DNA of 64,000 nucleotides from positions 2,766,001 through 2,830,000 of the forward strand of contig NC_019903.1 in the NCBI RefSeq assembly GCF_000243135.2, given 5' to 3'. Made by a program: the position numbers and the translations under genes. The notes under the pieces are model-generated. The model was given only the letters and a program-made list of their open reading frames with translations, did no database searches and was not told where the DNA came from. This DNA is from Desulfitobacterium dichloroeliminans LMG P-21439 (lineage in GTDB: Bacteria; Bacillota; Desulfitobacteriia; Desulfitobacteriales; Desulfitobacteriaceae). Shown piece by piece: positions 1 to 64,000 of this stretch (positions within the stretch are counted from its first letter, which is position 1; each line of letters begins with the position of its first letter).

Positions 1-383
1 TCTCCGATACGGGAATCTCTCCGGGATCGGGTGTGGGCAATCGGCGCACAGGAATCAATGAGGAAACACTGGGTTGCCGAGTCATCGCCATCGGTCTGCC
101 CACAGTTATGAATGCCGCCATTATTGCCAATAACTGTCTCGATTCCTTATTGGATGAGCTAAAGACCAGTCCAGCCCTTTTCCGTCTTTACAAGGAGTTC
201 AGCCCCAAAGTCTTTGAACAGATTTTAGAAAAGGCCTTGTATCCTTATCACAACAATCTCATGGTCACCCCTAAAGAGGTCGATTCTCTAATTCAGACCA
301 CCGCTCGCATCATCGCCGGGGCTTTAGGTATGAGTCTCCATCCCGGCATCAGTACAGAAGAATATCAGATGTATATGCAATAA
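1..383 (+). CDS. gpr: GPR endopeptidase, C-terminal part (5' end outside window)
   Basis: Spore germination protease, which degrades small acid-soluble spore proteins (SASPs) when spores germinate. Only the C-terminal ~126 residues are present; the reading frame is open to the window edge, so the true start lies upstream. Visible family features are the conserved stretch SDTGISPGSGVGN followed by ETLGCRVIAIGLPTV, close to the GPR consensus for this region, and a helical C-terminus ending in MYMQ. Its 3' end converges on a short SASP-like gene on the other strand, which would encode a natural substrate. An internal GTG at 33 should not be taken as the start because the homology runs upstream of it. 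Confidence 0.93.
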   Translation, partial: SDTGISPGSGVGNRRTGINEETLGCRVIAIGLPTVMNAAIIANNCLDSLLDELKTSPALFRLYKEFSPKVFEQILEKALYPYHNNLMVTPKEVDSLIQTTARIIAGALGMSLHPGISTEEYQMYMQ

Positions 384-384
384 T

Positions 385-413
385 AAAAAGAGAGCGGCTT
401 TCGCTCTCTTTTT
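385..413. terminator. Bidirectional terminator between gpr and SASP gene
   Basis: Perfect 12-bp inverted repeat AAAAAGAGAGCG / CGCTCTCTTTTT with a 5-nt loop. The A and T ends give a U-tract in both directions, so it can end gpr on the plus strand and the short SASP transcript on the minus strand. Confidence 0.85.
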
Positions 414-430
414 ATGGATTGAATTGTAGA

Positions 431-553
431 TTAGGTATTAGGGGTCTTTTTGTGCTTACGATTTGCGATGCCGATTTCCTGCGCGACTTCATACTTGAAT
501 TGCTCTAACGCAGCATTTAAAACGGGTTGATTCGTTTGTTTGGTATCTGCCAT
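431..553 (-). CDS. Short alpha/beta-type small acid-soluble spore protein
   Basis: A 40-residue protein with the SASP signature LEQFKYEVAQEIGI at residues ~16-29, matching the N-terminal half of alpha/beta-type SASPs, where GPR cleaves within the (K)YE-A-QE segment. Full-length SASPs are usually 60-70 residues and carry a second, DNA-binding C-terminal motif; here that half is replaced by a short basic tail (NRKHKKTPNT). The start ATG at 553 has a strong ribosome site, GAGGAGGG, 7 nt upstream. It converges on gpr and has a sigma-G-like promoter upstream. It may be a minimal SASP or a shortened relative; DNA binding is not shown. The gene is small enough to be missed by default gene callers. 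Confidence 0.75.
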   Translation of the reverse strand: MADTKQTNQPVLNAALEQFKYEVAQEIGIANRKHKKTPNT

Positions 554-640
554 ACGTAAGCCCTCCTCTTTCTTTTGCAAATCTTTCGGCAGACCTACAT
601 CGCTGCTATAACGATTTATTACTTCATTTCACTTCGCTAT

Positions 641-670
641 TATTATCTTCTAAGACTGCCCTAATCATTC
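641..670 (-). promoter_or_regulatory. Putative sigma-G promoter of the SASP gene
   Basis: Reading the minus strand, GAATG (666-670) is followed after 18 nt by GATAATA (641-647), close to the forespore sigma-G consensus (G-A/C-ATR, 18 nt, CATAMTA). It lies ~90 nt before the SASP start codon, fitting expression in the developing spore. It is inferred by motif match only. Confidence 0.5.
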
Positions 671-696
671 CCGACAATAGATGGTGAAGTTGGAAT

Positions 697-3093
697 TTAA
701 TGAAGACCCACATTTTCTATGGAAAAAAATTGATCACATTCTTGCCACACTCTAACATAGTGCTCAGGGTGGGCGAGAACTTTTTGGGTGAATTGGTAGG
801 CTTGTTCCACCAGTCGGCCATCCCGGGACAAATCTGCCAGACGCAATTCCATAAGACCATGTTGTCTTGTCCCTAATAGCTCTCCGGCTCCCCGAAGCTT
901 TAAGTCCTCCTCAGCTATTTTAAAACCATCCTGGGTCTCACACAGAACATCGAGACGGCGACTATTTTTCGTATCGGATAAGAGGAAACAATAGGACTGC
1001 TCACTTCCCCTTCCCACTCGACCTCTGAGCTGATGCAGTTGAGCTAGACCAAAACGTTCTGCCCCTTCAATCACCATAACGGTCGCATTAGGAACGTCGA
1101 CCCCTACTTCAATGACTGTGGTAGAGACGAGAATATGGGTTTCACCTTTCTGAAAAGCTTCCATTACTTCTTCCTTTTGTGCCCCCTTCATGCGACCGTG
1201 AAGCAAACGGACCTGACGGTGGGGAAACCGTTCCTGCAAGGACTCAAAGCGCTCCGTTGCCGAAATTAAGTCCAAGCTTTCCGATTCCTCCACGAGAGGG
1301 CATACCACATAGACCTGCCTCCCCTTGTCCATCTGCTCATCCATAAACTTTTCCAGGCTCAGCCTGCCGCGTTCCGTGAGCTTACGGGTGATGATGGGCT
1401 TGCGACCGGCGGGCATTTCGTCGAGAGCTGAAAGTTGGAGATCCCCATAGAGGGTTAAGGCCAAGGTGCGGGGAATAGGAGTCGCTGTAAGGACCAGGAC
1501 GTGGGGGTTCTCCCCTTTAGTTTGGAGAGAAGTTCTCTGCTTGACACCAAAGCGATGCTGTTCGTCAGTTATGGCTAGCCCAAGGGAGTGAAATTGCACA
1601 CTTTCCTGGATCAAGGCATGGGTTCCGACGATGACCTGAGCTTTTCCGTAGGCGATTTCCGAGAGAATCTTATCCCGCTCACTCTTCGTCTGACTACCTA
1701 AAAGACATACAACATTTAATCCGAGGGGCCTAAAGGCCGCTTCTAAGGATTGATAATGCTGCAAGGCCAAGATTTCTGTGGGAGCCATCATGGCACCCTG
1801 ATACCCTGAGCCCACAGCCATCAACAATGCCGCCATAGCCACCGCTGTCTTTCCTGAACCCACATCCCCTTGAACCAAGCGAGCCATGCCTTTGGTCTCG
1901 GCCATATCACGAAAGATTTCCTGTATTACTCGTTTTTGCGCATGGGTTAGTTCAAAAGGTAGCTGGTCATAGAAGCGTTTGACCAGCTGTTCCCCGTCCT
2001 TCAGTTGAGGACTATCATCCTTTTGCACCCCTGCTCGTAAGCGAGCTACTGCTAACTGTAGGAATAGCACTTCTTCAAAAACTAAGCGCTCTCGAGCTTG
2101 ACCTAGGCTATGAAAGGATTGGGGGAAGTGAATTTCTTGATAGGCTTGGGCACGGGAATACCATCTTCCTCCCTCCTCCGAGGGTAGAAATTCGGGGAAG
2201 ATCTCTGAAGCCTGATCCATAACCCCCTGAATAATACCGCGCAGGACTTTCGAGGAAAGCCGTGCAGTTTCCGAATAAACCGGAATGATCTCGGCAAGTT
2301 TTGCTGCCCCGGACTTCTGAATATCAGTGGCTTGGATTTCCGGAACCCGTTGCTGCCACCGTACCTTTCCCGTCACAATTACTGATGTACCCACAGGAAA
2401 CTGCTTAAGTATAAAGGTTTGATTAAACCAAACTCCGTAGATTAAGCGCCCCTCTTGTTCGATGCTCAGCTTAACGACCTTAATCTTGCCTCGAGAAAGT
2501 TGGCTGGCAACGACTTTGCCGGCGATGGTCGCAACTTCTCCATCTTTTAGCTCACCAATCCCGCGCAAACTCCTATCCTCATAGCGGCGAGGAAAATAAA
2601 AGAAAAGATCCTTAACATTATGTAAACCAAGCTGGGCAAGGAACTTTGCACGCTCCGGTCCTACTCCCTTCAGATATTGCAAGGCGCGCGAGGGATTAGA
2701 CCTAACGGTTCTCTCTTTGTCATGGGAATCTTCAGCATGTGAGTCTGGGCCATGAAAATCTGTAGTCTCTACAGGCTCTTTGGGCTCTCTTTCATCTTGT
2801 TTCAGATCGATCTGTGAGGATAATGCCGGTTCCTTTTGTTCTTCGAGAAAACGGCGTAGGTGGGCGAGAGCTTGACGGCGTTGTAAAGGACTCCAATCCT
2901 TATAGTGATGGGTTATATCCTTAAGGACACTGAAATCCCCATCCTGCTCCAATTGCCCTAAACGGCTGAGAATACCTTTTAAAAACAAATGGAAACCGCC
3001 CACGACTCCCGTATTACAGCAGCCCTGCTTTTCTTCTGCCACCATCGCGCGTTGGAGATGATTCAAGACTATTTTACCCTGATTACCGATCAT
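697..3093 (-). CDS. recG: ATP-dependent DNA helicase RecG with N-terminal extension
   Basis: Branched-DNA helicase acting on stalled replication forks and recombination intermediates. Helicase motifs are clear: Walker A GDVGSGKT (~409-416), DEQH (510-513), TATPIPRT (~536-543) and a C-terminal QLRGRVGRG motif VI. The wedge/OB domain begins near residue 135 with a helix-hairpin-helix-like segment (LKGVGPERAK). At 798 residues it is ~110 longer than Bacillus RecG (about 680); the extra part is an N-terminal helical segment (1-90) plus a charged, low-complexity linker (~95-133). The ATG overlaps the sdaAA stop as ATGA, so it is probably translated from the same message. It is the last gene of sdaAB-sdaAA-recG. 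Confidence 0.96.
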   Translation of the reverse strand: MIGNQGKIVLNHLQRAMVAEEKQGCCNTGVVGGFHLFLKGILSRLGQLEQDGDFSVLKDITHHYKDWSPLQRRQALAHLRRFLEEQKEPALSSQIDLKQDEREPKEPVETTDFHGPDSHAEDSHDKERTVRSNPSRALQYLKGVGPERAKFLAQLGLHNVKDLFFYFPRRYEDRSLRGIGELKDGEVATIAGKVVASQLSRGKIKVVKLSIEQEGRLIYGVWFNQTFILKQFPVGTSVIVTGKVRWQQRVPEIQATDIQKSGAAKLAEIIPVYSETARLSSKVLRGIIQGVMDQASEIFPEFLPSEEGGRWYSRAQAYQEIHFPQSFHSLGQARERLVFEEVLFLQLAVARLRAGVQKDDSPQLKDGEQLVKRFYDQLPFELTHAQKRVIQEIFRDMAETKGMARLVQGDVGSGKTAVAMAALLMAVGSGYQGAMMAPTEILALQHYQSLEAAFRPLGLNVVCLLGSQTKSERDKILSEIAYGKAQVIVGTHALIQESVQFHSLGLAITDEQHRFGVKQRTSLQTKGENPHVLVLTATPIPRTLALTLYGDLQLSALDEMPAGRKPIITRKLTERGRLSLEKFMDEQMDKGRQVYVVCPLVEESESLDLISATERFESLQERFPHRQVRLLHGRMKGAQKEEVMEAFQKGETHILVSTTVIEVGVDVPNATVMVIEGAERFGLAQLHQLRGRVGRGSEQSYCFLLSDTKNSRRLDVLCETQDGFKIAEEDLKLRGAGELLGTRQHGLMELRLADLSRDGRLVEQAYQFTQKVLAHPEHYVRVWQECDQFFSIENVGLH

Positions 3094-3953
3094 AAAAAAT
3101 CCGCCTGAATCCTTTGACCAGTGGGAGTAATAGCCAATCCCCCTTGAGCCGTTTCCCGAAGTGAGCAGGGCATGCTTTTACCGATTTCGTTCATGGCATC
3201 AATCACTTCGTCTAAAGGGATAGCACTTTCTATACCAGCCAAAGCCATCTCGGCTGCTGCCAGAGCAACCGTAGAAGCAGTAGCATTACGCTTAACACAT
3301 GGCACCTCTACAAGTCCGGCCACAGGGTCACACACCAAGCCCAGGAAGGATTTCATAGCTATAGCGGCTGCATGAGCACATGCGGCAGGGCTTCCGCCTG
3401 CCAACTCTACGGCGGCTGCGGCTGCCATTCCTGCGGCAGACCCAATTTCAGCTTGACATCCACCTTCAGCCCCCGAGACATTGGCTCGGTCGGCAATGAT
3501 CATGCCGATACCCGCAGCACAAAACAGGGCCGTCACTACTTCTTCTTCAGAAGACTGGAGAGCCTCTTCAGCAGTCAGCAATACTGCCGGTAGCACACCA
3601 CAGGACCCAGCGGTGGGGGCGGCGACGATTTTACCCATGCTGGCATTGACTTCCACAACCGCTAAGGCTCGAGCTATGGCACCATTCATTCGGTCCCCGA
3701 TTAAGCTCTTCTGTGAGCTTCGCCATTGGTTTACTTTAAGAGCCTCACCGCCCACCAACCCAGATAAAGATTTTCTCTCTCCGGTCAGTCCGCTTTGGAC
3801 AGCCTCCCTCATGACTTGAAGGCTTTGGGCCATTCGACGACTTAGCTCGTCCCGGCTTTTTTCTGCTTCTTCGGCTTGCTCGACAAGGACGATCTCGCCA
3901 ATTTTCTTCCCTTCTTGCTCGGCAAGGGATACATAATCCATGGTGGAACGCAT
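3090..3953 (-). CDS. sdaAA: L-serine dehydratase, iron-sulphur-dependent, alpha subunit
   Basis: Catalytic subunit of the oxygen-sensitive [4Fe-4S] L-serine dehydratase, which deaminates serine to pyruvate and ammonia. Candidate cluster cysteines lie in GSCGVLPAV, CDPVAGLVEVPC and MPCSLRETAQGG, all typical of the family, and the 287-residue length is normal for a stand-alone alpha chain. The start at 3953 has AAGGAGGG upstream. The beta subunit gene precedes it by 12 nt and recG follows with a 4-nt overlap. The two-gene format and the iron-sulphur enzyme suit an anaerobe. Confidence 0.96.
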   Translation of the reverse strand: MRSTMDYVSLAEQEGKKIGEIVLVEQAEEAEKSRDELSRRMAQSLQVMREAVQSGLTGERKSLSGLVGGEALKVNQWRSSQKSLIGDRMNGAIARALAVVEVNASMGKIVAAPTAGSCGVLPAVLLTAEEALQSSEEEVVTALFCAAGIGMIIADRANVSGAEGGCQAEIGSAAGMAAAAAVELAGGSPAACAHAAAIAMKSFLGLVCDPVAGLVEVPCVKRNATASTVALAAAEMALAGIESAIPLDEVIDAMNEIGKSMPCSLRETAQGGLAITPTGQRIQADFL

Positions 3954-3965
3954 GAACTTCCCTCC

Positions 3966-4637
3966 TTATTCTAAAGGTTCTATAGCCATGGCCTCGTTTA
4001 CTGCTGGAAGCTTATTGATCAAAGCTAATGCAGCTGGGTCGATAGCCTGATCGGTCTCGATGATCATCAAGGCATGAGCCCCTTTTTTCTCTCTGGAAAC
4101 TCTCATTTGGGCGATATTGATTTGAGTCGTGGCAATTAAGGAGGTGACTTGGGCTACCACTCCCGGCAGATCATTTTGCAGAACGACTAAGGTATGATAA
4201 TCTCCCATGATTTCAACCTTAAACTCATTAATGCCTTGAATCTTAATTCGCCCGCCGCCGATGGAAGAGCCCATGACGACAACCTCATGCCCCTCCCCAG
4301 CCTTCAGACTGATTTTCACCGTGTTCGGGTGAACATCCCCTAAATCTTCTGTCCTAAAGCGAATGGATAGGCCTTGCTCATCAGCAATGTCTTGAGCCTG
4401 CGGAATCCTCTCGTCGTCTGTACGCATCCCCAATAGCCCGGCTATTAAGGCAAGATTTGTACCGTGGCCTTTACCTGTCTCCGCAAAGGAGCCATGCAGC
4501 GTCAACACCGCTTCCTGGGGTTGACCTCCATATATCTTTCTGGCCATAGCACCTAAGCGCACTGCCCCTGCAGTATGTGAACTGGAAGGCCCCACCATGA
4601 TCGGGCCAATCAAATCAAAAACGGTACTCCGTCCCAT
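3966..4637 (-). CDS. sdaAB: L-serine dehydratase, iron-sulphur-dependent, beta subunit
   Basis: Partner of the alpha subunit encoded just downstream. The first ~140 residues are the serine-dehydratase beta domain (GPIMVGPSSSHTAGAVRLG near the N-terminus). Residues ~149-223 form an ACT domain (LPGVVAQVTSLIATTQINIAQM), a fold that commonly binds amino acids and may give serine feedback. The 223-residue length is normal. The start at 4637 is preceded by GGAGAG. It is the first gene of its group, directly downstream of the fakA terminator, so its own promoter or read-through must lie in the ~50 nt upstream; I did not see a convincing -35/-10 pair. Confidence 0.95.
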   Translation of the reverse strand: MGRSTVFDLIGPIMVGPSSSHTAGAVRLGAMARKIYGGQPQEAVLTLHGSFAETGKGHGTNLALIAGLLGMRTDDERIPQAQDIADEQGLSIRFRTEDLGDVHPNTVKISLKAGEGHEVVVMGSSIGGGRIKIQGINEFKVEIMGDYHTLVVLQNDLPGVVAQVTSLIATTQINIAQMRVSREKKGAHALMIIETDQAIDPAALALINKLPAVNEAMAIEPLE

Positions 4638-4681
4638 AACCTTCTCTCCTTATTCTTCCGAATACTCCGCTCAACTAACCT

Positions 4682-4711
4682 ATAAAAACCCCTCCGGATC
4701 GCTCCGGAGGG
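4682..4711 (-). terminator. Terminator downstream of fakA
   Basis: Minus-strand 9-bp stem CCCTCCGGA / TCCGGAGGG with a 4-nt loop, followed by GTTTTTATA. It separates yloU-fakA from sdaAB-sdaAA-recG. Confidence 0.88.
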
Positions 4712-4737
4712 TATTTCTTGTCATTCATTATCGCTTA

Positions 4738-6405
4738 TTATTCTACCCCAAAAATATAATAATATAGGGGTTGGTAACCGGGGTACAGCTCTAACTCGAT
4801 ATGGGGAGCCTCTGCGGCAATCCAAGTCCTCAGTTCTTCCGCTTGCTCTTCGGAAACATCCTCTCCGTAGAAAATCGTCACCAAATCATGATCCTTCCAC
4901 TTCATGGTATCAAGGGTTTCTTTAGCAACCTGCAGACGGTCTTTTCCTGTGACTTGAATGACATCCTCAATCAGTCCCAAGATATCACCTTCACTGATTT
5001 CCAAATCCCCAAATTGGGAATCACGAACTGCGTAGGTGACTTCTCCTGATTTGATCAGGGATAGCCCATCCTCCATATTTTTGGCATTTTCAGCTGCATC
5101 ACCTTGAGGATTATAATTCACTAAGGCCGAAATGCCTTGGGGAATTGATTTAGTTGGGATAATATACACATTGCGGTCGGTCACAAGTTCTTTAACTTGA
5201 CGAGCGGCCATCACGATATTTCCGTTATTAGGAAGAATATAAACGTTCTTGGCCTGTACCTTGCGTACAGCCTCGACGATATTCTCTGTGCTAGGATTCA
5301 TGGTTTGCCCACCAAAGATAACCTCATCCACGCCCAGACTTCTAAAGACATCGGCAATTCCTTCCCCCATGGCTACGGCAACAATACCATGCTCTTTCTC
5401 CTCTGAGGGGGTCTCCTGCAAGGAACTCTCATCCAGCTCCTCATGCTTCTGTGCATGAGCCATAGCTTCATTTTGCTCCAGCATATTATGGATAGCTACT
5501 TGATGAAGCGATCCCCATTGGATAGCATAATCCAAAATATTGCCTGGGTTCTTGACATGGACATGGATTTTGACGACTTCTTCAGTTCCGACAACCAAGA
5601 GTGAATCGCCACTTGCCGCTAAATCCTCTCGGATTTTTTCCACGCGCAGATTCTGACCTTTGACCAAAAACTCCGTACAATAAGGGAACTCCAAGTCTTC
5701 AATAGCGGTAATTCCTCGTATCATTTGCGATTCAGCCTGTGGGGTAGCAAGAACGACCTCTTCTTCAAATTCTTGACCTTCTAAAGCTGCAATCCAACCG
5801 CTTAAGATGATTAGAAATCCTTGTCCCCCGGCATCGACAACCCCAGCCTGTTTCAAGACGGGAAGCATATCAGGAGTTTTTTCAAGAGTCAGCTGTCCCC
5901 GAACATAGGCGTCCTTTAATATCTGCAAAGGAGGGGCACCGTGTTTGGCACTATTTTGAGCACCCTTAGCCACTTCACGAGCTACGGTTAGAATGGTCCC
6001 TTCCACAGGCTTCATCACTGCTTTATAGGCAGTATCTACTCCTACCTGTAAGGCCTGGGCAACCTGCAGACCATTTGCTTCCTTATGGCCTTCCAGGCCT
6101 TTAGCTATACCCCGCAAAAGCTGAGATAAAATCACCCCTGAGTTTCCACGGGCACCCATCAAAGATCCCATAGAGACTGCGGTAGCGACTTCAGCAACCG
6201 ATGCTCCCGAAGTCTTCTCCGCATCCTTGACAGCAGATTGAATCGTGAAGTTCATATTTGTTCCAGTGTCACCATCGGGTACAGGGAAGACATTCAACGC
6301 ATCCACATCATGCTTCTTGCGTTCCAACGCCCTGGCACCGAATCGCATCATCTGTTTCCACTGCAATCCAGTAATCATATTGACTGTATCTCCATCTGAT
6401 TTCAA
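4738..6405 (-). CDS. fakA: Fatty acid kinase FakA / DAK-domain protein (YloV family)
   Basis: ATP-dependent kinase subunit that, in studied Firmicutes, phosphorylates fatty acids bound to a FakB (DegV) protein. The N-terminal DhaL domain carries NVFPVPDGDTGTNM (metal/ATP site, ~40-53), GARGNSGVILSQLLRG and DAGGQGFL; the remaining half is the YloV C-terminal region. Length is normal (555 residues). The annotated start is a TTG at 6405 with a GGGGG element 7 nt before it; an ATG nine codons later, with GGAG upstream, is an equally possible start. It follows yloU by ~30 nt, the order common in Firmicutes. No fakB is present in the window. Confidence 0.92.
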   Translation of the reverse strand: MKSDGDTVNMITGLQWKQMMRFGARALERKKHDVDALNVFPVPDGDTGTNMNFTIQSAVKDAEKTSGASVAEVATAVSMGSLMGARGNSGVILSQLLRGIAKGLEGHKEANGLQVAQALQVGVDTAYKAVMKPVEGTILTVAREVAKGAQNSAKHGAPPLQILKDAYVRGQLTLEKTPDMLPVLKQAGVVDAGGQGFLIILSGWIAALEGQEFEEEVVLATPQAESQMIRGITAIEDLEFPYCTEFLVKGQNLRVEKIREDLAASGDSLLVVGTEEVVKIHVHVKNPGNILDYAIQWGSLHQVAIHNMLEQNEAMAHAQKHEELDESSLQETPSEEKEHGIVAVAMGEGIADVFRSLGVDEVIFGGQTMNPSTENIVEAVRKVQAKNVYILPNNGNIVMAARQVKELVTDRNVYIIPTKSIPQGISALVNYNPQGDAAENAKNMEDGLSLIKSGEVTYAVRDSQFGDLEISEGDILGLIEDVIQVTGKDRLQVAKETLDTMKWKDHDLVTIFYGEDVSEEQAEELRTWIAAEAPHIELELYPGYQPLYYYIFGVE

Positions 6406-6435
6406 AATAATCCCCCTACTCTATCAGAACCTAGG

Positions 6436-6792
6436 TCATTCCAGGACGCGAACTCCCTGGACGTTGACATTGACTTGCGCAACCTTCAGGCCGGTTAGAT
6501 TTTCGGTGGTATAGCGAACGCGTTCCATGACATTCGTAGCTACCTCGGAAATCTTGACGCCATAACCAACTATAATATACAAGTCAATGACGACCTCCTG
6601 ATCGTCGATAGATACAACAACTCCACGGGCAAGATTTTCTCGACCAAGAAGCTCGGAAAACTTATCGGTAGATTTCCGGGAGGCCATTCCCACTAGACCG
6701 TAACATTCAACGGCAGCTGCACCGGCGATGGTTGCGATAACCTCTTCTGAAATATCGATTTTCCCCAAATTATTATTAATCTCTTGACCCAT
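6436..6792 (-). CDS. yloU: Asp23/Gls24 family envelope stress protein (YloU)
   Basis: Asp23/DUF322-family protein of 118 residues. Visible family features are IDISEEVIATIAGAAAVECYGLVGM (split over residues ~12-36) and a C-terminal VNVNVQGVRV strand. Family members are associated with the membrane and cell-wall stress in other Gram-positives; the exact role here is unknown. I chose the ATG at 6792, not the longer reading to 6831, because AAAGGAGGTCC lies 6 nt before it. It forms a two-gene unit with fakA and is transcribed divergently from rpmB. Confidence 0.9.
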   Translation of the reverse strand: MGQEINNNLGKIDISEEVIATIAGAAAVECYGLVGMASRKSTDKFSELLGRENLARGVVVSIDDQEVVIDLYIIVGYGVKISEVATNVMERVRYTTENLTGLKVAQVNVNVQGVRVLE

Positions 6793-6832
6793 ATTCAAGG
6801 ACCTCCTTTTCGGCTGTGTCCACATCGTCACT

Positions 6833-6861
6833 ATTTTACCAAGTATTCACGAAATGTTCAA
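6833..6861 (-). promoter_or_regulatory. Sigma-A promoter for yloU-fakA
   Basis: Minus strand TTGAAC (6856-6861), 17-nt spacer, TAAAAT (6833-6838), about 40 nt before the yloU start codon. Confidence 0.7.
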
Positions 6862-6950
6862 AGAAAATTATTAAAAAGTCTAATTAATATCAATAAAACT
6901 CTCCAGTCAAGGTAAAAAACAACCTTTAGTGAAAAAGCTCAGGAAAAACC

Positions 6951-6979
6951 TTGCTAATATCCTGTACATCTGATAGAAT
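6951..6979 (+). promoter_or_regulatory. Sigma-A promoter for rpmB
   Basis: TTGCTA (6951-6956), 17-nt spacer, TAGAAT (6974-6979), giving a leader of about 30 nt before the rpmB ATG. It is divergent from the yloU promoter. Confidence 0.75.
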
Positions 6980-7016
6980 ACATAAGTATCATTTCCGGTG
7001 TAAAGGAGGTAAGAGC

Positions 7017-7208
7017 ATGGCTAATGTATGTGCTATTTGCGCAAAAGGGGTTGCTACAGGTATTCAGGTCAGCCACTCCCATATCCGGACAAAGCGGACT
7101 TGGAAACCTAACCTGCAAAGGGTTCACGCCCTCATCAACGGCACTTCAACTCGGATTAATGTTTGCACTCGATGCTTACGGTCCGGCAAAGTTCAACGTG
7201 CAATATAA
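7017..7208 (+). CDS. rpmB: Large ribosomal subunit protein bL28, zinc-ribbon form
   Basis: Ribosomal protein bL28, 63 residues. Cysteines at 5, 8, 50 and 53 form two CxxC pairs, so this is the zinc-binding (C+) type. The core SHSHIRTKRTWKPNLQRV is diagnostic. The ATG at 7017 is fixed by AAAGGAGG 6 nt upstream; upstream in-frame codons lie in the promoter region. It is transcribed alone from its own promoter and followed by two terminator hairpins. Confidence 0.97.
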   Translation: MANVCAICAKGVATGIQVSHSHIRTKRTWKPNLQRVHALINGTSTRINVCTRCLRSGKVQRAI

Positions 7209-7242
7209 TTACAAACAACTCCTAACATAGAGTGTAAGCTTG

Positions 7243-7277
7243 GCTGGTATTAACTTAAGTTGATACCAGCTTTAGTT
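7243..7277 (+). terminator. rpmB terminator (first)
   Basis: 13-bp stem GCTGGTATTAACT / AGTTGATACCAGC (one G-U-type pair) with a 2-nt loop, followed by TTTAGTTTTC. Confidence 0.8.
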
Positions 7278-7287
7278 TTCTAATTTT

Positions 7288-7325
7288 AGAGCCCGAGGCA
7301 ACTCGGGCTCTTTCTTCTGTTTTAT
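7288..7325 (+). terminator. Second terminator between rpmB and hslO
   Basis: Stem GAGCCCGAG / CTCGGGCTC with GCAA loop, followed on the plus strand by TTTCTTCTGTTTT. It reinforces rpmB termination. In the minus direction the hairpin is present but the U-tract is poor, so termination of hslO here is uncertain. Confidence 0.7.
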
Positions 7326-7366
7326 CGCAACCACGGACATTGCTTTTCTACGCCGATTTTCCCGGA

Positions 7367-8251
7367 TTATTTTGCTTGCTGATAAAGCTCACGCAAATCA
7401 GCCTCATCAAAGTTGTAATGCTCATTGCAAAAATGACAGATTAATTCAGCATGCTGATCCTCGAGCAGGTCCTTAAAACCTTCTTTACCTACACTAATCA
7501 AGGTCTCGCTCACTCGCTCTTTCGAGCAGGTACAGCAGAAGCCCACCGGACGCTTCTCCAAGACCCGGTATTCCATGTCCCCCATGATATTGCGTACCAA
7601 ATCCTCCATGCTGTCACTGTCCACAGCGATTGGACTAATCCCCTGAATCTGGGACAAACGGTTTTCCAGCATCTGAATGCTTTCTTCGGAGGCACCGGGC
7701 AACAACTGGAACAACATCCCTGCCGCTCCGGCCACATGTAAATCCCTCTCGACAAGGACACCCAATAGAGCAGCAGAGCGGACCTGTTCAGAGGTATGGA
7801 GATAATGAACCAAATCATCGGCAATTTCTCCGCTAACGATGGGAACCATGCCTGTATAGCTCTCGCCATTGCTAAGGCTACGACTCACACAAAATTCTCC
7901 GGCTCCAACCGCACCGGCGACATCCAGTTTCCCTTTCTCATTCAAGGGAAGGTTGACCTGGGGCTCATGAACATACCCGCGCACCTCGCCACGGGCGTTG
8001 CCAACGGCGACAACACCCCCTAAGGGTCCATCCCCAAGCAAGCGTAATGTAATGGCTTCTTCCGCCTTCATAGAGCTCGCTAGCAGCAGGGAGGCTCCCA
8101 TGAGTCGTCCTAAGGCTGCTGTGGCCACCGGCGTCGTCTGATGACGATTGGCCGCCTCTTCCACCGTGTTCGTCATTCCTATCGCCACCCAACGAACTTC
8201 ACCCTTACCCAATGTACCTAGCCATAATTCATCGGCATATTTATTGCTCAT
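7367..8251 (-). CDS. hslO: Redox-regulated chaperone Hsp33
   Basis: Holdase chaperone activated by oxidative unfolding. The C-terminal zinc switch is visible as CTC (in GFCCTCSKERV) and CHFC, matching the CxC...CxxC pattern, and the N-terminal part (ANRHQTTPVATAALGR) fits the substrate-binding domain. I take the ATG at 8251 (294 residues); a TTG at 8269 is in frame but overlaps the GAGG element that would serve as its ribosome site. It is the last gene of the long minus-strand run that begins at priA. Confidence 0.95.
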   Translation of the reverse strand: MSNKYADELWLGTLGKGEVRWVAIGMTNTVEEAANRHQTTPVATAALGRLMGASLLLASSMKAEEAITLRLLGDGPLGGVVAVGNARGEVRGYVHEPQVNLPLNEKGKLDVAGAVGAGEFCVSRSLSNGESYTGMVPIVSGEIADDLVHYLHTSEQVRSAALLGVLVERDLHVAGAAGMLFQLLPGASEESIQMLENRLSQIQGISPIAVDSDSMEDLVRNIMGDMEYRVLEKRPVGFCCTCSKERVSETLISVGKEGFKDLLEDQHAELICHFCNEHYNFDEADLRELYQQAK

Positions 8252-8290
8252 AGTTTTATCCAACCTCAATCTATTTTTATCATTAGCCTG

Positions 8291-8968
8291 TCAAGACGCA
8301 AAATTGGAGTGTAAGGTCACGACGGCTACCGTGCCTGACGAGACTTCGATTAGTGCCTCATCCCCCAAAAAAGCATTGCTGATTCCCCGCGGGGAATCTT
8401 GATGTAAAACTTCTTGATGAAGAGGATAATAGAGGCCCTCAGTTCTCACAATTGCCTTTTCCGTCACCGGAACGATGGATAGTTTTTGGCCTTTTAGTCC
8501 TGTGAGCTTCTTTTGCCCCGCCAAGAGCCAGAGCTCTTGATGAGGATCTTTCATGCGAATCTGAAACCCTCGTTTTAAAAAACCGAACATGATCGAGAGG
8601 TTACCTAATAGATGATCGATTCTTCCTCCTGTAGCTCCCAGCAGAAAAATCTCTTTGATTCTGCCAGCGTCACTGTCTCCGTTTGCCTCTTCTTCGCTGA
8701 CTTTAGCCGCATAGTCTAAAGCCAACTCCAAATCTGTTTCGTCCTTTTCGCAGGGATAGCTTAGAATACGGATACCTTGCTGACGACAGATTTCCAGGTT
8801 CTCTTCTTTGATGGAGTCAAGGTCACCCACTAGCGCATCCGGCAGATACCCCGACTCGATGATCCGATTAGCGCCACCATCAGCCGCGATTAATCGCTCA
8901 TAGGTCGACAACTCCCGCTTACCCCATTCCTGATTCCACTCTCCGTTGGCAACCACGGCTATGTTCAT
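8291..8968 (-). CDS. thiN: Thiamine pyrophosphokinase
   Basis: Converts thiamine plus ATP to thiamine diphosphate. Family motifs are AADGGANR (~29-36), [18 protein letters not shown] and GATGGRIDH, in the expected order; the length of 225 residues is normal. Its ATG overlaps the rpe stop as ATGA. The rsgA-rpe-thiN order matches Bacillus subtilis. Confidence 0.94.
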
Positions 8969-9639
8969 TTGAGACCACCCAGATGCTTATTACAGGCAGC
9001 TCGCAGCTCTTGGATAGCTTGAGCGGGATCCGGGCATGCAAAGACTGCTGCCCCAGCCACAAGAATCGTGGCACCGGCCTTGGCAACTACCGGAGCAATT
9101 TCAGGATTAATTCCACCGTCAACCTCTATTTCGCAGGAGGATTGCATCTGATCCAAGTGGCGATGCAATACTTCTATCTTAGGAAGCACAGCCGGGATAA
9201 ATTTCTGACCACCAAAGCCAGGATTGACGCTCATGATCAACACCATATCTAATTCATCCAGAATATATTTGATCCCATCTAAGGGGGTTGCCGGATTGAG
9301 AGATACCCCTGCCGTAAGACCTAAACCCTTGATCTGCTGAATAGTCCGATGAAGATGAGGCGTCGCTTCTAAATGGACAGTAATATGGTCTGCTCCGGCT
9401 TTGGCAAATTCATCAATATAGCGTTCGGGATGTTCAATCATTAAGTGGACATCAAAACGAAGTTTCGAATGGGGGCGCAAAGCCTTGACGACAAGCGGGC
9501 CAATGGTAATATTAGGAACGAAATGTCCATCCATCACATCAATATGCAAAATATCTGCACCTGCTTTTTCCACAAGGGCCACTTGATCACCTAGGCGAGC
9601 AAAATCTGCCGACAAAATGGAAGGGGCTATCTTAATCAT
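8965..9639 (-). CDS. rpe: Ribulose-phosphate 3-epimerase
   Basis: Pentose phosphate pathway enzyme that interconverts ribulose-5-phosphate and xylulose-5-phosphate. The TIM-barrel motifs are [25 protein letters not shown] (metal ligands), [22 protein letters not shown] and EVDGGINPE. The 224-residue length is normal. GAGAGGAG precedes the ATG; it is 2 nt from rsgA and overlaps thiN by 4 nt. Confidence 0.97.
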
Positions 9640-9641
9640 CG

Positions 9642-10535
9642 TTAATATCTCCTCTCAGCTGCAATAACTTCCTCTAGAAACTGACCATAATGCTCGTAGC
9701 GGGAGGGATGAATCATCCCAGAAGCCACTGCGGCTTTCACCGCACAATCCGGCTCCTTATGATGCATACAATTAGCAAAGCGACATTTCCCTACTGCCCC
9801 CCGAAATTCAACAAAATAATCCGTAAGCTCTTCTCGTTTCATCTCGGGAAGATAGAGAGAAGAGAAACCCGGGGTATCTGCCAGCAATCCTTCACCACAC
9901 ACCATGAGCTCCACATGGCGGGTGGTGTGGCGGCCCCGTTTGAGTTTCTGACTGACATCCCCTGTTTTTAACTCTAAATCGGGGGATAAAGCATTAAGAA
10001 GGCTGGACTTTCCTACTCCGGAGGGTCCGGCCAAAACAGTCACTTTCCCATTGATCTGTTCCTGTAATTCCACAAGCCCTTCTCTCGTTTTCGTGGAAAC
10101 CTTGATCAGATCATAGCCTAGCTCTCGGTAGAAGTCCATCCCATCTGCAGCGATGGTCTTTCCCGAGGGATCTGCTTGAGTGCTTGCTAAGTCTAATTTG
10201 TTCATAATAATCACGGGCTTTATCTGGGCGTCGGTAACTTGAATGATGAGCCGGTCCAATAAGTTCAAATCGGGCTCAGGCGATACATAAGCAAAAACGA
10301 GAAAGGCCTGATCCACATTGGCAATGGTCGGCCTGACCAAAGAATTCCGTCGTGGTTCCACCTCTTCGATGGTCGCTTTTATTCCTGTCCCTGGTAGAAT
10401 CTTCACTCGATCTCCCGGGAGAAACTCCTGATTGCGAATACGAAAGCGACCGCGCAGGGAACATTCCCATACTCGGCCTTCCGCAAACACATAATAAAAT
10501 CCACTATAGCCCTTGAGTAGTATTCCTGAAATCAT
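9642..10535 (-). CDS. rsgA: Small ribosomal subunit biogenesis GTPase RsgA
   Basis: Circularly permuted GTPase that matures the 30S subunit. An N-terminal OB-fold is followed by the GTPase motifs in permuted order: NKLD (G4), GPSGVGKSS (G1), then DTPGF (G3), and a C-terminal zinc knuckle with C-x4-C-x-H-x5-C spacing in [14 protein letters not shown]. Length (297 residues) is normal. It lies directly after prkC, as in Bacillus. Confidence 0.96.
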
Positions 10536-10584
10536 GCGTTTAATAAACCCTTTCTCCGAGACCTATATCTGTAAGTGTACTGTC

Positions 10585-12306
10585 TTACCTAGAATTCGCC
10601 ACACTAGCTAAAATGACCGGATTGAAAGCTATGGGTCCCGGTCCCCGGGATATGATGATCTTGACACTATCTCCTTTTTTGACCATGGTACCTGGTTTGG
10701 GTATTGTATCCATGACCACATCAGGTGGAAATTCTGTGGAGTCTTCAGTCGCCGGAGTGACCACTAAGCCGTATTGTATTAAGATAGCTTGGGCTTCTGC
10801 CGGTGATTTGCCGATGACACTAGGTAAAGGTTGCGGTTGGCTACCCTTACCCGCACTGACAAACAAGGTGATGTACCCGTTTTTAGGCCAATCGATTCCG
10901 GGAGCAGGATCTTGCTCAGCTATAATTCCGGTCGGCAAGGCAGAATTCTGATCTGTTTGGATGGTGATGTTTTCTTCAACAAAGCCGAGGCTTTTCAGAT
11001 TATTGACAGCCGTTTCATGGGTAATATCCCCTGTCTTAAAATTAGGGAATTTAACTTGTTGAGGGCCTAAGCTCATCCAAATCTTGATTGATTTCCCTTC
11101 TTTCACAGCACTTCCCTCTTGAGGCTCGCTACGGGTAATCTTCCCCTTTTCCACGGTATCACTATTCTCCTCTAGTGTCTCCGGATCTAAAAATAAATTA
11201 GCCCGCTCAACGAAATAACCAGCTTCATTAATCGATTTGCCGACTAAGGGTGGGACCGTCGTAGTGTCCACATTAAACCAGTTGGAGAGGCCGATCCATA
11301 ATCCTCCTACAAGCAGAACAAGAATCCCCAGCGCTACCCAAGGCCAACGCTTACGAGGTTTGCGAGGGATCTTCTTTCGATCATTTTCTGCGGCTTCGGA
11401 AGCTAAAACAGAATTGACACCATTGCTTAAGGAACGGTGAATTCGGGTATTATCTAAGTCCTGATCCCCTGAGTCGACTTTATCCACCGGCAGCCCGGCC
11501 TGAACCTTATGGAGATCCTGCATCAATTCCTTGGCTGTTGCATAGCGCTGGTCTGGGGATTTGGCAATCGCTCGGATCACCAGATTCTCAAAGGCTGGGC
11601 TAACTCTTGGGTTCAGCTTGCTGGGTGGAACAGCTTGTTCCTGTAAATGTTTGAGGGCAATCGCTATGGGTGACTCACCATCATAGGGCACCTTGCCGGT
11701 CAAAAGCTCATAGAGAATAATTCCCAAGGAATAGACATCGGATTGCTCATTGGTCTGAACTCCCTTGGCCTGTTCAGGGGATAAGTAATGCACGGATCCG
11801 ACGATATCTCCCGAATGAGTCATAGTCGCGGCGGAAACTGCCCGAGCAATCCCAAAATCTGTTACTTTAATCCGTCCATCATCGGTGACGAGTATGTTAT
11901 GAGGCTTGATATCGCGATGAATAATATGATGTTCGTGGGCATGGTGAATGGCTTCCGCAATCTGAATTCCGAGGTCTAAGGTTTGTTCTGTAGATAAGGG
12001 GGCATAACTGCGTATAATCTCCTTTAGATTCTGCCCTTCCACGTACTCCATGACAATATATTCCGATTCGCCATCCTTGCCGACATCATAGATCGATACG
12101 ATATTCATATGAGATAAACTGGCCGCCGATTGAGCTTCCCTACGGAAACGACGCACAAATTCCTCATCCGCGGTGAACTGCTCACGCAGAACTTTAATAG
12201 TGACGATGCGGTTTAACAAAAGATCCTTGGCCTTATAGACAATGGCCATGCCTCCGGATCCAATCTTTTCAATTATTTCATAACGATTGCTAAATATCTT
12301 GCTCAC
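10585..12306 (-). CDS. prkC: PASTA-domain serine/threonine kinase PrkC/PknB
   Basis: Membrane serine/threonine kinase that senses peptidoglycan fragments or lipid II in studied relatives. Kinase domain at residues ~9-265: glycine loop IGSGGMAIVYKA, catalytic lysine K38, HRDIKPHN (130-137), DFG (150-152), SVHYLSPEQA. A basic juxtamembrane stretch (RKPRKR) precedes one transmembrane segment at ~321-340, and three PASTA repeats fill ~348-558 outside. The start is GTG at 12306, overlapping the upstream PBP stop as GTGA. It sits in one run with its likely phosphatase (stp), two FHA proteins and a SEDS/PBP pair. Confidence 0.96.
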   Translation of the reverse strand: MSKIFSNRYEIIEKIGSGGMAIVYKAKDLLLNRIVTIKVLREQFTADEEFVRRFRREAQSAASLSHMNIVSIYDVGKDGESEYIVMEYVEGQNLKEIIRSYAPLSTEQTLDLGIQIAEAIHHAHEHHIIHRDIKPHNILVTDDGRIKVTDFGIARAVSAATMTHSGDIVGSVHYLSPEQAKGVQTNEQSDVYSLGIILYELLTGKVPYDGESPIAIALKHLQEQAVPPSKLNPRVSPAFENLVIRAIAKSPDQRYATAKELMQDLHKVQAGLPVDKVDSGDQDLDNTRIHRSLSNGVNSVLASEAAENDRKKIPRKPRKRWPWVALGILVLLVGGLWIGLSNWFNVDTTTVPPLVGKSINEAGYFVERANLFLDPETLEENSDTVEKGKITRSEPQEGSAVKEGKSIKIWMSLGPQQVKFPNFKTGDITHETAVNNLKSLGFVEENITIQTDQNSALPTGIIAEQDPAPGIDWPKNGYITLFVSAGKGSQPQPLPSVIGKSPAEAQAILIQYGLVVTPATEDSTEFPPDVVMDTIPKPGTMVKKGDSVKIIISRGPGPIAFNPVILASVANSR

Positions 12307-13721
12307 GAGTTATCACCTACTTTCTGACTTAATGCGGTTTCGATGATGGCCCGGGCGATGGGTGCCGAAGCCCCTCCCCCCGTACCCCCATTTTCCACAA
12401 GAACTGCTACCGCAATTTGGGGATTATCTGCTGGCGCAAAAGCAATATACCAAGCATGGGTTGGGACGTTCCCTCCCGGTTCCGCGGAACCTGTCTTGGC
12501 CGCTACCTGAAACGCAGCGATTCTACCTGGGGAAGCTGTCCCATCATTAACTGCCGTGACCATGGCACTCTTTATTCTTGCTGCTTGATCTGCGGACAGA
12601 GCGGTTAACCAAGGCTCCGGATTCTTATGATAGAGTACATTTTGGTTCTCATCCCTGACCTGCTCTACAATATATGGCTGCATTATTACACCTTGATTGG
12701 CTACCCCCGCCGTAATCAAGGCCATATGAAAAGGTGAAACTAAAACTTCTCCTTGACCAAAAGCACTGGCTGCCAGTAGATTATCGTCTAAGCGGCGGGG
12801 GACAGCCGCTTCGTTGGTCAAGGTACTGGACTTCACCGGTAGTTCAAAAGGAATCTCTTCGCCAAACCCGAAGGCTTTAGCAGTTTGTAGAAATTGCTTA
12901 TCTCCGGCCTTTACTCCGAAAGTCGCAAAATAGGTATTACAGGACTCCGCTAAGGCAAGATTAAAATTCACCCAACCATGTGCCTTATCATTTTGTTCAC
13001 GGATAACTTGTCCATTGATCACCGCTGTACCCGTACAATTGTAGAGATCACCGGTGTTCAGCCCTGCACGCAGTAGTGCCCCCGAAGTCATAATCTTCAA
13101 AGTAGATCCTGGGGTATAGAGAGCAAAGGCATGATTCAAAAAGGGGCTCCCTGGCTTTTGACTGATTTTCTCCCAGTTCTCATCGATGCTGCTCCCCTCA
13201 AAACTGGGTTGACTGACTAAAGCCAAAACCTCCCCACTGCGCGGGTCCAAAGCAACTGCCGATCCGATCTTTCCTTTTAGACCTTCATACGCAACTTTTT
13301 GAAGACGATAATCTATGGTAAGGACTACATCATTACCACGACGTGGTAGCTGAAAAACCTGTTCCAAGGCCTGGGTAGGCGTGGCATCTTTAATACCCAA
13401 AAGCCAATCCCCAAGGTAGGCCTCCAAGCCTGAAGAACCATGGAGAAGGGTAGCATAACCCATCAGAGGCTCTATGGCCTCCCCTTTAGGGTAAACTCGC
13501 GTTTTCTTTTCTTCATTCAGGTCGGTTTGTGCCAATACTTCGCCGTTTCTGTCGAAAATTCCTCCCCTAACGACCCGTTGCTCGAGAAGAATAAGTCGGC
13601 GATTCGCGGGATTCTCTATCAAGTCAGTAGAACGAACCACTTGCCAGTAAACAAGACCCAAGCTCAAGCAGATAATGCTTAAGGAGAAGCCAATCGCAAC
13701 ATTTCTTAGCCCTTTCTTCAT
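12303..13721 (-). CDS. pbpA: Class B penicillin-binding protein (PbpA/FtsI-like transpeptidase)
   Basis: Peptidoglycan transpeptidase anchored by one N-terminal membrane helix (~8-27). Active-site motifs are STLK (206-209, nucleophile serine), SCN (260-262) and KTG (409-411). At 472 residues, with a very short non-catalytic module, it resembles mycobacterial PbpA more than the larger Bacillus class B enzymes. It overlaps the SEDS gene upstream and prkC downstream by 4 nt each, so synthesis of glycan polymerase, crosslinker and kinase is probably coupled. The symbol is given by analogy to the actinobacterial cluster. Confidence 0.92.
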   Translation of the reverse strand: MKKGLRNVAIGFSLSIICLSLGLVYWQVVRSTDLIENPANRRLILLEQRVVRGGIFDRNGEVLAQTDLNEEKKTRVYPKGEAIEPLMGYATLLHGSSGLEAYLGDWLLGIKDATPTQALEQVFQLPRRGNDVVLTIDYRLQKVAYEGLKGKIGSAVALDPRSGEVLALVSQPSFEGSSIDENWEKISQKPGSPFLNHAFALYTPGSTLKIMTSGALLRAGLNTGDLYNCTGTAVINGQVIREQNDKAHGWVNFNLALAESCNTYFATFGVKAGDKQFLQTAKAFGFGEEIPFELPVKSSTLTNEAAVPRRLDDNLLAASAFGQGEVLVSPFHMALITAGVANQGVIMQPYIVEQVRDENQNVLYHKNPEPWLTALSADQAARIKSAMVTAVNDGTASPGRIAAFQVAAKTGSAEPGGNVPTHAWYIAFAPADNPQIAVAVLVENGGTGGGASAPIARAIIETALSQKVGDNS

Positions 13722-15004
13722 GCTGCATACTCCCTTCCCTTGTGCTTGCTATGCATGGGTCCGGCAGCTTCGGCATGAGAAATATTAGCTAAAATACCTA
13801 AAAGCAAAAAGTGAATGAGCAAGGAGCTGCCGCCATAGCTAACCCAAGGCAGGGGTATCCCTGTCAAAGGAAGTAGTTTGGTCACTCCCGCTAGAATTAT
13901 AATGGCCTCTGTCCCCACCAGTATCCCAATACCTGCCGCTAAAATCTGCCCGAAGCGATCCGTCGCCTTCATACTGATATGAAAAGCTCGCAAGACCACA
14001 ATCAGAAACAGCATCAACACTGCCATAGCTCCGGCAAATCCAAGTTCTTCAGCAATAATGGCGAAGATGAAGTCCGTACTGGCAGCAGGCACCTGAGAAG
14101 CTCCGATACCGTTGCCAAGGCCTGTGCCGATGATTTTACCACCACCAATGGCGAAGAGGGATTGGGCAATCTGATACCCTCCCCCGCTGGCATCCAGCCA
14201 AGGATTAATCCAGGTAGCAATTCGCACTTGGACATGGCCGAAAAGAAAGTATCCTAAAGTCCCCGTACAGAGGAAGACAGGTATCGCAACACCAAGATAG
14301 ATCCAGCGTTCTGTGACCACATAAAGAACCAAGACATATAAGGAGAAGAAAACTAGGGCAGTTCCTAGGCTTTTTTGGGCAGCCAGCAGAAGCAGAGAAA
14401 ATCCTCCCATAGCTAAAAAAGGTCCCAAGGTACGCCAATCAGGCAGAGAAAATCGGCCGATCTGCACTGTCCCGATTCTAAGTATTTCCTCATATTCACT
14501 TAAGTAAGAGGCCAAGAAAATGAGCATAGCCACTTTAACTAACTCTTCCGATTCGAAGTTCAGATTACCAAACTTAAGCCAGCTGGTTGCACCGCCTTGG
14601 GCAACTCCGAAAAGCAAGGTGATGAACAACAGCACCACTGCCCCTAGCCCTGCAAGATAACGATAGTGCCCTAGCGCACGATAATCTCGAAGAGCATAAA
14701 GAATCAAATAAAACACAAACAAACCCAGACAAGCCCACCAGAATTGCTTGAGGGCAGCGGCAGGGCGTATTCGTGTTAAAACAACAAGTCCAATCACGAG
14801 AATAAGTTGTACGGTCGGCAGTAAATACTGGTCCCCTCGATAGGCCACAAGCTTTTCTACCGTAGCTCCGATCAAAAGCAGCAGGGAAAAGACCCCCGCC
14901 TGCCAGAGGATTTGTTCATTGGTTTTGCCGTCTAAGGTCAGGACTCCAAGTCCTACCCAAAGAACGCTCAGAGTTATTAAACGTAAAATCCAAACCCTTT
15001 TCAT
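13718..15004 (-). CDS. SEDS family glycosyltransferase (RodA/FtsW type)
   Basis: Polytopic membrane protein of 428 residues with about ten hydrophobic helices and SEDS features (GLGNGIGASQVPAASTDFIFAIIAEELGF; WVSYGGSSLL near the end). SEDS proteins polymerise lipid II with a cognate class B PBP, here the overlapping downstream gene. I start it at the ATG at 15004 (MKRVWILR), with GGAG 7 nt before it; a longer reading to 15061 would overlap the phosphatase gene by 53 nt and adds a non-membrane tail. RodA versus FtsW cannot be settled from sequence alone; the position equals rodA of the mycobacterial cluster. Confidence 0.9.
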   Translation of the reverse strand: MKRVWILRLITLSVLWVGLGVLTLDGKTNEQILWQAGVFSLLLLIGATVEKLVAYRGDQYLLPTVQLILVIGLVVLTRIRPAAALKQFWWACLGLFVFYLILYALRDYRALGHYRYLAGLGAVVLLFITLLFGVAQGGATSWLKFGNLNFESEELVKVAMLIFLASYLSEYEEILRIGTVQIGRFSLPDWRTLGPFLAMGGFSLLLLAAQKSLGTALVFFSLYVLVLYVVTERWIYLGVAIPVFLCTGTLGYFLFGHVQVRIATWINPWLDASGGGYQIAQSLFAIGGGKIIGTGLGNGIGASQVPAASTDFIFAIIAEELGFAGAMAVLMLFLIVVLRAFHISMKATDRFGQILAAGIGILVGTEAIIILAGVTKLLPLTGIPLPWVSYGGSSLLIHFLLLGILANISHAEAAGPMHSKHKGREYAA

Positions 15005-15008
15005 TCTG

Positions 15009-15728
15009 TCACTCCGCAATACAGCATAAGGCTGTAAAATTATCGGGTGCACCTCGCTCAATAATTAGCTTTTGCATATGTTCAAGATGCTCTTCCCACG
15101 AACAATCCTGTAAGAACTCCTCCGCTATCTCTCCATCACTCAACACATTCGAGACACCATCAGTACAAAGGAAGAATACATCCCCTGCCTGGAAATCCAA
15201 GCGCTGGACGTCAACCTCAATATCCCACCCTGCACCCACGGCTCGAACTAACATATGGCGCTTCGGATGATTGTCCGCCTCTTCGAGAGTTATCTGACCT
15301 AAACGTACAAGCTCATTGACTAAAGAATGATCGTTGGTCAGTTGCATCAGTTGATTATTTCGCCATACATAAGCTCTGCTATCCCCAACATGGGCAAGTA
15401 CCACCTTATTCTCCCGAAAAACTACGGCCGTCATGGTGGTGCCCATTCCTTCGGTAGCAGGGTTACGATTCGAGCTCATAAATACTTCTCGATTCGCCCG
15501 GACCAAGATTTCCTTGACTTCACTCTCCAACTCCTCATTGCCGGTAGCGCTTAAGTCGGGAGCACTTTTGATTAATTCTTCAATCGCCGTCTGTGCCGCC
15601 ACTTCGCCTGCTAGATGTCCACCCATCCCATCCGCTACTGCATAGACCTGATATTCTGGGAGCGCAAGGTAGGCATCCTCATTATTTTTGCGCACACAGC
15701 CCATTTCACTAAAGCTTAGAACTCTCAT
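15009..15728 (-). CDS. stp: PP2C-family serine/threonine phosphatase (Stp/PrpC/PstP)
   Basis: Metal-dependent phosphatase expected to reverse PrkC phosphorylation. PP2C motifs appear in order: NEDAY, VADGMGGHLAGEVAA, GTTMTAVVF, HVGDSRAYVWRN, LTNDHS, FLCTDGVSN, DNFTAL. The protein is cytosolic with no membrane anchor, unlike mycobacterial PstP. Start chosen at ATG 15728 (MRVLSFSE, 239 residues) with an AGG element 7 nt before it; it overlaps the FHA gene upstream by 20 nt. Confidence 0.94.
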   Translation of the reverse strand: MRVLSFSEMGCVRKNNEDAYLALPEYQVYAVADGMGGHLAGEVAAQTAIEELIKSAPDLSATGNEELESEVKEILVRANREVFMSSNRNPATEGMGTTMTAVVFRENKVVLAHVGDSRAYVWRNNQLMQLTNDHSLVNELVRLGQITLEEADNHPKRHMLVRAVGAGWDIEVDVQRLDFQAGDVFFLCTDGVSNVLSDGEIAEEFLQDCSWEEHLEHMQKLIIERGAPDNFTALCCIAE

Positions 15729-16158
15729 TTTGCCACCTCGAATATTGGAAAGTAATACTTCCAATTTTCACATAATCTCCAGCAACCAACTGAACCGAGG
15801 AATGAACTCGTTCACCATTCACCCATGTTCCATTGGTGCTACCTAAATCTTCTAGGGTAGTTACGCCTTTCAGATGACGTACTAAGGCATGATCCTGGGA
15901 TGCGAAGTGATCTGCCAAGACCACATCATTGTTTTTTCCACGGCCCATTTTTAGGCCTTTGGGGTCTACCCGAAAAACCCGACCTTTGGGTAAAAGTTCT
16001 CCTCCCGTGAGCACTTCTAGACGCCCAAAATCCTTATCTTCCCTGCGAATCAATCCCTTAAGTTGCAAATCTGCTAATAAGGCTGTGAGTATCCGAAAGA
16101 GGAAGAGATAAATCAAGACAATAAACAGTATCCTTCCCAGTACTAAAATCCCTTGCAT
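15709..16158 (-). CDS. Membrane-anchored FHA-domain protein (FhaB/FipA-like)
   Basis: 149 residues: an N-terminal transmembrane helix (~5-26), then an FHA phosphothreonine-binding domain from ~70 onward (KMGRGKNNDVVLADHFASQDHA, then LGSTNGTWVNG). Such proteins read phosphorylation by PrkC-type kinases; the mycobacterial counterpart in the same cluster position binds a phosphorylated divisome protein. GGAGG precedes the start. Together with the FHA gene upstream it brackets the phosphatase, SEDS and kinase genes. Confidence 0.88.
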   Translation of the reverse strand: MQGILVLGRILFIVLIYLFLFRILTALLADLQLKGLIRREDKDFGRLEVLTGGELLPKGRVFRVDPKGLKMGRGKNNDVVLADHFASQDHALVRHLKGVTTLEDLGSTNGTWVNGERVHSSVQLVAGDYVKIGSITFQYSRWQNESSKL

Positions 16159-16197
16159 AGAGAAACCTCCGCGTTATATTGACCAATCCGAACCTTC

Positions 16198-17019
16198 CTA
16201 ATAGCCGCTAGACAATCCCTGATGATTTAAAACAAAGACCGTTTGCCCCAGTTCAATATGATCTCCTAAGGCAATCTTTTGCTTAGCTATCCTTTGACCA
16301 TTTAGCCATGTTCCATTGGTACTACCCAAATCATCAAGCAGCCAGTCTTCGCCCACACGGCTGAGCTTAAGATGCCTTCGTGACACTTCAGGATCTTGTA
16401 AGACAATTTCACACTGAGCATGGCGACCGACATGGTAGTCGTCTCCTTCTAAGGGGAAAATTTTTCCAGAATCGGGTCCTTTAATAATTTCGAGACCATA
16501 GGCGGTTTTCCTGCTCTGCATTTGAGAATTTAGCAGATGAGAAGGCAATTCATCCTGAAAAATATTAGTGTGATCCCGCCACTCTACATCGGCATTGACT
16601 TCCTGACCCTCTTCCTCATACTCATCATCCTCATCCCAAAGCACCTCGATGGAATCATCAAAATCCACTTCAATGAACATCTCATGAGGCTTTACTGTGT
16701 CATCGCAATGGAGCTCAATAGAGGGTTTACTCAGAAAGGTAAAACTGCTCTTCTTCCCTTCCGCATGGAGATATTTAGAGAGTTCAACTAGAAAGGCATC
16801 TCCGAAGCTGGCGAAGGGGCTCCAATCACTGGAATGGAGAAAAACCCGATACACATTGGGAACATAGACTTGGGAAATGCTTACCTGCTTGTTTTTGTGC
16901 ATTGTCCGGACCAGTTCTTTGGCCAGCTCCACCGGTTGTAGCTTTGCGTTATTATTTTTTTTAAACATGCCCGTAAATAAGTTTTCTGCTACTTCTTCAA
17001 AGCGGGCGATTAGATTCAT
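16198..17019 (-). CDS. fhaA: FhaA-like protein: DUF3662 plus FHA domain
   Basis: 273 residues with the two-part FhaA architecture. The N-terminal DUF3662 domain (residues 1-~120) begins MNLIARFEEVAENLFTG, a short acidic linker follows (DEDDEYEEEGQE), and a C-terminal FHA domain spans ~175-265 (YHVGRHAQCEIVLQDPEVSRRH; LGSTNGTWLNG). In mycobacteria FhaA binds phosphorylated MviN and restrains peptidoglycan synthesis; the same role here is inference. ATG overlaps the rlmN stop as ATGA, with GAGGGTGAG upstream. Confidence 0.9.
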   Translation of the reverse strand: MNLIARFEEVAENLFTGMFKKNNNAKLQPVELAKELVRTMHKNKQVSISQVYVPNVYRVFLHSSDWSPFASFGDAFLVELSKYLHAEGKKSSFTFLSKPSIELHCDDTVKPHEMFIEVDFDDSIEVLWDEDDEYEEEGQEVNADVEWRDHTNIFQDELPSHLLNSQMQSRKTAYGLEIIKGPDSGKIFPLEGDDYHVGRHAQCEIVLQDPEVSRRHLKLSRVGEDWLLDDLGSTNGTWLNGQRIAKQKIALGDHIELGQTVFVLNHQGLSSGY

Positions 17020-18089
17020 ATTTGCTCACCCTCCACTTGCCGTCTCAACTGACCGCAGGCTGCATCGATATCTGTTCCCTTCTCTTCACGAACAGATACA
17101 GGTATTCCCATAGCCTCTAAAACCTGGGCAAACTCTTGAATTTCCCGTGCCGTAGGACGAGCCATGCCAGTCTCTACGACAGGATTGACTGGTATCAAAT
17201 TCACATGGGACAACTGCCCCTTTAAGAGCTGTCCTACTTCTTCGGCGGCTTCCCGAGTCGCTTGTCCGGAGATTAAAGCAATCTCGAAAGTAATCCGGCG
17301 GTTTGTCAATTCCGTATATTCCTGACAAGCTGCCATCAATTCTTCCAAGGGATAACGTCGATTCATCGGAATGAGTTGATTACGGGACGTGTTATTGGCA
17401 CTATGTAAAGAAACTGCCAACCCTACTTGAGGATTATCTCTGGCGAGTCTGCGAATTTTCGCAGCCACCCCACTCGTGGAAATCGTCATACGGCGCATGC
17501 CAATGCCTTGGCCCGACGGGTGATTCAGTAAATGAAGCGCTTTAAGGACGGGGTCATAGTTCAATAAAGGCTCTCCCATTCCCATGAAGACGATATTGGT
17601 AACCTGAAAGTCCGGATCTTCTTGACGCATGATATGGGTGATATCCAAAACCTGACCCACAATCTCTCCCGGGCTTAAGTTTCTCCGCAAGCCTCCCAAC
17701 CCAGTAGCACAAAAACTACAGCCTACTGCGCAGCCAATCTGAGTGGACACACAGACGGTATGGCGATCGCGGTTTTTAAGTCGATCATAGTCCATGAGCA
17801 CACACTCAATGGTTTCTCCATCATAGCAACGGAAAAGAAACTTCCTAGTTCCGTCTCGGGAAACCTGTTCTTTGACTTTCGTAAAAGGTTGTAGAGTTAG
17901 CCCTGTTTGCAACTTCTTCTGATCGAGTACGCTGATGTTTTTCATTTCGTCCCAGCCCTGAATAGCTTTCTGTTGGACCCATTGAAACACCTGACGACCA
18001 CGAAAACTCGGTAGTCCTAACTCACTACAGAGCCGGATTAACTCCTCTTGATTTAAATCTCGGCAATCCGTTCTCATCATAGTATTCAC
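17016..18089 (-). CDS. rlmN: 23S rRNA/tRNA adenine-C2 methyltransferase RlmN
   Basis: Radical-SAM enzyme that methylates A2503 of 23S rRNA and A37 of some tRNAs. The cluster motif CAVGCSFC (CxxxCxxC) is present, followed by ATGLGG; the second catalytic cysteine lies in DIDAACGQLRR near the C-terminus. Length (357 residues) is normal. The start is either GTG at 18089 or an ATG at 18080 (three codons in), both with plausible ribosome sites. It lies between rsmB and fhaA in the same run. Confidence 0.96.
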   Translation of the reverse strand: MNTMMRTDCRDLNQEELIRLCSELGLPSFRGRQVFQWVQQKAIQGWDEMKNISVLDQKKLQTGLTLQPFTKVKEQVSRDGTRKFLFRCYDGETIECVLMDYDRLKNRDRHTVCVSTQIGCAVGCSFCATGLGGLRRNLSPGEIVGQVLDITHIMRQEDPDFQVTNIVFMGMGEPLLNYDPVLKALHLLNHPSGQGIGMRRMTISTSGVAAKIRRLARDNPQVGLAVSLHSANNTSRNQLIPMNRRYPLEELMAACQEYTELTNRRITFEIALISGQATREAAEEVGQLLKGQLSHVNLIPVNPVVETGMARPTAREIQEFAQVLEAMGIPVSVREEKGTDIDAACGQLRRQVEGEQI

Positions 18090-18103
18090 CCAAATCTTTC
18101 CAC

Positions 18104-19465
18104 CTAAACTTCAACCCGGCGAAATTTAGCCAGGAAAAATCCATCCATACCGTGTTTATGAGGTAAAATCTGCAAAAAACCCTTCGTCGCTTGCTTCCGA
18201 TCCTGTTCAGAGTCTAAAGAATAGGGGAGCCCCTCCACCAGATCCACAGTCGCAAACTCCGGATGTTGGGCTCGAAAAGCTTTAATGACTTCGAAATTCT
18301 CTTCAGGTTCTATGGTACAGGTCGAATAAACCAATTCTCCACCCAAAGCTACGCATTGAGCGGCCCGTTCCAATAAGGCCAACTGAAGCTCAGGCAAGGA
18401 CTTGATTTCTTCTTCTGTCTTATGCCAACGCATATCCGCCCGCCGACGTATCACACCGAGCCCGGAGCACGGGGCATCCACTAACACCTTATGGCAAGTT
18501 GAATTACCTATACCTTGCAGTTCTCGCGCATCCCCTGCCTGAGCATGAATGATCGTGATTCCCAAACGCTGGGCCAGCTCTTCAATGATCTTTACTTTAT
18601 GGGGGTGGAGATCAAAGGCTTGAATCTCGCCTTCATTCTCCATCCTTTGGGCTAAGTGAGTGGTCTTCCCTCCAGGCGCCGCACAAACATCTAAAACCCT
18701 TTGACCCCTTTGCGGATTCAAGACATGAGCAATCAGTTGAGAACTCTCATCTTGAACAGTGAAGAGTCCTTCTTGAAAACTAGGGAGCCTCTCAATGGAG
18801 CCAAAGTCTTCGATGAGTAGGCTTTCCGGCACTCGTTCTCCCCAAGTCACCTGTACCCCTTCATTAGTCAGCCTCTCTACTAGTTCATCCCGAGTGATTT
18901 TCAGGGTATTCGTGCGAATCCATGTGGGGGCCGGTTCATTATTGGCTTGACAAAGGGCTTCTGTTTCCTCCATGCCATAACGTTTTAACCAGCGCTTCAC
19001 CATCCACTCGGGATGAGAATAGCGCAGTGAAAGATAGCGGCTCGGTTCTCTTTCCTTACTCGGCCATTCCATATCCCAACCGCTTTCCAAGACCCTCCGC
19101 AAAACACTATTGACTAAAGAGGTGTATTTCCCTTGGCGTCGTTTGGTTAATTCCACCCCTTCGTTGATGGCCGCTGAGGCAGGGATTCTTGAAAGGTAAA
19201 GAATTTGAAAGGTACTGACCCTCAGAATCCAGCGCACCTCATGAGGCAATTGGGATAAGGGCTTGCGCAAATGCCGCCTTAAAGCATAATCCAAGGTCAG
19301 TCGATTCTTTAAGCTGCCATTGACCAGAAGGGTAGTCAGTTGGCGATCTCGAGGATCGGCAAGGTCATGAAGAGCCTTCTGTAACAGCAGGTTAGCATAA
19401 GCATTTTCCTCTTCAATCCGTTTGAGAATCCGGACAGCTAAAGCTCTTGCGGTTAGCTTATTCAT
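18104..19465 (-). CDS. rsmB: 16S rRNA cytosine-C5 methyltransferase RsmB
   Basis: Methylates C967 of 16S rRNA. A NusB-like RNA-binding domain (~1-140) is followed by a Rossmann methyltransferase: VLDVCAAPGGKTTHLA (SAM site), DAPCSGLGVIRR (motif IV cysteine) and YSTCTIEPEEN (catalytic cysteine). Start taken at ATG 19465 (MNKLTAR, 453 residues), overlapping the fmt stop by 8 nt; a longer in-frame reading extends deep into fmt and is unlikely. Confidence 0.95.
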   Translation of the reverse strand: MNKLTARALAVRILKRIEEENAYANLLLQKALHDLADPRDRQLTTLLVNGSLKNRLTLDYALRRHLRKPLSQLPHEVRWILRVSTFQILYLSRIPASAAINEGVELTKRRQGKYTSLVNSVLRRVLESGWDMEWPSKEREPSRYLSLRYSHPEWMVKRWLKRYGMEETEALCQANNEPAPTWIRTNTLKITRDELVERLTNEGVQVTWGERVPESLLIEDFGSIERLPSFQEGLFTVQDESSQLIAHVLNPQRGQRVLDVCAAPGGKTTHLAQRMENEGEIQAFDLHPHKVKIIEELAQRLGITIIHAQAGDARELQGIGNSTCHKVLVDAPCSGLGVIRRRADMRWHKTEEEIKSLPELQLALLERAAQCVALGGELVYSTCTIEPEENFEVIKAFRAQHPEFATVDLVEGLPYSLDSEQDRKQATKGFLQILPHKHGMDGFFLAKFRRVEV

Positions 19466-20426
19466 GATTGATCCATCCTTCACCAAAGCCCTCACCCACA
19501 TGGGCATGACGACCTAAGAAAAAGTCCCGTGCAGGCATGGTCTTTTTTCCGGCCGGCTGAACTTCCGTCACCAAGATTAAGCCTTCCCCCGTCTGAACCA
19601 GCAACCCTTCTTGACGATAGTTCACTACTTCGCCCGGTTTTGGTGTCTTCACGAAAGACTCCTTGACCGATTCCTCGGAGCTCTTTTTGGCAGTACGAAC
19701 TTTGACCGTTTCTTCGCGAAAGGTCGTATAGGCACCCGGCCAAGGATGTAGCCCACGAATTTGATTGTGAATCTCTTGGGCGCTGCGTGTCCAATCAATT
19801 TTCTCATGTTCACGAGTAAGTAAGGAAGCATAGCGAGTCGGCCCGCTTTGCGGAATGCCCTTTAGCTCACCCTTTTGAAGTTGCTCCAAGGTTGTAATGA
19901 GAAGTCCAGCTCCCTTGTGAGCTAGATCATCATGCAATTCCCCGGTGGTGGTGTCTTCCCCAATCGGGCTCTCGACTTTAAGGAGCATATCTCCCGTATC
20001 TAAGCCGACATCCATCTGCATCGTTGTCACCCCGGTCTGATGATCACCAGCCAAGATAGCCCAATGAATCGGGGCTGCTCCACGCCAATCCGGCAAGAGA
20101 GAGGCATGAACATTGATACACCCAGAGGGTGGCAATTCTAGAATTTCTTTAGATAATATCTGACCATAGGCCACGACAATGATTGCTTCCGGAGCAAGCT
20201 CTTGCAAACATTGTATACTTTCACGATTCTTCACCTTTTGCGGCTGGTAAACCGTAAGCCCCAGTTCTTGAGCCGCTACCTTTACCGGACTGGGCTTCAG
20301 GGCCTTGCCCCGTCCGGACGGACGATCGGGCTGAGTGAAAACGCCCACCACTTCATGTCCGTGAGCTACTAGGGCTTGTAAGGTTGGAACGGCAAAGTCT
20401 GGCGTTCCCATGAAAACGAGTCGCAT
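19458..20426 (-). CDS. fmt: Methionyl-tRNA formyltransferase
   Basis: Formylates initiator Met-tRNA using 10-formyl-tetrahydrofolate. Motifs: FMGTPDFAVP at the N-terminus, INVHASLLPDWRGAAPI (catalytic N/H and the SLLP loop), MDVGLDTGDML, and a C-terminal OB-like domain. Length 322 is normal. It follows def, the gene for the enzyme that later removes the formyl group. Confidence 0.97.
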   Translation of the reverse strand: MRLVFMGTPDFAVPTLQALVAHGHEVVGVFTQPDRPSGRGKALKPSPVKVAAQELGLTVYQPQKVKNRESIQCLQELAPEAIIVVAYGQILSKEILELPPSGCINVHASLLPDWRGAAPIHWAILAGDHQTGVTTMQMDVGLDTGDMLLKVESPIGEDTTTGELHDDLAHKGAGLLITTLEQLQKGELKGIPQSGPTRYASLLTREHEKIDWTRSAQEIHNQIRGLHPWPGAYTTFREETVKVRTAKKSSEESVKESFVKTPKPGEVVNYRQEGLLVQTGEGLILVTEVQPAGKKTMPARDFFLGRHAHVGEGFGEGWINHE

Positions 20427-20561
20427 AGTGATTCTCCTAACGTCGATTATGGTTCTGTATCTTTGAGAGGATATGGAGGGATATGTAGCTTGTGTTTCTG
20501 TCTCTAGGATTTTGCTTTACACCGTTCGCTAAGTAAGCTACTTGAGATTCAGTTTGATGGA

Positions 20562-21014
20562 TTACCGTCTATGAGTCTTTGCCGCTTTATCGACGAAAAG
20601 GACTCCTTCTAAGTGATCGACCTCATGCTGAAGGCAACGAGCTAACAAGCCTGTTCCCTCGATGACTTGGAGTTCTCCTTTGCGGTTGAGGGCTTCGACC
20701 TTTACTTTGGCTGCTCGCTTCACCTGGCCTGTAACGCCGGGGATGCTTAAGCAACCTTCATCATCGATATCTTCCCCTTCTGTCTCGAGGAAGACAGGAT
20801 TGATTAGTTCTATAGGGCCATCTCCCACATCAACAACTACAACTCGTTTGGAAACTCCGACTTGAGGAGCGGCCAAGCCTACTCCTTCAGCATCATAGAG
20901 TGTATCCAGCATATTATCTAACAGCTTAACAATATTTGGGGTAATCTCTTTAACCGGGACTGCCTTTTCCCTTAATACGTCTGAACCTATTTCCACAATC
21001 TGATAAATCGCCAT
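20562..21014 (-). CDS. def: Peptide deformylase
   Basis: Metal hydrolase that removes the N-formyl group from new proteins. All three motifs are present: GVGLAAPQVG, EGCLSIPG (metal cysteine) and QHEVDHLEG (HExxH-type). 150 residues is normal for the short clostridial form. ATG at 21014 has GGGGAAG upstream. The 135 nt between def and fmt hold no gene I can recognise. Confidence 0.97.
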   Translation of the reverse strand: MAIYQIVEIGSDVLREKAVPVKEITPNIVKLLDNMLDTLYDAEGVGLAAPQVGVSKRVVVVDVGDGPIELINPVFLETEGEDIDDEGCLSIPGVTGQVKRAAKVKVEALNRKGELQVIEGTGLLARCLQHEVDHLEGVLFVDKAAKTHRR

Positions 21015-21084
21015 TTAGCTCTTCCCCTTTCTCATTCTACCTGATCATCATTATATTACATGTCTCTCTCCTGTGACAGTATCC

Positions 21085-23376
21085 TTACATACTTAATGGA
21101 TCCACTTCAATATTCAATTGAACTCCCGAACTGCTTGAATCATGAGCAAAGCGTTGTACCCCTTGATGCATAAATTCACGCAAGAACACGATGTTTTTTC
21201 CTTTTAGAGATACCTGCCAGCGATAGTGATTTTTTAGGCGTGGTATCACGGCTGGAGCCGGGCCAAGAATATCTAAAGAAGTATTCCCATTTTCATGAGA
21301 ACCTATTCCTTGATTTAAGGCACGGGCCAAGCTATGTGCTCCTTTAATGACCCGATCTTCTTTTTCGTGGGTCAGGGTGACTCGAATCACATGAGTGTAG
21401 GGCGGATAATTTCTTGCCTTGCGATAGGCAATCTCCTCCCAGAAAAAACCCTTAAAGTTATGATGCGAGGCTTTAATAATGGCTCGATCTTCAGGAGCAT
21501 AGGTCTGAATAACGACTTGACCCGGTTTATCACTGCGACCTGCCCGACCGGCCACTTGGGTTAGGAGTTGGAAGGTTCTCTCCCTTGCCCGAAAATCCGG
21601 CATATTCAGCATCTGGTCAGCCGCGATAACTCCGACTAAAGTAACATTAGGGAAATCTAGGCCTTTGGCCATCATCTGAGTCCCCACTAAGATATCTGCT
21701 TCTTGACGGCGAAATCGACCCAGAATTTCCCCATATCCTTCTTTCGAGCGCGTCGTATCAAAATCCAACCGCAGAATTCTGGCTGCCGGATAGAGTCCTT
21801 TAATCTCTTCTTCAACTCTCTGTGTCCCTTGCCCAAAGAAACGAATATAGCGGCTGCCGCATTCCGGACAAGTGCGCGGGGGAATCTCTTCGTGATTACA
21901 ATAATGACAGCGCATGGAATTGCCTTGGGTGTGGTAGGTCAGAGCAATGTCGCAGTCACTACAGCGAACCACATAACCGCACTCTCGGCATGCGACAAAG
22001 GTCGAATAGCCCCGTCGGTTTAAAAAGAGCATCCCCTGTTCTCCCCGCTCCAAGGTCCCCTTAAGCTTATTTTGTAAAGAGAGAGAGAACATGCTGCGAT
22101 TGCCTTTAATCAGTTCTTCTCGCATATCGACCACCTCAACAGGGGGTAGCGGGCGGTTAGCGACTCTATTCTCCATTGAAAGCAAGGAGATTTTCCCTGC
22201 CTGGGCTGCGGCATAAGCTTCCAGAGAAGGGGTAGCACTACCCAAGACTACAACTCCCCGGAGCTGTTCCATCCGTTTGCGGGCTACATTTCGAGCATGA
22301 TATTTGGGGTTTTCCTCCTGATGGTAAGCTCCCTCATGTTCTTCATCCAAGATAATCATGCGCAGATTGGGAAGAGGTGCAAAGACCGCCGAGCGAGCGC
22401 CGATGACAATTCTGATTTTACCCTGCAAAATATCCTGCCAAGCCTTAGCCTTTTCACTGACTTGTAAACCAGAGTGCAATACAATCAGCTGATCTCCGAA
22501 GTGCTCACGAAAATAACTAGCAATCTGAGAAGTCAAAGAGATCTCCGGCACAAGCAAAATAGCCGAGCCTCCCTGAGCTAATACTTCTCCAATAATTCTT
22601 TGGTACACTTCCGTCTTTCCACTGCCCGTTATGCCGTGCAAAAGAATGGTTTCATACTGCTGCTTGGCTAAAGCCCCCATAATCTTTTGGCTTACGTTCG
22701 ATTGTTCAGAAGTAAGTACCCGACGATAATCTGAAGAAAATCTCTGAATATCGGCAGTGTTTACCTCTACTCCTTCATCTGACATTCCGCTCGAAAGTGC
22801 CTTTCGCACACTTTGAGGAACACCCGAGGTAAAACGAGATTCCAACCTGATCCAACCCTGTTTCGCTAACTGTTCAACTTGATTTTTGGTCAATCCTGAT
22901 CGTTTGAGGTAAATACTCAGGGACAGGGCCTTGTTCCGTGAGCGAAAGAGTACCGCCAAGGCGTGGTAGGACTCGGGATCAAGAATCTGCAGCGTCTTAA
23001 CATCTTCGTCTTCTTTCGCTGCAACGGGGATAACCCACTCCTCTACCTTCCCTTTTAAAAGGGGCCAAACTGTGTGGAGACTTTGTGCAATAGAACAGAT
23101 CGTGGTCTCTGCTAGCCACAGTGCTAGATCGATTAAATCTTCTGGAATGATTTCCAGAGTGCCCACTATACCTATGATCGGTTTGATTGCCCGATCAGAA
23201 ACCCCTTGGGGTAGTTCATTCGTAAACCGTACAGCGACTCCCTGGACTTGACGATATTGCAAGGGTACAAGTACCCGCATACCTCGTTTCAGGTCCATTC
23301 CCTCAGGAATTTGATAATGAAATACTTGATCAAGGCGACGATTTGCTACATCGACAAGAACCTCTGCATAGTGCAT
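21085..23376 (-). CDS. priA: Primosomal protein N' (replication restart helicase PriA)
   Basis: 3'-5' helicase that reloads the replisome at collapsed forks. Walker A GITGSGKTE, DEEH, and a zinc-binding insert with eight cysteines (CRECGYVVRCSDC ... CHYCNHEEIPPRTCPEC) identify it. I start it at ATG 23376 (MHYAEV, 763 residues), preceded by AAAGGAGG; longer readings begin inside the ribosome site. It is the first gene of the ~16-kb minus-strand run ending at hslO. Confidence 0.96.
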   Translation of the reverse strand: MHYAEVLVDVANRRLDQVFHYQIPEGMDLKRGMRVLVPLQYRQVQGVAVRFTNELPQGVSDRAIKPIIGIVGTLEIIPEDLIDLALWLAETTICSIAQSLHTVWPLLKGKVEEWVIPVAAKEDEDVKTLQILDPESYHALAVLFRSRNKALSLSIYLKRSGLTKNQVEQLAKQGWIRLESRFTSGVPQSVRKALSSGMSDEGVEVNTADIQRFSSDYRRVLTSEQSNVSQKIMGALAKQQYETILLHGITGSGKTEVYQRIIGEVLAQGGSAILLVPEISLTSQIASYFREHFGDQLIVLHSGLQVSEKAKAWQDILQGKIRIVIGARSAVFAPLPNLRMIILDEEHEGAYHQEENPKYHARNVARKRMEQLRGVVVLGSATPSLEAYAAAQAGKISLLSMENRVANRPLPPVEVVDMREELIKGNRSMFSLSLQNKLKGTLERGEQGMLFLNRRGYSTFVACRECGYVVRCSDCDIALTYHTQGNSMRCHYCNHEEIPPRTCPECGSRYIRFFGQGTQRVEEEIKGLYPAARILRLDFDTTRSKEGYGEILGRFRRQEADILVGTQMMAKGLDFPNVTLVGVIAADQMLNMPDFRARERTFQLLTQVAGRAGRSDKPGQVVIQTYAPEDRAIIKASHHNFKGFFWEEIAYRKARNYPPYTHVIRVTLTHEKEDRVIKGAHSLARALNQGIGSHENGNTSLDILGPAPAVIPRLKNHYRWQVSLKGKNIVFLREFMHQGVQRFAHDSSSSGVQLNIEVDPLSM

Positions 23377-23479
23377 TTTCATCGCCTCCTTTTTGTCCAT
23401 TCTCTTTTTCTTTCCTGATTTACATTTTAACATAGATGAAGAGTTGTAGGTATAGACCCACTTTCCAAATACATCTGGC

Positions 23480-23515
23480 CAATCAATAAAGGGATGCTGG
23501 TCTACCCAACATCCC
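23480..23515 (-). terminator. Terminator downstream of the YbjQ-like gene
   Basis: Minus-strand stem GGGATGTTGG / CCAGCATCCC (one mismatched or wobble pair), 5-nt loop, followed by TTTATTGATTGG. The U-tract is short. Confidence 0.6.
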
Positions 23516-23574
23516 GAAAACCTTGATTCTATCTTGTTTTAAGGCTATCTTGCCGCCTTTTGCTACCTTATAAC

Positions 23575-23895
23575 TTATACTACCGTAACCGCTGTCCCCG
23601 AGACACTGACCATGAGCATGCTGCCACTTTGGCCGACCACTTCATAATCGATATCTACCCCTACTACAGCATTGGCCCCTAGCTGAGCTGCATTTTGTTG
23701 CATTTCTTGGAAGGCGATTTGTCGAGCATCCTGAAGTTTTTCTTCATAGGCCCCCGAACGACCGCCAATAATATCAGTGATACTGGCAAATACGTCCCGA
23801 ATCACATTGGCACCCATAATAGCTTCTCCCGTTACAATTCCATGGTAGGACTGGATTTTTCGCCCATCAATATTGGGAGTTGTCGTCATAATCAT
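23575..23895 (-). CDS. YbjQ / UPF0145 family protein
   Basis: 106-residue protein of the YbjQ (heavy-metal-binding domain) family, recognised by [19 protein letters not shown], the [14 protein letters not shown] segment and [14 protein letters not shown]. The family forms small oligomers; its function is not known despite the domain name. GGAGG precedes the ATG. It stands alone between the priA run and the uracil permease gene. Confidence 0.88.
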
Positions 23896-24107
23896 AACTT
23901 ATACCTCCTTGTTTATAACTAACCCAGCAAACTGAATATGCCTATCCAACAGGAAATAATTCTCTGAAACTTAAAAGATTCCTGCTTTTAAGGAATTAGA
24001 TGCTAGAGGTTAATTGCAAGTTTTCGCTCCTTATTCTTCCAAAGAATACGCATTTTAGTATAAATTCTTTAAATATTATTATTAATCATCATATCATGAA
24101 AAATATC

Positions 24108-24137
24108 TTGCCAAACTAATTTTTAATATGCTATGCT
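24108..24137 (+). promoter_or_regulatory. Likely promoter of uracil permease gene
   Basis: TTGCCA (24108-24113), 18-nt spacer, TATGCT (24132-24137). It would start a leader of ~145 nt that contains the PyrR site and attenuator. Confidence 0.5.
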
Positions 24138-24169
24138 CTAAACAAGGTAAATATTCTATGACCTTTAAA

Positions 24170-24187
24170 TTAGTCCCGTGAGGCTAA
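24170..24187 (+). promoter_or_regulatory. PyrR-binding hairpin in uraA leader
   Basis: TTAGTC-CCGTGA-GGCTAA: a six-pair stem with a hexaloop, matching the PyrR anti-antiterminator consensus (AGUC-CNGNGA-GGCU). UMP-loaded PyrR binding here would favour the downstream terminator. Confidence 0.82.
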
Positions 24188-24225
24188 GAAGGAAATGGCG
24201 TACCATGATAATGTTGACATGGGCA

Positions 24226-24261
24226 CCTCTTTCTTGCTTGCGGGCAAGGAAGAGGTTTTTT
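24226..24261 (+). terminator. PyrR-controlled attenuator of uraA
   Basis: 12-bp stem CCTCTTTCTTGC / GCAAGGAAGAGG (one wobble), 6-nt loop, then TTTTTT, 27 nt before the uraA start. With the PyrR hairpin upstream it forms the known Bacillus-type pyrimidine attenuation device. Confidence 0.88.
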
Positions 24262-24287
24262 GTTGTGAATGAAAAGGAGGCTAACCC

Positions 24288-25499
24288 ATGATTAGAGAAG
24301 TTCAGATTCATGAAAGACTTTCCCTTGCCCAAACGATTCCCCTTGGCCTGCAACATGTTTTTGCTATGTTCGGAGCCACAGTCCTCGTGCCCTTTTTAAC
24401 TGGCTTAAGCCCAGCCATCGCCCTTCTTTCCTCGGGAATCGGCACGATCGTTTTCCTACTCTTGACCAAAAGCATGATTCCAGCCTACTTAGGTTCTTCC
24501 TTTGCTTACATTGCTGCCTTAACTTATTTTGTGCAAGATCAGAATAACTTAGCTGCTGCCATGGGCGGGGCCCTCGTCATCGGTATTATTTACATCATTC
24601 TTTTTGCCCTCATGAGTGTTTTTGGCAGCGCTTGGATTCATAAGATTGTCCCTTCGGTTGTGGCCGGCCCGGTTGTCGCCATTATTGGCTTAAGTTTAAC
24701 GCCCGTCGCATCAGGCATGTCGGCTAATAATTGGTATATCGCCATATTCACCCTCGGGGTGACCATCTTTCTAAGCACCTATGCTAAAGGCTTCTTGAAA
24801 ATCATTCCCATTCTTTCCGGAATTATCATCGGCTATATTGTCGCAGCCTTCGCCGGTTTAGTAGACTTCACCGGGGTAACTGCTTCCGTAGCTTCTCTGG
24901 ATAAAATCTTTGCTTCACCTATCAATGCTGACACTTGGGCTATGCCAAGCTTGAATAAAGCTGCAATTCTAATGTTTGCCCCTCTAGCTTTTGTCACCAT
25001 CATTGAAGACTTAGGTCATATGATTGTCCTCGGCAATATTACCCATTCAGATCCCATCGAGAAGCCAGGCTTCAACCGAGTCTTGTTGGGCAATGGTCTC
25101 GCTACTGGAATCGCTAGCTTCTTGGGCGGCCCTCCGGTAACCACGTATGGCGAAAATATTGGTGTACTAGCCGTAACTCGGGTCTATAGCACCTTTAACA
25201 TCTGGGTAGCCGCTATTATCGCCATCATCCTTAGTTTCGTCAGTCCCCTCCAAGCCTTGATTATGTCTATTCCTACAGCCGTCATGGGCGGCGTCTCTCT
25301 CTATCTCTTCGGTATGATTGGGGTCACTGGTCTGCGTACTCTGATTGAAGCACGTGTGGATTTCTCGAAGAGCAAGAACCTGATCATCGCCTCGGTCATC
25401 TTCGCCGTCGGAATTGGAGTCCAAAGCCACGGTGTTGCCTATGCGACTTTAGCCGGAATTATCCTCAATCTCATCCTTCGGGAAGAAAAAGAGGATTAA
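24288..25499 (+). CDS. uraA: Uracil permease (NCS2 family)
   Basis: Uracil:proton symporter, 403 residues, 12-14 hydrophobic segments. NCS2 features are LQHVFAMFGATVLVPFLTG near the N-terminus, the acidic VTIIEDLGHM segment (helix 8 glutamate region) and GGPPVTTYGENIGVLAVT (helix 10). Uracil rather than xanthine specificity is supported by the PyrR attenuator in its leader. AAAGGAGG precedes the ATG. It lies ~30 kb from the pyr operon but shares its control. Confidence 0.93.
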   Translation: MIREVQIHERLSLAQTIPLGLQHVFAMFGATVLVPFLTGLSPAIALLSSGIGTIVFLLLTKSMIPAYLGSSFAYIAALTYFVQDQNNLAAAMGGALVIGIIYIILFALMSVFGSAWIHKIVPSVVAGPVVAIIGLSLTPVASGMSANNWYIAIFTLGVTIFLSTYAKGFLKIIPILSGIIIGYIVAAFAGLVDFTGVTASVASLDKIFASPINADTWAMPSLNKAAILMFAPLAFVTIIEDLGHMIVLGNITHSDPIEKPGFNRVLLGNGLATGIASFLGGPPVTTYGENIGVLAVTRVYSTFNIWVAAIIAIILSFVSPLQALIMSIPTAVMGGVSLYLFGMIGVTGLRTLIEARVDFSKSKNLIIASVIFAVGIGVQSHGVAYATLAGIILNLILREEKED

Positions 25500-25572
25500 G
25501 CCACATAAAGATGTAGCTTAAGTAAACAACTTAGACTTGGATAAGGTTTGGAATTGAATCTCTTGCATACAG

Positions 25573-25619
25573 GGGGTGTCGCGAAACTACTTAGAGTAGC
25601 TAGCGATGCCCCTTCTTTA
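25573..25619 (+). terminator. uraA terminator
   Basis: GGGGTGTCGC (25573-25582) pairs with GCGATGCCCC (25603-25612); an inner ACTACT/AGTAG pair extends the hairpin. It is followed by TTCTTTATTCTT. Confidence 0.75.
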
Positions 25620-25728
25620 TTCTTGCATTAAAGAATAGGGATTTCCCAATAATAAAATGATATAATACAACATGCTATGACCTAACCAGCTATTAGCGCC
25701 GACAATTTGCGAAAGGAAACTACGGTAA

Positions 25729-26202
25729 GTGAACGATACTTTGATAGTTTATTACTCACTTTTTGGCAACACAAAGAACTTAGCCATAGAAATAGCTAAG
25801 CAGACTGGTGGCACGATGAGGGAGCTAGTTCCTGACAAAAAATATTCGTTTGACTATAATACGGCTGCCAAAGAAGTAAGGAATGAAATTTCACGAGGAT
25901 TTTGTCCGAAGCTCATTCGCGGAAATGAATCAATAGATGATTATCAAACAATCTTTATCGGTACACCAAACTGGTTCAAAACAGTAGCTCCACCGGTTTT
26001 GAGTTTCCTTAAACAATTTGATTTTACTGGTAAGACAGTCATCCCCTTTTGTACTCACGGTGGCGGAGGATTCTGCCAAATCGAGGATGATATTGTTAAG
26101 GAGTGTTCAGAAGCCACCCTTTTGTCCGGAATTGCTATCAATGGCTCCGCTGAATCGGAGAGTATTTCACGGTGGCTCGAAACGATTGCCTACAGCCAAT
26201 AA
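25729..26202 (+). CDS. Flavodoxin-family protein
   Basis: 157-residue flavodoxin-like protein. The FMN phosphate loop is YYSLFGNTKNLA near the N-terminus; IFIGTPNWFKTVAPPVLSFL and CTHGGGGF match the WrbA/flavodoxin-4 type of FMN contact loops. It is probably a small redox carrier or quinone/FMN-binding reductase; the partner is unknown. Start is GTG at 25729 with AAAGGAAAC upstream; a TATAAT hexamer occurs at 25661. It lies 34 nt before the gamma-glutamyltransferase-like gene and may be co-transcribed with it. Confidence 0.85.
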   Translation: MNDTLIVYYSLFGNTKNLAIEIAKQTGGTMRELVPDKKYSFDYNTAAKEVRNEISRGFCPKLIRGNESIDDYQTIFIGTPNWFKTVAPPVLSFLKQFDFTGKTVIPFCTHGGGGFCQIEDDIVKECSEATLLSGIAINGSAESESISRWLETIAYSQ

Positions 26203-26236
26203 TTCACATACACATTATTTTTGAGGAGGTATCGTC

Positions 26237-27844
26237 ATGAATTTCGATCCCTTGTACTACCCTTATGCTTCAAAACGATTACTTAATTATGCTAGCCGTG
26301 GGATGGTAGCAACCTCCCAGACTCTAGCCGCTCAGGCGGGCTTGGACATCCTCAAGAAAGGAGGAAATGCCATCGACGCGGCTATTGCTACCGCCGCTTG
26401 TCTGACCGTTGTGGAGCCCACCTCTAATGGTATTGGTGGCGATGCTTTTGCTTTAGTCTGGACCAAAGGACAACTGCACGGACTTAACGCCAGCGGTACA
26501 GCACCGGCTTCCCTCTCGGGCCAGGCTTTAATAAAAAAGGGCTACAACGAAATGCCGCAATACGGCTGGATTCCCGTGACGGTACCGGGTGCACCTTCTG
26601 CTTGGGCTGCCTTAGCAGAGCGTTTTGGCCGACTACCTTTAACCGAGACTCTAAAGCCTGCCATCGAATATGCAGAACAAGGCTACCCCGTATCCCCGAT
26701 TCTCGGGCACAATTGGCAGATAGCCTATGAAAAACTTTCCCAAGATCTTAAGGGCGAGGAATACGCCTCCTGGTTTGAAACCTTTGCTCCCCAAGGGCGG
26801 GCTCCCTTGATCGGGGAAATATGGCGTTCCCCTGATCATGCTCAGACCTTAACGAAAATTGCTGAAAGCAATGCCCAATCCTTTTACAAGGGAGAACTGG
26901 CCGAAAAGATCGACGCCTTCTCGCAAAAGTATGGCGGCTATCTTCGCAAAGCGGACTTAGAGGAATACCAACCCTTATCGGTCGATCCTATCCATATCAA
27001 TTATCGGGGTTATGATGTCTGGGAGATTCCCCCCAACGGCCATGGTCTAGTGGCTCTTATGGCACTGAACATCCTTAAAGGCTTTGATTTCACCGACAAG
27101 GACTGTATTGAAACCTACCACAAGCAGATAGAGGCCATTAAACTGGCTTATGTGGACGGACGCAAATATATCGCTGATCCACGGGATATGGAAGTTAAGG
27201 TACATGATCTGCTTTCCGAAGGATATGCTCTGGAACGCCGTAAGCTTATCGGTAAAACAGCGCTTCTCCCTGAACCGGGTACTCCTCCCAAAGGAGGAAC
27301 GGTCTATTTGGCTACCGCTGATAACGAAGGCAATATGGTTTCCATGATTCAGAGCAACTATATGGACTTTGGTTCAGGTCTAGTGGTTCCCGGAACGGGC
27401 ATCAGCCTGCATAATCGCGGCAATAATTTCTCCTTAGATCCTCAACATGTTAATTTCTTAGGTCCAAGGAAGCGTCCTTACCACACCATCATCCCTGGTT
27501 TTCTTACTAAAGCCGGGAAAGCGCTAGGACCCTTTGGGGTTATGGGAGGCTTCATGCAGCCCCAAGGCCATGTTCAGGTTCTGATGAATGCTATTGACTT
27601 CAATCTAAATCCCCAAGCGGCTTTAGATGCTCCCCGTTTTCTTTGGAATAAAGATCGCCATGTTCAAGTAGAGCGCTCCTTCCCCCATCATATCGCCGAT
27701 GCTTTATGCCGCATGGGCCATGATATCGAATGGAGTGGCAATACCGGACTTTTTGGACGAGGGCAGATTGTGTGGCGCAATGAAAATGATGTGTTAATGG
27801 GCGCCACCGAACAGCGAACCGATGGCGTCGTAGCCACTTGGTAA
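26237..27844 (+). CDS. ggt: Gamma-glutamyltransferase-family protein, cytoplasmic form
   Basis: Ntn-hydrolase of the gamma-glutamyltranspeptidase family, 535 residues. The large-subunit N-terminus shows GNAIDAAIATAACLTVVEP and GIGGDAF. The autoprocessing/catalytic threonine is T355 in GGTVYLATADNEGN, followed by GSGLVVPGTGISLHNRG. There is no signal peptide: the chain begins with a soluble MNFDPLYYPYASKR. Most characterised GGTs are exported, so this member may act on intracellular glutathione-like or other amide substrates; the exact reaction is not determined by sequence. GAGGAGG precedes the ATG. Confidence 0.88.
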   Translation: MNFDPLYYPYASKRLLNYASRGMVATSQTLAAQAGLDILKKGGNAIDAAIATAACLTVVEPTSNGIGGDAFALVWTKGQLHGLNASGTAPASLSGQALIKKGYNEMPQYGWIPVTVPGAPSAWAALAERFGRLPLTETLKPAIEYAEQGYPVSPILGHNWQIAYEKLSQDLKGEEYASWFETFAPQGRAPLIGEIWRSPDHAQTLTKIAESNAQSFYKGELAEKIDAFSQKYGGYLRKADLEEYQPLSVDPIHINYRGYDVWEIPPNGHGLVALMALNILKGFDFTDKDCIETYHKQIEAIKLAYVDGRKYIADPRDMEVKVHDLLSEGYALERRKLIGKTALLPEPGTPPKGGTVYLATADNEGNMVSMIQSNYMDFGSGLVVPGTGISLHNRGNNFSLDPQHVNFLGPRKRPYHTIIPGFLTKAGKALGPFGVMGGFMQPQGHVQVLMNAIDFNLNPQAALDAPRFLWNKDRHVQVERSFPHHIADALCRMGHDIEWSGNTGLFGRGQIVWRNENDVLMGATEQRTDGVVATW

Positions 27845-27918
27845 ATCCGCACCGGTTGGACCAGCGTAAGCCAAAGCTCACTGGACAATAAAGAACGATA
27901 AGGCTAAAAGTTTCAAAT

Positions 27919-27954
27919 TAAAAAAGTGTGGATCTTCAAGATCCACACTTTTTT
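27919..27954. terminator. Bidirectional terminator between ggt and metK
   Basis: A near-perfect palindrome AAAAAAGTGTGGATCTT-CA-AGATCCACACTTTTTT serves the plus-strand ggt and the converging minus-strand metK operon. Confidence 0.93.
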
Positions 27955-28036
27955 CACGCAGAAGAAGGCCGCTGCCCGTATATACTCTTCATTATTAGCT
28001 CGACTTCCATATCTAAGTAATAATGTCATTGTGCAT

Positions 28037-29230
28037 TTACTGTAATCCAGCTTGTTCCCTTAGGGTTGCTGCCTTATCGGTCTTTTCCCAAGGGAGATCG
28101 AGGTCATTGCGACCAAAATGCCCATAGGCTGCCGTCTGACGATAGATGGGACGACGAAGATCCAAGGTCTTGATGATTCCTGCTGGACGCAAATCGAAGT
28201 TGGCAAGAATCAATTCAACAATTTTATCTTCGGCAATCTTGGCTGTTCCAAAGGTCTCCACGTTGACAGAGACAGGATGAGCCACCCCAATAGCGTAGGC
28301 GATTTGAATTTCGCAGCGATCAGCTAAACCGGCTGCCACGACATTTTTAGCGACATAACGAGCAGCATAAGCAGCGGAACGGTCAACCTTTGTAGGATCT
28401 TTACCAGAGAAGGCACCGCCCCCATGACGAGCCATACCACCATAGGTATCGACGATGATCTTGCGCCCGGTTAAGCCGGCATCCCCTTGGGGACCACCAA
28501 TCACAAAGCGACCCGTGGGGTTAATGAAATATCGGGTCTTTTCATCCAGCAGTTCCGAAGGGACTACCGGGAACACCACATGCTCCAGAAGGTCACGGCG
28601 GATTCGCTCTTGAGATGATTCCGGATGATGCTGTGTGGAAATAACAATGGTATCAATTCGTACCGGCCGATTACCCTCATATTCGACGGTAACTTGGGTC
28701 TTGCCATCCGGACGAAGATAGTCTAAAAGATCGGTCTTGCGAACTTCACTTAAACGACGTGCTAAGCGATGGGCCAAATCAATAGGAAGGGGCATATAGC
28801 TATCCGTTTCGTTGGTGGCGTAGCCAAACATCATACCTTGGTCACCGGCACCAATGGCTTCGATAGCCTCGTCCGACATCTCACCGTTTTTGGCTTCCAG
28901 AGCTTTGTCAACCCCTAAGGCGATATCCGCCGATTGCTCACCGATGGAAGTGAGAACTGCGCAGGTATCAGCATCAAAGCCAAATTTGGCACGGGTATAA
29001 CCAATCTCGCGAATGGTCTGCCTAACCGTGCTGGGGATATCCACATAGCAATTGGTCGTAATTTCACCACTTACTAAGACCAATCCTGTGGTCACTGAGG
29101 TTTCACAGGCTACCCGAGCATTGGGGTCTTTGGCGAAGATCGCATCTAAAATCGCATCGGATATTTGGTCACAGATTTTATCGGGATGTCCTTCCGTTAC
29201 AGACTCGGAAGTAAACAATTTCTTTACCAT
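28037..29230 (-). CDS. metK: S-adenosylmethionine synthetase
   Basis: Makes S-adenosylmethionine from methionine and ATP. Motifs: [16 protein letters not shown] near the N-terminus, [12 protein letters not shown], and the phosphate loop [18 protein letters not shown]. Start at ATG 29230 (397 residues) with GGAG 8 nt before it; a GTG three codons upstream overlapping the coaBC stop is also in frame. It is the last gene of the yicC-to-metK operon. No SAM riboswitch is visible, consistent with its position inside an operon. Confidence 0.96.
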
Positions 29231-29235
29231 ATCAA

Positions 29236-30438
29236 TCACTCCTTCTCCCTGAGTCGTTCAGCAATCTCTTGAACCAAGCGTCTGGCCACTTCCAGCTTTT
29301 TCATCTGGGGTAGATCTATTCTTGTCCCCTCGGGGAAAAGAAAACTGACAATATTCGTCGGGCTACCAAATCCGGCACCGGGTTGGGTGACGTCGTTGGC
29401 TACCAGCATATCTACATTTTTGCGCTGCATTTTGGCTTGAGCATGTTCATAAAGCTTCTCCGTCTCAGCGGCAAATCCCACCAAGAATTGTTGTTCTTTT
29501 TTCTCACCTAACTCTGCTAGGATATCAGGGTTAGGAACAAGCTCAAGAGTTCGGCTTGTCCCATCCTTCTTGATTTTTTGTTCAGCACTTGCTTTGGGAC
29601 GATAATCAGCAACTGCTGCTGCTTTGACCACAATATCCACATCCGTAAATTCACTCATGACTGCATCGTACATTTCTTGGGCTGTCATGATTGGAATTCG
29701 CCTTACGCCATAAGGAGTCGACAATTCGGTTGGAGCAGATATTAGGATTGTCTGCGCACCGGCCTCCCTTAATGCCTCAGCAACAGCAAAGCCCATTTTC
29801 CCCGAAGAACGATTGCCAAGGTAGCGAACAGGATCAAGGGGTTCTTGGGTTCCACCTGCAGTAACTAAAGCTTTTTTGCCCGCCAGTAGCCTTGAAACAG
29901 CAAAAAAACCTTGCAATGCTTCGACTAACTCCTGAGGCTCACTCATCCGACCATCCCCAGACGTGCCACAAGCCTGAAAACCAGTAGCCGGTCCTAGAAT
30001 GCGCACGGAATGTTGTTGTAGCTTCTGCAAGTTCTCCTGGGTCGACGGATGGTGATACATATTATGATTCATTGCAGGTGCCACGAAGATGGGTGCTCGA
30101 GTGGCTAGTAAAACTGTTGAAAGAAAATCATCAGCTATGCCCGCAGCCATTTTGGCTAATATATTAGCCGTAGCAGGAGCAACTAAAACTGCATCGACAG
30201 CTTCCGCTAAGGCAATATGCTCAACATTCCATACCTTGGGTTCTTCAAACATCTCCACATAGACTGGGTTAGCGGATAGGGTCCTTAGGGTCAAAGGGGC
30301 AATAAATTCTGTTGCCCCTTTGGTCATTGCCACATATACAGCTGCACCTTGCTTGCGAAGCCTACTGATGACATCTGCTGCCTTATAAGCAGCGATACCA
30401 CCGGTAACTCCGACCAAGATCTTCTTATCCCGCAGCAT
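29236..30438 (-). CDS. coaBC: Bifunctional phosphopantothenoylcysteine synthetase/decarboxylase
   Basis: Coenzyme A synthesis: joins cysteine to phosphopantothenate (CoaB, C-terminal half) and decarboxylates the product (CoaC, N-terminal half). The CoaC domain shows [19 protein letters not shown] (active-site asparagine) and [10 protein letters not shown] (flap cysteine). The CoaB domain starts near ~190 with [16 protein letters not shown] and has NRSSGKMG and [10 protein letters not shown]. Length 400 is normal. Its ATG touches the rpoZ stop (1-nt overlap). Confidence 0.96.
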
Positions 30439-30644
30439 TATTTGATTCCCTCAGTGGTCAATTCAAAATGATATTTCCCCTTGGCAATTTCTTCGAAAGC
30501 AATGCTGACCGGCTTTTCTCCCGGATGGTTTGCTTCGAATTCCGGTTCTTCCATCAGGTTACGAGCTCTCTTAGCTGCTGCCAATACCAGTGTATACTTA
30601 CTATCCACTTTACTGAGCAGAATATCGAGGGAAGGTTGTTTCAT
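30438..30644 (-). CDS. rpoZ: RNA polymerase omega subunit
   Basis: 68-residue omega subunit, which helps beta-prime assembly. [24 protein letters not shown] is the conserved N-terminal segment and [15 protein letters not shown] the C-terminal one. It is set between gmk and coaBC, the standard Firmicute order. Confidence 0.93.
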
Positions 30645-30646
30645 GT

Positions 30647-31252
30647 TTACACCCCCTGAAATACATATGGTTTTCTTTTAACACGACATTTTTCGGCAAC
30701 GAGTATGCTTTTTAGCTTATCCACTGCGGCAGGAATTTCATCATTGATGACCACATAGTCATACTCACTAACATATTCCAGTTCACGAGCTGCAGTTTTT
30801 AGTCTCTTTTGGATGATTTCCTCAGATTCGGTTCCACGCTTATGGATGCGTTGTGCAAGTTCATCCATGGACGGCGGAACAACAAAAATAAACACCCCTT
30901 GGGAGAAGCCCTTCTTGACTTGTAAAGCTCCTTGAATTTCAATCTCGAGAATGACATCGTTGCCTGCCTGAATGGCTTGTTCCACTGCAAACTTTGGAGT
31001 CCCGTAGAAGTTCCCACAAAACTCCGCCCACTCCAAAAGTTGATCCTGCTCGATCATGGTTTGAAATTCTTCCCGGCTACGGAAGTAATAATGCAATCCA
31101 TCTACTTCACCCGGACGAGGCTGGCGCGTCGTCGCCGACACGGAATACTTTACCTGAGGCATTTGTCTCAACAGTTCCTGGCAAAGGGTTCCTTTACCCG
31201 CCCCAGAAGGACCGGATAGAACAATCAACAATCCATGATTCTGTTCCACCAT
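30647..31252 (-). CDS. gmk: Guanylate kinase
   Basis: Phosphorylates GMP to GDP. P-loop [11 protein letters not shown] near residues 12-22, [19 protein letters not shown] (GMP site) and [14 protein letters not shown] (Walker B region); 201 residues. It follows remA by ~10 nt and precedes rpoZ, as in Bacillus. Confidence 0.97.
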
Positions 31253-31261
31253 GTCTCCCCC

Positions 31262-31552
31262 TTAATCCGCTGGGTCTTCTGTAGTGTTGTTAGCTTCTTT
31301 TGCAGTTAAGCGATGGGCTACAGTTTCTGGTTGAACAGCGGACAGAATGACATGATGACTATCGCAGATAATAACGGCACGTGTTCTGCGACCATAGGTG
31401 GCATCAATCAGCATCCCTGCATCTCGTGCTTCCTGGATAATCCGCTTAATGGGAGCGGACTCCGGGCTGACAATGGAGATGATGCGATTAGCCGAGACGA
31501 TATTGCCAAACCCAATATTAATTAATTTAATGTCCAAAACTTTACCCTCCAA
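31262..31552 (-). CDS. remA: RemA-like extracellular matrix regulator (DUF370)
   Basis: 96-residue RemA/YlzA-type protein: [29 protein letters not shown], then [28 protein letters not shown]. RemA of Bacillus subtilis is a ring-forming DNA-binding activator of matrix genes; here only the family is certain. It has a longer C-terminal tail than the Bacillus form. It is placed between yicC and gmk, the conserved context. Confidence 0.92.
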
Positions 31553-32434
31553 TTATTCTAGATTCTGAACTTGTTCTCTGATTTTCTCTAATTCGCTTTT
31601 CATCTGAACAACATGCTGTGTAATACTGATATTATTAGCCTTCGAGCCAATGGTGTTAATCTCCCGATTCATCTCTTGAACCAGAAAATCAAGCTTGCGC
31701 CCGACGGGTTCAGAACTATTAAGAGCTTCTTGGCATTGATCCATATGACTTTGCAAGCGAACCAATTCTTCAGTAATCGATGCCCGATCTGCAAAAAAAG
31801 CCACTTCGTTAGCCAGGCGAGCTTCATCGAGAATAGCCTTATCCCCCAGAAGAACCTCAATCCTTTCCTGTAAGCGGATTTGGTAATCTGCCACGATGCT
31901 ATCGGTATATCCGGCTATCTCATCTTTGGCAGTCCTTATGGTATGTAAGCGTTCTAAAAGGTCTTCTGCTAAGCGCCCGCCTTCCACCTGCCGCATGGCG
32001 ATGAATCCAGCTAAGGCTTCAGAGACAGCAAGGCCCAAAGGTTCCCAGATTAATTCGAGATCAATTTCCGCATCCTCCACCGAAAAAATCTCCGGCAAAG
32101 CCGCTAAGCGATAAATATCTGTCTCATAGGTCGTATTTAGGGCTGTAGCTAGTTCCTTCAAGGTTTTATCATACGATAGGGCTAAATCTTTGTCAACCTT
32201 CACCAATCTCTTTTTCTCTTCTGTTTCCTTAACATTAACAAAGACATCAATACGTCCTCGGTTAATTTTTGCTTGCAGGATTTTCCGTATTCTATCTTCT
32301 AAACTATTCAGATGGCGGGGCATCCGTACTGCTGTTTCAAAGAACCGGTGATTGACTGCTTTTAATTCGATGGTGAACTGATAGCCGTGGCCAGAGGCTT
32401 CCCCTCTACCAAATCCTGTCATGCTATTTGCCAT
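31553..32434 (-). CDS. yicC: YicC/YloC family endoribonuclease-like protein
   Basis: 293-residue YicC-family protein, recognised by the N-terminal SMTGFGRG motif, ELKAVNHRFFE, and the C-terminal KLDFLVQEMNREINTIGSKANN segment (DUF1732). YicC and YloC relatives have been reported as RNases; substrate here is unknown. It is first in the yicC-remA-gmk-rpoZ-coaBC-metK operon with a clear promoter upstream. Confidence 0.93.
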   Translation of the reverse strand: MANSMTGFGRGEASGHGYQFTIELKAVNHRFFETAVRMPRHLNSLEDRIRKILQAKINRGRIDVFVNVKETEEKKRLVKVDKDLALSYDKTLKELATALNTTYETDIYRLAALPEIFSVEDAEIDLELIWEPLGLAVSEALAGFIAMRQVEGGRLAEDLLERLHTIRTAKDEIAGYTDSIVADYQIRLQERIEVLLGDKAILDEARLANEVAFFADRASITEELVRLQSHMDQCQEALNSSEPVGRKLDFLVQEMNREINTIGSKANNISITQHVVQMKSELEKIREQVQNLE

Positions 32435-32466
32435 GTCTAGCCCAACTTTCTCTAACCTTTTATTCT

Positions 32467-32495
32467 ATTATAGCTAGTGGAGTTCGAAAAAACAA
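32467..32495 (-). promoter_or_regulatory. Sigma-A promoter of the yicC-metK operon
   Basis: Minus strand TTGTTT (32490-32495), 17-nt spacer, TATAAT (32467-32472), ~33 nt before the yicC start. Confidence 0.72.
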
Positions 32496-32513
32496 TTTAT
32501 GAGCACTTCTTAT

Positions 32514-32801
32514 TCATTGATGCAATCTACGCAACCGAAAAGGCCTAGAAAAGAAAAGGAACCCACCTAGGGCTCCTCGATTAATGGATGGTGCATTAGC
32601 AAAAAAATATTCAAATACTTTTACTATTGTGGCAAAGGGCATTGTAATATCCTGGAAATTCGCTGGGCTGAGAGAAATGATTTCTGTGAGTATTTTATGA
32701 AGATCTTGACTTATTCCTTCGAGGGTCTGATCAAAGAGGTCAAACTTGTCTACATAATGCAAATAAAAGGTGCTGCGAATTGCAGCTTTTGTTCGGATCA
32801 C
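32514..32801 (-). pseudogene. Decayed TetR-family regulator lacking its helix-turn-helix
   Basis: The frame reads VIRTKAAI and then directly RSTFYLHYVDKFDLFDQTLEGI. In TetR regulators the first block begins helix 1 and the second is the end of the HTH and start of helix 4, normally separated by ~25-30 residues. The join therefore looks like an in-frame deletion of the DNA-recognition helix. The C-terminal part (VKVFEYFFANAP...) resembles a TetR C-terminal domain but ends early in an arginine-rich tail (FRLRRLHQ), suggesting a further frameshift or truncation. A stop lies four codons upstream of the GTG at 32801. It faces the ABC exporter genes, the usual position of their repressor. Confidence 0.7.
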
Positions 32802-32953
32802 TCGTCGATTTGTTTATTGAAGGATAAATCCAGTTGAATTATAATCAAACTGGAGAAATAATCAACTCACTGTCTAAAAACTATTAGACTTAAGGGGGTG
32901 TCTTTACGAGAATTGTAATTCCTAAAGAGGGCAAACCTAAGCATTCTCTTAAT

Positions 32954-33688
32954 ATGGAATATCCTCATTGCATCGTTGTCCGCAGAGTAAACAAATTCTT
33001 CGGCAAAAAACATGTTCTGAAGGATATTGATCTGGAGATTCCTTATGGTCATATCTATGGCTTACTCGGGCCCTCTGGATGTGGAAAAACGACAGTAGTG
33101 AAGATAATCGCTGGGATTCTTGAAGCTACTTCCGGTGAAGCCTATGTCCTCAATGAAGCGATGCCGAAGCTGAGCCTAATGACGAAAATTGGCTATATGG
33201 CTCAGTCCGATGCTTTATATACTTCTCTGACCGCTGCGGAGAACCTGCATTTTTTCGGGGCAATTTACGGCATGAGTAAATCTGACATTAAGAGAAAGTC
33301 AGCGGAGGTTATGGACTTAGTCAATCTCTCCGCCGATCTCCATAAACCTGTCCAAGCGTTTTCTGGTGGGATGAAGCGACGGCTTTCCTTAGCGATGGCC
33401 ATCTTGCATAGCCCTCCCGTATTGGTTTTAGATGAACCAACGGTCGGCATTGACCCGCTCTTGCGCAAAAACATCTGGCAGGAATTAAACAAATTTGCCG
33501 AACAGGGTACCACCATCCTGGTGACAACCCATGTCATGGATGAAGCAGACAAGTGCCATAACCTAGCCATGATGAGGAATGGCCGGCTCATTGCCAAAGG
33601 GACCTCCCAGGAACTACAGGCGCATATCGGTGTGAACAGTCTCGAGGAAGCTTTCATTTATTACGGAGGGCAAGCAGATGAGAGTTAG
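32954..33688 (+). CDS. ABC transporter ATP-binding protein (ABC-2 exporter type)
   Basis: ATPase of an ABC exporter, 244 residues. Walker A GPSGCGKTT (~36-44), Q-loop MAQSDALYTSLT, signature FSGGMKRRLSLAMA, Walker B VLVLDEPTVGIDP, H-loop TTHVMDEAD. It overlaps the permease gene by 11 nt. The ATG at 32954 has no good ribosome site; a GAGGG lies 22 nt upstream, so the true start could be a rarer codon a little upstream. It is the first gene of a three-gene exporter unit divergent from a decayed TetR gene. Confidence 0.92.
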   Translation: MEYPHCIVVRRVNKFFGKKHVLKDIDLEIPYGHIYGLLGPSGCGKTTVVKIIAGILEATSGEAYVLNEAMPKLSLMTKIGYMAQSDALYTSLTAAENLHFFGAIYGMSKSDIKRKSAEVMDLVNLSADLHKPVQAFSGGMKRRLSLAMAILHSPPVLVLDEPTVGIDPLLRKNIWQELNKFAEQGTTILVTTHVMDEADKCHNLAMMRNGRLIAKGTSQELQAHIGVNSLEEAFIYYGGQADES

Positions 33689-34694
33689 AGCAATGGCCCT
33701 GCGAATCCTAAACCAGTTGCGACATGACCGGCGCACCTTGGCTCTCATGCTGGTCGCCCCGATTTTTCTGCTGACTCTAGTTTACTTCATCCTTGCCGAT
33801 TCAGTTCCTAATATAAAAGTCGCCGTCGTCAATGCCCCAGTTGGTTTCATTAATCGGCTCGAGGACTTGAATGTAAAGGCTTTACGCTATGACGAAATTA
33901 CCGCTCGCTTGGCCTTAGAGCAGGGAGACGTTATCGCTACCATTAGCATCAATAACGGTAAATCCTCTATTGAAGTAGACGGTAGTAACCCGGGCAAGGC
34001 CAAGGCTGCTTTAACGGCTATGGAACAAGCCAAGGTCAATACCCTTTATTCTAGGGCTGATCTGAAGTCTGATGTCAAATATGTCTATGGCAAAGAGGAT
34101 TTGCCCACCTTCGATAATTTCGGAGCGACCCTCATCGGCTTTATTATTTTCTTCTTTGTTTTTCTGGTCTCGGGGATTTCTTTTCTCCAAGAGAGAACCT
34201 CAGGGACCCTAGAGAAACTACTCTCTACCCCGGTTCGACGCTGGGAGATCGTGGTCGGCTATGTGCTAGGCTTCGGTGTCTTTACAGTTCTACAGTCTTT
34301 CCTAATTTCCTGGTATTGCGTATATGTGTTAAAAGTCATGATGATCGGTTCCTTTGTCCTGATACTCCTTATCACCTTACTTTCGGCTATCATCGCCCTT
34401 ACCCTGGGTATCTTAGCCTCCACCTTAGCCAATAACGAATTTCAAATGATTCAATTCATTCCTTTGATTATTGTTCCCCAAATCTTTTTCTCCGGTCTGT
34501 TTGACCTCCCCCCTGGGGTGGAGGCGGTGGGTATGGTTATGCCTTTATACTATATAGCCGATGCCTTGACAGAAGTGATGATCAGAGGAAGCGGTCTTAT
34601 GGCAATCGCCTGGGACTTAGGGGTTATCCTCGCGTGCTCGATACTTTTTATGGTTCTCAATACCATTCTCTTAAAGAAATACCGCCGGATCTAA
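33678..34694 (+). CDS. ABC-2 type exporter permease
   Basis: 338-residue membrane protein: one N-terminal helix (~20-40), an external loop of ~110 residues, then five helices in the C-terminal half, the standard ABC-2 topology. The segment SGTLEKLLSTPVRRWEIVVGYVLGF is typical of the DrrB/YhaP-like group. Substrate unknown; the context (HlyD-like adaptor, TetR remnant) suggests drug or lipid export. Confidence 0.9.
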   Translation: MRVRAMALRILNQLRHDRRTLALMLVAPIFLLTLVYFILADSVPNIKVAVVNAPVGFINRLEDLNVKALRYDEITARLALEQGDVIATISINNGKSSIEVDGSNPGKAKAALTAMEQAKVNTLYSRADLKSDVKYVYGKEDLPTFDNFGATLIGFIIFFFVFLVSGISFLQERTSGTLEKLLSTPVRRWEIVVGYVLGFGVFTVLQSFLISWYCVYVLKVMMIGSFVLILLITLLSAIIALTLGILASTLANNEFQMIQFIPLIIVPQIFFSGLFDLPPGVEAVGMVMPLYYIADALTEVMIRGSGLMAIAWDLGVILACSILFMVLNTILLKKYRRI

Positions 34695-34830
34695 TCGAAT
34701 CTTATTAGAGATTGTGTGTTTAAAATCTTAGTTGTCGCGGTTTCTTTACTTTAATGAAGTGTTCGTTGGGATAGTATCTTTACAACAAAACAAATTTTCG
34801 ATTCATAGCACTACGGGAGGAGACAAGGAC

Positions 34831-35817
34831 ATGAGGAGAATTCTTTGGGCAGTGGGGCTAAGTTGCCTGATTCTGGCAATGAGCGGCTGTTCTTCATCCG
34901 ACTTAGTATTTGAGGGAATCGTGGAGACGACAATCTATTCCCATTATAGCGAAGTCGCCGGGAAAATTACTCAGCTGTCCCCGGAGCTGGGACAAGGGGT
35001 CAAGGCTGGAGATTTGATAGCTGTAATCGATGACCGCAAGGAAAAGGATGCACTGAAGCAACTGGAGGCAACCTTAGCCAAGAAAAAAACGACTTTAGCT
35101 GAGCTGACCGCCAGTGTCGATTCTGAAGAAATCCAACAGAGCCGGAACAATGTCGCGCTGGCTGAAATCGCCTTGGCTAATGCCCAGTTATCCAGAGATC
35201 GCGTTCAGAAAGACTATGAAAACGTCCAAGCCTTGTGGAAAGGCGGTGCCCTGCCCCAAGCTGATCTGGATAAAGTCAAATACCAAGCGGATCTGGCGGA
35301 GACTGCGGTTTCTACTGCGACTTTACAAGCAGACAATGCCAGACAAAAACTGGCTCTTGTTGAAAAGGGAGCTCCTCAGGAAAAAATTGACTCCGCCCAA
35401 GCCGACATAGCCTTGACGGAGATTCAAATTCGCCAGACTCAAGAGAACCTAGCAAAATATAAGCTGACCGCTCTTCAGGACGGTACAATTATTAGCAAGA
35501 ACTATCTGTTGGGGAATATGGTCTCTCCCGGATATAATATTGCCGATATCGCTTCCGAGACCGAAAAGCATTTAGTCGTCTACATCCCTGAAGAACATCT
35601 GTCTAAGATCAGTTACGGTCAGGAGATGCTCATAAGGAACAGAACAGAAGAATACAAGGGAACGGTCATCTTTATTGATGTCGTCGCTCAATATTCACCC
35701 AAGGACCTGCAAACCTCGGCCAATAAGAATAAAGAAAGTATGAAAATAAAGGTCTCCCTTGCCGAGGATATTCCCTTGAAAATAGGGGAAAAAGCCGAAC
35801 TCATCCTTGCAAAATAG
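34831..35817 (+). CDS. HlyD-like periplasmic adaptor lipoprotein
   Basis: 328 residues. A signal peptide ends in a lipobox (LAMSGC), so the mature protein should be lipid-anchored at the outer face of the membrane. It then shows membrane-fusion-protein architecture: barrel-sandwich (VAGKITQLSPELGQGVKAGDLIAVID), two long coiled-coil helices (~80-190), and the return half (LTALQDGTIISKNYLLGNMVSPG). Start at ATG 34831 is fixed by GGGAGGAG 8 nt before it. It is third gene after ATPase and permease, the gene content of YbhG/FSR-like exporters, with the adaptor last. The 136 nt before it hold no recognised feature. Confidence 0.87.
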   Translation: MRRILWAVGLSCLILAMSGCSSSDLVFEGIVETTIYSHYSEVAGKITQLSPELGQGVKAGDLIAVIDDRKEKDALKQLEATLAKKKTTLAELTASVDSEEIQQSRNNVALAEIALANAQLSRDRVQKDYENVQALWKGGALPQADLDKVKYQADLAETAVSTATLQADNARQKLALVEKGAPQEKIDSAQADIALTEIQIRQTQENLAKYKLTALQDGTIISKNYLLGNMVSPGYNIADIASETEKHLVVYIPEEHLSKISYGQEMLIRNRTEEYKGTVIFIDVVAQYSPKDLQTSANKNKESMKIKVSLAEDIPLKIGEKAELILAK

Positions 35818-36024
35818 CTTCCTCAATCCAATAGTGTACCTCATCCTTGCGTCAAAAGAATTTTTATATAGGCTTAAAAAATCTTCTTTCATGTTTTCCC
35901 TCCACACTATAAGACGGTGGAAAGCCGTTTTTGTGACCAATTAGCTGAGATTTTCACGTGATTGCCATTTCTTTTTAGTGTTAGTTGTGTATCATCTAAC
36001 ATCGATATTGAGTACCCTATATAA

Positions 36025-36060
36025 ATATGGACTGCTTCAACTCAAGGAAGCAGTCCATAT
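36025..36060. terminator. 14-bp perfect hairpin between exporter operon and dapF
   Basis: ATATGGACTGCTTC / GAAGCAGTCCATAT with an 8-nt loop; plus-strand continuation CTGTTTTCT and minus-strand continuation TTTATATAG are both weak U-tracts. It probably serves both converging units. The rest of the 314-nt gap shows nothing else convincing. Confidence 0.65.
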
Positions 36061-36131
36061 CTGTTTTCTATGACTCAATAATTTAATTAGTAGCATTTAA
36101 TTCATTTGCCGGATTACTCTCGTGGCAGAAA

Positions 36132-36986
36132 TCAATAAAGGCTATCCTCCAGCACTATCCCTCTAAAGACATAGGTAGCTGGTCCAGTCATATAGACACG
36201 ATTATCGCTTCCCCAATCAATCAGGAGATCTCCACCGGGCAAATGGACCGTGACCTTTCTTTCTGTCTTCCCATTTAAGACCGCACCCACGGCGGAAGCA
36301 CAAGCTCCAGTTCCACAGGCAAGGGTCGGGCCTGCCCCGCGCTCCCATACCTTCATAGTCAGTTCGTTTCTATTATTCACAACGATGAATTCGACATTGG
36401 TTTTGCGGGGGAAAAGAGCATGCTTTTCAATAGCAGGACCCCAACGCTCAAAGTCGAGACTTTCATAGTTCTCCATAAAAATAACGCAATGGGGATTTCC
36501 CATGGAGACCGCTGTAAACTTGAATTCTTGTCCTTCGACTTGTATAGTCTCAGCCACGACAGGCTCTCTCTGAGCCCTGACGGGAATAAACTCCGGCTTT
36601 AAGATGGGTTCTCCCATATCCACTGTAACTCCTGTCACCCGATCGCCTTCGAGAGCAAGTTGCAAAGTGAGGATACCGGCCAAGGTCTCAACCTGTAGTG
36701 GGTTCTTTTTCACATATCCTTGATCATAGATATAGCGGGCAAAGCAACGTATGCCATTGCCGCACATCTCCGGCTCAGAACCATCTGAATTAAAAATGCG
36801 CATCTTAGCATCGGCTTGTTCAGAGGGAAGCACAACGATAAGTCCGTCGCCACCCACCCCAAATTGACGGTGACAAAGCTTAAGCGCGAGTTCCGGATAC
36901 GACCTATCTCCTAAGTCGGTAACACTCTCAAACTGATCAAGAAAGACAAAATCATTGCCCAAGCCATGCATTTTAATAAATTCCAT
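36132..36986 (-). CDS. dapF: Diaminopimelate epimerase
   Basis: Converts LL- to meso-diaminopimelate for lysine and peptidoglycan. The two catalytic cysteines lie in MCGNGIRCFARY and GPTLACGTGACAS; the N-terminus MEFIKMHGLGNDFV is diagnostic. 284 residues, normal. It stands apart from other lysine genes here. Confidence 0.97.
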   Translation of the reverse strand: MEFIKMHGLGNDFVFLDQFESVTDLGDRSYPELALKLCHRQFGVGGDGLIVVLPSEQADAKMRIFNSDGSEPEMCGNGIRCFARYIYDQGYVKKNPLQVETLAGILTLQLALEGDRVTGVTVDMGEPILKPEFIPVRAQREPVVAETIQVEGQEFKFTAVSMGNPHCVIFMENYESLDFERWGPAIEKHALFPRKTNVEFIVVNNRNELTMKVWERGAGPTLACGTGACASAVGAVLNGKTERKVTVHLPGGDLLIDWGSDNRVYMTGPATYVFRGIVLEDSLY

Positions 36987-37026
36987 AAATACTCAACTCC
37001 TTATCCCTTAATCCATTGTCAGCCTC

Positions 37027-37224
37027 TTAGGGAAAGGCTATGGAGGCAATGAGATCTGGAACGTTGTAATAGGCTATAATCGTGATAATAATAAAAATAA
37101 GAGCCAGCTTAAACACCTTTTTTATGATTAAGGAAAAAACAAAAATCGCTAAAATTCCAACCACAGCATATGTGATCAGATCAATACTATCTAATACAAT
37201 ACCTCCACCGAATAGCTCAATCAT
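37027..37224 (-). CDS. Small two-helix membrane protein of unknown function
   Basis: 65 residues, almost wholly hydrophobic: two predicted transmembrane helices (~16-33 and ~38-56) joined by a short basic loop (IIKKVFKLA). GAGGAGG lies 5 nt before the ATG, which makes it a credible gene. I do not recognise the family. It is 40 nt upstream of dapF on the same strand and may be co-transcribed. Confidence 0.7.
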   Translation of the reverse strand: MIELFGGGIVLDSIDLITYAVVGILAIFVFSLIIKKVFKLALIFIIITIIAYYNVPDLIASIAFP

Positions 37225-37368
37225 TTTGGCCTCCTCTTACCGCAAATAGTACCCTCTAGGTATTCTTCATCGTTAGATAAAATCCTTTTTTGGCATGAGC
37301 CCTTACTTTCTTCTGCCCAAGACGAACCTATTTTAGACATTGAACGTGGAACCTTTTATGCGAAGGTT

Positions 37369-37411
37369 CTAAAAAAGGAAAGTCTAGGCAAGTAAATTAC
37401 TCAACCTAGAC
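37369..37411 (-). terminator. Terminator of the calcium ATPase gene
   Basis: Minus-strand stem GTCTAGG / CCTAGAC with an inner GTAA/TTAC palindrome, followed by TTTCCTTTTTT. Confidence 0.75.
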
Positions 37412-37432
37412 CTGAGAAGCTCATTATGGTTT

Positions 37433-40174
37433 TTATTTCGCCCCTACCATCGTTCTTTTACCATGCCAAGTATTTCTTACTAAGCGATATAGACCGATGA
37501 GTATTGAGGGACCTCCTGCAACCAGCAGAATCAATCCCCACTGCCAGCCCAGGAGAGCCGTCGTCTTGAAAATAGCTTGCAGAGGTGGGAAGTAAATGAC
37601 ACTGAGCTGCATAATCGTTGATCCGGCGACTGCGGCGATGAGATAGGGGTTAGAAAACAAGTTGACCTCGAAAATTCCCCGGGTCTCTGATTTGCAGTCA
37701 AATACGTGGAAGAGCTGCGAGAAGACCAGAGTAGTAAACGCCATGGTCCGGGCGACCAGCATATTGACCCCTAGAAGGAGGGCAACTACAAAGACTACGA
37801 GAGTTCCTACCCCTATTATGACACCGCGGGTTAGGATTTTACGAGCTAACCCACGGGCAAAAATACTTTCTCCCGGCTCTCTCGGTTTACGATTCATAAT
37901 ATCTTTATCCATACCATCAACCCCGAGCGCCATCGCCGGCAATCCATCCGTCACGAGATTCACCCAAAGAATTTGAATGGCCAACAAGGGTAAGGGTAAT
38001 CCTATCAAAGCGGCTAAGAACATGACCAGCACCTCGCCGATATTACAGGAGAGTAAGTAGCGAATAAACTTACGGATGTTATCATAGATGGCCCGACCCT
38101 CTTCAACGGCGGCGACGATCGTGGCAAAATTATCATCTGCCAGAACCATGGCTGAAGCCTCTTTGGTCACATCCGTTCCTGTTTTGCCCATGGAGATGCC
38201 AATGTCTGCTTCTTTTACAGCCGGGGCATCGTTTACTCCATCCCCAGTCATTGCCACTATTTGATTGTTCTTTTTCAGAGCACGCACAATCCTTAGCTTA
38301 TCCTTCGGTGTCACACGGGCGTACACAGAAACATCCATAACCTCCTTTTCCAGCTCCTCATCGGACATTTTATCCAATTCGACTCCGGTCAGGATGCCCC
38401 CGTTGTTCCCTTTAAGGATTCCCAATTCGCGGGCTACAGCCTCAGCAGTTAAGCGATGATCTCCGGTAATCATAACAGGTTTAATCCCTGCTTTGCGGCA
38501 AACTACGATTGCTTTGCCGGCACTAGTCCGGGGGGGATCAATCATCCCCATTAAGCTAACAAAAACCAGATCCTCTTCCACCCGCTCATCGACTCGCTCA
38601 TATTCTTTCAGGGGTTTCTGGGCCAGAGCCAGTACTCTCAGTGCTTTTTTAGCCATCTCATCATTGGCTCTAAAAATAGCCCTTCTTCTAATTTCACTGA
38701 GTTCAACCACCCCATCGCCGGTCAGCTCATGGGTACAGCGTCTTAAAATTTCATCAGGTGCCCCTTTGACATAAGCGTTTTTCTCACGTCTACCTTTATA
38801 AATAACACTCATGCGCTTACGATCCGAATCAAAGGGAATTTCGCCAACCCTTTCTTCTTTTCGCTCCAAGGTCTCCCGCCAAATCCCTGCTTTAGCAGCC
38901 GCAACAAGCAAGGCTCCTTCAGTCGGGTCTCCTTCTATACCCCAGGGGGCCTCTTTACCGGCTGACCGAAACATGCCGGCCACTTGAACACCCTTCCGGG
39001 TTAAGGAAGAATTATTGCACAAGGACGCAATCTTCAAAGCATTTTGCAGGGGTCCTTTTTCCTTCAGGGGATCAGCCCCATGAAATTCACCCTTCGGATC
39101 ATATCCCTGTCCTGTCACGACAATCATTTTGCGATCAGTATAGATTTGACGCACAGTCATCTCATTTTGAGTCAAAGTACCGGTTTTATCGGAGCAAATC
39201 ACGGTGGCGCAGCCCAGGGTCTCCACCGCCGGTAGTTTGCGAATGATAGCCTTACGTTTAACCATCCGTTGCACACCAATGGCCAACGCCACCGTGACAA
39301 TAGCCGGTAATCCTTCCGGAATAGCCGCTACAGCCAAGGATACCCCCGCCAAAAACATTTTGTAGACGCCTTCACCCCGTAAAATACCGGTCAAAACCAC
39401 AATACCACAGACCGCAATACTAATAACGACAAGGTATTTCCCTAATTGGGCTAAGCGTTTTTGGAGAGGAGTCTCTTCTTCTTCTACGCTTTGAATCATG
39501 CCTGCAATGATGCCCATTTCCGTCTCCATGCCCGTGGCGACAATCACACCGGCACCACGGCCTGCGACTAAGGCGGTCCCCATATAGCCCATATTTGCCC
39601 GATCTGCCATGGGAGTCAGCTCATCTGTCAAGGGAGCTACTCTTTTAGCTACGGGATGAGACTCTCCGGTCAGGGCGGACTCTTCCACTTCCACATTCAC
39701 AGCTTGAATCCAACGAAGATCAGCGGGAATGCGATCCCCCGCCTCCAGAAGTACGATATCCCCGGGCACAAGTTCAGTAGCAGGAATTCTGCTTTCCAAT
39801 CCATCCCGCAAGACACGAGCCTCTGGAGCGGTAAGTGATTTGAGCGATTCGATAGAACGCTCAGCTCGATATTCCTGAATGAATCCTAGGACTGCATTGA
39901 GCACGAGAATAGCCATAATTGTCACGGCATCAGCAATCTCACCTAAGAGCGCCGAAACAATCGTAGCCGCCAAAAGAACGAGGACCATAAAATCCTTGAA
40001 TTGACCGAGAAAGAGGAAAACGGGATGCACCCCTTTTTTACTTTCCAGTATATTTGTCCCAACCTCACCCAACCGACGGCTAACCTCTCTAGGAGTCAAC
40101 CCCTTGCCGGGGTGCACTCCTAAGGCCTTCACTACATCGAGCCAAGGCAAAACATGCCATGCTTGCTGCCTCAT
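37433..40174 (-). CDS. Calcium-transporting P-type ATPase (SERCA type)
   Basis: P2A ATPase that exports Ca2+, 913 residues from the ATG at 40174 (GAGGAGG upstream; a TTG at 40207 adds 11 codons). Actuator TGES, phosphorylation loop CSDKTGTLT (aspartate ~329) and hinge GDGVNDAPA are present. Calcium-site residues known from SERCA are conserved: PEGLPA in M4, NIGE in M5 and NLVTDGLP in M6. An N-terminal cation-ATPase domain and C-terminal cation-ATPase helices complete the chain. It is monocistronic. It is similar to Bacillus YloB, which is expressed in sporulation. Confidence 0.94.
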
Positions 40175-40337
40175 TTCTTTATCGTCCTCCTCTGGACTCC
40201 TGTCCAACCTTTTTGTACATGCTTATTCAGGTAGAGAAGGAAAAATACCCAAGATTTGTGTTATACTATGGACATTCCAACCTAAGTAGTGATTGCCATT
40301 CTGAAGGCAGAGAAAAAACCTTCTTCGGACAAGGTTC

Positions 40338-40365
40338 TTCACTCGCACTTACATGGCATTATAAT
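40338..40365 (+). promoter_or_regulatory. Possible promoter of rqcH
   Basis: TTCACT (40338-40343), 16-nt spacer, TATAAT (40360-40365), ~100 nt before the start codon. The -35 is imperfect. The remainder of the 290-nt gap between the calcium ATPase gene and rqcH shows a TATACT hexamer near 40261 but nothing else clear. Confidence 0.45.
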
Positions 40366-40465
40366 ATATTGCAGCACTATGCAATTGTTTCACAGCCTGA
40401 CATATCCTCGGGCTCGGTATTTAATCCTATCCAATAGATATTCAAGCTAAGAGAGGAGATTTCTC

Positions 40466-42373
40466 ATGGCCTTAGACGGCATCACTTTGCATCATCTCAT
40501 CCGTGAATTAGCGCCCCAACTTACGGGGGCTCGCATCGATAAAGTTACTCAGCCGGAGAAGGAAGAAATCCACCTGCAGCTCCGCAGCCAAGGACAATCC
40601 TATCGTCTGCTTCTCAACATCTCTGCTACAGCAGCTCGCCTTCATCTCAGCCGAAAAAATAAAAAAAATCCCGTTTCTCCCCCCATGTTCTGCATGATTC
40701 TTCGTAAACATATCGAAGGCGGTAAAATTCTTAAGATCGAGCAACTGGGTTTGGAACGCATCATCCTTCTTTCCGTACAAAACTATAACGAATATGGTGA
40801 TTTAGCGACCCTTCATCTCTATCTGGAGATTATGGGCAAGCATAGTAATCTGATTCTGGTAGACCCCCAAAGCGGCGCTATTTTAGATGGGCTTAAGCGA
40901 TATTCCCATGCCTTAAGCCGCCATCGGGAGGTTCTGCCCGGTCGCCAATACATCGCTCCCCCCTCCCAAGGCAAGTTGGATCCCCTCACCCATGAAGAGG
41001 AGTGGCGCGAAGTCCTATTCCAAGAAGAAATCCACGAAAAGGTTGTGGATCTGCTGGTCAAACATTATGCCGGGATTAGCCCTGAGCTAGCCAGAGAAAT
41101 CGTGACCCGGGCCGGACTGGAACTGGGCATTTCTCTTGACCAATGCGGGGATATTGACCTTTCGCGAATTTTTCAGGCCTATACCCAATTGGCAAACCCA
41201 GCTTATACCCCTAATTTAGAGCCAACTCTTTACTATCTAAAGGGAGTTCAACCTACACGCCCTAACTCTTTGCCCACATCCTTTTCTTTTTTGCCTTTTC
41301 AAATCTATCAAGGACTTCCCAGCCAAGACTTTCCCACTTTGGCCGAGGCCGTGGAAAATTTCTATCAGACCAAGGCCTCTAACAATACCTTGGAAGCCAA
41401 ACGGGGATCCTTGCGCAAAATCACCCAGGAGCATTTGCAGCATTTGTCTAAAAAAAGAGGCATCTATGAAGATACCATCGCTAATGCCGGAAAAGGTCTC
41501 AAGTATCAACGGTGGGGTGAGCTGCTTACCGCTAACCTCTACCGCCTTGAATTGGGCATGAAAGAAATCCTCGTCGAGGATTACAATGAAGAAACTCTCC
41601 CTAAGCTCACCATTCCCCTTGAAGCACAGCTTACGGGCATCGAAAACTCCCAGCGCTATTACCGCCTTTACAATAAAGCCAAAGCCACGATCCAAAAGAC
41701 GACTCCGCTCCAAAAAGCCGTAGAAAGTGAACTTATTTATCTCAACTCAGTCCTGCTGAGCTTAGAACAAGCATCCACACCCTCCGAGCTGGACGAAGTT
41801 CATAAAGAGCTCATTGAACAAGACTATCTATCCGGTAAGCAACACGGTAAATCTTCGCATGCCCAGGAGAAGAATACCTCAAACCATAAAAAGAAGGGCA
41901 AACTCCCTAAGCATGGCAAAGATTCCAAAAAGAGTAAGAGCAGCAACAAACCCGAGTCCCCGCAACCAAAAGTTTACTTTTCAAGTCAAAATCATCCGAT
42001 TCTCGTGGGTAAAAATAATCGTCAAAACGATTGGCTTACCCTCAAGAAGGGCCGTCCTCAGGACCTTTGGTTACATACCAAAAACATCCCCGGCTCCCAT
42101 GTCCTCATACCTCTCACCGAAGGGGAAGAGTTCCCTGATGATGCTACTTTAGAAGAAGCAGCAGCCCTCGCCATTCACTTCAGCCAGGCCAAAGGCTCTA
42201 CCTTAGTTCCGGTAGATTATACGCATGTGAAGAACATTAAAAAACCCAATGCCGCTAAACCCGGCATGGTGATCTACGACACCAATTGGACACTTTATTT
42301 AACTCCTAAAGAAGAGATCGTAGAACGCTTACTGGCCAGTGAGGCGGAAGACCTCCCCCTAGAACATGAATAA
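40466..42373 (+). CDS. rqcH: Ribosome quality control protein RqcH (NFACT family)
   Basis: NFACT-domain protein that adds alanine tails to peptides stuck on dissociated 50S subunits. Order: NFACT-N (1-~180, MALDGITLHHLIREL, PPMFCMILRKHIEGG), HhH and coiled-coil middle (~290-450), a lysine/serine-rich linker (~455-495), then NFACT-R (~500-620, YFSSQNHPILVGKNNRQND; DLWLHTKNIPGSHVLI). 635 residues. The family DR pair at 97-98 in the Bacillus protein reads E97-R98 here. GAGAGGAGA precedes the ATG. Earlier annotations often call it a fibronectin-binding protein. Confidence 0.93.
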   Translation: MALDGITLHHLIRELAPQLTGARIDKVTQPEKEEIHLQLRSQGQSYRLLLNISATAARLHLSRKNKKNPVSPPMFCMILRKHIEGGKILKIEQLGLERIILLSVQNYNEYGDLATLHLYLEIMGKHSNLILVDPQSGAILDGLKRYSHALSRHREVLPGRQYIAPPSQGKLDPLTHEEEWREVLFQEEIHEKVVDLLVKHYAGISPELAREIVTRAGLELGISLDQCGDIDLSRIFQAYTQLANPAYTPNLEPTLYYLKGVQPTRPNSLPTSFSFLPFQIYQGLPSQDFPTLAEAVENFYQTKASNNTLEAKRGSLRKITQEHLQHLSKKRGIYEDTIANAGKGLKYQRWGELLTANLYRLELGMKEILVEDYNEETLPKLTIPLEAQLTGIENSQRYYRLYNKAKATIQKTTPLQKAVESELIYLNSVLLSLEQASTPSELDEVHKELIEQDYLSGKQHGKSSHAQEKNTSNHKKKGKLPKHGKDSKKSKSSNKPESPQPKVYFSSQNHPILVGKNNRQNDWLTLKKGRPQDLWLHTKNIPGSHVLIPLTEGEEFPDDATLEEAAALAIHFSQAKGSTLVPVDYTHVKNIKKPNAAKPGMVIYDTNWTLYLTPKEEIVERLLASEAEDLPLEHE

Positions 42374-42420
42374 GTCAACAAATTGAAGGATCCTGAGCAG
42401 AGCAAAGGATCACCCAAGAA

Positions 42421-42484
42421 AAAGAGCAAGCTCTCTATTATGCCCTACCTGATTCGACAGGGGCGTAATTAGAGCTTGCTCTTT
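42421..42484 (+). terminator. Long hairpin downstream of rqcH
   Basis: Outer 14-bp stem AAAGAGCAAGCTCT / AGAGCTTGCTCTTT closes a second, imperfect stem (ATTATGCCCT / AGGGGCGTAAT) with a loop near 42450. The following TTTAAC is a weak U-tract. It probably ends rqcH. Confidence 0.6.
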
Positions 42485-42600
42485 AACATGGGTTATCTAT
42501 CAAGTGATTCTTGGCCTCAGATGGAGGTTGCTTTAGATGGAGCTTGCCTAACAAGTAAAATTAGCCTTTACAACTAGTCTCTAAAGTTCTACGGGCTCGT

Positions 42601-42711
42601 TTATAGGACTGAATGAAAGGCCCAATTTAGAATCACGGCTAGGCCGGCTGCATAGGCAACCATTTCCACAAGAATTAGGGTCACACTATATTTGAACCGA
42701 GGTACTCCCAT
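42601..42711 (-). CDS. 36-residue single-helix membrane protein of the cytochrome operon
   Basis: ATG at 42711 reads 36 codons to TAA at 42601. A short basic N-terminus (MGVPRFKYS) is followed by one hydrophobic helix (~10-30, VTLILVEMVAYAAGLAVIL) and the tail NWAFHSVL; the helix contains a glutamate. The ribosome site AAGGGGTG overlaps the cytochrome b stop region and lies 6 nt upstream, and the gene begins 13 nt after the cytochrome b stop. This spacing suggests a small accessory subunit of the cytochrome b/c complex. No family is recognised, and it is too short for most gene callers. Confidence 0.65.
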   Translation of the reverse strand: MGVPRFKYSVTLILVEMVAYAAGLAVILNWAFHSVL

Positions 42712-42723
42712 CACTTTCACCCC

Positions 42724-43410
42724 TTAACGATTTCTTTCTCTCTTAATTCTTTCTAATTCAACGGGGTGCTCCTCTTCCATCTCCTCTCGATTCATCGTCC
42801 CCACATACCACACTTTACTCATGGGAAAGGATCTGGTATTAAAGTGGACATTATAAAAGTGCCAGATAAAAATGGCGCTAATAGCCAAGATAGCCTCATC
42901 TGTATGGGCATAGCGGGATGAATCGATCACCCAACGGGGTAGGAATTGAGTAACGAACTGAGGGTACCACATCATGAGACCGGACCCCCCCATGATAAAC
43001 ATCCCCCAAAATACTGCCCAGTAATCGAATTTCTCTTTATAGGAGTAGCGGTCGAAACGGGCAGGTTCCTTTCTGAATCCAAAAAAGTAACCTAGGTTCT
43101 GAAGGAGATCCTTGAAGTCTTTTCCATTGGGCATAATCGCCCAGGATTTTCTTTTGCCACCTAAAGGCACAACCACCAGATATATCAAGTGGTAAACACT
43201 TACGAAAATCATGAGCACAGCCCCCAGGAGATGGACATAGTAAAGATTATCAAAACCACCAAACGTGGACACAACCCCTTGGGCAAAACTGCTTTGTTCA
43301 AATTTAATCGGCAGACCTGTAAGGGTAAGAACAAAGAAACTGGTGAACATACCCATATGTTGAATTCGCTGATGAATATCAAATCGCTCATACACTTTAT
43401 CCTGTCCCAT
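42724..43410 (-). CDS. Membrane cytochrome b subunit (FdnI/b561-like)
   Basis: 228 residues with four transmembrane helices (~19-36, 57-80, 127-147, 170-192). Histidines placed in or near helices (H18, H60, H74, H169, H184, H189) are candidate ligands for two b haems. It resembles the four-helix cytochromes of formate dehydrogenase and related quinone-linked enzymes and should pass electrons between menaquinone and the multihaem cytochrome c encoded 4 nt upstream. Start at ATG 43410 is set by AGGAGG; a longer reading runs into the cytochrome c gene. No catalytic subunit gene is adjacent. Confidence 0.85.
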   Translation of the reverse strand: MGQDKVYERFDIHQRIQHMGMFTSFFVLTLTGLPIKFEQSSFAQGVVSTFGGFDNLYYVHLLGAVLMIFVSVYHLIYLVVVPLGGKRKSWAIMPNGKDFKDLLQNLGYFFGFRKEPARFDRYSYKEKFDYWAVFWGMFIMGGSGLMMWYPQFVTQFLPRWVIDSSRYAHTDEAILAISAIFIWHFYNVHFNTRSFPMSKVWYVGTMNREEMEEEHPVELERIKRERNR

Positions 43411-43414
43411 AGGA

Positions 43415-44050
43415 TTACCTCCTGTTGCGGGTCTGCAATATAGTTCGCAGCTCGCGATACAACTGCAATTCAATGTGAATCACCAACAAGGTCATAGCAA
43501 TTATCGTCAACCAAACAAAGAACTTAGCTGTATAGTACATGGGTTTTCCCGGCCCCATTGCATTTAGCTCGAAATGCTCCGTCCCTTGGGCAAAGCCTGG
43601 GGAGGGATTGTCATGGCACTTGGCACAGGTCTGGGGGATATTTTTCTTAGCTACCAGTGAATTAGGATGATCTTGCCCTAAAACCTCGTGGGCACTGTGG
43701 CAGTCTACACAACTTGCGGCTCTTTGGCTCCCAAGAAAAACCCCTTTACCATGAAAACTCTGCTGATAGGTTTCCGCCACTCGACCTGTATGGCAGGTGT
43801 TACACATTGCAACACTCTCCTTCTTTGTGACTTCCACCCCCTCTGGATGAGGATAGGCAGTCACTTCACTGTGACAGCTCGTGCAGCTCAGGGAGGCATG
43901 AATCGAGGCTTTAAGTTCGTTCACTTGATTACCGTGACACTGATTACAATCTACTTGCGCCGATACTGTTGCTCCGTCAAAGAGCAACAAGAAGCTGAAG
44001 ACAATAAAGAAAATAAGATCTTTAATTACCCATTGATTTTTCTTCGTCAT
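43415..44050 (-). CDS. Five-haem c-type cytochrome with signal peptide and C-terminal anchor
   Basis: 211 residues. An N-terminal signal sequence (~1-31) is followed by five CxxCH haem sites at 35-39, 56-60, 83-87, 114-118 and 142-146, then a C-terminal transmembrane helix (~174-195) and a short basic cytoplasmic tail. The haem part therefore faces outside. Extra histidines (H51, H100, H121, H159) could be distal ligands. It is not a NapC/NirT protein, which are anchored N-terminally. With cytochrome b downstream it forms a quinol:cytochrome c electron path; the final acceptor is unknown. Confidence 0.9.
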   Translation of the reverse strand: MTKKNQWVIKDLIFFIVFSFLLLFDGATVSAQVDCNQCHGNQVNELKASIHASLSCTSCHSEVTAYPHPEGVEVTKKESVAMCNTCHTGRVAETYQQSFHGKGVFLGSQRAASCVDCHSAHEVLGQDHPNSLVAKKNIPQTCAKCHDNPSPGFAQGTEHFELNAMGPGKPMYYTAKFFVWLTIIAMTLLVIHIELQLYRELRTILQTRNRR

Positions 44051-44209
44051 ATTCCCTACCTCATATTCTGAAATCGAAACATTCTAGGGGGGACCTCGAG
44101 CAGGTCTGTGACCATAGCAAGGTTATTGTGTGTCGAATTTTCCTGGGATATGCATGAGTTAATTATGGTGACAAAAAAAGACTTTACCTAATACAGTTTC
44201 TAGGCACAT

Positions 44210-44251
44210 AAAAAAGAAGTAGAAACTATTGTTAAGTATAGTTTCTACTTC
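44210..44251 (-). terminator. Terminator behind the flavoprotein remnant
   Basis: 14-bp perfect stem GAAGTAGAAACTAT / ATAGTTTCTACTTC, 8-nt loop, then TTTTTTATG on the minus strand; GTATTTTTG on the plus side. It separates the pyr operon end from the cytochrome operon. The ~155 nt from here to the cytochrome c start must hold its promoter. Confidence 0.85.
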
Positions 44252-44340
44252 GTATTTTTGTTTTGCGCCGGCTATTTCTTTATCCAACTAACCTGCCCAT
44301 TGCTTTTTACTTTGCCCATTGAAGTCAGCTGATTCCGATA

Positions 44341-44493
44341 TTACTTAATGTAAGCAGCAGCGTTCTGGCCCGCAATCCGGCCGAACACGACGTTGACGGC
44401 GGCCGGGTTAGCTCCCCAAGTCCCGTCGTTTGCGCATTCACCTGCTGCAAACGTTTTCATCAGAATACGTTCGGATTTTTTGTGGTGAGTTAA
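44341..44493 (-). pseudogene. C-terminal remnant of a FAD-dependent flavoprotein (fumarate reductase type)
   Basis: An open frame of 50 codons ends TFAAGECANDGTWGANPAAV-NVVFGRIAGQNAAAYIK. AAGE followed by VFGRIAGxNAAAY is the hallmark C-terminus of the fumarate reductase/flavocytochrome c/urocanate reductase flavoproteins (FAD contact). Nothing of the remaining ~400+ residues is present: the frame closes at a stop at 44494 and the pyrE gene ends ~30 nt further on. It is most likely the scar of a deletion that removed a flavoprotein gene, leaving its terminator in place. Confidence 0.7.
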
Positions 44494-44525
44494 TCAATGG
44501 GCACCTAAGGGTAATGAGCTAAAAG

Positions 44526-45131
44526 CTATTTTCCCGTAGGCACAGCACGGCTTCCTGGTTTAATCGCAGGAATCCCCTCCGCACAAAGAGGGCAAGCTTC
44601 AGGATCGAAGGATTCAATTTCGATCTCTAGCAAAGCGGCTAAAGGTACTCCAAACTCAGATTTCCCACAGCTGCGATCCACGATTACTCCCACCCCGACG
44701 GGCTCTGCTCCATAAGCCTTTACAACCTCGATAACCTCCCGGACTGATCCTCCGGTGGTGATTACATCTTCCACAACCAAGACTCTTTGACCCGGTTGGA
44801 GTTCAAAACCCCGCCTTAATTTCATTTCTCCGTTTTCCCGTTCAGTAAACAAGGCTTTCGTTCCTAAGGCCTTGCCTACCTCATGAGCAACCAAAATTCC
44901 GCCCATGGCTGGTCCAATGACTAGGTCAATGTTATGACCCTGAAAGGATTCTGCCAGAGCCTCACCTAAGCGAGCTGCATGATGAGGGTACTGCAGAACT
45001 TTGGCGCATTGCATATATTGACGGCTGTGTCTGCCTGAAGTCAGCCGGAAATGCCCCTCCAGTAACGCCTCGCTCTCCTTAAAAATACCTAAAACCTCTT
45101 CAGGGGCTATCGATTTATTGGATAGTGTCAT
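44526..45131 (-). CDS. pyrE: Orotate phosphoribosyltransferase
   Basis: Converts orotate and PRPP to OMP. The PRPP loop VLVVEDVITTGGS (~115-127) and GPAMGGILVAHEV are typical. 201 residues; the C-terminus carries a CPLCAEG pair seen in clostridial PyrE. AAAGGAG precedes the ATG. Last gene of the pyr operon. Confidence 0.96.
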   Translation of the reverse strand: MTLSNKSIAPEEVLGIFKESEALLEGHFRLTSGRHSRQYMQCAKVLQYPHHAARLGEALAESFQGHNIDLVIGPAMGGILVAHEVGKALGTKALFTERENGEMKLRRGFELQPGQRVLVVEDVITTGGSVREVIEVVKAYGAEPVGVGVIVDRSCGKSEFGVPLAALLEIEIESFDPEACPLCAEGIPAIKPGSRAVPTGK

Positions 45132-45164
45132 AGTGATTAACTCCTTTCAAACCAAAGCGCTTAC

Positions 45165-45893
45165 TCAATCCCAGAGATGTTCTAATGCCTGCCGAGGATT
45201 CGCAGCTTGTGTGATCGGTCTACCTACCACCAGATAAGAGCTGCCCGCCCCAAGAGCTTCCTTGGGGGTGAGGGTACGGGCTTGATCATGGGTCTCGCTT
45301 CCTCGGGGACGGATTCCAGGAGTAATGACCAGGAAATCTGGTCCTAAATGTTCACGGAGGATTTGACTTTCCTGTGCGGAAGCAACGACCCCATCGATAC
45401 CTGCCCTTTGCCCAAGCTCGGCTAAGGCCACCACCTGATTTTGCAGGGTACGGCTTACTCCTAGCTCCTCATGCAGTCTCGCTTCGTCAAGACTGGTTAA
45501 GACTGTAATCCCAATAATTTTCATCCGTTTTGCGGCGTTTCTTTGCTCCTTGACCTCATGAGTGGCTTGGACTGCTCGTGCCATCATATCATAACCACCG
45601 CTACAGTGAATTGTAAGCATATCTGCACCATATCCGGCTAAAACTCGCACCGCTCTTTCCACCGTATTGGGAATGTCATGGAGCTTAAGATCTAAGAAGA
45701 CGGAGAAGCCTTTCTCCTTTAACTCTTTGATTATGCTTGCCCCTGTTGCGTTATACAGCTCCATCCCTACTTTGAGCCAGCACCCACTCCCCTGCAGTTG
45801 GTCCGCCAAAGCTAGAGCCTTTTCCCTGCTGTCCACATCCAAGGCTACCATCACCTTGGTAGCATTCTCCTGAATTGCTCCTTCTTGCTCCAT
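45165..45893 (-). CDS. pyrF: Orotidine 5'-phosphate decarboxylase
   Basis: Converts OMP to UMP. VALDVDSREKAL at the start, the catalytic DLKLHDIPNTVERA (Asp-x-Lys-x-x-Asp), ITPGIRPRG and VVGRPIT are all present; 242 residues, normal. It is separated from pyrD by a 132-nt gap that holds a hairpin and short tandem repeats. Confidence 0.97.
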   Translation of the reverse strand: MEQEGAIQENATKVMVALDVDSREKALALADQLQGSGCWLKVGMELYNATGASIIKELKEKGFSVFLDLKLHDIPNTVERAVRVLAGYGADMLTIHCSGGYDMMARAVQATHEVKEQRNAAKRMKIIGITVLTSLDEARLHEELGVSRTLQNQVVALAELGQRAGIDGVVASAQESQILREHLGPDFLVITPGIRPRGSETHDQARTLTPKEALGAGSSYLVVGRPITQAANPRQALEHLWD

Positions 45894-45986
45894 ACTTATC
45901 TTCCTTTCGCTTAGCTAATCTATCGCACTTCATAGGATGAACTATTAACCCGTTTGGCTTCAAAACCGAATGTACTCTTCATACCC

Positions 45987-46041
45987 TGTGTCTAACTATA
46001 GTACACTAACCCTTGTGTACTAAATCTAGTGTGCTAACCCT
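45987..46041 (-). repeat. Imperfect 27-28-nt tandem repeat with hairpin at pyrD 3' end
   Basis: On the minus strand two units begin AGGGTTAG and end ACACA: 46014-46041 (which includes the last pyrD codons) and 45987-46013. Within them TAGTACAC and GTGTACTA (45999-46006 and 46015-46022) form a perfect 8-bp inverted repeat. It looks like a local duplication of the pyrD terminus and could fold as an intercistronic hairpin. Confidence 0.55.
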
Positions 46042-46955
46042 ACAATATCGCTCACAGAAGCAAAGCCGTGTCTGCGACAATACTCCTCGATTCCTTCAAG
46101 CACCTCGAGCGGCGCTAGCGGATTCACAAAATTCCCCGTACCGATACTAACGGCTTTTGCACCGGCCAACATGAATTCCACCGCGTCCTGCCAGGTGAGG
46201 ATTCCTCCCATACCGATAATTGGGATATTTACAGCCTGAGTGACTTGCCAAACCATACGCACCGCCACCGGCCGAATCGCCGGTCCGGAAAGTCCTCCCA
46301 CTTTATTAGCTAAGATGGGTTGACGTCGTTCAATATCAATACTCATACCCAGCAAGGTGTTGATCATGGAGATAATATCAGCGCCACCCTGCTCCACCGC
46401 TTTGGCCATCTGCACAATATTCGTAACATTGGGCGATAGCTTGGCAATCACAGGAAGATTCGTCTTAGCCTTGACCAAAGCGATGACTTCCTGAGCACTC
46501 TCCGGATGAGTGCCAAAGTGCATTCCTCCATGCTTCACATTTGGGCAGGAAATATTAACTTCGATAGCATCGATTCCTGAACCTGCTTGAAAAGCATTGG
46601 CCATAATTTCATAGTCCCTTAAGGAAAACCCGGAGATATTAGCAATGACCGTCGTCGGTAATTCCCGCACCTTAGGGAGATAGGATTGGAGAAATTCTTC
46701 TAGGCCAGGATTCTCCAGTCCTACGGAGTTGAGCATTCCCGCAGGGGTTTCTGCCAATCGTGGTAAGGGGTTACCTAAGCGAGGCTCAGGAGTAAGCCCT
46801 TTGAGAGTGATTCCCCCCAGCTTTTCCACCGGACAGTAGGGGGCATACTCATCTCCGAAGCCATAGGTGCCGGAGCAGGTGAGGACGGGATTTTTCAAGG
46901 TTAAGGGTCCGAGGTTTACTCTCATGTCTATATTTTCGACAGAATTACTGTTCAT
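46026..46955 (-). CDS. pyrD: Dihydroorotate dehydrogenase B, catalytic subunit
   Basis: Class 1B enzyme oxidising dihydroorotate to orotate with FMN, working with PyrK and NAD+. Motifs: NPVLTCSGTYGFG, NSVGLENPG, EVNISCPNVKHGG (the catalytic cysteine of class 1), GGLSGPAIRPVA and GMGGILTWQDA. Start at ATG 46955 (309 residues), overlapping the pyrK stop by 11 nt, with GGAGG 12 nt upstream; a second ATG ten codons later is possible. Confidence 0.95.
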   Translation of the reverse strand: MNSNSVENIDMRVNLGPLTLKNPVLTCSGTYGFGDEYAPYCPVEKLGGITLKGLTPEPRLGNPLPRLAETPAGMLNSVGLENPGLEEFLQSYLPKVRELPTTVIANISGFSLRDYEIMANAFQAGSGIDAIEVNISCPNVKHGGMHFGTHPESAQEVIALVKAKTNLPVIAKLSPNVTNIVQMAKAVEQGGADIISMINTLLGMSIDIERRQPILANKVGGLSGPAIRPVAVRMVWQVTQAVNIPIIGMGGILTWQDAVEFMLAGAKAVSIGTGNFVNPLAPLEVLEGIEEYCRRHGFASVSDIVGLAH

Positions 46956-47790
46956 AATCCCAGAGCACCTCCTTCCCTTTAAACACCGGTCCATCCTTAC
47001 ACACTTTACCCCTGTATATTCTACCGCTCACTTCATCCCTAAGAGTGCACACACAGCCCAAGCAGGCTCCCACTGCGCAACCCATCCGCTCCTCTAAGGA
47101 AACCTCCACCGAAGCTCCTTTTAGTAAAAAGTAATCACTGACGACCTGAGTCATAACCTGGGGACCACACACTGCCACAGATAAATCGTCACTACAAGCA
47201 CCTGCTACAGCGTCCTTACCATGATTGACCCGACTTTCCACCTGCTTTTGAATAAGATCTAGGACATTTCCTTTCTCACCGATGCTACCATCCATTGTGC
47301 TAAGGAAAACAGGGATACCAGCTTCTTGCCACAGTTCCAGTCCAGAACTGGTAAAGAAGCCTTCATTTTCCCCACCCCAATATAAACTCACAGCAAGACT
47401 CTTCTCCTGCGCGGCTTTAGCCAAGGGAAGCAAAGGAAATACCCCAATCCCACCGGCTACCAAGATGAGCTCTCCCTGTGTAGGCAGGGTAAATCCACGA
47501 CCCAGAGGACCCATCAGGCTCAGTTCCTCCCCGACTTTAGCTTCGGATAATATCTCTGTCCCTCTTCCCTTGATGCGGTAGAGTAGCGTGATTTCTTGAG
47601 CTTCTCGCTGAATGTCCGCGATACTGATCGGGCGGCGCAGCAAAGGATCTATTCCTTTGGTGACTTGCACATGGACAAATTGTCCGGGTTGAGCCTCTCG
47701 AGCAATTTCCGTCCGGAGAACGAGTCTCCTGATTTTGTAGAGAGGATCACCCACGAAATCATGGGCAATAATTTGGGCCTTTCCTAACAA
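46945..47790 (-). CDS. pyrK: Dihydroorotate dehydrogenase B, electron transfer subunit
   Basis: FAD and [2Fe-2S] protein that passes electrons from PyrD to NAD+. RRPISIAD (FAD), GGIGVFPLLPLA (NAD site) and the cluster motif CAVGACLGCVC with a fourth cysteine in GKVC are visible. 281 residues. The start is a TTG at 47790 with AAGGTGGGG 5-6 nt before it. The 144 nt upstream, after carB, contain an A-rich stretch and a GGTAC/GTACC inverted repeat but no gene. Confidence 0.95.
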   Translation of the reverse strand: MLGKAQIIAHDFVGDPLYKIRRLVLRTEIAREAQPGQFVHVQVTKGIDPLLRRPISIADIQREAQEITLLYRIKGRGTEILSEAKVGEELSLMGPLGRGFTLPTQGELILVAGGIGVFPLLPLAKAAQEKSLAVSLYWGGENEGFFTSSGLELWQEAGIPVFLSTMDGSIGEKGNVLDLIQKQVESRVNHGKDAVAGACSDDLSVAVCGPQVMTQVVSDYFLLKGASVEVSLEERMGCAVGACLGCVCTLRDEVSGRIYRGKVCKDGPVFKGKEVLWDYEQ

Positions 47791-47934
47791 AAGAACCCCA
47801 CCTTTCTTGTTTCCTTCTGTATGGTATTACTAGTTCTAGATTCTATAACCCTGCAACTAATCCTTCATAACACAATAGGTTCATTGTACAGCTTGCTTTT
47901 GGTACTTTTTAATAATGTACCAGACCCCTTTTTT

Positions 47935-50900
47935 TCAACTGAGTGGCATCAGGCTGGGTAAAAAGGACATCAGCACATGAACCCAGGCCGAGGCTGTATC
48001 TAGGCTCGTAAAGCAAGGGATGCCTTGCTCAACCGCTGTGCGGCGAATCGCAAAACCATCGCTGGCTTGTTTCTTATTATGAGTCGTGGTATTGAGCACG
48101 CATTGAATTACACCTTGACGGATGGCGTCTGTGATTTCCGTGGATCCTTGATGTAGCTTTGCCACCGGAATCACTTCAATTTCCTCTTCACGAAGAGCCT
48201 TGGCTGTTCCTTCCGTAGCTAAGATCCGAAATCCTAAGTCTACAAACTTCTTAACTAAAGAAAGTCCCTCTTGCTTATCCCGATCCGCTAAGGTAACCAA
48301 CAAACTACCATGAGCAGACATATTGAACCCTCCAGCCAGAAGGGCTTTGTAGAGAGCTTTTTCATAAGTCCGGTCTACCCCCATCACCTCGCCGGTGGAT
48401 TTCATCTCCGGCCCTAAAGAGGGCTCCACTCGATGAAGCTTGGAGAAGGAAAAGACAGGGACCTTGACTGCCACTCGATCCGGTACCGGCCATAAGCCCA
48501 AGGGTAAGTTCAATTCCGGCAGAGTTTTCCCCATTATGACATCCGTAGCATAATCCACAATAGATAGCCCGGTGACCTTGCTGATGAAAGGCACGGTACG
48601 ACTGGAGCGTGGGTTTACTTCAATCACATAAACCTCGCCTTGGTAAATGACATACTGGATATTTAAGAGGCCCAACACATTGAGGGTCCGCGCAATCTCT
48701 GTGGTGAGTAGTGTGATTCGTTCTTTTAGCGGCTCGGGCAGGGTCAAAGGAGGATAGACTGCAATGGAGTCACCGGAGTGTACTCCCGCCCTTTCTAGAT
48801 GCTCCATAATTCCCGGAATGCTTACATTTTCTCCATCGGAGATTGCATCCACTTCTACTTCTGTTCCGACCAGATATTGGTCCATCCAGAGCTCTTGGCC
48901 CGGAAAATCGGCCATCGCTCGGTTGACCACGTTTTCTAGTTCGGTGGGGTCATAGACAATCTCCATGGCTCGTCCACCTAGGACAAAGGAAGGACGAATC
49001 ATCAGCGGGTAGCCAATTTGAGCCGCCACATCGCGTGCTTCTTTCAGAGAAGATGCTTGACCTCCCTTGGGTCGTTTAGCACCGATGGCGTTGAGAACCT
49101 CATCGAAGAGGCCACGCTCTTCCGCCCGGTCGATATCCTCAATGCTGGTGCCAAGGATTTTATAGCCCCGTTCCGCTAAAGGCTTGGCTAGACCGATGGC
49201 CGTTTGCCCCCCGAATTGGACGATAACTCCTTCGGGCTGTTCTAGGTCCAAGACCGCCGAGACGTCTTCAAGAGTTAAGGGCTCAAAATAAAGCCGGTCT
49301 GCTGTATCAAAGTCTGTGGATACAGTCTCCGGATTGTTGTTGATGATAATGGTCTCTACTCCAGCCTTCTTGAGGGCCAGTACAGAGTGGACTGAGCAAT
49401 AATCAAATTCAATCCCTTGCCCGATGCGAATCGGCCCGGAACCTAAAACCACCACTTTACGTTTAGGGGAAGGGATTCCCTCATTTTCTTGATCATAACT
49501 GGAGTAAAAATAGGGGGTGAGGGCCTCAAATTCCCCGGCACAGGTATCGACCATTTTGAAGACCGGATGAATTCCTTTGTCCTCACGATAGTCATAGAGC
49601 TCTTTTTCTGTGGTCTTCCATAAACGAGCAATCTCCCGATCGGCAAAGCCCATTCTTTTCGCTTTCAATAAAAGTTCCTGATGCCAAGGAGAAGTCTGGA
49701 GCTCATAGCTCAACTTCACGATGCGTTGAATTGCCAGCAAAAAATAAGGATTCCAGTGGCTGGCTTTTTGAATCCGCTCTAGACTAAAGCCTCGTCTGAA
49801 TCCTTCCGCTAAGATAAAAAGCAGCTGATCATCAGGCTTTTGGCAACGGTTAAGAATTTCTTCGTCTGAAAGCCCCTCCAACTCGGGCAGGAGCAGTCCG
49901 TAGGCTTTAATCTCCAAGGAACGTACAGCTTTCTGCAAGGCGGTCTCCAGATTCCTGCCCAAGCCCATCACTTCCCCTGTGGCCTTCATCTGCGTTCCTA
50001 AGCGCCGATCTGCATCTGAGAATTTATCGAAGGGCCAGCGGGGAATTTTGACCACTACATAATCCAAGGCCGGTTCAAAACAGGCTGAAGTTTTTCCGGT
50101 TACAGCGTTGGTCAGCTCCGGAAGGGTATAGCCTAAAGCGATTTTTGCAGCTACTTTAGCGATTGGGTAGCCGGTGGCCTTGGAAGCCAAGGCACTGGAG
50201 CGACTCAGACGCGGGTTCACCTCGATGACCACATAATCCAAGCGTTCCGGATGCAGGGCATATTGCACATTACACCCACCTTCAATACCCAAGGCTTCCA
50301 CAATCCTGCGGGATGAGGTACGCAGGGCTTGCACCTCCCGATCCGTTAAAGTCTGACAAGGAGCTACCACGATACTGTCACCGGTATGAACCCCTACCGG
50401 GTCCATATTCTCCATATTACAAATGGTGATGCAATTGCCCGCACCATCCCTGAGCACTTCGTATTCGATTTCCTTCCAACCCGCCACACTTTTCTCCACC
50501 AGAATTTGGCCGATGAGGCTAGCTTGCAAACCGCTTTTGCAGATTTCCTGAAGAGATTGACGATCTTGGGCAATTCCGCCCCCGGTACCGCCAAGAGTAT
50601 AGGCCGGTCGAACAATCACGGGAAAACCAATTTCCTCCGCAAAGTCTAGAGCTTCTTCCACCTCTGAGACAATCACGCTGGGCGGAACAGGCTCCCCAAG
50701 GGAATTCATCAGGCTCCGGAAATGTTCCCGATCTTCTGCCTTGGTAATGCTTTCGAGAGAGGTTCCCATGAGCTGCACCCCGCAGCGATCCAGTATTCCT
50801 CGCTCCGCCAATTGAAAGGCTAAGTTCAGACCCGTTTGCCCGCCCATTGTTGGAATAAGGCCATCGGGCCGTTCTCTTTCGATAATCCGTTCTAAAAATT

Positions 50901-51111
50901 CCACTGTCAAAGGCTCGATATAGACTCGGTCAGCGACCTCCTGATCCGTCATAATTGTGGCAGGATTAGAGTTGACGAGAACTACCTCAACTCCTTCTTC
51001 CCGCAAGGCACGGCAGGCCTGAGTTCCGGCATAATCAAATTCTGCAGCTTGACCAATCACAATCGGACCTGATCCGATCACGAGCACCTTATTCCACTTC
51101 TTATTTTTCAT
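47935..51111 (-). CDS. carB: Carbamoyl-phosphate synthase large chain
   Basis: Makes carbamoyl phosphate from bicarbonate, ATP and ammonia supplied by CarA. 1058 residues with two ATP-grasp halves: N-terminal [21 protein letters not shown] and its duplicate [19 protein letters not shown] (~555). [13 protein letters not shown] and the C-terminal allosteric domain (~930-1058) are present. GAGGAGG precedes the ATG. Full length, no frameshift seen. Confidence 0.97.
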
Positions 51112-51152
51112 AACTTCCTCCTCTTGGCTAAAGTGCCGTCAAATAGGTGAGC

Positions 51153-52241
51153 CTACGCTCCGATCGCCGTATAAAAACGTTCAAAAAGTTCGATATTCTC
51201 GTCAGGACCAGGGGCACCTTCGGGATGATATTGCACGGAGAAAACAGGGTATTGAGTATGCGCCATCCCTTCTACTGTGCCATCATTCAAATTCTTATAA
51301 ATCACTTCAAAGCCTGTCCCAGCTAAAGAATCAGCTTCTACTGCGTACCCGTGATTCTGGGCTGTCATGGTCGTTTTGCCTGTACGCAGGTCCTGAACCG
51401 GGTGGTTACCTCCTCGGTGCCCAAAAGGTAGTTTATAGGTTTTACCTCCAGCTGCTAAGGCTAAAATTTGATGACCTAAGCAGATTCCCATCATGGGAAG
51501 TTTGGGAAGCAAGGTCTGGACTGTCTTCACTAAACAGGGAAGATCACTGGGATCTCCCGGTCCATTGCTCAAAAAGATCCCCTTGGGAGAGCTGGCTAAA
51601 ATCTCTTCAGCACTGCTCCATGCAGGAAACACGCGAATGCGCAGTCCACGTTGTTGCAGGCTGCGTAGGATATTGCGTTTGGCCCCACAGTCGAGTACCG
51701 CCACATAAGGACCACTGCCAGGGATCTCGTAGCTCTCCTGAACTGTTGCCTTGTAGACCCAGTGCTTCGTCTTCTCCATGTCCATAGGGTTTTGAGAGTG
51801 ATCTTCCCAATACTTCATTCCTTGTTGGAAAGTATGGGCAAAAACCCCCGGCAGGGTGCCCTGCTTGCGAATATGCCGGGTTAGGGCCCGAGTATCGATT
51901 CCCTTCAGCCCCCAAATGTGCTGAACTTTGCAGAACTCCTCTAAGGAACGATCCCCGTGCTCACTGCCTTCCCCTTGGGAAAGTTCCCGAACCACTAGCC
52001 CTCTAAGGAGGATTTTATCCGCTTCATTCTCCTCATCATGCCAGCCATAGTTGCCGATCTGCGGATGGGTCAGAACAAGAATCTGACCCGAATAGGAAAG
52101 GTCGGTGATCATCTCTTGATACCCTGACATCGAAGTGTTAAAAACCACTTCCCCAGCCTGCGTCTTTTCTAAATCCTCCGGCCATGCTCCAAACCCTTCT
52201 CCTTCAAACATAGTACCATCTTGCAATACGAGAAACGGCAT
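51153..52241 (-). CDS. carA: Carbamoyl-phosphate synthase small chain
   Basis: Glutamine amidotransferase subunit. Start at ATG 52241 (MPFLVLQDG, 362 residues) is set by AAAGGAGGG. The N-terminal CPSase small domain (FEGEGFG, GEVVFNTSMSGYQE) is followed by a class I GATase: FLSNGPGDP, catalytic cysteine in MGICLGHQ, and YHPE. It lies ~40 nt before carB. Confidence 0.96.
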   Translation of the reverse strand: MPFLVLQDGTMFEGEGFGAWPEDLEKTQAGEVVFNTSMSGYQEMITDLSYSGQILVLTHPQIGNYGWHDEENEADKILLRGLVVRELSQGEGSEHGDRSLEEFCKVQHIWGLKGIDTRALTRHIRKQGTLPGVFAHTFQQGMKYWEDHSQNPMDMEKTKHWVYKATVQESYEIPGSGPYVAVLDCGAKRNILRSLQQRGLRIRVFPAWSSAEEILASSPKGIFLSNGPGDPSDLPCLVKTVQTLLPKLPMMGICLGHQILALAAGGKTYKLPFGHRGGNHPVQDLRTGKTTMTAQNHGYAVEADSLAGTGFEVIYKNLNDGTVEGMAHTQYPVFSVQYHPEGAPGPDENIELFERFYTAIGA

Positions 52242-52293
52242 CCTAAGCCCTCCTTTTAAGTGTGAACTGGGGATAGGTCCCATTTCACATTTG

Positions 52294-52350
52294 TTACATC
52301 TTACCTTTGTTTCGGTGTTACATGTTTACATTCTTACATCTGTTCATCTT
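52294..52350 (-). repeat. Short ATGTAA array between pyrC and carA
   Basis: On the minus strand ATGTAA occurs four times: at 52334-52339, 52326-52331 and 52318-52323 with an 8-nt period, and again at 52294-52299. Related GATGAA and AAATGTG elements flank them. In the message each ATGTAA reads as a start codon followed at once by a stop. It lies in the 119-nt pyrC-carA gap, which has no other feature I can name. Confidence 0.5.
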
Positions 52351-52360
52351 ACCTCTAAAT

Positions 52361-53665
52361 TTATCTCTCCCAGAGGCGCCCCTCTACCCAAACCTTCATG
52401 GGCAACCCCTGGAGTTCTTGGTCTAAGAAAGGTGTGTTCTTACCTTTTGTTGCTAGAGATTCGGCTGAGATGGTTTCCGAGTGCTTAGGATCAAAAAGCA
52501 GCAAATCGGCAACTGCACCGGGCTTTAAGGACCCTCCGGTCAGCTGAAAGCGCTGAGCAGGGTTCATGCTCCAGGCTTGGACCAGTATTTCTACAGGAAG
52601 CACACCCGGGACAACCAAGTGCTGCCATACTGCGGCCAAAGCCGTCTCTAGCCCTGAAATCCCAAAGGGGGCTTCATCAAAAGGATTCGCTTTTTCTTCC
52701 CAAGTGTGAGGGGCGTGATCGGTGGCTAACATGTCAATGGTTCCATCCAGCAATCCCTCAATTAAGGCTTGGCGGTCCGCTTCTGTGCGAAGAGGAGGAT
52801 TGACTTTATAGGAAGTAGCATATGGAGTCTCGGCGATGGCCTCGTCGGTGAAGATCAAGTGGTGAGGATTCACTTCAGCGGTCACATCCACCCCTCGCTT
52901 TTTGGCTTCCCGAATAAGTACTACACTTTCCATAGCTGAGATATGAGCCAAATGCAGCTTTCCGCCCCCTTCTTCTGCCAAGAGAAGATCGCGGGCTACC
53001 ATGACGCTTTCCGAACTGCTGGGAATTCCCCGCAAGCCCAGGTGAGTACTCACGAGTCCCCGATGCATCACCCCATGATGGGCGAGGCTTTCATCTTCAC
53101 AATGACTGACGACGGGGCAGCGGGTTAGCTTAGCATATTCCAGAGCCAGACGCATCATTTCTGCATTCTGAACCCCCCGGCCATCATCGGAAAAACCTAC
53201 CGCTCCGGCCGTAGACAGCTCAACCATTTCCACAAGTTCCTTCCCCTCTTGTCCCTTCGTCATGGCGGCAATGGGATGAATCTTGGCTAAGCCTACCTTT
53301 TTTCCTTGGTTTACTACATATTCGATCAAGGCCTTTTGATCCAGTACGGGAGTTGTGTTGGGCATCGCTAAGATGGTGGTAAAGCCCCCTCGGACTGCTG
53401 CCCGAGAACCGCTAGCAATATCCTCTTTATCCTCTCGACCCGGTTCTCTGAGATGGGTATGCACATCAATCAGGCCCGGAAAGAGGTATTTACCTGTGGC
53501 GTCAATTTCCTCCCAAGTCGAGGACTCTCCTAATTTCTCCCGAACTTCCTCGGCAGTCATGTTCTTCTTTAGCTCAATAATTTTACCTTCACCTACCAAA
53601 ACATCGTAGATGCCCGAGATATTTTGAGCCGGATCAATGACTTGTGCATTCTTAATCCACCACAT
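52361..53665 (-). CDS. pyrC: Dihydroorotase (class I)
   Basis: Closes carbamoyl aspartate to dihydroorotate. Metal ligands appear in DVHTHLREPG (HxH), SHCED, LAHIS and the catalytic aspartate in ATDHAPHTWEEK. 434 residues is normal for the longer class I form found in Gram-positives. GGAGGGGG lies before the ATG, which overlaps the pyrB end by 14 nt. Confidence 0.96.
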   Translation of the reverse strand: MWWIKNAQVIDPAQNISGIYDVLVGEGKIIELKKNMTAEEVREKLGESSTWEEIDATGKYLFPGLIDVHTHLREPGREDKEDIASGSRAAVRGGFTTILAMPNTTPVLDQKALIEYVVNQGKKVGLAKIHPIAAMTKGQEGKELVEMVELSTAGAVGFSDDGRGVQNAEMMRLALEYAKLTRCPVVSHCEDESLAHHGVMHRGLVSTHLGLRGIPSSSESVMVARDLLLAEEGGGKLHLAHISAMESVVLIREAKKRGVDVTAEVNPHHLIFTDEAIAETPYATSYKVNPPLRTEADRQALIEGLLDGTIDMLATDHAPHTWEEKANPFDEAPFGISGLETALAAVWQHLVVPGVLPVEILVQAWSMNPAQRFQLTGGSLKPGAVADLLLFDPKHSETISAESLATKGKNTPFLDQELQGLPMKVWVEGRLWER

Positions 53666-54590
53666 GATTTGTTCCCCCTCCCAATAATAGATACATAATG
53701 GCCATGCGGACGGCGACGCCGTTGGTTACTTGCTCCTCAATAACCGACTGGGTGGAATTGACGATACTACTCTCAATTTCTACCCCTCGATTCACCGGTC
53801 CAGGATGCATAATCAAGGTCTTTTTACCGGTCCTCTGAACTCTTTCGGCAGTAATCCCGTAGAGTTGCGAGTATTCCCGCAGACTCGGCAGTAGCCCTGC
53901 CTTTTGCCGCTCGAGCTGTAGCCTTAAAGCCATGATGACATCCGCTCCAGCCAGTTCTTCATCGAGATGATAGGTTGTTTTCACACCCCAGGATTTAATT
54001 TCAGGAGTGAGCAAGGTCGGAGGGCCGACGAGCACTACTTCTGCTCCCAAGGCTTTAAGGGCCCAGACATTGCTACGGGCAACGCGGGAGTGCAGAATAT
54101 CTCCGACGAGGAGAATCTTCTTTCCCTCAACACTACCTAGATGCTCCTGCATGGTATATAAATCAAGCAAGGCTTGGGTGGGGTGCTCATGTTGTCCATC
54201 CCCAGCGTTAATCACACCTGCTTTCAGTTCCTTAGCAAGAAAATGTGCCGCTCCCGAACTGGAGTGTCGAATGACCACAAGATCCGGCTTCATGGCTTGC
54301 AGGGTTCTTACGGTATCAAGCAAACTTTCACCCTTATTGACGCTGCTCTGAGCCACTGCCAAGCTGGTGGTGTCGGCACCAAGTATCTTCGCCGCTGTCT
54401 CAAAGGAGGTTCTGGTGCGGGTAGAGGATTCAAAAAACAAGTTATATACCGATCTCCCGCGAAAGGTTGGCAGCTTCTTTACGGCCCTTGACAAGATTTC
54501 CTTCATAGGTTTTGCCGTATTGATTATGATTTGGATCTCACTTGGTTTCAGATCTTCCATATGCAGAATATCTTTGCGTGTCCAGCCCAT
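53652..54590 (-). CDS. pyrB: Aspartate carbamoyltransferase, catalytic subunit
   Basis: Joins carbamoyl phosphate and aspartate. FESSTRTRTSFE (carbamoyl phosphate site), GDGQHEHPTQALLDLYT and MHPGPVNRGVEI are family motifs; 312 residues. There is no pyrI regulatory subunit gene, as expected where PyrR attenuation supplies control. GGGGAG precedes the ATG. Confidence 0.97.
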   Translation of the reverse strand: MGWTRKDILHMEDLKPSEIQIIINTAKPMKEILSRAVKKLPTFRGRSVYNLFFESSTRTRTSFETAAKILGADTTSLAVAQSSVNKGESLLDTVRTLQAMKPDLVVIRHSSSGAAHFLAKELKAGVINAGDGQHEHPTQALLDLYTMQEHLGSVEGKKILLVGDILHSRVARSNVWALKALGAEVVLVGPPTLLTPEIKSWGVKTTYHLDEELAGADVIMALRLQLERQKAGLLPSLREYSQLYGITAERVQRTGKKTLIMHPGPVNRGVEIESSIVNSTQSVIEEQVTNGVAVRMAIMYLLLGGGTNHVVD

Positions 54591-54636
54591 ACTTCTCTCC
54601 CCTTACAGTTCTTTTGTCATTCACTAATTATTTAAC

Positions 54637-54665
54637 AAAAAATCCCCTTACCAAAGGTAAGAGGA
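54637..54665 (-). terminator. PyrR-controlled attenuator between pyrR and pyrB
   Basis: Minus-strand 10-bp stem TCCTCTTACC / GGTAAGGGGA with TTT loop, followed by TTTTTT, about 47 nt before pyrB. Confidence 0.88.
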
Positions 54666-54701
54666 TATAAGGATACAAGTACCCTGTATTCTCTACCCTT
54701 G

Positions 54702-54719
54702 GCTCACTCTCAGGAAAGC
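54702..54719 (-). promoter_or_regulatory. PyrR-binding hairpin upstream of pyrB
   Basis: Minus strand GCTTTC-CTGAGA-GTGAGC: a hexaloop of the PyrR type on a stem with one U-U mismatch. It is placed ~37 nt before the attenuator, like the other PyrR sites in the window. Confidence 0.6.
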
Positions 54720-54766
54720 TCTTAAAGGGTATCTTAAGTTAGTCACGTTGATTTCATACCTTATGG

Positions 54767-55342
<576 letters not shown>

Positions 55343-55390
55343 TTATGCTACCCTGCATCGGGTGAAACACCTATATTTATGAATATGTAC

Positions 55391-55420
55391 AAAAAAACTG
55401 CCTACTTGCACAGCAGACAG
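55391..55420 (-). terminator. PyrR-controlled attenuator in pyrR leader
   Basis: Minus-strand stem CTGTCTGC / GTAGGCAG (two wobble pairs), 7-nt loop, followed by TTTTTTT. It lies ~65 nt before pyrR. Confidence 0.82.
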
Positions 55421-55446
55421 CTATCCCACATCTTTCTGCCTTCTGC

Positions 55447-55458
55447 GTCTCACAGGAC
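55447..55458 (-). promoter_or_regulatory. PyrR-binding hairpin in pyrR leader
   Basis: Minus strand GTC-CTGTGA-GAC, a PyrR consensus hexaloop with a short stem, upstream of the leader terminator. Confidence 0.75.
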
Positions 55459-55482
55459 CTTTTTAAAGGCTATCACAATTTT

Positions 55483-55511
55483 AGTCTAACTTAGTTACAA
55501 GCTGTTGTCAA
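55483..55511 (-). promoter_or_regulatory. Sigma-A promoter of the pyr operon
   Basis: Minus strand TTGACA (55506-55511), 17-nt spacer, TAGACT (55483-55488). The transcript would start ~20 nt before the PyrR site. Confidence 0.78.
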
Positions 55512-55589
55512 TCAGAATTCCCAAGCATTTTTCACACCATGGTATACTAGCGCTTATTCTGTCATCCAGAAGGCTAGAGCTGAAAATAA

Positions 55590-56588
55590 CTATCTCTCTC
55601 CCTCACGAATCGCTTGTAAAGTCTTCTGAAAGCGTTCCGGTGGCGAAGCACTAAACTCAAGATATTCTCCTGTCCTTGGGTGAATAAACCCTAAGCGCTG
55701 GGCATGCAACATTTGACCTTGGAGGGCAAAAGGATTTTTCCTTGGTCCATACAACGGGTCTCCTAAAACTGGATGCTTAAGGTAGGCCAAATGGACTCGA
55801 ATCTGATGGGTTCTGCCTGTTTCCAAGCGAGCCTGAATATAGGTAAAATCAAAAAAGCGCTCCAGAACCTCATAATGAGTTATCGCCTCTTTGAAATTAC
55901 GAAAAGCCACCGCCATTTTTTTACGATCCACCGGATCCCTACCAATAGGAGCATCAATCGTTCCAGAAGGTTCGAACAACACCCCGTGCACAATAGCTTG
56001 ATATTGGCGTGTCATGCTATGAGCCTTAACCTGTTCGGCCAAACCATGATGGGCTAAATCACTTTTTGCCACCACAAGAAGCCCCGAGGTATCTTTGTCA
56101 ATACGATGCACGATTCCAGGACGTAATACACCATTTATGCCGGAGAGATTCCGACAGTGATGAAGTAAGGCATTGACTAAAGTCCCTGTCCAGGCCCCCG
56201 GTGCCGGGTGAACCACCATACCCTGTGGTTTATTGACAACCAGTAAATCCTCATCCTCATACACGATATCCAGTGGAATATTTTCTGCGTCCACCTTCAG
56301 CTCTTGCGGGGGAGGAATCACAACCGTAATCTTATCTCCTGAGCGAACTTTATAATTCGATTTTTTTACAGTTCCATTAACGAGAACATGACCGTCCCCA
56401 ATCAGACCTTGAACAGTGGAGCGGCTCTTGCCGACTACTTCAGTAAGACCAACATCTAAGCGGGTTCCTTCTTGTAGCTCGAGTTCCAATGTTTCTCCTA
56501 CACCCACCGTCTCCGAGTTTTCGATCTCGAACTCTGGCTCGAGACTTTCTTCATTCGTTTCTGACCTATTTAACCCATCGCAATCCAT
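55590..56588 (-). CDS. rluD: RluD-type 23S rRNA pseudouridine synthase
   Basis: RluA/RluD-family pseudouridine synthase, 332 residues. An acidic N-terminal tail (~1-40, rich in E) precedes an S4 domain (RLDVGLTEVVGKSRSTVQGLI), then the catalytic domain with HRIDKDTSGLLV (catalytic aspartate) and TGRTHQIRVH. Exact target uridines cannot be read from sequence. It follows lspA, a common Firmicute order, and precedes the pyr operon promoter. Confidence 0.93.
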   Translation of the reverse strand: MDCDGLNRSETNEESLEPEFEIENSETVGVGETLELELQEGTRLDVGLTEVVGKSRSTVQGLIGDGHVLVNGTVKKSNYKVRSGDKITVVIPPPQELKVDAENIPLDIVYEDEDLLVVNKPQGMVVHPAPGAWTGTLVNALLHHCRNLSGINGVLRPGIVHRIDKDTSGLLVVAKSDLAHHGLAEQVKAHSMTRQYQAIVHGVLFEPSGTIDAPIGRDPVDRKKMAVAFRNFKEAITHYEVLERFFDFTYIQARLETGRTHQIRVHLAYLKHPVLGDPLYGPRKNPFALQGQMLHAQRLGFIHPRTGEYLEFSASPPERFQKTLQAIREGER

Positions 56589-56623
56589 ACTTGTCCCCTA
56601 TTCTATTCCCTTTTCTCCAAAAC

Positions 56624-57082
56624 TCACTCGGCCTTTTGTTCCTTACGATCTTGCAGGAACATCATCAGCATCAACAAACCAACACCGACAACAATCGCAC
56701 TATCGGCGAAATTAAACACGAAAGGCCAAATCTGGAAATCAAGGTAATCCACAACCTTACCAATAAAAACTCGATCATAAAGATTACCTAAAGCTCCGCC
56801 GCCGACGAGCCCCAAGGCCAAACGCGTCACCCATTCTTCTCGGGGAAACACCTTCAACTGGGCATAGATTATTCCCGCTAGGACCACTACCGCTGTAAGG
56901 ATAAACACCCAGGACTGACCGGGCAATAAACCAAAAGCCGCTCCCGGATTTAAGACATAGGTTAAATGAAAAATTTTGGGTATCACAATGACTGATTCGC
57001 CAGGGACCATATTTCCTTGGATATAGAACTTCAAAACACGGTCGAAAATCCAAATCCCCGCAATGGTTAGCCATACCAACAA
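56624..57082 (-). CDS. lspA: Lipoprotein signal peptidase
   Basis: Aspartyl protease that cleaves signal peptides of lipoproteins. Four transmembrane helices; NPGAAFGLL, GGALGNLYDRVFIGKVVDYLDF (first catalytic aspartate) and NFADSAIVVG (second). The start is TTG at 57082 with GGGGAGGG 7 nt before it; 152 residues. The HlyD-like lipoprotein of this window would be a substrate. Confidence 0.95.
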   Translation of the reverse strand: MLVWLTIAGIWIFDRVLKFYIQGNMVPGESVIVIPKIFHLTYVLNPGAAFGLLPGQSWVFILTAVVVLAGIIYAQLKVFPREEWVTRLALGLVGGGALGNLYDRVFIGKVVDYLDFQIWPFVFNFADSAIVVGVGLLMLMMFLQDRKEQKAE

Positions 57083-57159
57083 TCTGTTACCCTCCCCGAA
57101 CTCAATATTTGCTCATTTATCTTAACATACTAAGGTGGGGGCGGGCAATGCTGTACCTG

Positions 57160-57828
57160 CTAAGTTCGGCCGTGTTTTCTCCCATAATATACCGTGTTGT
57201 CCAAGCCGGGTTCCACTTCAACTTCCAATGTCTCCACCGCTTGAACGGCTCCGATAACTTCATCCCCATCCTCATAAAAGGTATTAGGATCACTCAGATC
57301 TCGATTCGTTCCTAAATCTTGAGGTGAATCAGAGGTTCCAAAGCTGGCTACAGCCTGCCAAGAGTCCTCCCCATCAAAGCCAACGCGGTCGGTTCCATCA
57401 TTAAAGGTTCTCGAAAAAGGACTGTTGATGAGCTCATCTTCCACGGGGTCACGATGCAATGAATGCTGCTCTTCTTTTTCCTCTAAACGACTGCAGGCGG
57501 TACAAACAGTGGTATAGGGCAAGGCTTCTAACCTCTCCAAGGGAATGTCCTTTTGACAATGCTCACAGACTCCATACTCACCTTCTTCATAACGCTGTAA
57601 TGCTGAATTGATAGCATTGATCCTATGCTTAAGGCGATCATGACTTGCTACGTCCCGAGAACGTTCATACACTTCCGTGGCAATATCCGCAGGATGATTG
57701 TCGATGACCGAGAGCTCCCCGAGGGATTCTCTCATATCCCCAGTAATCAGTTCTGCTGCCATTTCCATCGCTTCTTCTTTATCTTTCTTTAGCTGTTCAA
57801 TAAGTCCTGCATATTTGCTTTCTGACAT
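57160..57828 (-). CDS. yteA: YteA-like TraR/DksA zinc-finger protein
   Basis: 222 residues. A long N-terminal helical region (~1-80) is followed by a DksA/TraR C4 zinc finger at ~87-113 (CEHCQKD ... CTACSRLEE) and an acidic C-terminal tail (~120-222). This is the layout of YteA-family proteins, linked with sporulation in Bacillus; regulation of RNA polymerase is possible but unproved. GGAGGAGG precedes the ATG. It is co-oriented with the DUF5665 gene 20 nt upstream. Confidence 0.87.
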   Translation of the reverse strand: MSESKYAGLIEQLKKDKEEAMEMAAELITGDMRESLGELSVIDNHPADIATEVYERSRDVASHDRLKHRINAINSALQRYEEGEYGVCEHCQKDIPLERLEALPYTTVCTACSRLEEKEEQHSLHRDPVEDELINSPFSRTFNDGTDRVGFDGEDSWQAVASFGTSDSPQDLGTNRDLSDPNTFYEDGDEVIGAVQAVETLEVEVEPGLDNTVYYGRKHGRT

Positions 57829-57848
57829 GATGAGCCTCCTCCTTATTC

Positions 57849-58238
57849 CTAATACCCATTATGCGCATTGACAAGCTCCACAAGCTCTCCGATGACCCCA
57901 CCGATTACCGGCAGGTTCAACAGTACCAGATTTTTCAAAAACATCGCCAGTAATCCTAGGAGAATGGTCGCCCCTATAGCACCGCCGAGACCCCTGACAA
58001 GTCCCACTCCAAAATTAAGCAAGAGCAGTCGGCGAGGATTATTCAGATAAGTAATATATTCCGTCAGGTTTATTTTCTCCAAGATAAGTGACAAATCTTG
58101 AACCTGTTTTCTTAGTTCCGGTCCTTCTTCAGACTGAAGTCCTTCTTTAGACCGTCTTAAGGCCTTGTCATGATCGATTTCCGGTTCTGGACTAGTAACT
58201 AATTTTTCATTTTTGCCTGAGATCGTCAACTCATTCAC
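57849..58238 (-). CDS. DUF5665 membrane protein
   Basis: 129 residues. A charged N-terminal half (~1-70) is followed by YITYLNNPRRLLLLNFGVGLVRGLG and two hydrophobic segments (~85-125), the DUF5665 pattern found in spore-forming Clostridia. Function unknown. No in-frame ATG exists; the start is a GTG at 58238 with only a weak ribosome site, and a hairpin terminator ends just 34 nt upstream, which suggests controlled, low expression. It is probably co-transcribed with the YteA-like gene. Confidence 0.8.
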   Translation of the reverse strand: MNELTISGKNEKLVTSPEPEIDHDKALRRSKEGLQSEEGPELRKQVQDLSLILEKINLTEYITYLNNPRRLLLLNFGVGLVRGLGGAIGATILLGLLAMFLKNLVLLNLPVIGGVIGELVELVNAHNGY

Positions 58239-58271
58239 CTCACGATTCTCAAACTCAGTTTTCCCACGCAG

Positions 58272-58301
58272 AAAAATAAATATCCTTACCCTTAAAGGAT
58301 A
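58272..58301 (-). terminator. Hairpin terminator just upstream of the DUF5665 gene
   Basis: Minus-strand stem TATCCTT / AAGGATA, 7-nt loop, followed by TTTATTTTT. It ends 34 nt before the DUF5665 GTG, leaving no room for an ordinary downstream promoter. Confidence 0.65.
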
Positions 58302-58358
58302 AAGAAAACTCGACTTTTGCCATGTCTTAAATTTCGCGCTTTGCTGAAGGTTAAGTAT

Positions 58359-58421
58359 AAAAAAGAGCTCCTCTTTGTCACCAACAGTTATCGTATCTTA
58401 ACTGTCTATCGCAAGAGGAGC
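58359..58421 (-). terminator. Two-tier hairpin with U-tract downstream of menA
   Basis: Minus strand: outer stem GCTCCTCTT / AAGAGGAGC (9 bp), asymmetric internal loop (7 and 8 nt), inner stem ACAGTTA / TAACTGT (7 bp) with 8-nt loop, followed by TCTTTTTT. It is a strong terminator with an unusual internal loop. The 163 nt between it and menA hold nothing else I can name. Confidence 0.72.
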
Positions 58422-58584
58422 ACCCTAACTATTTTCATTCGGTTTTTCAATTCTTATCACTTTAATTCCCAGAATCCTATTACTGAATTTCTCAAAACTC
58501 TGTGGTTGAAACAGGGTAAAGCACCCCCTAAGCTAAAGGGAAGTCTACTGTCTAGCGGGGCCATAGGGCGGGGTTAGTCCGATA

Positions 58585-59514
58585 TCAAACAGATACCAAA
58601 TAGCTGATATAAAGTCCAAGAACCATCAGCAATCCGAAGTAGGTATTCGTTTGTCCTGCGGCTTTCATCGCCGGCATCATGGTTATAGGCTCGGTCTTGC
58701 CGACAAAGCCTCGGGTGGCTTGTATCGCTTTGGTAATGCTCAGCAGGGACAAAAGAATCCAAGGGGTAATCGTCCCAGTCACCACAAGTCCCACCAGCCA
58801 TAAATAAGCGACTCCAAACATCACACCCATAAATTTCACGGCGTTTTTTGGTCCTAAGACGACCGGGATAGTCTTTCTCCCATTGGCCTTGTCCCCATCA
58901 TGATCTCGGAGATTATTACCTAAATTGATCAGACCTACTAAAATACCGCTGGGTACAGCAACCAAGACCGCTATACCAGAAACATAATCCGTTTGGATAA
59001 AGAAGGCAATCAATATAATCAAAAAACCCATGAACAATCCGGAAAATAGTTCTCCTAAAGGGGTGTAAGAAATAGGGTAAGGTCCCCCTGTGTAGAGATA
59101 ACCCATGAGCATGCAGAAAGAGCCCACCACTGCCAGCCACCAAGAGGAAGATGCACAGATATAAACACCCAAAAGAACGGAAACCCCATACATCGTCAGG
59201 GCCAGGGTCATAATAAAGCGTGGCGACATCCCATGGCGCACAATGCCACCGCCGATACCTACTGATTTTTCTGTATCCAACCCCCGCTTATAATCATAAT
59301 ACTCGTTGAATAGATTGGTAGCAGCTTGAATAAGCACACTTGCCACCATCATCGCAACAAAGAGCAGGGCGTTTGTTTTGCCTTCCAGCAGAGCCAGAAC
59401 CGAGCCTAAGAGAACCGGCACAAAGGCCGCTGTTAAAGTATGTGGACGAATTAACTCCCACCATATCTTCCAACTTTTTTTATTTGACTGTGCGTCGTCG
59501 TGTTCTATATGCAT
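58585..59514 (-). CDS. menA: 1,4-dihydroxy-2-naphthoate prenyltransferase MenA
   Basis: UbiA-superfamily prenyltransferase making demethylmenaquinone, 309 residues with about nine membrane helices. The two aspartate-rich motifs are NEYYDYKRGLD (~65-75) and NLRDHDGDKANG (~190-201), and RPHTLTAAFVPVLLG near the N-terminus fits MenA. Start at ATG 59514 (MHIEHDD) is set by AGGAG 6 nt before it. Other men genes are not in the window. The cytochrome b/c unit would use the quinone. Confidence 0.92.
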   Translation of the reverse strand: MHIEHDDAQSNKKSWKIWWELIRPHTLTAAFVPVLLGSVLALLEGKTNALLFVAMMVASVLIQAATNLFNEYYDYKRGLDTEKSVGIGGGIVRHGMSPRFIMTLALTMYGVSVLLGVYICASSSWWLAVVGSFCMLMGYLYTGGPYPISYTPLGELFSGLFMGFLIILIAFFIQTDYVSGIAVLVAVPSGILVGLINLGNNLRDHDGDKANGRKTIPVVLGPKNAVKFMGVMFGVAYLWLVGLVVTGTITPWILLSLLSITKAIQATRGFVGKTEPITMMPAMKAAGQTNTYFGLLMVLGLYISYLVSV

Positions 59515-59692
59515 AACTTTCTCCTCTTTTAAGACATCACCATGCAAAAAGCGTAGTCAATTTATACTTAACAAGCTACAATAATCGACAATACTGCTAT
59601 ACCTGATAAAAGGCTAATATCCTATTCAGACCTGTGCTTTGAGACAAGCTTAACATCATTTATTATAACCAATACCTCAACGGCAATAAAGG

Positions 59693-59719
59693 AAAAAATT
59701 CAAGGAGCCCATTGGCTCC
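59693..59719 (-). terminator. Terminator of the BaiN/C39-like unit
   Basis: Minus-strand stem GGAGCC / GGCTCC with a 4-nt loop, then TTGAATTTTTT, immediately after the C39-like stop codon. Confidence 0.75.
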
Positions 59720-59721
59720 CT

Positions 59722-60366
59722 TTAATCTTCGCTACTTTTTATAAAGTAAACAAATCCTCCGCCTAGAGTCGTTGTCTTAATCCACAAGGCCAGATCAACC
59801 TTTTTTAAGATACCTTCATCCAAAATCGTAGCGCTGGCCTTGCTCTTATCCTCCTCATAATCAAGTTGAATAATTGTGACCCAGTGCCAGCGGCTCAGAT
59901 TTTTCACCTCACCATTGTGCCAATTCAAAAAGGCGATCGGCACATTGCAATCCAATGCCTCAGCTAGAAAATCAATCACCTTGACTAAAGTCGGTCGCCG
60001 GTAGACGGCCTCAGGCATTTCGCAAAGATGATATTCAAGCTCGATTCCCTTAGTCTGAGCGAAAGCCAGCATCGGTTTGTAAAACATGCTAAGCTTATGA
60101 ACGCCACGAAAAGAGGGGGTGACATAGTGCCACAGCTCTTTCATCAGAGCAATCCAGTCCTTTTGACTTTGCAGCCGGTCCGCAGTAGAGCGTTGGTCAT
60201 AGGTTAGATAATAAAAAATATTCGAAGCAGCACAAGGCCCACAGCCCGCTAGACGCTGGAAAGTCGTCGGATACCATCTTTGACAGGAACCATAAGACAC
60301 CTGATTATCATTGGGATTAATGTGCTTAAACACATCAGGATGTGCAATGGATTTTGATACCAACAT
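59722..60366 (-). CDS. C39-like cysteine-peptidase-fold protein
   Basis: 214 residues, no signal peptide or membrane helix. It has the peptidase C39-like pattern: a Q-R-x-A-GCGPCAASNI segment (~38-50, nucleophile candidate C42, second cysteine C45), a histidine in SRWHWVTII (H161) and an aspartate in ATILDEG (D183), giving a plausible Cys-His-Asp triad. The Q28-region cysteine (C28) is also notable. Substrate unknown; it may be a cytosolic peptidase or a catalytic-fold binding protein. GGAG precedes the ATG, which lies 11 nt after the BaiN-like stop, so the two are probably one unit. Confidence 0.7.
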   Translation of the reverse strand: MLVSKSIAHPDVFKHINPNDNQVSYGSCQRWYPTTFQRLAGCGPCAASNIFYYLTYDQRSTADRLQSQKDWIALMKELWHYVTPSFRGVHKLSMFYKPMLAFAQTKGIELEYHLCEMPEAVYRRPTLVKVIDFLAEALDCNVPIAFLNWHNGEVKNLSRWHWVTIIQLDYEEDKSKASATILDEGILKKVDLALWIKTTTLGGGFVYFIKSSED

Positions 60367-60377
60367 TCCCCAACTCC

Positions 60378-61622
60378 TTAATCGTCTGCAGCGCTTTTAC
60401 CTGCCAAATAGGCAGAAGACCAGGCCCATTGAAGGTTATAGCCACCGCAGTCCCCGTCAATATCCATAATTTCTCCAGCAAAGTAAAGTCCCGTCGCAAG
60501 CTTGGATTCCATAGTTGCCGGGTTAATATCGCGAACGTCGATGCCACCGGCTGTGACCTGAGCTGCCGTCCAGGTATTCGTCCCGGTAACCTGAAAGCGC
60601 CAGTCCTGCAGTATCTGCAGGATATCTTCCTTCTCGCGGGAAGTCAGCGCTTTGACTGGTTTATGCATATCTTCAATACCCGCCTGTTTCAAAACAACAG
60701 GTGTTAATTGCTTGTTAATAAAGCCTACAAAGCTAAAGTGCACACTTTTCTCTGGCTGATCTTGCCAGCGCTTGTGCAGGTAGTGGGCCAACTTATCCTT
60801 AGTCCAGGTAGGAAGCATCGCAACCTTTACCCAGACCTCGTGATTACCCTTTAATTTCTCGGCAGCAGTCCGGCTTAATTGAAAAATCGGTGGCCCGGAA
60901 ATTCCATACTCCGTGAATAGCAATTCACCTTGGGCTTGGGCCAAGGACTTACCTTTGACAAGGATCTCAGCCAACCCCTCGAATTTGATGCCTTTGATCT
61001 GCTTCAGAAAGGGTTCCGCCAGCTTAAGCTGCACTAAAGCCGGGAACGGCTCCACAAGACGATGCCCCATATTTTCAGCCAAAGGGTATCCGCTCCCGGT
61101 AGAACCTAAATTCGGAGCAGCCTTTCCGCCTGTAGCAAGAATGACACGATGGGCAAAGTACTTTTTCCCATCCTTCGTCTGCACATCAAAGCCTTTGTCC
61201 AGTTTGTGGAGCCCTTTCACTTCCGCTTCCAATACTACTTCAATTCCTAAGCGTTCCACTTCATAGCGTAGAACATCTAAGACACTGGAAGCTTGATTGG
61301 AAAAAGGAAACACTTTACCTTCCTCTTCCACTTTATGAGCAATGCCAAGGCCCTCAAAAAACTCAATCGCTTGATTATTATCAAAGGCTTGCAAAGCCTT
61401 CATAGCAAATTGCGGATTCTGACCATGATAATGCGCTAGTTGCAGATCCGTATTCGTTAAATTACAACGCCCATTACCCGTGGCTAAGATTTTCTTGCCG
61501 ACCCGCTGATTTCTCTCTAAGATAGTAACCGCCGCTCCATCCCGACCGGCTATGACCGCAGCAAACAAACCGGCGGCTCCGCCTCCGATCACGACGACTT
61601 TGAGTTGTTTCCCCTTAGGCAT
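60378..61622 (-). CDS. NAD(P)/FAD-dependent oxidoreductase, HI0933/BaiN family
   Basis: 414-residue flavoprotein. FAD-binding GGGAAGLFAAVIAGRDGAAV (residues ~13-32) and the family motif KKILATGNGRCNLTN are clear, as is the C-terminal AGEIMDIDGDCGGYNLQWAW. Relatives such as YhiN and clostridial BaiN reduce flavin-dependent substrates (BaiN acts on bile-acid intermediates); the substrate here is not known. The start at 61622 has AAGGGGG upstream. It is followed by the C39-like gene. Confidence 0.9.
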   Translation of the reverse strand: MPKGKQLKVVVIGGGAAGLFAAVIAGRDGAAVTILERNQRVGKKILATGNGRCNLTNTDLQLAHYHGQNPQFAMKALQAFDNNQAIEFFEGLGIAHKVEEEGKVFPFSNQASSVLDVLRYEVERLGIEVVLEAEVKGLHKLDKGFDVQTKDGKKYFAHRVILATGGKAAPNLGSTGSGYPLAENMGHRLVEPFPALVQLKLAEPFLKQIKGIKFEGLAEILVKGKSLAQAQGELLFTEYGISGPPIFQLSRTAAEKLKGNHEVWVKVAMLPTWTKDKLAHYLHKRWQDQPEKSVHFSFVGFINKQLTPVVLKQAGIEDMHKPVKALTSREKEDILQILQDWRFQVTGTNTWTAAQVTAGGIDVRDINPATMESKLATGLYFAGEIMDIDGDCGGYNLQWAWSSAYLAGKSAADD

Positions 61623-61727
61623 TGATATCCCCCTTACGGTGTAAGTCTCTTACTATAATACACCATTTTTAGCGACTAGACTATCTTAGCCTATAGCGCT
61701 CGGGCGGAACTGATATATGATCCGTAC

Positions 61728-61758
61728 AAAAAAACCACGGTGTTCCTGTGAAACACCG
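61728..61758 (-). terminator. pduL terminator
   Basis: Minus-strand stem CGGTGTT / AACACCG, 7-nt loop, then TGGTTTTTTT. It separates pduL from the BaiN-like gene. Confidence 0.82.
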
Positions 61759-61802
61759 CAGCTCTTGTCCACTTTATTTTAAGATTTTATGATGCGCAAA
61801 GC

Positions 61803-62381
61803 TTAATCGAGGATAACGTCCAATAAATCTCCATTTCTTAAGCCGAAGGCGTTGCCTTCGTCCGTATCCACATGCATATCTAAGGCATAATTGGAGCTCA
61901 CTCGGATCAGAACCCGCTCTAGAACTCCTGCCCGTGGTCCATTCACTTGAACCTTTACATGGTCCCCATCTTTTAAACCATATTTCTCAGCATCTTCTGG
62001 AGTCATATGGATATGACGAGCTGCAATGATTGTTCCAGCCTCAACTTGGACTTTTCCCGCGGGACCGACAATTTCCAAGCCCGGGGTCTCATTAATATCT
62101 CCCGAATCCCGAACCGGGGGCTTTACCCCAAGCTTAAAGGTATCTGTAGCTGCAAGCTCCACTTGAGTGGCCTTGCGAGCAGGTCCTAACACACGCACAT
62201 TGGGCATCGAGCCCTTAGGTCCTACTAAGGTTACAGTCTCTTCGCTGGCAAATTGACCCGGTTGAGATAGATCCTTAGTCCGAGTGAGTTGGTGTCCGGC
62301 ACCAAAAAGGATACCGATATGTTCCTCAGAGAGATGAAGGTGACGATTGGAAATTCCGACGGGTACTTGAAAGGTTTTCAT
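61803..62381 (-). CDS. pduL: Phosphate propanoyltransferase/phosphotransacetylase PduL
   Basis: Transfers an acyl group between CoA and phosphate, giving acetyl- or propanoyl-phosphate. 192 residues with two PduL beta-barrel repeats: GISNRHLHLSEEH near the N-terminus and AARHIHMTPEDAEKYGL in the second half; the histidines HLH and HIH are zinc ligands. No encapsulation peptide is visible at the N-terminus (MKTFQVPVGIS) and no microcompartment shell genes are nearby, so it is a free cytosolic type. Start at ATG 62381 is set by AGGAGG 8 nt before it. Confidence 0.94.
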   Translation of the reverse strand: MKTFQVPVGISNRHLHLSEEHIGILFGAGHQLTRTKDLSQPGQFASEETVTLVGPKGSMPNVRVLGPARKATQVELAATDTFKLGVKPPVRDSGDINETPGLEIVGPAGKVQVEAGTIIAARHIHMTPEDAEKYGLKDGDHVKVQVNGPRAGVLERVLIRVSSNYALDMHVDTDEGNAFGLRNGDLLDVILD

Positions 62382-62512
62382 GAACATGACCTCCTGGTTA
62401 AGTTTCTAGACGTTTTTTATTATGCCTAATACACAACTAATAATTATACTCCATATTTCGCTAAAAATCTGCATCAGAAAATTAGTACTTTAAAATTACT
62501 ATTCAATACTAT

Positions 62513-63979
62513 TCAATCTTCCACTTTTCGCCAACGGAGATCGGGTTTTCTGGCCGCGCCAGTCTCATCCAAACGGGTCACCAAAGTAGTATAAGGAGCG
62601 TTTTTGACCATTTCCACATCATCTTGCACTTCTGCGGCAATTTTTATCATGACCTGGGCAAATTGTTCAAGGGTTTCCATGCTTTCCGTTTCCGTGGGTT
62701 CAATCATCATCGCCTCTTCCACGATGAGCGGAAAGTAAATCGTGGGCGGATGATAGCCATAATCCAAAAGTCGTTTAGCGATGTCCAAAGTATGAACACC
62801 ATAACCCTTGAGGTTCTGTGGGGTGATGACAAACTCATGCATACAGATTCGGTCATAGGGCAGATGATAGTGTTCTTTTAAGATGTTCATCAGGAAGTTG
62901 GCATTGAGGACAGCATTCTGGGAGGCTGCAGTCAACCCCTCACCTCCTAAAGCCCGTATATAAGCATAGGCTCTGACCAATACCCCAAAATTAGCTTGGA
63001 AGGCTCTGACCCGTCCAATGGAAAGAGGACGGTCTGCATCGAGGGTGAATTTCCCGTCGCTCGTGCGCACTGCCACAGGCTTCGGTAAATAGGGTGCGAG
63101 GAACTCTTTGACTCCTACAGGTCCTGACCCTGGACCGCCTCCACCGTGAGGAGTAGAGAAGGTCTTGTGGAGGTTAAGATGGACCACATCAAAGCCCATG
63201 TCTCCGGGACGGGCAATCCCCATAATCGCATTGGCATTGGCCCCATCATAGTAAATCAGACCACCCACATCGTGGATAATCTTAGCAATCTCTAAGATAT
63301 TAACATCAAAAAGACCTAAGGTGTTCGGATTGGTCAGCATTAAGGCGGCTACCTCTTCATTGGCCGCTTGGCGCAAGGCCTCAATATCCACACCGCCACG
63401 CTCATTACTAGGTACTTGCACAATCTCAAAGCCCGCCATGGCTGCTGTCGCGGGATTCGTCCCATGGGCAGAATCCGGTACAATAACCTTCGTTCGCTTA
63501 AAATCACGCTGCTGTTCATGGTAGGCTTTAATGATGAGAATTCCTGTCATTTCTCCATGAGCTCCGGCTGCCGGCTGGAGAGTAAAGGCATCCATCCCCG
63601 TAATCTCCGCCAGATCCTCCTGAAGTTCAACCATCAAACCCAGTGCACCTTGAACTAACCCTTCCGGTTGATAGGGATGAATCTGACTAAAGCCCGGGAG
63701 ACGAGCCAGTCTTTCATTAACCTTGGGATTATACTTCATAGTGCATGAGCCTAAGGGATAGAAGCCTGTATCCACCCCATGGTTAAAGGTGGACAGTCTA
63801 GTAAAATGACGGACCACATCGACTTCCGAGACTTGCGGTAGCTCCGCTTCCCGTTCTCTTAAGAATTCTCTTGGAACTAGGGTCTCTAAAGAGACCTCTG
63901 GAACATCACAGGGAGGCAAGCTGACTCCACTCCTACCCTCCTGACTCAGGTCAAAAATTAGCGGTTCTAGTGTTTTCAT
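62513..63979 (-). CDS. gcvPB: Glycine dehydrogenase (decarboxylating) subunit 2
   Basis: C-terminal half of the P-protein of the glycine cleavage system; PLP enzyme that decarboxylates glycine. The PLP lysine lies in [20 protein letters not shown], and [15 protein letters not shown] and [12 protein letters not shown] are typical. 488 residues, normal for the two-subunit P-protein. GGGGGAG precedes the ATG. Its start overlaps what looks like the gcvPA stop. Confidence 0.96.
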
Positions 63980-64000
63980 TGTATCTCCCCCATTCTGGCC
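63976..64000 (-). CDS. gcvPA: Last codons of glycine dehydrogenase subunit 1 (cut by window edge)
   Basis: The frame ending ARMGEIQ-stop overlaps the gcvPB ATG as ATGA, the overlap style used throughout the window, and gcvPA precedes gcvPB in known systems. Only seven codons are visible, so the call rests on context. Confidence 0.35.

Follow-up and report, generated by a model that had tools for sequence, protein, structure and literature searches.

The minus strand of the window, a 64,000-nt stretch of the Desulfitobacterium dichloroeliminans genome, carries a cytochrome operon in which a multihaem cytochrome c gene is followed after 4 nt by a cytochrome b gene, and then by a 36-codon open reading frame. 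One terminator-like hairpin separates the operon from the pyr genes, and a second, about 117 nt downstream of the small ORF, closes the unit. The features are as follows.

42421..42484, minus strand: terminator-like hairpin of two 14-nt arms followed by a U-run (fold -34.6 kcal/mol, z -6.5)
42601..42711, minus strand: 36-codon ORF for a single transmembrane helix, predicted N-in/C-out (translation, conservation, dN/dS, fused-tail profile)
42717..42725, minus strand: ribosome-binding site AAGGGGTGA, overlapping the cytochrome b stop (direct reading of the sequence)
42724..43410, minus strand: cytochrome b, 228 aa, Ni_hydr_CYTB, FdnI-like (Pfam PF01292, 46.3 bits)
43415..44050, minus strand: pentahaem cytochrome c, 211 aa (five CxxCH motifs; Pfam Cytochrome_C7)
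44216..44251, minus strand: terminator-like hairpin between the pyr genes and the cytochrome operon

The first-pass annotation had placed a small membrane protein at the end of a cytochrome b/c operon, and both the frame, which translates as MGVPRFKYSVTLILVEMVAYAAGLAVILNWAFHSVL* (36 codons), and the gene order are borne out. The cytochrome b gene stops at TAA (42724-42726) and 12 nt separate it from the ATG, which begins on the 13th base as had been described. The ribosome site, which had been called strong, is present as the G-rich AAGGGGTGA but is an imperfect match to GGAGG. An alternative GTG start at 42720, giving a frame of 39 aa, is possible, although the alignment of Desulfitobacterium relatives favors the ATG at 42711. 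The 19-residue hydrophobic segment has a mean Kyte-Doolittle value of 2.33, and in 45 of 47 homologs the N-terminal flank of the helix is richer in lysine and arginine than the C-terminal flank; a single helix with a basic N-terminus was thus correctly recognized, and the bias predicts that this N-terminus is cytoplasmic (N-in).

The cytochrome b belongs to the PF01292/FdnI type. Its Pfam score compares with a cut-off of 30.1 bits, a profile search of the PDB returned FdnI (1kqf_C) as the sole match at E<=0.001 (E 4e-11), and histidine is found at all four haem-ligand positions of FdnI. The nearest named relative comes from a Desulfitobacterium MAG. Two further histidines, H74 and H189, are invariant in the cytochrome b alignment, and it is possible that they serve a third haem or a quinone contact. 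Elsewhere in the same genome (G000:C1:166971-167321) lies a PF01292-like frame that contains one in-frame TGA and scores under the family cut-off. The cytochrome c has an N-terminal signal and a C-terminal membrane helix, which in the structural model forms a terminal helix of 42 residues (169-210); a fold search with this model gave no significant match. Between pyrE and the cytochrome operon, a 39-codon frame on the minus strand (44341-44460) resembles the end of a FAD-dependent fumarate reductase/NadB-like protein, with the rest of the gene absent. It matches a NadB-looking ORF of the same genome weakly (44% over 27 aa, E 0.15) and is possibly a gene remnant.

It had been proposed that the same short frame would be found behind cytochrome b genes in Desulfitobacterium and its relatives, and this is the case, with start, length and hydrophobic pattern all conserved. 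Relatives of the cytochrome b were found at E<=1e-10 in 29 genomes (151 relatives searched), and the close matches have either a downstream frame of equal length and pattern or a version that is joined in frame to the end of cytochrome b (L023 and L028) or overlaps its stop codon (L024, L025, and L031). Copies that stand as separate ORFs are 33-39 aa long, and 36 of 37 are preceded by a ribosome site. A Ka/Ks near 1 had been set in advance as a refutation; dN/dS is instead well below 1, about 0.05-0.3 where measurable, dS being saturated in many other pairs. The L003/L004 pair gives dN 0.12 and dS 1.08, L014 and L016 differ by three silent changes and no replacements, and in most pairs the substitutions fall chiefly at third codon positions. 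Among Desulfitobacterium pairs dN is higher for the small ORF than for cytochrome b, so the helix evolves faster, yet under purifying selection. The 36-codon frame is a genuine gene, and a conserved one.

A scan of named genomes gave 79 loci spread over many phyla. To survey the distribution of the helix, referred to below as the module whether separate or fused, a module profile was run in three frames after each cytochrome b, and 111 cytochrome b cores were placed in a tree. In one Bacillota clade (support 100/94) the module accompanies 50 of 50 distinct cytochrome b genes, as a separate ORF in 32, overlapping the cytochrome b stop in 4 (L040 also overlaps, judged by its start codon), and as an in-frame C-terminal fusion in 14. 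Desulfitobacterium and Desulfosporosinus encode it separately, and other Bacillota have it as an extension at the C-terminus of cytochrome b. On the well-supported branches of the tree, the fused state must have changed at least three times, which implies repeated fusion or fission. All 51 clade loci have a multihaem c gene upstream, usually encoding 5 or 7 CxxCH motifs; the haem count is 5 in the window and 5-7 in nearly all clade members. Outside the clade no module was found. There, 50 of the 111 tree rows lack any fifth helix and 11 carry an unrelated C-terminal helix, continuing into a cytochrome c domain in six. The helix must therefore be dispensable for some cytochromes b of this kind, many non-Bacillota relatives having none. 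Among the module-less cytochrome b genes checked, there was no convincing case of a separate small-helix ORF behind them. Unrelated fifth helices were noted in other phyla at L059, L083, L088, L095, L097, and L101, and at L079, L087, L092, L096, L098, and L106.

Linkage to cytochrome b is exclusive in the genomes searched. A search of 398 genomes from the phylum with the module profile returned 48 matches, of which 44 lie directly behind a cytochrome b; these comprise every match at E<=0.0022, so none at that threshold lies elsewhere, and the other four are the weakest, partial, and above E 0.0023. Counted from the side of the partner, a match accompanies 44 of the 51 cytochrome b genes. The seven unmatched genes comprise two with a divergent fused copy (L150 and L152), three without any helix, one with an unrelated helix and a cytochrome c tail (L156), and one followed by an unrelated small-helix ORF (L151). 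This last ORF, in genome G248, encodes a 37-residue one-helix protein, MVEKLVEIFGSLVAVFVVFWLGYGLVGWRKGWYKQAK, with a GGAGGTG site, right behind cytochrome b. As the survey profile was originally collected from positions adjoining cytochrome b, a second profile was built from the 14 fused tails only in order to escape this circularity. Run against 2518 fragments, this second profile ranks the window ORF first at E 4e-6, with the runner-up at 0.43, and the same ORF is its top match in the whole genome, a single contig of 3.62 Mb (E 6e-4). Fusion to cytochrome b, together with the lack of any other genomic location among those searched, makes the protein almost certainly a subunit of a membrane electron-transfer complex. 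The natural fusions are stronger evidence of partnership, at the level of sequence, than the first-pass annotation had at its disposal. The partner, which had been given as a respiratory cytochrome complex, is specifically cytochrome b.

Conservation within the helix is concentrated at a few positions. Among 48 sequences, leucine is retained at positions 12, 24, and 28 in 47, 42, and 44, respectively; position 16 is glutamate in 32 and glutamine in 16, and position 20 is tyrosine in 45 and phenylalanine in 3. The internal glutamate pointed out earlier thus marks a position that is invariably E or Q, but a charge is not required there, as the 16 sequences with glutamine indicate. Residues E/Q16 and Y20 share one conserved face, and conservation follows a helical periodicity that was equally high in 147 of 10,000 shuffles. 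The orientation can be compared with that of FdnI, whose four helices leave the C-terminus in the cytoplasm. If the C-terminus of this cytochrome b is likewise cytoplasmic, an attached fifth helix must be N-in, in agreement with the prediction from the Lys/Arg bias. A structural model of a natural Syntrophomonas fusion (L048; mean pLDDT 86) contains a C-terminal helix at residues 241-267 with pLDDT of about 70-83, the tail being the weakest region. Residues 1-224 of this model align with FdnI 1kqf_C over 204 residues (Z 15.7, rmsd 3.0). VIA-align ranks FdnI first for the L048 model, followed by hydrogenase-1 cytochrome b, among the families that it lists, where absence is no exclusion.

The product of the small ORF is very probably the fifth transmembrane helix of cytochrome b in detached form, and would be a structural subunit of a CbcBA-type quinone:multihaem cytochrome c oxidoreductase. 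CbcBA consists of a b cytochrome and a multihaem c encoded as a gene pair, and is not known to have a small subunit. In Geobacter it is reported to be an oxidoreductase of the cytoplasmic membrane that links periplasmic multihaem cytochromes c with quinones (Joshi 2021, cited in PMC10553843). The window likewise pairs a gene for a b-type cytochrome with one for an anchored multihaem c; the likeness is one of gene make-up and published description. The complex would consist of the C-terminally anchored multihaem c, the four-helix FdnI-like cytochrome b, and the one-helix protein, with menaquinol as the probable electron carrier. In the membrane, the basic N-terminus of the helix would face the cytoplasm, and the conserved face made up of I13, E/Q16, M17, Y20, L24, and I27 would pack against cytochrome b. 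Bound in this way, presumably at a fixed stoichiometry, the helix would most likely stabilize cytochrome b as well as the contact that cytochrome b makes with the anchor of cytochrome c, much as CydX and TorE do for their partners.

Surrounding genes are compatible with an oxidoreductase of this type. At the Syntrophomonas locus, the pair is found with a molybdopterin oxidoreductase, an iron-sulfur protein, a NarJ-type chaperone, ResB, and a cytochrome c assembly protein, and in Carboxydocella and Thermincola it is followed by a further multihaem c gene. By analogy with CbcBA, these contexts would fit a general-purpose module for electron transfer between quinone and extramembrane cytochromes, with the small helix as a subunit of its membrane part.

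Several known systems resemble this arrangement in part. The earlier suggestion of a CydX-like small subunit is supported by the conservation and the natural fusions, but CydX is an analogy and not a homolog. Both are tiny single-helix proteins at the end of a respiratory cytochrome operon that belong, or in this case would belong, to a haem complex as small subunits. The neighbors in the window, however, are a PF01292 cytochrome b and a multihaem c and not CydAB, there is no Pfam match to the CydX family, and fusions to the partner are common in the module. TorE/NapE is a small one-helix protein that works with a membrane-anchored multihaem c and improves the anchoring and assembly of its cytochrome partner (PMC6134056). 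It differs in that its partner is TorC/NapC, in Proteobacteria, whereas the module is fused to cytochrome b; here too there is no Pfam match, and the window cytochrome c is a Cytochrome_C7 protein anchored at its C-terminus. FdnI, the gamma subunit of E. coli formate dehydrogenase-N, shares the fold and the histidine positions of the cytochrome b, but its four helices work with FdnGH, in place of which the present system has a cytochrome c and a fifth helix. Mco of ANME archaea also clusters a hydrogenase-type cytochrome b with a cytochrome c of 7-11 haems, although it is archaeal and VhtC-derived, and the sections of PMC9012536 consulted describe no small helix. Pfam and NCBIfam gave no credible match for any of 23 module members, their short length limiting sensitivity, and no description of the small protein was found in the full-text literature, whose coverage leaves out most subscription papers. 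On these two grounds the protein constitutes a new family, although small one-helix subunits as such are known, and its distinguishing trait is the dimorphism between split and fused forms.

Alternatively, the helix may be catalytic and not only a brace. In that case E/Q16 and Y20, placed within the cytoplasm-facing half of the bilayer, would line a menaquinone or proton site near the cytoplasmic b haem. The complete conservation of both positions on one face (E/Q and Y/F, each in 48 of 48), the N-in orientation, and the cytoplasmic location of the quinone site in FdnI speak for this possibility. Conserved polar residues in helices also serve packing, however, the contact is predicted only, and many cytochrome b relatives manage without the helix, so we consider a catalytic function possible but rather unlikely. 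A broader and still speculative form of this idea is that the 36-residue subunit completes a quinone or proton site through the E/Q-Y pair, and that the place of the fifth helix has been taken repeatedly, whether by the product of a separate gene, by a fused tail, or, in other phyla, by unrelated helices, some with a cytochrome c domain.

A transient factor for assembly or haem insertion into cytochrome b, as opposed to a stoichiometric subunit, would be in keeping with work cited in PMC6134056, in which small helices such as CydX affect the haem centers of their partners. This is improbable given the fusion in 14 of 50 clade members, which ties the helix to cytochrome b permanently at 1:1. 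A small regulator that acts independently and happens to share the operon would account for the many species in which a separate ORF follows a ribosome site of its own, but it is most unlikely for a protein that is fused in several lineages and never occurs away from cytochrome b in 398 genomes. Short length and a place at the operon's end are all that recommend a chance ORF, a leader peptide, or a decaying cytochrome b fragment, an explanation barely worth entertaining against a dN/dS well below 1, conserved length, the nearly universal ribosome site, and phylum-wide linkage that includes every cytochrome b gene of the clade; on conservation and dN/dS the first two are rejected.

As the structural subunit that we favor, the protein would add a missing component to a respiratory complex of many anaerobic Bacillota. 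Its hosts include Desulfitobacterium, Desulfosporosinus, Syntrophomonas, Carboxydocella, and Thermincola, a group with metal- and electrode-respiring species among its members. A complex expressed or solved without the 36-residue protein may be unstable or incomplete. With separate, overlapping, and fused forms all occurring naturally, the family lends itself to a clean test of how small respiratory subunits originate from their partners or become merged with them. At L037, L038, L039, L041, and L071, two cytochrome b modules lie within about 5 kb of each other, one with a separate or overlapping helix and the other with a fused helix, and where checked each is preceded by a heptahaem c gene.
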